From positions 1-21,211 of the IMG/VR virus record IMGVR_UViG_3300031952_002483: DNA of 21,211 bases; one strand, 5' to 3'. Origin of the DNA: a virus. The notes beneath the pieces were generated by a model that had not been told where the DNA came from, ran no database searches, and was given only the letters and a program-made list of their open reading frames with translations. How positions within the stretch are numbered: the stretch's first letter is position 1; every line of letters starts with the position of its first letter. Both the position numbers and the translations under genes were made by a program. Below are positions 1 through 21,211 of this stretch, piece by piece.

Positions 1-33
1 AATGGCAAAAATTATTTTTTGTTTATCTGTCAC
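1..33 (-). CDS. 5' end of an unidentified gene, cut by the window edge
   Basis: Only about 11 codons are present, reading (M)TDKQKIIFAI and running off the left edge. The start is chosen from a strong ribosome binding site, AAAGGAGG, on the minus strand at about 42-50, with a GTG start nine bases downstream. An in-frame ATG two codons earlier (37-39) lies only three bases from the binding site and is less likely. No function can be assigned. It follows the ferritin/66-aa pair in the same direction and is probably part of the same transcript. Confidence 0.5.
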   Translation of the reverse strand, partial: MTDKQKIIFAI

Positions 34-52
34 ATCCATTCACCTCCTTTTC

Positions 53-82
53 AAGTAAAATATAATAAACCATATTTTACTT
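53..82 (-). other. 11-bp perfect inverted repeat between two genes
   Basis: Bases 53-63 and 72-82 are perfect reverse complements, separated by 8 bases. On the minus strand the hairpin lies just after the 66-aa gene and just before the ribosome binding site of the next gene. The stem is AT-rich and has no separate U-run, so it may be an RNA processing or stability element rather than a true terminator. Function is inferred. Confidence 0.5.
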
Positions 83-105
83 AAAGGTTCTATAGTAAAA
101 TACGC

Positions 106-306
106 TTACTTAAAAATTTTATATAATAATGGCAAATGCTCTAATGCATGTAATAATCCATCACTTTTGACAACCCAATAATTTTTATTTTGATCAATGT
201 GTATTACAGGGATTCCACAATATTTCATTAAATATAAGCCCATTCTTTTAGAACATTTATGCCAATCTTTTTTCATATCTTCTGTTGCATTCAAAATATA
301 ACACAT
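106..306 (-). CDS. small protein of unknown function (66 aa)
   Basis: An ATG at 306-304 begins one base after the stop of the ferritin gene, with AAAGGA six bases upstream inside the end of that gene, so the two are probably translationally coupled. The protein is short with no signal peptide or membrane segment. It has cysteines at residues 2, 18 and 30 and a C-terminal LPLLYKIFK segment. Short phage proteins with a similar Leu/Pro-rich end are familiar to me, but I know of no function. Tight coupling to ferritin could mean a shared role, or simply dense phage gene packing. Confidence 0.7.
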   Translation of the reverse strand: MCYILNATEDMKKDWHKCSKRMGLYLMKYCGIPVIHIDQNKNYWVVKSDGLLHALEHLPLLYKIFK

Positions 307-307
307 A

Positions 308-796
308 CTAATCCTTTAAAGACAAATCCCACAACATCACATTCATCCAATCTCCAGATGTAAGATTCGCTTTGTCTTGAAAATCAGTTGCTTCGGCATA
401 TTCTTGTCTTTGCAAAACAATCATTTGCCGCATAAATTCTTCGACAACGGGACAATCTTCGTCAATTGCCAATTCTTTAATTTCATCTAAAGATTGAGTT
501 GTCAAATACTCTCTCTCAAGATACTTATCTGCAATTTCAATAATTGAATTTATAGGAAAATCTATCCTATCAATTTCAGGAATTACAATAGGAGTATTTA
601 AATCAGTTAAAATATCGAATATCATTTTCGAATGACCAGTTTCCTCATCATGTTGAGACAGAAACATGTTCCCCAAATTATTAAATCCCTTATTTTTCAA
701 AAATCCCCCTAAAAACATATACAAATTAGCATTATATTTTTCGTGAGAAATTTGTTCGCAAATCGCATCCTTTAGTCCATCACTAATTAATTTCAC
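308..796 (-). CDS. ferritin (FtnA-like, 162 aa)
   Basis: Probable iron-storage ferritin: family members oxidise Fe(II) at a di-iron centre and mineralise iron inside a 24-subunit shell. The GTG start at 796 follows AGAGGAGG; a longer reading from 823 would place that binding site inside the gene. Length matches bacterial ferritins (about 165 aa). The ferroxidase ligands line up with E. coli FtnA (from memory) at a constant offset of +2: E19, E52, H55, E96, Q129 and E132. E51 is also present, but the outer third-site positions 128 and 131 are Leu and Gln instead of acidic. Signature stretches are HDEETGH (49-55) and IPEID (72-76). It lies downstream of a 50-aa basic protein and upstream of the coupled 66-aa gene in phage accessory territory. 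A catalase-like or Dps protein is unlikely given the ligand spacing. Confidence 0.88.
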   Translation of the reverse strand: MKLISDGLKDAICEQISHEKYNANLYMFLGGFLKNKGFNNLGNMFLSQHDEETGHSKMIFDILTDLNTPIVIPEIDRIDFPINSIIEIADKYLEREYLTTQSLDEIKELAIDEDCPVVEEFMRQMIVLQRQEYAEATDFQDKANLTSGDWMNVMLWDLSLKD

Positions 797-809
797 GGGA
801 TCACCTCCT

Positions 810-962
810 CTATTTGCTCTCAATCAATTTACTTACACTTCCCTTACCATTTGTTGTAATATGAACTCCTGTCTTATTATCTCTATGGAAAGAAGTAAAT
901 TTCCTAAATTTCTTTTTCTGTTTATTTAAATTCACTTTTGGACGTATTTCCCATATATCCAT
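810..962 (-). CDS. small basic protein of unknown function (50 aa)
   Basis: ATG at 962-960 is preceded by AAAGGGTG with good spacing, and the frame stays open to TAG at 810-812, right before the ferritin ribosome binding site. The protein starts MDIWEIRPKV and is rich in Lys and Arg (KQKKKFRKF at residues 15-23), with no Cys and no hydrophobic segment, suggesting a nucleic-acid-binding or structural role. I recognise no family. Placement between the holin-like gene and ferritin, in the same direction with tight spacing, supports it being a real gene. Confidence 0.65.
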   Translation of the reverse strand: MDIWEIRPKVNLNKQKKKFRKFTSFHRDNKTGVHITTNGKGSVSKLIESK

Positions 963-987
963 ATTTCACCCTTTCATAAATGCATCC

Positions 988-1014
988 ATCCCTCTCTACT
1001 CAAAAGAGAGGGAT
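988..1014 (-). other. 10-bp perfect stem-loop
   Basis: Bases 988-997 (ATCCCTCTCT) and 1005-1014 (AGAGAGGGAT) form a perfect 10-bp stem with a 7-base loop. On the minus strand it follows the holin-like gene and precedes the 50-aa gene. No U-run follows the stem, so an intrinsic terminator is unlikely; an RNA stabiliser or processing signal is more plausible. Confidence 0.6.
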
Positions 1015-1021
1015 TTCAGAT

Positions 1022-1044
1022 GGTATTCTACTTTGGTAGATACC
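1022..1044 (-). other. second stem-loop with one bulged base
   Basis: GGTAT(T)CTAC at 1022-1031 pairs with GTAGATACC at 1036-1044, leaving one bulged base and a 4-base loop. It lies between the stop of the holin-like gene and the 10-bp stem at 988-1014, giving two hairpins in tandem in the intergenic RNA. Its role is unknown. Confidence 0.5.
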
Positions 1045-1056
1045 CGCGTTACTTTT

Positions 1057-1398
1057 TTACTTCGAAAAAGATTTTCCAACTATTGGTATATTTGCACTTG
1101 ACAAAAGATTATGAGTAAATTGTGCACCACCCAATTGCAATACATACCCAAATACCACCAACAATACATCTGCTATTTTTCCAATTTGTGCATCTACATT
1201 TGGAATGTCAACCTGAGGTTGAAATACCCTTAGATAAAGCAATACAGAAATTCCCACAAGATTAAGAATAGCAGAGTAAATCTGTGCTTGTCCGTCCTGT
1301 ACTAATCCAGCAGTCTTTAAAATATTGATTATCGCTGCAACTAAAGCTGCAAACCCAACAAGCATACTAAACTGAATCAATAAATCACTAAAACTCAT
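1057..1398 (-). CDS. small membrane protein, possible holin (113 aa)
   Basis: The start at 1398 (MSFSDLL) is chosen because AAAGGAG lies nine bases upstream; a TTG further up would put that site inside the gene. Three hydrophobic stretches are visible: about residues 12-27 (VGFAALVAAIINIL), 43-57 (ILNLVGISVLLYL) and 76-93 (IADVLLVVFGYVLQLGG). The size and helical pattern fit phage holins, which form pores in the inner membrane at lysis, but no lysin is visible nearby and there is no diagnostic motif. It could equally be another small phage membrane protein. The gap upstream (1420-1520) contains an isolated GGAGGT with no start codon after it. Confidence 0.55.
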   Translation of the reverse strand: MSFSDLLIQFSMLVGFAALVAAIINILKTAGLVQDGQAQIYSAILNLVGISVLLYLRVFQPQVDIPNVDAQIGKIADVLLVVFGYVLQLGGAQFTHNLLSSANIPIVGKSFSK

Positions 1399-1520
1399 AT
1401 TATTATATTCTCCTTTCAAGAATCAATTGTAAAATTTAACAAATATATCAATCAAATATATAAATAATATATCTTAATATATTTTGTAATACCTCCATAT
1501 ATTTTTCTAAAGATTTGTTT

Positions 1521-2543
1521 TCAGAATTTTTTACTATAATATTGTGATTCTATCCAAGCATAAGTTTTTTCCATACCATCAAAAAGCAATGTGCTTGGTT
1601 GCCAATTAAGAACTGATTGAATAAAAGTATTGTCACTACTGCGACCCGTAACACCTATTGGAGCATTCAAATCATAATATCTTTCTAATTTAATTTCTGC
1701 GATATTTTCAGCAATATCTACCAAATCATTTATTGTCACCATTTCGCTCGACCCTAAATTAATAGGAGTCGCAACCAACTTGTCACAATGCATAATCTGA
1801 TCAATACCCTTTATACAATCGTCTATCCACATAAAACTACGAGTTTGTTTTCCGTTTCCCCATATTGTAATTTTATTTTTTTTGGTATATTTTGCTTCAA
1901 TCACTTTGCGAATAATCGCAGCAGGAGCTTTTTCACGACCCCCATCCCAACTTCCGCAATGTCCGTAGACATTATGAAAACGTGGAATAAAAGTTTTTAC
2001 ACATCTTTCAAACCAATATTCCTGACAAAACATTTCTGAGAGTAATTTTTCGAATCCGTAGCCTCGCTCTGACATAGCTGGATATGCATCAGATTCTTTT
2101 AAAGCACAATTATTAGAATCTTTTTGTAAATTTGTATTATAAACACAAGCAGAAGAAGAAAATAAATAACGTTTGACGCCAGTACGATAAGATGCTTCAA
2201 GCAAATGTGTATTTATTAAAATATTGCGCAAACATTCTACCCTGGAATTTTCAATAAATCCCATTCCGCCCATGTCTGCTGCAAGATTATAAACTTCTAC
2301 TGCATCTTTAGTAGCAATTATTGCATTTTCTTCTTTGCTCAAGTCTAAACATAAATTTTCAACACCACTTATACATTGATACCAATCTGAAATAGGTTTT
2401 ATATCTATTGCACGTATACGCACAAATCCTTGTTTATTAAAATAATTTACAAGATGACCACCAATAAAACCACCAGCGCCAGTAACAACTATTAAATCGT
2501 CTTTATATAATTCTGAATCTGTTGATGCTATTATATTAGTCAT
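1521..2543 (-). CDS. NAD-dependent epimerase/dehydratase, GDP-mannose 3,5-epimerase-like
   Basis: An extended short-chain dehydrogenase/reductase of 340 aa, predicted to act on a nucleotide sugar in the cytoplasm. The N-terminal Rossmann motif is VTGAGGFIGGHLV (about 20-32). The catalytic Tyr/Lys pair is in YGFEK, preceded by the Ser-rich FSSSACVY segment. Several segments resemble plant GDP-mannose 3,5-epimerase from memory: ADMGGMGFI, LKESDAYPA, RFHNVYG, GGREKAPAA, WGNGKQTRSF and the C-terminal GVTGRSSDN. In those enzymes it converts GDP-D-mannose to GDP-L-galactose or GDP-L-gulose. The ribosome binding site is weak (AAGG, seven bases before ATG). It sits just after the fibre/decoration genes, consistent with a role in decorating virions or altering host surface sugars. 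Substrate is inferred only; a related epimerase is possible. Confidence 0.85.
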   Translation of the reverse strand: MTNIIASTDSELYKDDLIVVTGAGGFIGGHLVNYFNKQGFVRIRAIDIKPISDWYQCISGVENLCLDLSKEENAIIATKDAVEVYNLAADMGGMGFIENSRVECLRNILINTHLLEASYRTGVKRYLFSSSACVYNTNLQKDSNNCALKESDAYPAMSERGYGFEKLLSEMFCQEYWFERCVKTFIPRFHNVYGHCGSWDGGREKAPAAIIRKVIEAKYTKKNKITIWGNGKQTRSFMWIDDCIKGIDQIMHCDKLVATPINLGSSEMVTINDLVDIAENIAEIKLERYYDLNAPIGVTGRSSDNTFIQSVLNWQPSTLLFDGMEKTYAWIESQYYSKKF

Positions 2544-2613
2544 TTATTTGCCTTATGTTATTATTGTTATTGTTTATTATATTATGATTTGATTATTTGA
2601 TTATTGTGTGTTA

Positions 2614-2973
2614 TTAATATGCTATCCAGAAAATTTTCTGGCCGGTTTGTACGCTATATGCCGCATTTGGAAGAATAGTAAAGCTTCCAGAAGCAGAAAT
2701 TACAACATACGGAGTTGCTGAACCAGAATAACTACCACTAGCACTATAAAGATTTACGATATATCCAGTTGCATCTGCTACCGCAGTATACAAAGTTATA
2801 CTTGAACCATTAGCTTGGGCTGCTGTTACGGTGTGGGATCCGCTTTTCATTTTTGCTGCTTGAAGTGTAATTATATTCGCTTGTGCGAGTGCTATGGCAG
2901 TTCCCGCTAAAGATCTGTGGAATGCTTCATTCATGTGATTAACTGCTGTAAGTTGACTGCCTGATAAAGTCAT
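2614..2973 (-). CDS. small putative virion protein, paralogue of the next gene upstream (119 aa)
   Basis: ATG at 2973 follows AAGGAG. The N-terminal third is helical (QLTAVNHMNEAFHRSLAGTAIALAQ) and the rest is predicted beta, with SGS triplets (KSGSHTV, SASGSYSGS, SASGSF) and an aromatic C-terminus ending FWIAY. The same plan is seen in the 114-aa protein immediately upstream (…MNKSAQQSALGTAIKTL… ending INWVVY), so the two are tandem duplicates that have diverged. Position after a fibre-type gene and composition suggest a capsid decoration or fibre-tip protein; no named family is recognised. Confidence 0.65.
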   Translation of the reverse strand: MTLSGSQLTAVNHMNEAFHRSLAGTAIALAQANIITLQAAKMKSGSHTVTAAQANGSSITLYTAVADATGYIVNLYSASGSYSGSATPYVVISASGSFTILPNAAYSVQTGQKIFWIAY

Positions 2974-2995
2974 AATATTTTTCTCCTTTTTGTAA

Positions 2996-3340
2996 TTAGT
3001 AGACGACCCAGTTGATACGGTCTAAAGCCGTGACGGTATATCCGGCATTCGCTGTGATTGTTAATGCACAACTGGATGTAGTTACATATCCAGTAAAATA
3101 TAAGCGAGATCCAGATCTGTAAACATCTAAGACATATCCCTTGCTTGTTTCTACCCCAGTTGGTATGCTTAGAGCAGACGCATTTGCGTGGGCGACTGTC
3201 ACACTCATACTTCCCGACCGCATCTCCATTAAAGTTTCGGTATCAGTACCTAATGTTTTAATAGCAGTTCCAAGCGCACTTTGTTGGGCGCTTTTGTTCA
3301 TGCGATTAATTACAGTTGCTTGTGTTGACGAAATACTCAT
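2996..3340 (-). CDS. small putative virion protein, tandem paralogue (114 aa)
   Basis: ATG at 3340 follows AAAGGAGG. Residues 1-35 form a helical segment (QATVINRMNKSAQQSALGTAIKTL). The remainder is beta-rich, with RSGSM, RSGSR and a final VTALDRINWVVY. Shared plan with the downstream 119-aa protein: an MN…A…LGTAI/AGTAI helix, an SGS followed by a TV.A.AN segment, a GY(I/V).(N/D)(L/V)Y segment, and a W(V/I)(V/A)Y end. This supports gene duplication. A structural role (decoration or fibre attachment) is inferred from neighbours and composition, not from a known domain. Confidence 0.65.
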   Translation of the reverse strand: MSISSTQATVINRMNKSAQQSALGTAIKTLGTDTETLMEMRSGSMSVTVAHANASALSIPTGVETSKGYVLDVYRSGSRLYFTGYVTTSSCALTITANAGYTVTALDRINWVVY

Positions 3341-3367
3341 TTTTCCTCCTTTAAGAAAAATCTTTTC

Positions 3368-3409
3368 GTATGCGGAGCCAGAGATGAATAATCATTCTCC
3401 GTTACATAC
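3368..3409 (-). other. long imperfect stem-loop in the leader of the 114-aa gene
   Basis: Bases 3368-3377 (GTATGCGGAG) pair with 3397-3401 plus 3405-3409 (CTCCG and CATAC), with a 3-base bulge. A short inner hairpin (ATGA/TCAT) lies between them. The element sits between the end of the homing endonuclease gene and the ribosome binding site at about 3345-3352, so it may influence translation or mark the junction of the inserted endonuclease gene. Confidence 0.45.
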
Positions 3410-3439
3410 AATTATAATTTCAAGAATATGATTTATATT

Positions 3440-4336
3440 TCATATCCCGTAAATATCTTTGTAAAAACCATTTTTTACTTTATAAACAGTATGTTTTTCT
3501 ATATTTAATTCCTTTGCTATTTTAGTCCCAAAAATTCCCATATCTAACATATCTCTTATTTGTTGAACCTTTTCTTCTTTCAATATATTATGATTATTTA
3601 TTCCAGAATGAGATTCTACCAATTTTTGTATGGTTTCAGCGGAGGGACGTTTTCCCAAATGGGATTCTCTTTGCTTTTGTCTAGTTTTGTCAGATGCTTT
3701 TTTGCCAAACAAGGGATGGTTTTCACCAGAAAAATCAGCATGATTATCTATCATTTTTTGTATTGTTTCAGGAGAAGGATGTTTTCCAGTGTTTGCTTCT
3801 CTTATTTTTTGTATAGATTCTTCAGTATGTTTTCTGCCAGTACTAGATTCCCTATTTTTTTGCTTAGATTCTTCTGTGTGTCTCCTTCCTGCGCTTCTTT
3901 CCCTATTCATTTGATTCATTTCATCTGTGCGTCTTTTACCAGTATTTGCGATGGATATTTTTAACTTCGTTTCTTCCCTATGTTTATACCCTCTTACACA
4001 TTGTCCTCCCCAAGTCTTATTATATCCCCATTCTGAAATATGAGAACGAAATTCCTTGATCCAAAACACTTCTCTTTCATTTAATAATTCAGTGGGACAT
4101 TCTTCTAAAATAAAAAACTTAAAATTTTCTTTTCCTACTTCATTCCATGCAATTTGAAAATATTCGCTGTCGTTATTGTTTTTTAAGTCTCTAAAGTGCT
4201 CATTTTTTCTTCTTTTTAAAAGTTGCCCTTGTCCAACGTATGGTTTTCCATCAATTAAATTCTCGAAACAATATATTCCACTACAGCTACCACTTGTTCC
4301 AATATAATAATTATCAACTAACAACAACATATCCAT
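3440..4336 (-). CDS. GIY-YIG homing endonuclease with NUMOD3 repeats (copy 1, 298 aa)
   Basis: A free-standing mobile endonuclease predicted to cut a specific phage DNA site and promote its own copying by repair. The N-terminal nuclease has G20-I21-Y22, Y33-V34-G35, basic residues in LLKRRKNEH (39-47) and the likely metal-binding Glu E89 in EREVFWI. WGYNKTWGG follows at 103-111. Residues 115-230 carry repeated NUMOD3-type units (HTEES.QK.RE, SPETIQKM), and the end is a helix-turn-helix (KIAKELNIEKHTVYKVKNG). The start follows AAAAGGAA at about eight bases. The first 30 residues are nearly identical to copy 2 (6826-7845), at DNA level too, so the genes share a recent origin. It is inserted between the fibre gene and the 114-aa gene and carries the structured leader at 4345-4439. 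Confidence 0.92.
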   Translation of the reverse strand: MDMLLLVDNYYIGTSGSCSGIYCFENLIDGKPYVGQGQLLKRRKNEHFRDLKNNNDSEYFQIAWNEVGKENFKFFILEECPTELLNEREVFWIKEFRSHISEWGYNKTWGGQCVRGYKHREETKLKISIANTGKRRTDEMNQMNRERSAGRRHTEESKQKNRESSTGRKHTEESIQKIREANTGKHPSPETIQKMIDNHADFSGENHPLFGKKASDKTRQKQRESHLGKRPSAETIQKLVESHSGINNHNILKEEKVQQIRDMLDMGIFGTKIAKELNIEKHTVYKVKNGFYKDIYGI

Positions 4337-4344
4337 ATCAACAA

Positions 4345-4439
4345 TTCCTTTTGGATTCCAATGAAAATTTACGGGAGTAGGATTGCGAGTGGAATCTCTC
4401 GTCTTCAGACGGGTAATTAATCCGTCCTATCCTACCCCC
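4345..4439 (-). promoter_or_regulatory. candidate cis-regulatory RNA: three-way junction plus pseudoknot at the ribosome binding site (copy 1)
   Basis: On the minus strand the leader can fold as follows. Outer helix P1: 4429-4439 with 4373-4383, 11 bp including one G·U. P2: 4422-4426 with 4408-4412 (GACGG/CCGTC). Junction TGAAGA. P3: 4398-4401 with 4386-4389 (CGAG/CTCG) and loop AGATTCCA. Loop bases 4390-4396 (GATTCCA) are fully complementary to 4354-4360 (TGGAATC), which lies one base before the AAAAGGAA ribosome binding site. The same architecture with different paired bases is found before copy 2 at 7854-7938. Structure is inferred from pairing in two copies; no known riboswitch or ribozyme is recognised. 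Confidence 0.7.
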
Positions 4440-4455
4440 TCCAATAAATCACTCT

Positions 4456-4479
4456 AAAGTACCCAAAACAGGGTACCTT
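4456..4479 (-). terminator. stem-loop after the fibre gene, weak terminator candidate
   Basis: AAGGTACCC on the minus strand pairs with GGGTACTTT across a 6-base loop, giving 9 bp with one G·U. It begins 20 bases after the stop of the 535-aa fibre gene. The following sequence has only a short, interrupted T stretch, so termination would be partial at best; it may mark the 3' end of the structural message ahead of the endonuclease leader. Confidence 0.45.
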
Positions 4480-4499
4480 AAACAAATAAAATCCTTATT

Positions 4500-6107
4500 T
4501 CATTCATAAATTACTGTTACAGAAGCGTTTGCGCTATCAACTATTAATCTCAATCCATTGAAGAATGGAAGTCCGCTACATGGAATCGTATAAGGCGTTG
4601 TAGTAGCATTGCTAGCAACCATTGACATAATTACAGGTGTAGTTCCTGATAATGTGTCTGCTAATGTAATTACCGCCGTATTTGCAACAGAATTTACAAT
4701 AATAGAATGTAAATTTCCAGCACCCAATTTTAAACTACTTCCGGCAGTTTGACCAGACGGAAAATAAAAACTTGTAGGCTGAGATATATAATTACCAAGC
4801 CTATAAATAGTTGCGCTTCTAATATTCATTTGAATTACAGAAGTAGAACTACCGCTATTCAAATTCTCAAATCTTAGAGGAAGAGTCAAAGTGTCAGTCC
4901 AAGTAGTAGCCGATGCAGAAACAATATGTAACAATTCTGCCCCTATCGTAAACCATACCTTGGTATTATCCCAATAAATCTCATAAGCCTGAACGCTTTC
5001 ATCTATAGGTAATACAATTGTTTTCCCCAAATGCCCATTAAAAGATCCGCTGATAACTGGAGTATCTACTCCTGTTTTACGAGTAACGATTCTGGGAGTT
5101 GTTCCATTGAGTTCAAAAAAACATCCGTCCGTTGTAGTAAATGCTCCCCACCTTCGTAAATTATTAGCAGAACCACTATCTGGAATACGCATCACTACCC
5201 TTGCACGGTTAGCTGCTCCACCTAAATATCTAGCAGATCTAAATGATTGTAAAGAAATTCCCGCATTTATCTGAGAACCTGTACTTAATACTACTTGAGA
5301 TCCTTGAGGAACAACTGATCCAGATCCACTACCAGCAGTCCAATATACAACATCTAAAACAGAACCGGAAAAACTAGACCCTACTAATCTAACTGGAGAA
5401 ATTGCTCTTTGTTCACCAGAGGGAGTGTTTTCTACAAAAAATCCATAGTCATCTTGTAGTTCCTGTACTGAAACCCTAAGATCACCATGGTCTGTTAAAC
5501 TTCTGGGTAGTGCTTCTACAATAGGACACAACACAGACTGTAATCTAAAAACACTAGTGGCCGTATTGCTAATATTTTTTACAATAGTTCTAAAATAACT
5601 ACTGACTGTTTGTACAGTTATTCCAAAATTGCCAACACTGGTACGATAAGTATATTCATCACTAATATCCCAGCGAAGATTATCTGGACTTTGCTGTATA
5701 TAAATTGTACAGTTTTGATCTGTGAACAAAGACACCTGAATACCCGCAACTCCAAATGTAGATTGCCCCAGTCCTACGAAAGAACCACTTGCCGCTATTA
5801 CTGAACCCGACCAGCTATTGGATGCACTTTCAACTACATTTTGAGAAATTGTCATAGAACCACTGACAAGTTGTAATATAGAGCCGCTAAGAACACTTAC
5901 TGAACCACTAATTGGTTGAGTTGCAGGGAAATTTCCAACATTGACTGAACCACTAGTTGTAACTATTACAGATCCACTTGAAACAGTGGTTACCGAACCA
6001 CTAATAGATTGAATAGTCGGGAAATTGCTAACAACCACTGATCCACTTGCCATAATTACTGAGCCACTAAAAACAATAATATCTGTATTTCCATCATTTA
6101 TTGGCAT
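4500..6107 (-). CDS. phage fibre protein with SGS and NFP-x-x-Q repeats (535 aa)
   Basis: A predicted virion fibre or whisker protein. Residues 1-90 are made of short beta repeats: SGSV recurs every 7-12 residues and two copies of (S/G)NFP..Q.ISGSV are visible (VSNFPTIQSISGSV, VGNFPATQPISGSV). Such NFPATQ-type repeats are familiar from phage tail fibres. The body (about 95-450) is a mixed beta region, rich in Ser/Thr/Val and without Cys-rich motifs, that could include a carbohydrate-binding sandwich (DNTKVWFTIGAELLHIV). The C-terminal third is hydrophobic beta. About fifteen Ser-Gly-Ser triplets occur in all. The start follows TAGGAG and overlaps the stop region of the 100-aa gene, indicating coupled translation. 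Exact virion location cannot be told from sequence. Confidence 0.75.
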   Translation of the reverse strand: MPINDGNTDIIVFSGSVIMASGSVVVSNFPTIQSISGSVTTVSSGSVIVTTSGSVNVGNFPATQPISGSVSVLSGSILQLVSGSMTISQNVVESASNSWSGSVIAASGSFVGLGQSTFGVAGIQVSLFTDQNCTIYIQQSPDNLRWDISDEYTYRTSVGNFGITVQTVSSYFRTIVKNISNTATSVFRLQSVLCPIVEALPRSLTDHGDLRVSVQELQDDYGFFVENTPSGEQRAISPVRLVGSSFSGSVLDVVYWTAGSGSGSVVPQGSQVVLSTGSQINAGISLQSFRSARYLGGAANRARVVMRIPDSGSANNLRRWGAFTTTDGCFFELNGTTPRIVTRKTGVDTPVISGSFNGHLGKTIVLPIDESVQAYEIYWDNTKVWFTIGAELLHIVSASATTWTDTLTLPLRFENLNSGSSTSVIQMNIRSATIYRLGNYISQPTSFYFPSGQTAGSSLKLGAGNLHSIIVNSVANTAVITLADTLSGTTPVIMSMVASNATTTPYTIPCSGLPFFNGLRLIVDSANASVTVIYE

Positions 6108-6117
6108 TTATTATCTC

Positions 6118-6420
6118 CTACTTATAAAGACAATAATATCTTAAAGTTATTGGAGACCCTCCAATAAGTGTAATATCATGGATAACTAACCCATCAATAG
6201 AAATTGAATCATTGGCTGCAACATACACAATCCCGCCGTCATTAATCTGAGCATAAATTGCAGAACCGCTAGCATACAACATCAATGAATTAACATCTAG
6301 CTGATTCCCCGCAGCATTTTTAAATGTAATTTTTTCATTAGCAGAAGTAGTCGATATCCAAGTCGTATCGCTACCAGAAACACTAGAAATAAAACCAAAA
6401 CTTGAAATAGGGGCAATCAT
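6118..6420 (-). CDS. small putative virion protein (100 aa)
   Basis: Starts with MIAPISSFGF and has VSGSDTTW, YASGSAIYA and a C-terminal TLRYYCLYK; predicted all-beta with no membrane segment. ATG at 6420 lies 14 bases after AAAAGGAGG, which is long, and a TTG-AAA-TAA mini-frame sits between them. The stop overlaps the ribosome binding site of the 535-aa fibre gene, so the two are probably co-translated and may work together, for instance as an adaptor or decoration subunit. No named family recognised. Expression may be controlled by the hairpin at 6435-6470. Confidence 0.65.
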   Translation of the reverse strand: MIAPISSFGFISSVSGSDTTWISTTSANEKITFKNAAGNQLDVNSLMLYASGSAIYAQINDGGIVYVAANDSISIDGLVIHDITLIGGSPITLRYYCLYK

Positions 6421-6434
6421 ATTATTTCAATTAT

Positions 6435-6470
6435 CCTCCTTTTAATTTAAAAAATCCTCCAAAAAGGAGG
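6435..6470 (-). terminator. terminator-like hairpin that competes with a ribosome-binding-site-blocking hairpin
   Basis: On the minus strand CCTCC (6466-6470) pairs with GGAGG (6456-6460) across TTTTT and is followed by six T's, an intrinsic-terminator shape with a short stem. The same CCTCC plus its T's (6462-6470) is also perfectly complementary over nine bases to AAAAGGAGG (6435-6443), the ribosome binding site of the 100-aa gene. The two pairings exclude each other. Termination, or masking of the binding site, are both plausible; neither is shown. Confidence 0.6.
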
Positions 6471-6513
6471 TATAATATTATCATTTCATATCAGATATAA
6501 TAAAATTGTTGTT

Positions 6514-6795
6514 TTATTCTACAATCATCCAATCCTCAGCAAGAATATCTGTTTGACTTGCTAACCATGGAATTAATTTATTATCAACAGTTTTCATTAC
6601 AATAAAATTTTCAAGATAACTTTGAACTCCATCATAACGTTTATTAAATTCAATTGATTGTTCTTTATAATTTGTATCCGTTGCATAGGCTAAAACAAGC
6701 CACATTCCTTTTCCATTCCAACCAATTCTTGCAACTCTTTTTCCAAGTTTTAAATAATAAAGAGCATCTTCAAAAGAACATAGTTTTTCTTTCAT
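6514..6795 (-). CDS. tad2: Tad2-family (DUF2829) Thoeris anti-defence protein
   Basis: A 93-aa cytoplasmic protein of the DUF2829 family. Tad2 members bind and sequester the cyclic-ADP-ribose-type signal of Thoeris immunity, so the ThsA effector is not activated. Visible family marks: SFEDALYYLKLGKRVAR near the N-terminus, GWNGKGMWLVL (25-35), VMKTVDNKLIPWLASQTDILAEDW near the C-terminus, and the usual length of 70-100 aa. The start follows AAAGGTGG with good spacing. It lies between the second homing endonuclease and the fibre genes, with a terminator-like hairpin right after it, so endonuclease and tad2 may form one inserted unit. Family membership is clear; activity against Thoeris in this phage's host is inferred. 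Confidence 0.87.
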   Translation of the reverse strand: MKEKLCSFEDALYYLKLGKRVARIGWNGKGMWLVLAYATDTNYKEQSIEFNKRYDGVQSYLENFIVMKTVDNKLIPWLASQTDILAEDWMIVE

Positions 6796-6825
6796 TATAT
6801 ATTACCACCTTTTTCAATAAAATTT

Positions 6826-7845
6826 TTAAATTCCATAGATGTCTTTGTAGCCGCCGTTTTTTACTTTATATACAGTATTTCTGCAAACTCTTAAAATCTT
6901 TATTATTTTGCATATTCTTATATTGTTATTCAACATATTTTCAATCTGTTGAATTTTTTCTTTTTTAGGTTGACTTCCTTCAATCCCATAACTATTTTTA
7001 TAGAAACCATTCTTTGTTCGATAAACAATATTTACATCAATATTTAATTCTCTTGCTATTCGAGGTATGCGAATTCCATTGTCTAGCATATCTTTAACTT
7101 GTTGAATAATTTCTTTTTTATAATTAATTATTCCTTCAATGTTATAAATGTTTTCGTAAAAACCATTTTTTACTTTGCGTATTATGGATTTTCCTATTCC
7201 TAAAACTTCCTGAATTTCTGTTATACAAATTTCATCATCTAACATACGCTTTATATCTTGAACAATCTCTTTTTTTGTAATTCTAGGATGATTTATTCCA
7301 GATTTATATGGTATATTATCTTTTATTTTCTGTATCGTTTCAGAGGAAAGTTTTTTCCCATAGTTCCAATGATTTTCTCCAGATTTATCAGGCATATTGT
7401 CTTTCATTTTTTGTATAGTTTCAGGAGAATGATGTTTATCTTTCATCCAACTATTGTCTTTCATTTTTTGTATAGTTTCAGGAGAATGATGTCTTCCTCT
7501 AAAAAAAGCACCCCCTCCCCAACTTATATTGTATCCCCAATCCGAAACATGAGAATGCAATTTAGCAATCCAATAAACTTCTTTTTCATTCAATAATTCA
7601 ATTGAACATTCTTCTACGATATAGAGTCTAAAATTTTCTTTTCCATCTTTATTCCAGGCTTCTTGAAAATATTCACTATCTTTATTATGTTCCAATAAAC
7701 CAAAGTGAGTTTGTCTTCTTTTCTTTAAAACTTGCCCCTGCCCTGTGTACTTCTTTCCATCCAACAAATTCTCAAAACAATAAATTCCACTGCAACTACC
7801 ACTTGCTCCAATATAATAATTATCAACTAACAACAACATATTCAT
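6826..7845 (-). CDS. GIY-YIG homing endonuclease with NUMOD3 repeats and three C-terminal HTH units (copy 2, 339 aa)
   Basis: Paralogue of the copy at 3440-4336. The start at 7845 (MNMLLL) is chosen because AAAAGGG lies eight bases upstream; a start at 7869 would put the binding site inside the gene. The nuclease shows G20-I21-Y22, Y33-T34-G35, VLKKRRQTH and E89 in EKEVYWI. NUMOD3-type repeats read HSPETIQKMKDN, two of them encoded by a perfect 40-bp duplication. The C-terminus has three tandem helix-turn-helix units, each ending VKNGFY or similar (RKVKNGFYENIYNI, RTKNGFYKNSYGI, KVKNGGYKDIYGI), where copy 1 has one. This suggests a different or longer target. It sits between portal and tad2 and carries the structured leader at 7854-7938. 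Confidence 0.92.
   Translation of the reverse strand: MNMLLLVDNYYIGASGSCSGIYCFENLLDGKKYTGQGQVLKKRRQTHFGLLEHNKDSEYFQEAWNKDGKENFRLYIVEECSIELLNEKEVYWIAKLHSHVSDWGYNISWGGGAFFRGRHHSPETIQKMKDNSWMKDKHHSPETIQKMKDNMPDKSGENHWNYGKKLSSETIQKIKDNIPYKSGINHPRITKKEIVQDIKRMLDDEICITEIQEVLGIGKSIIRKVKNGFYENIYNIEGIINYKKEIIQQVKDMLDNGIRIPRIARELNIDVNIVYRTKNGFYKNSYGIEGSQPKKEKIQQIENMLNNNIRICKIIKILRVCRNTVYKVKNGGYKDIYGI
7396..7492 (-). repeat. perfect 40-bp direct repeat inside the homing endonuclease
   Basis: 7396-7435 and 7453-7492 are identical over 40 bp, offset by 57 bp (19 codons), so the frame is kept. They encode two successive NUMOD3-type DNA-contact units. Perfect identity points to recent duplication by slippage or recombination. 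Confidence 0.85.
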
Positions 7846-7853
7846 TATATTTT

Positions 7854-7938
7854 CCCTTTTCATTCCCATGATATATGCATGGAAACAAGGGGAATTCTTG
7901 CTTTCAGACGACTCATGACTTTCGTCCTATCCATGCAT
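7854..7938 (-). promoter_or_regulatory. candidate cis-regulatory RNA: three-way junction plus pseudoknot at the ribosome binding site (copy 2)
   Basis: Outer helix P1: 7930-7938 with 7875-7883, 9 bp, sequence unrelated to copy 1. P2: 7922-7926 with 7907-7911 (GACGA/TCGTC). Junction TGAAAG. P3: 7897-7900 with 7886-7889 (CAAG/CTTG). The P3 loop ATTCCC (7890-7895) pairs with GGGAAT (7862-7867), one base before the AAAAGGG binding site (7854-7860). Compared with copy 1, P1, P2, P3 and the pseudoknot all change on both sides while GATAGGACG and CGTCTGAA are kept. It begins ten bases after the portal stop. Function is inferred as control of endonuclease translation. Confidence 0.7.
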
Positions 7939-7947
7939 TTACCAAAT

Positions 7948-9534
7948 CTACAATTTGCCACCTTTTTCTATATTACTCGCTGAATCACGCGTATTACTAC
8001 CTGCATCTCCTAATTCAGATGAACTCTTTTGAGGTCTTCCGGCATCCTTGCCCCCCTGTTGGAAAGCTGAAATTATTGGAGTCAACTTGTCTGTAAATCC
8101 AGTCTCGCGTCCCTCATCCAATTGTCTCTGAAAATCAAACGGAGACATTCCAAGGGATGCTGCAATTTTTTGAGGAAGTACCATTCCCAAAGCAGAAAGC
8201 TCCATTTGCTTATCAAAACGTTGTTGACGATCAGTATAAAAATTAGATCCTTCTAGAGAAAATTTAAACTTAAATTTATCTGTAAATCTGTTTACGTGAT
8301 AATTAAGAAAGGCAGCCATTTGAGGATAAATATTTTCCATTAACTGAATATCTACCCCAAGTGATAATTGAGTTTCGACAGCATTCATTTTCAAATCATT
8401 GCTGAATATAAGATTTGAATTTACTCCACTCATAGCAACAGATGTTTTTAAATAAGAAGAATATAATTCATTTTCCGCTGGAAAATTAATACTTTTTACA
8501 TTATTCAAAGGAAGAGCCGCGGTTTTCACCGCGTCGCCAATAGATGATTTGACCAAAGCAAGAAAATTTCCCAAAAGCGCAGGCGAAATATTAAAAGCGT
8601 CTTTAAGTTTTGCAGCAGCATCTTTTAACTGTCCAACTTCTCCAATTATAATTCTGCTTGCAGCGCTCATATTGATATTTTTCTGTAATGATCTCATTAT
8701 TGATTGATTCACTAAATCAGAAAAGAGACCTGTGAAGTATGGAATCCTCGTAGAAAGTGCCGGGTTTAATTTGAAAACATGTCCCACATCCACTGGAATA
8801 TCCATCCAGAACACCCAACTAGAATTTCCCCTTGCTTGGGGAGATAAGCTGGGATCATAAGTTTGTAAAGCATTATTATTTCCACATAGTTCATTATATT
8901 TTTTTATAAAAAAATTTGGATATAAATTTATATCTACCCCCGGCAAAATGAACCAATAAGCCGACATTGAAAATAAAAATCCGTATGACCAACGTCCCGT
9001 AATCATCGTATAATTTGGGCTTGCCGGCAATGCCTGTAACACTATCTGATCCATGTCCCATCGGGGACAGAAGAAGAATGTTTCGTTCCTCAGCATTTCT
9101 CCAACAGCAATATTAAACTCTTTTTTATAGTCGAATTTGTCGAAGAATTCGGAAATTTTATCTTTGTCCCTTTGATAACTTTTTCCAGAATAATCTCCTG
9201 TCTTTGCATTAATACAGGTATAATTCATATCAAATGCCAAAAGATTCTGCAAATAAGAAAGTAGCCTTTTATAAATTTGTGATTTAGATTCAAAATCCTC
9301 AGAAAACGATTGAAGCGCAAGTTCAGAATTTTTTGGGTCTATTAAAGCATCATTTAAAGATTGTTCTGTTGCTGCCAGGGGATTAAGATTAAGATCCTTC
9401 ATCCTTTGATTCAACAACATGGGAGTCATAATGTTATTATATCCATATCCCCCAAAAGAACTAGCGAACTCTAATATATTCCAAACATTTTCTTCAGATA
9501 ATTCATCTGTATTATTTTTTGTAATTTCTTCCAA
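7948..9534 (-). CDS. phage portal protein (528 aa)
   Basis: Predicted to form the dodecameric ring at one capsid vertex through which DNA is packaged and ejected. The identification rests on its place directly after the large terminase and on its length (portals are usually 400-550 aa). Its make-up also fits: a helical N-terminus, a central region with RNETFFFCPRWD and LPASPNYTMITGRWSYGF (about 150-185), a long helical stem, and a disordered Gly/Ser/Asp C-terminus (FQQGGKDAGRPQKSSS…). The start is TTG at 9534, preceded by AAAGGAGG with nine-base spacing. No protease or major capsid gene follows in this window; the next gene is the inserted homing endonuclease. Confidence 0.75.
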   Translation of the reverse strand: MEEITKNNTDELSEENVWNILEFASSFGGYGYNNIMTPMLLNQRMKDLNLNPLAATEQSLNDALIDPKNSELALQSFSEDFESKSQIYKRLLSYLQNLLAFDMNYTCINAKTGDYSGKSYQRDKDKISEFFDKFDYKKEFNIAVGEMLRNETFFFCPRWDMDQIVLQALPASPNYTMITGRWSYGFLFSMSAYWFILPGVDINLYPNFFIKKYNELCGNNNALQTYDPSLSPQARGNSSWVFWMDIPVDVGHVFKLNPALSTRIPYFTGLFSDLVNQSIMRSLQKNINMSAASRIIIGEVGQLKDAAAKLKDAFNISPALLGNFLALVKSSIGDAVKTAALPLNNVKSINFPAENELYSSYLKTSVAMSGVNSNLIFSNDLKMNAVETQLSLGVDIQLMENIYPQMAAFLNYHVNRFTDKFKFKFSLEGSNFYTDRQQRFDKQMELSALGMVLPQKIAASLGMSPFDFQRQLDEGRETGFTDKLTPIISAFQQGGKDAGRPQKSSSELGDAGSNTRDSASNIEKGGKL

Positions 9535-9560
9535 TTTTTAAACCTCCTTTCTTAGTAGGC

Positions 9561-11378
9561 TTATACAACCATCGTAATTCCCAAGACTTCTTCCGCTGCA
9601 TCATAATCCCCAACTTCTTTGAGTAAGGACTTATCCAAATGCGAAATCACATAATTCATATAACTAATAGCAGAATACCGATCTTTATATGAACCAGGCT
9701 TAGAGTCCAATTTTAATAAACCATTAACAAGAGTTAAATCCAAATTAACACATTCATTAATAAATAAACTTGTTTGTACATAAGTATTTAAAAATCGAAC
9801 AGTTGTCTCAGAATCATTAGCATCATTCATAAATTCTTTGTTGTTTTTTATTAAAAATTCTTCTGCTAAATTTTCGTCTATTAAAAAATTCCAAAGTTTT
9901 TTCTGGAGGGCAGATCTAAAGTTTGCAGCTATCAAACTATTAAGCTGTTGACTTGCAGATATTGGAAATATCACCTGCAATGCGCCCAAACCCAAAGTCC
10001 TAGATTCTAAATCTTCCCTTGCTTTTCCATCAACAAAATTATATTCCTCACCAACTATAGTCATAGCGGGATAAGTAATTCCCCGTTCATCATGTTGAAT
10101 AGATTGCGACAGAGAATCATATACACTAATTCCACTACCCAAAATATCAAGAACTAACAAATCACAAGAAAAATCAAAAAATATTTCTTTAATTCTTTTA
10201 GCCTGTAAAACAGTATTCAATCCCTTGTGAGATTCCAAATATACTAAATTTCTTTCATAACCTTTGTTTATCAATGGAATCAATTTCGCACAAGCAATAA
10301 TCGTCAAGTCATTATTGCGATTAGCCCTAGTCGCAACATCAACAGACATAATACGTAATTCATTTTCTACTTTATTAATATCATAATTATTTTTTTTAGA
10401 ATTATAATTTAAATCTGTTTGGGGATAAAATGCTCGTTTTATATTGCGTTTAAAAAAATTTGGACGATAATAAGATTTGCCGCTAGTTTCACTTGGCAAA
10501 TTAAGATATTCATGCTGAACAGTTATAGAATCTGCCTCATCCATTTCATTTTTAATCATTGCTTCAGTTTTGATATTGTGATAAATTGTAATTAAATAGT
10601 CAAATGCAAGAAAGTTTGCAGTCTCATCTCCCTCGGACATTCTTTTTATGCATGATTTAACATATTGATACCAGTATCCAACAGTAAAATGCGCACTTGT
10701 AATATATGCGATTATACCTTCTTCTTTTAATCTATCGTCATTTTTATATGCTGAAAGCAATCGGTATGGAGGTGTTCTTGAAAATAAAAATGGTTTAATA
10801 ATTCCTTCAAGAACATCTTTATCAACAAGACGTGATTCTTCAACAATAATAAAATTGGATCTATTTCCACGCGCTGATTCAGAAGACGGAACAACACGAA
10901 TAGTAGAGCCACAATGAAATATGACCTCATAAGTATTTTGATTTGCCGTCAAACTTTTAATTTCTCTAGCGACATTAGGATGAAGACTTCGCAAGGATGT
11001 GATTTTTTCAATAATAAGTCCGCCCTGTTTAAGCGTGCTAGAACAGGCAATAATTTGAATACCAGGATATAAAATAGCTAAGCACAAACTATAAACCGCA
11101 ATCATAAATGTCTTCGCAGAGGCTCTGGCTGCAACAATATAGCATAATGTGCTTCTTTGCAATACCCACATTATTAAAATTTGATATGGATGCAAATGAA
11201 TACCAAGATAAGTTTCAACAAAGCGATGAGGATTAGATCTCATAAAGTGGATCCATCTCTTCAATCTTTCTTTTCTTTCTCCATCTAAAGTCTTACTCCG
11301 CACCATTTGTTTTGGTTGTTTAAAAACATCTTGAGAAAGAACATTTTTATTAAAATCAGATGCATAATAATCCGACAT
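9561..11378 (-). CDS. terL: terminase large subunit (605 aa)
   Basis: The packaging motor and headful/cos nuclease. The N-terminal ATPase has a variant Walker A, AARASAKT (83-90), where family members often keep only the final K-T, and a Walker B with catalytic acid NFIIVEES (175-182). The RNase-H-like nuclease domain begins at LRIMSVDVATRANRNND (341-357). Its likely metal ligands are D347, D411 (LLVLDILGSG) and D566 (YKDRYSA). Length fits the family. ATG at 11378 directly follows the stop of the preceding gene, with AGAGGAAG upstream, so the two are coupled. The order small terminase, large terminase, portal is standard in tailed phages. Confidence 0.93.
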   Translation of the reverse strand: MSDYYASDFNKNVLSQDVFKQPKQMVRSKTLDGERKERLKRWIHFMRSNPHRFVETYLGIHLHPYQILIMWVLQRSTLCYIVAARASAKTFMIAVYSLCLAILYPGIQIIACSSTLKQGGLIIEKITSLRSLHPNVAREIKSLTANQNTYEVIFHCGSTIRVVPSSESARGNRSNFIIVEESRLVDKDVLEGIIKPFLFSRTPPYRLLSAYKNDDRLKEEGIIAYITSAHFTVGYWYQYVKSCIKRMSEGDETANFLAFDYLITIYHNIKTEAMIKNEMDEADSITVQHEYLNLPSETSGKSYYRPNFFKRNIKRAFYPQTDLNYNSKKNNYDINKVENELRIMSVDVATRANRNNDLTIIACAKLIPLINKGYERNLVYLESHKGLNTVLQAKRIKEIFFDFSCDLLVLDILGSGISVYDSLSQSIQHDERGITYPAMTIVGEEYNFVDGKAREDLESRTLGLGALQVIFPISASQQLNSLIAANFRSALQKKLWNFLIDENLAEEFLIKNNKEFMNDANDSETTVRFLNTYVQTSLFINECVNLDLTLVNGLLKLDSKPGSYKDRYSAISYMNYVISHLDKSLLKEVGDYDAAEEVLGITMVV

Positions 11379-12389
11379 TTAATCTTCCTCTTTTGATTGA
11401 ATGATTTCCGATATTGTATCATCCTCAATGTCCATATTATCATCATCACTATTTAAATCAAAATTTCTTGTCAAACCAAGAAAATTACTCAACGGTCTTG
11501 TTACAAATTTTCTAAAATACCATTCAATATTATCGACATCTTTAAATAGTTGTTTGTCTTTATAAAAATCAGCAGGTTCTGTCTCCTCTATTATTTTAAT
11601 AAAAGAACTAAATGTATCTTGACTTTTACCAGCTCCAGCAATATTGCTTTTAGCAGGATCAACTGAAGCTGTTTTCATTAATTCTTGTAACATTTTGATT
11701 TCGTTATTGGGAGATTGTCCTTGACTTGCAAATCGCTTTTCTCTAATGTTCAATTCCATAAAACAAATTTGTCTTAAAAGACTTTCTTCAGTGGCTGTGT
11801 CGGATTTGTGACTGCGTCTATAACGCGCCATTTCCGACTCCAAAAAATTGTATTGCTCATCACTTAATCCGCTTCCCCAGAAATTTTTCAAATACTCCAT
11901 ATCAACAATATCAAGATTATTATCTTGAATTTCTTCAATTAATTCTTTGCTAGGTTCTGTAAACATCATATCCATACCATCAGTACCAACAGTAAATGAT
12001 GCTCCACCGCTTGTTAATTTGCTCTTGTAGATTCCAAAAACGCCCTTTTGTTCTTTTCCCTTAGCTTGAATAGTATTGATATGAGTATGTAAAGCATTTA
12101 ACGCCTTTTCTGAAAAAGCAATGTTTAAACTTCTACAAGTACGTAATATAGCTTTATCAATATTACGTTCTAAAACAAAATAATTATCATAAATATTATC
12201 AACACAATCATGACAAATAGATAATAATCCATTACTATCCAGGAACAAATCTATAGCCGTATAAAAATCTTTACCATCTTTTACCTTCATGCATTTTCTA
12301 CAATATGATTTTCCAACTGTCAATCCAGATATGGTCGTTACAGAACCATTCCCTAAAATTTTTTTTCTTTTTGTTGCTCTAGTTACCAT
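11379..12389 (-). CDS. probable terminase small subunit, zinc-ribbon type (336 aa)
   Basis: Assigned mainly by position: it ends exactly where the large terminase begins and starts with a good AGGTAGGG site. The N-terminus is basic (MVTRATKRKKIL), followed by a zinc ribbon (C30, C33, C59, C62). The middle is helical, and the C-terminus is strongly acidic (NSDDDNMDIEDD) like many terminase partners. It is much longer than typical small terminases (about 150-200 aa), so it may instead be a packaging accessory or a late regulator. The function of recognising the packaging site and handing DNA to the large subunit is inferred. Confidence 0.55.
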   Translation of the reverse strand: MVTRATKRKKILGNGSVTTISGLTVGKSYCRKCMKVKDGKDFYTAIDLFLDSNGLLSICHDCVDNIYDNYFVLERNIDKAILRTCRSLNIAFSEKALNALHTHINTIQAKGKEQKGVFGIYKSKLTSGGASFTVGTDGMDMMFTEPSKELIEEIQDNNLDIVDMEYLKNFWGSGLSDEQYNFLESEMARYRRSHKSDTATEESLLRQICFMELNIREKRFASQGQSPNNEIKMLQELMKTASVDPAKSNIAGAGKSQDTFSSFIKIIEETEPADFYKDKQLFKDVDNIEWYFRKFVTRPLSNFLGLTRNFDLNSDDDNMDIEDDTISEIIQSKEED

Positions 12390-12400
12390 AATTCCCTACC

Positions 12401-13369
12401 TTATGCAGTAGTTTTCATCAATCCTTTTCTTTTTTCTTTTGACAAACACTGTTCTTGTGTTCTCCCAATAGCATGACAATTGTTACAACGAAAAGATTTG
12501 AATAATCCTGCTGGAGTACTATATAAATTACTAATATATTCAAAATCTGTACTACCACAATAGCCGCATACAGACTCTTTAGAATCGTGCCATAATCCAA
12601 TGTTGGGATGATTTTTAATCCAGGGACGAACCGCCAAATATGTTTCTTGTAACGCAATGACATCCTGTTCATTATAATCAAGCATATCATTCAAAGAATG
12701 TCCATCCCCAGCAATACATCTTTTCCATAGATCTAATCCCCCAGTCTCTTTTTTTCTTTCAAGATCAAGAGTCAAATTTACATAATCCATTGCCCTTGAA
12801 GTAAAAGCAAAATTCCTGGATATAGTTTGAAAAACATCAATACTTTTATAATTTGAGGGTGGATATATTTCATTAATAATAAATCTGGTATTTACTTTTG
12901 GAATATCAAAATTATTACCATTATAAGTAATAGCAATATCACATTTATTTAAAAGTTCCCACAATTCCTTAAGTATTCTTTTATCATCTTTCTTAATAGC
13001 TTCCTTAGAAGTTAGAACACTAGAATAAATATTTTCATCGTATAGCCATTTCGCAGCATAAGAAATTATAAACCAATCATTTAAAATTTGATTTTTATTT
13101 ATATATTGTTTATTAATTCCCCATGATGCAATTTCAATATAACTAGTTTCAATATCAAATATTAAAATTTTTGGATTATTTTTAATATTTTTATTTTTGA
13201 GTATTCCTTGTTTTGTAATGCCCTTTTTTTTACGTGCTCTTTTAAATGCTCCCCTCAGTATCTCACCATCTTGGTATCCAAATTCTTGTGCAAGCTCAGG
13301 CCAAATAGAAATACCACCACTGCTTACCATCCATTTTTCATAACATGCTTGAAATACTTTTTCTTCCAA
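12401..13369 (-). CDS. DEDDy 3'-5' exonuclease (RNase H-like) with C-terminal zinc ribbon (322 aa)
   Basis: A predicted nuclease acting on DNA or RNA ends. Exo I is ILIFDIETS (D72, E74), Exo II is ITYNGNNFDIP (D155) and Exo III is DYNEQDV (Y232…D236), making a complete DEDDy set as in DnaQ/YprB-type exonucleases. Residues 1-50 look like a small helix-turn-helix (WPELAQEFGYQDGEILRGAFKRA). Residues 268-298 form a zinc ribbon (CGYC…CNNC). TTG at 13369 follows AAGGAG at about eight bases. No polymerase domain is attached, so it acts as a separate protein. It lies right upstream of the terminase genes, and its leader is the structured RNA at 13399-13632. Confidence 0.85.
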   Translation of the reverse strand: MEEKVFQACYEKWMVSSGGISIWPELAQEFGYQDGEILRGAFKRARKKKGITKQGILKNKNIKNNPKILIFDIETSYIEIASWGINKQYINKNQILNDWFIISYAAKWLYDENIYSSVLTSKEAIKKDDKRILKELWELLNKCDIAITYNGNNFDIPKVNTRFIINEIYPPSNYKSIDVFQTISRNFAFTSRAMDYVNLTLDLERKKETGGLDLWKRCIAGDGHSLNDMLDYNEQDVIALQETYLAVRPWIKNHPNIGLWHDSKESVCGYCGSTDFEYISNLYSTPAGLFKSFRCNNCHAIGRTQEQCLSKEKRKGLMKTTA

Positions 13370-13398
13370 AGTATATCTCCTTAAAATATATTATAAGA

Positions 13399-13632
13399 GT
13401 ACGCCTTACCATTGTGTTTTACGTCATTTCAAAAACAACTTGTCTGTGTGAACAAGACGTTATCTGCCCTAATAGTTGGGTGGAATCTAATAAGTGACGT
13501 TCTCTGTCCCCTAAAGAGGGACAGCTTCACAGTCAACGTTCTTCCCAGTGGAACACGTTAGCGACTGTCCGCTTCGTCCAAGCGGTATTTATGGACACAA
13601 CTCCGCGATTCCCTTTCTCTCACAAAGCGTAC
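13399..13632 (-). ncRNA. candidate 234-nt structured RNA between the HU-like and exonuclease genes
   Basis: This gap is visibly richer in G and C than its surroundings and its ends pair: 13627-13632 with 13399-13404 (GTACGC/GCGTAC) and 13621-13625 with 13412-13416 (TTGTG/CACAA). Four inner hairpins are visible: 13569-13585 (CCGCTT/AAGCGG, loop able to pair with an upstream GTCC), 13535-13559 (AACGT…TTCC with an internal loop), 13504-13524 (CTGTCCC/GGGACAG) and 13439-13456 (CTTGT/ACAAG). It starts five bases after the HU stop and ends thirty bases before the exonuclease start, so it could be a leader element or an independent RNA. No known family was recognised; the strand is inferred from gene direction. 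Confidence 0.6.
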
Positions 13633-13637
13633 ACAAA

Positions 13638-13952
13638 TCAAATTTTTTCTTCTGTTTTTAATCTATCGTTTGCAACATCTCTCAATTGCTTAGATGGTCT
13701 GAAACTTATCGTATATGATTTGGGACGAATTATATATTCATTCTTTTTGGGTATCCAGTGTCTATGAGACTCTACAATTGTAGTATACATTCTAAACATA
13801 TTACTAATTGTTATTGAGCTATGTTCTTTCGCAATTCCCATAATAATATCTTCAAATCCAATTAAAAAAATATCTGCATCTTCAATAGAAAATCCACAAC
13901 GTTTAGATATTTCACGAGCTAACCACTTACGATTATATGTGGACAATTTCAT
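13638..13952 (-). CDS. HU/IHF-like DNA-binding protein (104 aa)
   Basis: A small histone-like protein expected to bend and compact DNA, acting in phage replication, recombination or packaging. The pattern fits HU: an N-terminal helical pair (NRKWLAREISKRCGFSIEDADIFLIGFEDIIMGIA), a strand pair (SSITISNMFRMYT), a beta-arm region, and the closing TISFRPSKQLRDVAND, which corresponds to the usual …F.P.K.L…VN of the family. It is slightly longer than typical HU (about 90 aa), with a short basic/acidic tail. ATG at 13952 is preceded by GGAGGG with a rather long spacing of about 12 bases. The usual conserved Gly/Phe of the arm base is replaced by N-M-F, so it is a divergent member. Confidence 0.8.
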   Translation of the reverse strand: MKLSTYNRKWLAREISKRCGFSIEDADIFLIGFEDIIMGIAKEHSSITISNMFRMYTTIVESHRHWIPKKNEYIIRPKSYTISFRPSKQLRDVANDRLKTEEKI

Positions 13953-13997
13953 TTTGATGTGATTCCCTCCAATATATATACACTTTGCACTATTTGA

Positions 13998-14738
13998 TTA
14001 CATATCATTATTTTTTGTGTTTTTCCTATATTTTTGTACGTTGTTTCTAACGTCCTCTTTCCTAAAATCTTTATAGCAATTATCACAAAAATCATGTCGC
14101 TTAGATTTATTTATAATTGCTATTCCACAACTTATACAAGTTACGGGATAAAAACTTACAATATTATCAAAATCATCAACAACAATATAATCATCATTAT
14201 CATTTTTATTATCAATATTATCTAATTCAATTTTAAAACTGCCTACTAATGTTGCTTTTATATATCCAGCAGTATTTAATTTGTAAATCATTTGATTTTT
14301 TTCTGTCCTATCCGCTCTTATTTTAGCAAGATTAAATATATCTCCGATATTAGCATTGATATATAATTCATTTTTATTTCTTCTAAAAAATTTCGCAACA
14401 ACTATCATTACAAATAATATTTTTTCTAATTTATAATTTTTTAATGTTTTTATAAATTCTATTTCTTTTTTACTAATATTGACTTTTTGTTCAAATCTCA
14501 AACCATATTTTTTGCCACTGGATATTGCCTTATCTATTTTCCAATCCCATATAATATTATTAAATTCAGGGTTATATTTTTTGCAAAAGCCTATCAAATT
14601 CTTTTTGATTTGAACTGAGCTATTATCTAAATAAAAATAATATTTAGAAAGAATAATAAGATCTTTCAAAGACATGAATCTTGAAAATCCCTCTTCTAAT
14701 ATTTTCTCAGCATATTTTTTTTCATCAAATATTATCAT
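13998..14738 (-). CDS. unknown protein with C-terminal zinc ribbon (246 aa)
   Basis: No family recognised. Residues 1-170 are mostly helical, with a central hydrophobic segment (KILFVMIVVAKFF, 106-118) that reads as a buried helix more than a membrane anchor. An acidic linker (175-192) leads to a zinc ribbon, C201-x2-C204 and C218-x2-C221, and a basic tail (RKEDVRNNVQKYRKNTK). Such a ribbon plus basic tail suggests nucleic-acid binding. Its start overlaps the end of the TSPPY methyltransferase by four bases (ATGA), so translation is coupled. It could be a transcription or replication factor; that is inference only. Confidence 0.65.
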   Translation of the reverse strand: MIIFDEKKYAEKILEEGFSRFMSLKDLIILSKYYFYLDNSSVQIKKNLIGFCKKYNPEFNNIIWDWKIDKAISSGKKYGLRFEQKVNISKKEIEFIKTLKNYKLEKILFVMIVVAKFFRRNKNELYINANIGDIFNLAKIRADRTEKNQMIYKLNTAGYIKATLVGSFKIELDNIDNKNDNDDYIVVDDFDNIVSFYPVTCISCGIAIINKSKRHDFCDNCYKDFRKEDVRNNVQKYRKNTKNNDM

Positions 14739-15478
14739 GGGGTTGGTTCCTTTTTATGAGCTGATATTCTTTTGTTTGCAATATCAAAATATTCTTTATT
14801 GTTTTCAAATCCTATATAATTGCGATTGGTATTTATACATGCTATTGCAGTTGTTCCTGAACCCATAAATGGATCTAAAATAATTGTATTTTCGGAACTT
14901 AAAAAAGTAATAATTCGTATAGGTAATTCCAAGGGATAAGGAGCAGGATGTCCTAATTTTCTTTTTGTTTCTGGTTTAATATTCCATACACTATGAATTA
15001 AACTAAGAAATAAGTCTTTTTTAATTTCAGTTCCTATTTTTAATTTAGGATTTTCTTTATGCGCTATTATAATCATTTCATGTTCATCAATTAAACAAGG
15101 ATTAGAAGAAGAACGCCATGATCCCCAAGATGTTTTTCCGCCTCCATTTTGTTTATTCCAGACTATTGAACCTCGTAAAATATAACCAATATTTTGCATT
15201 AATTTACAAGTATCTGCATATATAGGTATCCAAGGATTCCTACCATATCCATCAGGAACATTAATTGCAATACGACCAATAGATTTTAATTTCATAAAAC
15301 AAGATTGTAATATATTATTCAAAAAAGATAAATAATCTTCATAAGAATCCCATTCCGCATATTCAGGTCTAGCATTAAAATAAGGAGGAGATGTAATTAT
15401 TAAATCAATACTATTATCATCAATTCTTTTCATGCCTTCAAAACAATCTTCAAAATAAATTTTATTAATTTTAATCAT
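14735..15478 (-). CDS. DNA methyltransferase, TSPPY type (247 aa)
   Basis: A site-specific amino-methyltransferase of DNA. The catalytic motif TSPPY is at 29-33, which in this family usually goes with N4-cytosine methylation, though adenine is possible. The S-adenosylmethionine-binding motif DPFMGSGTT is at 202-210, giving the beta-class order with catalysis before cofactor. HPAPYPLELP (177-186) is another common segment. Length is typical of stand-alone phage methyltransferases, and no restriction enzyme is next to it, so protection of phage DNA is likely. The start overlaps the end of the RNA polymerase gene by eight bases, with GAGGA upstream. Confidence 0.9.
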   Translation of the reverse strand: MIKINKIYFEDCFEGMKRIDDNSIDLIITSPPYFNARPEYAEWDSYEDYLSFLNNILQSCFMKLKSIGRIAINVPDGYGRNPWIPIYADTCKLMQNIGYILRGSIVWNKQNGGGKTSWGSWRSSSNPCLIDEHEMIIIAHKENPKLKIGTEIKKDLFLSLIHSVWNIKPETKRKLGHPAPYPLELPIRIITFLSSENTIILDPFMGSGTTAIACINTNRNYIGFENNKEYFDIANKRISAHKKEPTP

Positions 15479-18281
15479 TTATATAATCCTCATTATTACT
15501 ATTTTTCTCAATCTTTATTTCAGCTAAATAATATTTATCACCCAAATACTCTAGTTTTCCTTTTCCCAAGAATGGTATAAAATGTCTGGATTGTTTATTC
15601 AACATTACATTTTTTATAATACCATCCCCAAAAATATTCCATACGAAATTTTTATTATCACCAGGATGAGTTTCATAACATATATTTACAGCAAGATTTG
15701 CTAACTCAGATATATTTGAACTTACATTTGTTAATGATTGTTGTAATATATATTTATTATATTGTTCTAATGTTTTATATAATATGTTCCCCCTATCATC
15801 TCGCAGCATTGCAAAAATTCTTTTCCCTGATTTATAAACTTTATAAATTGCATAGAGTTTTTTGAATTTAATTTTATCAAATTTTATTTTTGGATTTTTT
15901 AATATTCTTATTATATCATCTGGAGTATTTTTATTTATTGATAATTTAATTTCTTTTATATTAGATTCCATGTAATGACAAATTTGGTTTATTGTACAGT
16001 CAGAATCCAAAAGGGGGGAAAATCTATAGTGTTTATTTATAAGAGACTGTTCATGCAAATCTTTAGAAACACATTCCTTATTTAATAACTCATCAATGGT
16101 TATTCCAAAATTTGCAATGGCAAAATTATTATAATTCTCTACAAATCTTTTGTATTTTTTATTATATTTTGTATATAAATATTTCATAAAATACGGGCGT
16201 TTATATACAAGTATCTTATTATCAAAATCAATAAAACTTTTTTCTATATCTGTCATATCAGATTCTTTTTTATTCCAATTCGTCCAACGCAATGGAAATT
16301 TTTTAACGACCAATCCCTTTGCTTTATCTATTTGTTGTCCTTGTTTTTGTCTGCATAATTTTAGTCTCTCTATAATTGTATTATATTCTTTGCTGTCTAT
16401 ATCATATTCTGGTAGCATTGAATACATTGTGGTTGAAACATTTGTTATAAATCCTACTTTGCTATTGAATGCAACCATATCAGTTAAATACAATTGGTCT
16501 TCTTCTAAAATTGTTTTTGGAATATTAGCAGTTTCATAATAAATGGGCAGTCCACCTCTAGCAGTATCAATAATTTCTTTGCTAGATGTTGTCATTACTA
16601 AATCGCCATCAAAATCAGAATCTGCGTGTAACATAGTATCATTTCCATGGATATTATATATTATTCCCGAATAAATATGTTTATACCAATGTTTTATGTT
16701 TTTATTTATTGCTAAATCAAGTACATTAACTTCTGATTTCCAAGTCAAAGGAGCACGCATAGCTACAACCTTTTTTATTTTCTTTTTATTCCAATATTGA
16801 GAATAAGACTGAGATTTTTGTAATAATCCCGACACAGGCAATCCCAACACGTGTTCAGTCATTGCATAGGGATCAGCAATCATAGTTGAATAATTACCAT
16901 CAACAATAATATTGCCAATATATGATTCTTTTATTTTTTTATTCAGGGAATGCAATATATGATTTTGTATATAAATATCATCAATAAGATTATTATTTAA
17001 TATTAATGCTTTTGTAATTTTATCATTGATTTTGTTGAAAATATTTGCATCATAATCTCCAAGAACATATTTTCCAAGTAAATATAATAATGCATATTCT
17101 ACATTTCCATTAGCACCAACGATAGTTTTGCTAAAATATTCAAGTGTATCTTTGCATAATGATTGTATCTGACTAGCATCCAAATCAAGAACTTGTAAGA
17201 ACTGATAATTTAAAAATACATGATGTTTATCAAATTCAGAACTTACACGAGATATTCTCCAATGCAAATTATTTTTTCTAAGATTATCAATATAATCATC
17301 AATAGATCTATAATTATTCCATAATTTAAATTGAGATTCTGATATTATCAAATCTATTGTTGATATGTCTACATAATTCCCCCAAATATCTTGAATCATA
17401 CGAATACCCTTTTCTTTTGCTAATTCATGAAAATCAAAAACACAAACCATACCTTTTAAAAAACTATTTCTTATTACAAAAGAAGATGGCAAATAATTTA
17501 ATTCTAATTCATCTGTCCATATTTGTGCTGCATTTGGAGATATTAATCCCTGCCCATCAAAAAGATTAAATTCAATGTTTTTATTAATTTCCTCAATTTT
17601 ATCATTGTCTCCAATTGTATCCTCAATAACCATATCTACCATTTCGTTGCGTTCAATGATAAGGTCTTTCACTACTGCAAATCTTAAATTGCTAACCTCT
17701 AATCCTGCACTTGCGCATAGTGAAAAGTATGCATTGTACTTTGCTGGAGATATTTCAGTATCTTTTAAAAACCCATTCTGCAATATTTTTTGCATAGATT
17801 CTTGATATTTTTGATCAATAAAAATCACAGAATTTCTACGTGCTTGTCCAGAACTACATAAGAATCTAACAAATTTATTTCCATTTATTATCAATCCTTT
17901 ATGTACAATGTGTACATAATGTCTATTGTCCTCAACAACAATAGAAATTATCTCAGGAACAAATAATAATTCATCCATTTCTTTTTCAATTTCTAATAAT
18001 CTTTTACTATTTATTAAACTTGATTTTTTATTATGTATTTGTTTTCTTTCAAGAAATAAATTATCAATTTGTTCCTGGTTGTCAGGTAACCCCTTTATTT
18101 CACGAAGAGATTGAAGCAGTTGAGAATCTCCAAGACTTACCAATTCCGCATTTCTACGACTTTCAGGAATAGTAAGTGAAATATTATATTTAGATTTTCT
18201 CAGTCTGATGGAAGAAAATTTAAAAATATTATACTGTTGAAGTTTCTTTGGCAATAAACTTTCCCTTATTTTGTGTGTCAC
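15471..18281 (-). CDS. single-chain DNA-directed RNA polymerase of the YonO/QDE-1 two-barrel type (936 aa)
   Basis: A predicted phage RNA polymerase distinct from the T7 type, carrying both double-psi beta-barrels on one chain, as in SPbeta YonO and eukaryotic RNA-dependent polymerases. The catalytic Mg-binding motif is D556-F-D558-G-D560 in HADSDFDGDLV. Other family marks in order: RFLCSSGQARRNSVIF (139-154), DGQGLISP (242-249), SSFVIRNSFLKGMV (266-279), YSTMIADPYAM (464-474), MRAPL (508-512), as in the …R.P… before the catalytic loop, and QGQQIDKAKG (647-656). The GTG start at 18281 has no clear ribosome binding site; a structured leader precedes it. It likely transcribes middle or late phage genes. 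No sigma-like partner is visible here. Confidence 0.87.
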   Translation of the reverse strand: MTHKIRESLLPKKLQQYNIFKFSSIRLRKSKYNISLTIPESRRNAELVSLGDSQLLQSLREIKGLPDNQEQIDNLFLERKQIHNKKSSLINSKRLLEIEKEMDELLFVPEIISIVVEDNRHYVHIVHKGLIINGNKFVRFLCSSGQARRNSVIFIDQKYQESMQKILQNGFLKDTEISPAKYNAYFSLCASAGLEVSNLRFAVVKDLIIERNEMVDMVIEDTIGDNDKIEEINKNIEFNLFDGQGLISPNAAQIWTDELELNYLPSSFVIRNSFLKGMVCVFDFHELAKEKGIRMIQDIWGNYVDISTIDLIISESQFKLWNNYRSIDDYIDNLRKNNLHWRISRVSSEFDKHHVFLNYQFLQVLDLDASQIQSLCKDTLEYFSKTIVGANGNVEYALLYLLGKYVLGDYDANIFNKINDKITKALILNNNLIDDIYIQNHILHSLNKKIKESYIGNIIVDGNYSTMIADPYAMTEHVLGLPVSGLLQKSQSYSQYWNKKKIKKVVAMRAPLTWKSEVNVLDLAINKNIKHWYKHIYSGIIYNIHGNDTMLHADSDFDGDLVMTTSSKEIIDTARGGLPIYYETANIPKTILEEDQLYLTDMVAFNSKVGFITNVSTTMYSMLPEYDIDSKEYNTIIERLKLCRQKQGQQIDKAKGLVVKKFPLRWTNWNKKESDMTDIEKSFIDFDNKILVYKRPYFMKYLYTKYNKKYKRFVENYNNFAIANFGITIDELLNKECVSKDLHEQSLINKHYRFSPLLDSDCTINQICHYMESNIKEIKLSINKNTPDDIIRILKNPKIKFDKIKFKKLYAIYKVYKSGKRIFAMLRDDRGNILYKTLEQYNKYILQQSLTNVSSNISELANLAVNICYETHPGDNKNFVWNIFGDGIIKNVMLNKQSRHFIPFLGKGKLEYLGDKYYLAEIKIEKNSNNEDYIND

Positions 18282-18312
18282 TTAAACCATATTGTGGTAC
18301 ACAAATAATTTT

Positions 18313-18332
18313 GTGTCCCATAAGTGAGACAC
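18313..18332 (-). other. 8-bp stem with 4-base loop upstream of the RNA polymerase gene
   Basis: GTGTCTCA and TGGGACAC on the minus strand pair fully (one G·U) across CTTA. A second small hairpin (TTGTG/CACAA) follows before the GTG start. With no recognisable ribosome binding site, this leader may control translation, for instance through binding of a protein. No U-run follows, so it is not a standard terminator. Confidence 0.5.
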
Positions 18333-18358
18333 TATGAATATAATAAAATTTCAATAAA

Positions 18359-18667
18359 TTATTTCGATAAATTATACAATAATTCTCCAATTTCTCTATC
18401 TGTAAATTCTTGATCTAGCATTATTTGTTTTATAAACAATTCTAATTTTGTTATATGATCAGATAATTTATCTTCGCCTGGTCTGATATTCCAAGCTATA
18501 ATTGCTTCTTGTATAGCTTCATTTCTAGTTGATGCATACCCATGTATAAGTCTGCAATTAGGACAAGTCCCAAAATATTCATAGTCCTCTTTCCCTATTT
18601 CGCAAATTTTATAGGTCTTTATAATTCCAGTAATTCCACAAAAGGGACAGGGTTTGATTCCCTCCAT
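18359..18667 (-). CDS. Lar-family restriction alleviation protein (102 aa)
   Basis: A small zinc-binding protein with the Lar signature: PCPFCG (7-12), a second CPNC (35-38), then the STRNEAIQEAIIAWNIRP block (47-64), matching the family's …EA…WN.R. Lar of Rac prophage lessens type I restriction, partly by promoting methylation. This one extends about 35 residues past the usual end with a helical tail (LSDHITKLELFIKQIMLD). ATG follows AGAGGAG. It lies between two methyltransferase genes and ahead of the RNA polymerase, suiting an early anti-restriction role. Many phage Lar-like proteins are untested, so activity is inferred. Confidence 0.8.
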   Translation of the reverse strand: MEGIKPCPFCGITGIIKTYKICEIGKEDYEYFGTCPNCRLIHGYASTRNEAIQEAIIAWNIRPGEDKLSDHITKLELFIKQIMLDQEFTDREIGELLYNLSK

Positions 18668-18720
18668 TTTCTTTCTCCTCTATTTCAAAATCTTACAAGT
18701 AAAAAATAATGATAATCATA

Positions 18721-18729
18721 ATTATAACA
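18721..18729 (-). promoter_or_regulatory. extended -10 promoter upstream of the Lar-like gene
   Basis: TGTTATAAT on the minus strand is a full extended -10 element, about 50 bases before the Lar-like ATG. A TTGAAC 14 bases upstream is too close to be a standard -35, which extended -10 promoters do not need. The rest of the 18668-18818 gap is AT-rich with no other feature seen. Confidence 0.5.
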
Positions 18730-18818
18730 TAAAGATACTAGTTCAAAGTTTAAACTGTTTTTTAATACACAACATTTCAATAATTGACCTATCGTAGTAT
18801 TGATTTAGACCCCTCTTT

Positions 18819-19586
18819 TTAACATCCTAATCTATTCTTTGCAATACCATATATTTTCTTATCTAATTCTATTCCAATATAATCACAACCTAATTCTTTT
18901 GCAACTACTCCAGATGTTGCGGTTCCACAAAATGGATCAAGCACTAAATCTCCTGCATCTAAAAATGGACGCATCAATCTCTGCAATAATTTTATCGGTT
19001 TTTGCCATTGAATACATTTTCCAGTATCAACATCTTTTATCCTTTCTTTCGAAAGAGTAGAAAAACTTCCAAGATCGTCAAACACCGAACAAGGAGTTTT
19101 TAATCCAGTTCCTTTCCTGTCTAACTTTGTTCCTGCTGTAACCTTAGGAATTTGAATTCTATCCCCATACCACTTGAAATTTTTCCCCTTGGAATATATT
19201 AAAATATCATCATGCTTTTGGGAAAACCCCCTTCGGGGACATCCTCCCCATTCCTGTTTATAAATTACCCAATTGACAAAATTAGATTTGGACAATTTGT
19301 CCATCTCTAATTTCACATTTGCAACGGTGTGATAATCAGTTTGAACAATAAAAATACCGTTTTCTTTTAATTGTCTCCAATAATAATGTATCCAAGTAAA
19401 ATCAACATTATCATAAATCATATCAGCATAAACAAAATCAATCAATCGACTTGAAATAAAATTTAGATTGTTGATATTTAGTATTATAATTTTGTTATTT
19501 CCTACAGACAGATCTTTTTGTACAATTATAAGACATTTCCTCCCAATAGCTATTGTCACTTTTTCTAACAAAATCCAGGTCGACAA
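18819..19586 (-). CDS. DNA methyltransferase with DMIY catalytic motif (start uncertain)
   Basis: A beta-class DNA amino-methyltransferase. The catalytic position reads ADMIYDN (54-60 of the longest frame) instead of DPPY, and the cofactor motif is DPFCGTATSG (217-226). Further family marks are VQTDYHT (81-87), EWGGCPRRGFSQKHDDILIYSKGK (112-135), IQWQKPIKLLQRL (192-204) and DYIGIELD near the end. The first about 31 residues, from a TTG at 19586, overlap the upstream Cys-rich gene in another frame and look non-coding. After that gene's stop no ATG or GTG with a binding site precedes the conserved part, so the true start may be a rare codon, or a frameshift near 19515-19525 may join the two genes. 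Product identity is firm; the 5' end is not. Confidence 0.8.
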   Translation of the reverse strand: MSTWILLEKVTIAIGRKCLIIVQKDLSVGNNKIIILNINNLNFISSRLIDFVYADMIYDNVDFTWIHYYWRQLKENGIFIVQTDYHTVANVKLEMDKLSKSNFVNWVIYKQEWGGCPRRGFSQKHDDILIYSKGKNFKWYGDRIQIPKVTAGTKLDRKGTGLKTPCSVFDDLGSFSTLSKERIKDVDTGKCIQWQKPIKLLQRLMRPFLDAGDLVLDPFCGTATSGVVAKELGCDYIGIELDKKIYGIAKNRLGC

Positions 19587-19680
19587 AGTTTAGACAGTCC
19601 TCTGACTTATTGTCATTTGCCTGGTCTGTAAGGTCACACTCTTCATAATATAAACAAAACTCACATTTACACTCATTCAT
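19495..19680 (-). CDS. small Cys-rich protein, putative zinc-binding (61 aa)
   Basis: Begins MNECKCEFCLYYEECDL, with cysteines at 4, 6, 9 and 15 and a later C in EDCLNF, a knuckle seen in many small clostridial and phage proteins of unknown role. The start at 19680 is chosen because a longer frame would run through the promoter at 19727-19755, and because a 4-codon leader ORF ends in the TAATG overlap here. The C-terminal KRSVCRK region overlaps the frame of the DMIY methyltransferase. It may be a separate protein, or the N-terminal part of the methyltransferase if a frameshift is present. Confidence 0.6.
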   Translation of the reverse strand: MNECKCEFCLYYEECDLTDQANDNKSEDCLNFVDLDFVRKSDNSYWEEMSYNCTKRSVCRK

Positions 19681-19694
19681 TACAACTGCCCCAT
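19680..19694 (-). CDS. 4-codon leader ORF (MGQL) coupled to the Cys-rich gene
   Basis: AGAGGAGG is followed by ATA and then ATG-GGG-CAG-TTG-TAA, and the TAA overlaps the next ATG as TAATG. The strong binding site is well placed for this tiny frame and too far (17 bases) from the Cys-rich gene's own ATG, so ribosomes probably enter at the leader and restart. This is a reading of the sequence; no translation data exist here. Confidence 0.5.
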   Translation of the reverse strand: MGQL

Positions 19695-19726
19695 TATCCT
19701 CCTCTAATTCTTGAATTATTATGAAT

Positions 19727-19755
19727 ATAATACCATAAATTATAAAATCTGTCAA
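19727..19755 (-). promoter_or_regulatory. consensus housekeeping-sigma promoter
   Basis: TTGACA (19750-19755) and TATTAT (19727-19732) on the minus strand are separated by exactly 17 bases. Transcription should start near 19720, about 26 bases before the leader ORF. It is the best promoter in the window and probably drives the methyltransferase, Lar and RNA polymerase block using the host RNA polymerase. Confidence 0.85.
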
Positions 19756-19821
19756 GTATAAAATAATATTGCTTATGGCTTTCATTATTTTTATTTTTAT
19801 TGCACAGACAATTTCACGGAA

Positions 19822-20053
19822 TGTAATCATTTAATGCGGTTTCCTTAAATAGTATTAATTAATACAAGTAGATTAAATATTAGTTAATATAATTATATTA
19901 AGGTTTTAATAACCCTTTATATAACTAGTTAAAACTTAATTAATAATACAGATGTATTAAGGTTTTAATAATACCTCTATATAACTAGTTAAAGCTTATT
20001 AATCCACCTGTATTAATTAATACTACTTAAGGAAATCGCATTAAATGATTACA
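19822..20053. repeat. 55-bp imperfect inverted repeat enclosing tandem repeats
   Basis: Arms at 19822-19876 and 19999-20053 match as reverse complements at 51 of 55 positions. All four differences are transitions, and three of them would still pair as G·U in a minus-strand RNA. The interior is about 120 bases. The arms begin TGTAATCATTTAATGCGG. No flanking target duplication or open frame is seen. A replication or recombination structure, a non-autonomous element, or a large control hairpin are all possible. Confidence 0.85.
19897..20011. repeat. two tandem copies of a 59-bp repeat
   Basis: ATTAAGGTTTTAATAA… starts at 19897 and again at 19956. Both copies contain TATATAACTAGTTAAA and end in an AT-rich stretch. 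The second copy merges into the right arm of the surrounding inverted repeat. Iterated AT-rich units with AACTAGTT palindromes are common in replication origins; this is inference. Confidence 0.75.
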
Positions 20054-20331
20054 CAAAACATAAAAAATGCAATAACACTTTTGTCATAATATAAATATTT
20101 TTGATTATACTATACGCAATTATGATAATTCCCCCAAATAAACAAGACATTATTTTATTGCATTGGGTTTATTGGACATAGAAACTACGGGAAAATCAAA
20201 ATATAAAATATATTATAAAATTGACAATGATGCAGCGAATTAGTAGATCGGGAATGGTTGATTATTGTTACAAAATCAAATCATACTCAATAATATACAA
20301 ATCATAATGGTGTATTCATTATATCATAATA

Positions 20332-20387
20332 ATAAAATTGATAATATTTTTTTTATAATAATATAATTATATTATTATCAATTTTAT
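20332..20387. repeat. large AT-only palindromic structure
   Basis: 15-bp perfect arms at 20332-20346 and 20373-20387 surround a perfect 24-bp palindrome at 20355-20378 that partly overlaps the right arm. Easily melted and able to form a cruciform. It lies at the edge of the C-depleted tract. Confidence 0.7.
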
Positions 20388-20408
20388 AATGCTTCAAGTG
20401 TTTATATC

Positions 20409-20699
20409 ATAATTATATGGATATTATAGGGATATTATTTATTATTATTGTTATATTTATTTGTTATTTTTGATATGATTTGATTGAATTGTATGATTAT
20501 TATTAGATCTTTTTTGTATTTATAAATATAATTATAAATAAATATAATGTGATTATGAGATTATTATGATTATTATTTTGTTGTTGTTTTGTTATTATTT
20601 ATTGTGATTTTATTATTATGATGATTGTTTTTATGATTTTGATGATTGTTTTTGTGATTATTTTTATGATTTTGATGTGATTATGTGTGTGTGAATTAA
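20409..20699. other. 291-nt tract with a single C on the plus strand
   Basis: Between 20409 and 20699 the plus strand has only one C, at 20509, while G is frequent, so the minus strand is almost G-free. The 3' part is built of loose repeats of GATGATTGTTTTTATGATTTT (about 20619-20680). All frames are interrupted by stops, so it is not coding. Strong strand asymmetry and low melting stability suit an unwinding element or an unstructured transcript; no function is shown. Confidence 0.85.
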
Positions 20700-20700
20700 C

Positions 20701-20743
20701 TAGCATTGTAGGTATGCTATCCTAGAATATGTCCAGAATATGT
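20701..20743. promoter_or_regulatory. small inverted repeat and two 9-bp iterons one helical turn apart
   Basis: TAGCAT (20701-20706) is mirrored by ATGCTA (20714-20719). AGAATATGT occurs at 20724-20732 and again at 20735-20743, a period of 11 bp, so both copies face the same side of the helix. This is typical of protein-binding sites; the binding protein is unknown. Confidence 0.5.
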
Positions 20744-20755
20744 AAAATGGGGGGT

Positions 20756-20802
20756 GTATTTGCGCAAATACTTGTGTTTATACTCTATAATCACAAGTAT
20801 TT
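20756..20802. promoter_or_regulatory. overlapping palindromes, operator-like, around a TATAAT
   Basis: GTATTTGCGCAAATAC (20756-20771) is a perfect 16-bp palindrome. Its right half starts an 11-bp inverted repeat, AAATACTTGTG (20766-20776) with CACAAGTATTT (20792-20802). The loop holds TATAAT (20786-20791) on the plus strand, so the repeat could be an operator over a -10 box, but no good -35 is present. Confidence 0.6.
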
Positions 20803-20920
20803 ACATATAAAAGCAAAGACAATTGAAAGTTTAAGATTCAGATCAATTTTAATTGCATCAAGGCTTCCTGGTAGGATGGGTTATCGTAGCAGAACATATG
20901 ATATATTAAACACTAATAGT

Positions 20921-21037
20921 TAGTAACACTAATATTTCACAACACTAACAATTAATAATACATAATATCATTATATAATAATATCAATATCCTTAATAAT
21001 TAGTATTGCTAATACTTCACAATACTAATGGTTAATT
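20921..21037. repeat. imperfect 37-bp direct repeat with an 80-bp period
   Basis: 20921-20957 and 21001-21037 share the frame TAGTA…CTAATA.TTCACAA.ACTAA…TTAAT. The second copy holds a 10-bp inverted repeat, ATTAGTATTG (20999-21008) with CAATACTAAT (21020-21029), and the first a weaker version. Repeated palindromic units suggest binding sites for a replication or control protein. Confidence 0.6.
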
Positions 21038-21074
21038 GTATAAATTATTAACTCTTATAATCATAATACATAAT

Positions 21075-21110
21075 ATAATGTAAGTACATAACATTATATA
21101 CTTACATTAT
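21075..21110. repeat. 12-bp perfect inverted repeat
   Basis: ATAATGTAAGTA (21075-21086) and TACTTACATTAT (21099-21110) pair perfectly across 12 bases. It belongs to the palindrome cluster of the gene-free region. Confidence 0.65.
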
Positions 21111-21118
21111 GTACTGAA

Positions 21119-21138
21119 TGTTCTGTAAATACAGAACA
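21119..21138. promoter_or_regulatory. 8-bp perfect inverted repeat, operator-like
   Basis: TGTTCTGT (21119-21126), AAAT, ACAGAACA (21131-21138). The size and 4-base centre are those of a dimeric repressor operator. The gene it controls, if any, lies beyond the right edge or is the leftward transcript. Confidence 0.6.
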
Positions 21139-21211
21139 ATCAGAATATATACATCATGTCCAATTATAAACACAATGTTCATAATACAACATAAATTGAA
21201 TTATAAATAAT

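Follow-up and report, generated by a model that had tools for sequence, protein, structure and literature searches.

A candidate family of pseudoknotted RNAs at the head of the late operon in phages with a YonO-type RNA polymerase

Introduction

The gap between two genes of this SPbeta-like phage, an HU-like gene and an exonuclease gene, raises the question of what fills it. The window analysed here is the whole stretch of 21,211 nucleotides, and the segment in question is 234 nt long. An earlier note had described it as a structured RNA, which might be an independent phage RNA, a riboswitch-like leader or the relic of a mobile element. The best reading of the present analysis is a new phage RNA family at the head of the late operon, a stable RNA being more likely than a riboswitch or a mobile-element relic. 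As judged from sequence comparison and from analogy with phage SPbeta, we give a probability of about 0.55 to the fuller proposal that this structured RNA of an undescribed family is the first product of the late operon, and that it persists, or is trimmed, as a stable trans-acting RNA.

Genomic context

The genes around the segment lie on the minus strand in the order YonO-type RNA polymerase, DNA methylase, 246-aa protein, HU, the RNA, exonuclease, probable small terminase, large terminase and portal. The features that define this neighbourhood are as follows.

15471-18281, minus strand: YonO-type single-chain RNA polymerase gene (Pfam RdRP family, E 8.5e-21; tblastn matches to YonO of phages BUCT082 and SPbeta)
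13638-13952, minus strand: HU-like gene, ending at 13638, in the position of SPbeta yonN
13399-13632, minus strand: the whole RNA element, 234 nt (GC maximum, fold z -3.2, covarying core common to L124, L204 and L038)
12401-13369, minus strand: DnaQ-like exonuclease gene, the first after the RNA (PHROG 403, E 9e-81)
7948-12389, minus strand: probable small terminase (by position), large terminase and portal (PHROG matches for the latter two; order as in SPbeta and relatives)

The element is read from 13632, which is RNA position 1, to 13399. The HU stop at 13638 precedes it, and the exonuclease ribosome-binding site (about 13381) and TTG start (13369) both lie downstream, so that the limits and the gap-filling reported in the earlier note hold. 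The element occupies the slot after HU and before the exonuclease/terminase block in a phage with a YonO-type polymerase, and we propose that this polymerase transcribes the late operon.

Three other genes of the window may be recorded here. A protein with a Tad2-like (Thoeris anti-defence) domain is encoded at 6514-6795 (minus strand, E 3e-23), and two free-standing GIY-YIG/NUMOD3 homing endonuclease-like genes lie near the structural genes (3440-4336 and 6826-7869, minus strand).

Composition and folding of the segment

The GC content of the element is 0.462 as compared to 0.305 for the 21,211-base record, and none of the other 234-nt stretches, sampled in steps of 10 nt, is as GC-rich, in agreement with the claim that it exceeds all its neighbours. 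It folds better than its dinucleotide shuffles on both strands (z of -3.06 on the plus and -3.28 on the minus strand; -3.2 for the minus strand in a repeat run). The internal hairpins noticed earlier are real in the sense that the fold beats the shuffles, but the strongest of them fall in a part unique to this phage.

13498-13592, minus strand: insert specific to this phage (RNA 41-135), absent from L124, L204 and L038

This insert has a GC content of 0.52, a fold z of -4.3 and three strong hairpins including CUGUCCC/GGGACAG, and it supplies nearly all of the folding signal of the element. The conserved core by itself is unremarkable by energy (z -1.2), because it depends on a pseudoknot. No tRNA or tmRNA was found in 13399-13632.

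Conserved core architecture

The family has four known members, namely the window RNA and elements in three other phage records (L124, L204 and L038), the sequences of which are almost unrecognisable between phages while the predicted fold is the same. The comparison shows a core with the predicted order P1, AGAGAAA, P2, P7 with a pseudoknot from its loop to the 3' side, P8 and GUAAAA, in which a variable loop is expanded in this phage. Its parts in the window are given below.

13624-13632, minus strand: P1 5' strand GUACGCUUU (in 7 of 9 P1 pairs both bases change among window, L124 and L204)
13399-13407, minus strand: P1 3' strand AAGGCGUAC (the same 7 of 9 pairs)
13614-13620, minus strand: motif AGAGAAA, separated from P1 by exactly 3 nt in each of the four members
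13607-13612, minus strand: P2 5' strand GGAAUC (UGAAUC in L124 and L204, UACAA in L038; partners change to match)
13482-13487, minus strand: P2 3' strand GAUUCC, the changes of which track the 5' strand
13467-13480, minus strand: P7 hairpin CCC-AACUAUUA-GGG, conserved in the alignment
13471-13476, minus strand: loop side of the pseudoknot, ACUAUU, inside the P7 loop (both bases change in 4 of 6 pseudoknot pairs)
13408-13413, minus strand: 3' side of the pseudoknot, AAUGGU, directly adjoining P1 (the same 4 of 6 pairs)
13439-13456, minus strand: P8 hairpin CUUGU/ACAAG (one pair with a compensatory change in three members; CCCU/AGGG in L038)
13417-13422, minus strand: conserved motif GUAAAA, inside GACGUAAAA in three members

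The closing helix P1 comprises 9 bp, formed by GUACGCUUU/AAGGCGUAC in the window RNA, AAUAUUCUG/CAGAGUAUU in L124 and AGGUGUCUC/GGGACACCU in L038. It corresponds to the outer of the two end helices proposed earlier; the other one, UUGUG/CACAA, overlaps P1 and finds no support in the relatives. P2 is formed by GGAAUC/GAUUCC in the window, UGAAUC/GAUUCA in L124 and UACAA/UUGUA in L038. The pseudoknot is ACUAUU/AAUGGU in the window, GCAUAUA/UAUAUGC in L124 and UCCGC/GCGGA in L038, that is, three unrelated sequences pair in identical alignment columns. The window RNA carries every part by which the family is defined: P1, a 3-nt spacer, AGAGAAA, P2, P7 with the loop pseudoknot beside P1, P8 and GUAAAA.

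Covariation and statistical support

L124 and L038 were first noticed by eye, each end of their gap carrying short motifs that the window RNA also has. Across the 2.36 Mb of loci, AGAGAAAGNGAATCGYG without mismatch and TTTTTGA(0-4 nt)GACGTAAAA each occur only in the window and L124, on both occasions in the slot. A covariance model was built from these two sequences only, with the variable loops trimmed. It ranks the L038 element first in its own locus (21.3 bits, E 0.006; runner-up 11.5 bits), and finds the fourth member, L204, at 98.6 bits in a previously unexamined part of its record. Recovery of L038 and L204 by a model of the other two is a non-circular test of the predicted fold.

Comparison with related phages had been named earlier as a check for covariation, and its outcome favours the pairing. 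In the alignment of the window, L124 and L204, all 29 pairs are standard, pseudoknot included, and 14 of them have both sides changed, a result matched by none of 500 shuffles, although the 29-pair structure was derived from the sequences on which it was tested. Sliding the partners by 1-3 columns lowers the pairing to 29-47%. Since L124 and L204 are closely related, the covariation contrast lies mostly between the window and this pair. With L038 included, 113 of the 116 cells of the four-way alignment pair, and the pseudoknot shows three to four pair types per variable column; this alignment was made by hand on trimmed sequences from which the variable loops had been removed, the L038 row being placed manually since MAFFT misplaced it. 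At the level of alignment, L038 adds an independent line of support for the fold.

Shuffles that preserve AGAGAAA reach the observed architecture score in 2 of 1000 cases for the window and in none of 1000 for L124 or L038, which is support and not proof, as the descriptor was derived from the members scored. A-C pairs are absent from the core as read on the minus strand, where five G-U pairs occur; this speaks for an RNA on that strand. The same fold with compensatory changes in four phages, together with the matching genomic position, supports the suggestion of an independent phage RNA.

Searches for matches and further members

The search of Rfam 15 with the window RNA, also suggested in the earlier note, gave no family at gathering score and none at E<=10, and the elements of two relatives gave only chance-level matches. 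The L124 and L038 elements had only chance blastn matches among named phages. An exact 18-mer of the RNA has its sole match in a tail gene of a GC-rich phage, which was judged to be chance. Plain local alignment of the window with L124 was not significant (43 of 500 shuffles were as good), owing to the insert and a wrong alignment path; structure had to be taken into account in the comparison.

Of the 291 matches to a relaxed motif-plus-helix pattern, those inspected were coding or AT-rich; the full descriptor alone separated the three true members, from which it had itself been derived. Beyond L204, no member came from 113 loci and 75 phage records, nor from bacterial genomes, of which 12 were of bacteria with related polymerases and 391 belonged to a single class; many YonO-type relatives gave no match to the window RNA. 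HU, the large terminase and the polymerase as single queries led to no new RNA-carrying relatives. As the genome search missed the L038 member, these empty searches are weak evidence of absence.

The slot in SPbeta and other relatives

The gene order of SPbeta matches that of the window: yonO, yonN (HU), a 1.7-kb non-coding gap, yonK, yonJ (exonuclease), terminase and portal. Forrest et al. (2017; PMC5467207) reported that YonO transcribes the SPbeta late genes as a single operon, with a start upstream of yonK and of "an unannotated non-coding RNA"; the placement of this start in the slot follows the wording of that paper, which leaves the YonO promoter open. No study was found in the literature on the role of the SPbeta yonN-yonK RNA. 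The yonN-yonK region is 95% identical over 1.5 kb between SPbeta (L020:13154-14834) and BUCT082 (L016:7244-8961), despite only 25% identity of their YonO polymerases over the aligned part. Both regions match DUF3800-VIII RNA, and that of SPbeta also has a sub-threshold skipping-rope match.

About 100 loci of relatives, obtained from searches with polymerase alignments, were surveyed for the content of the slot. Many Bacillus-type records have a non-coding gap of 0.5-2.2 kb there, with a GC content of 0.38-0.44 as compared to about 0.34 for the loci; such a gap is missing from other relatives, L036 and L122 among them. In three metagenomic relatives (L092, L125 and L126), a tRNA lies in the gap ahead of the exonuclease or terminase. 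In L206 another gene lies between the RNA and the exonuclease.

Three further arrangements were observed. A different RNA with three hairpins, the stems of which change on both sides, occupies the slot in L037 (14323-14415), L039 (14455-14550) and L119 (16292-16386), with fold z of -2.9 to -3.8; its hairpins are common to L037 and L039, the arrangement in L119 is alike, and a kissing loop is possible between CCCGC and GCGGG (L037/L039) or CCACGC and GCGUGG (L119). A third element of about 90 nt directly follows the tRNA in L125 (13461-13550) and L126 (9493-9582), with 68 of 91 columns identical between the two and changes in both strands of the closing stem; when the L126 stretch was compared with Rfam, only the neighbouring tRNA scored above chance. 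L002, the nearest exonuclease relative other than L001, has a reverse transcriptase of the diversity-generating type (by eye) and an RT-18 RNA match between the HU-like gene and the exonuclease (2375-2455 and 2461-3519).

Proposed role and rival explanations

In the preferred reading, the RNA would be transcribed along with the phage genes, from the minus strand. Comparison shows a pseudoknotted core closed by P1, which compensatory changes have preserved in the four phages. The YonO-type polymerase may start the late operon just upstream of it, by analogy with SPbeta, where the equivalent site has been mapped experimentally; with such a start, the window RNA would be the first product of late transcription. 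With its closed P1 and pseudoknot, it could survive or be trimmed to a stable RNA of its own, which, to judge from its position and architecture, might act in trans late in infection. Its slot would be the place where sister phages put tRNAs and other structured RNAs. Against this reading, the SPbeta RNA is no detectable homolog of the window RNA, the family counts just four known members, of which two are closely related, and the position of all members upstream of late genes also suits a cis-acting leader.

Such a leader, acting on the polymerase, is the main rival, and we consider it possible but clearly less probable. The nascent RNA would bind the phage or host polymerase, as HK022 put does, stabilise the long late mRNA, or sense a ligand for late translation. 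In its favour, late genes follow immediately downstream of all four members, and in three of them the exonuclease comes first. Against this, no expression platform or ribosome-site pairing linked to P1 was noticed by eye in the window, and the promoter/terminator scan gave no terminator-like site on the minus strand. P1 closes both ends of the RNA, the following start codon lies at varying distances from P1, L206 has a gene in between, and tRNAs and unrelated RNAs take the slot in sister phages; these observations make a separate stable RNA likelier than a gene-specific leader.

A broader and more speculative proposal, which we hold to be rather doubtful, is that YonO-polymerase phages reserve the head of the late operon for RNA genes and refill this slot with structured RNAs of unrelated kinds, all of which serve one late-infection need, e.g. 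polymerase processivity or host takeover. Its occupants would be the pseudoknot family, the kissing-hairpin family, the third small family, tRNAs and the 1.5-kb SPbeta RNA.

A packaging RNA acting on the adjacent terminase, like the pRNA of phi29, is very improbable. The terminase genes do follow shortly downstream, and phi29 pRNA is of comparable order in size and pseudoknotted fold, but the window terminase matches large-subunit families (PHROG) with a probable small subunit beside it rather than a gp16-like motor, and many YonO-type relatives have no match to the window RNA. Equally little weight is given to a DNA element (a packaging or replication site) or a chance fold: both strands of the element fold about equally well, but a DNA cruciform does not explain core covariation that includes G-U pairs and a pseudoknot, and the rarity of the architecture among the AGAGAAA-preserving shuffles (2, 0 and 0 of 1000) argues against chance. 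Least credible is a guide RNA, active or relic, from a TnpB or IscB element of the IS200/605 type, a reading prompted by the visual likeness of one hairpin and by a compact, GC-rich, pseudoknotted RNA with no nearby gene of its own: the cited hairpin lies in the phage-unique part, Rfam gives no match at E<=10 for the window RNA and chance-level ones for two relatives, no TnpB zinc-ribbon (PF07282) occurs in the four records searched (G000, G003, G013 and G018, possibly incomplete; the control search worked), and P1 closes both ends, leaving no 3' guide.

Comparison with known systems

If the window RNA acts in cis on a polymerase, the put RNA of phage HK022 would offer a functional model; put RNA is short and has two stem-loops. 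The structured phage RNAs GOLLD and ROOL have no known function and often lie near tRNAs; GOLLD rises during lysis and ROOL has multiple pseudoknots (PMC12286853). They differ from the window RNA, which has no Rfam match, in being over 600-800 nt long. Skipping-rope RNA (RF02924) and DUF3800-VIII RNA (RF03075) are likewise orphan structured RNAs, of which RF03075 matches the SPbeta slot and RF02924 does so weakly, but neither matches the window RNA.

The closest parallel in position is the SPbeta yonN-yonK non-coding RNA, published as transcribed (PMC5467207). Like the window RNA, it lies between the HU gene and the late operon of a YonO-type phage, with a GC content above its surroundings (0.42 as compared to 0.35); it differs in its length of about 1.5 kb as against 234 nt, in showing no sequence or model match to the window RNA and in its DUF3800-VIII match. 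What is new here is a candidate undescribed RNA family with a covariation-supported pseudoknot in phages that use the minimal YonO polymerase, and the window RNA would be tied, via SPbeta, to the only place at which YonO is known to initiate transcription of late genes.
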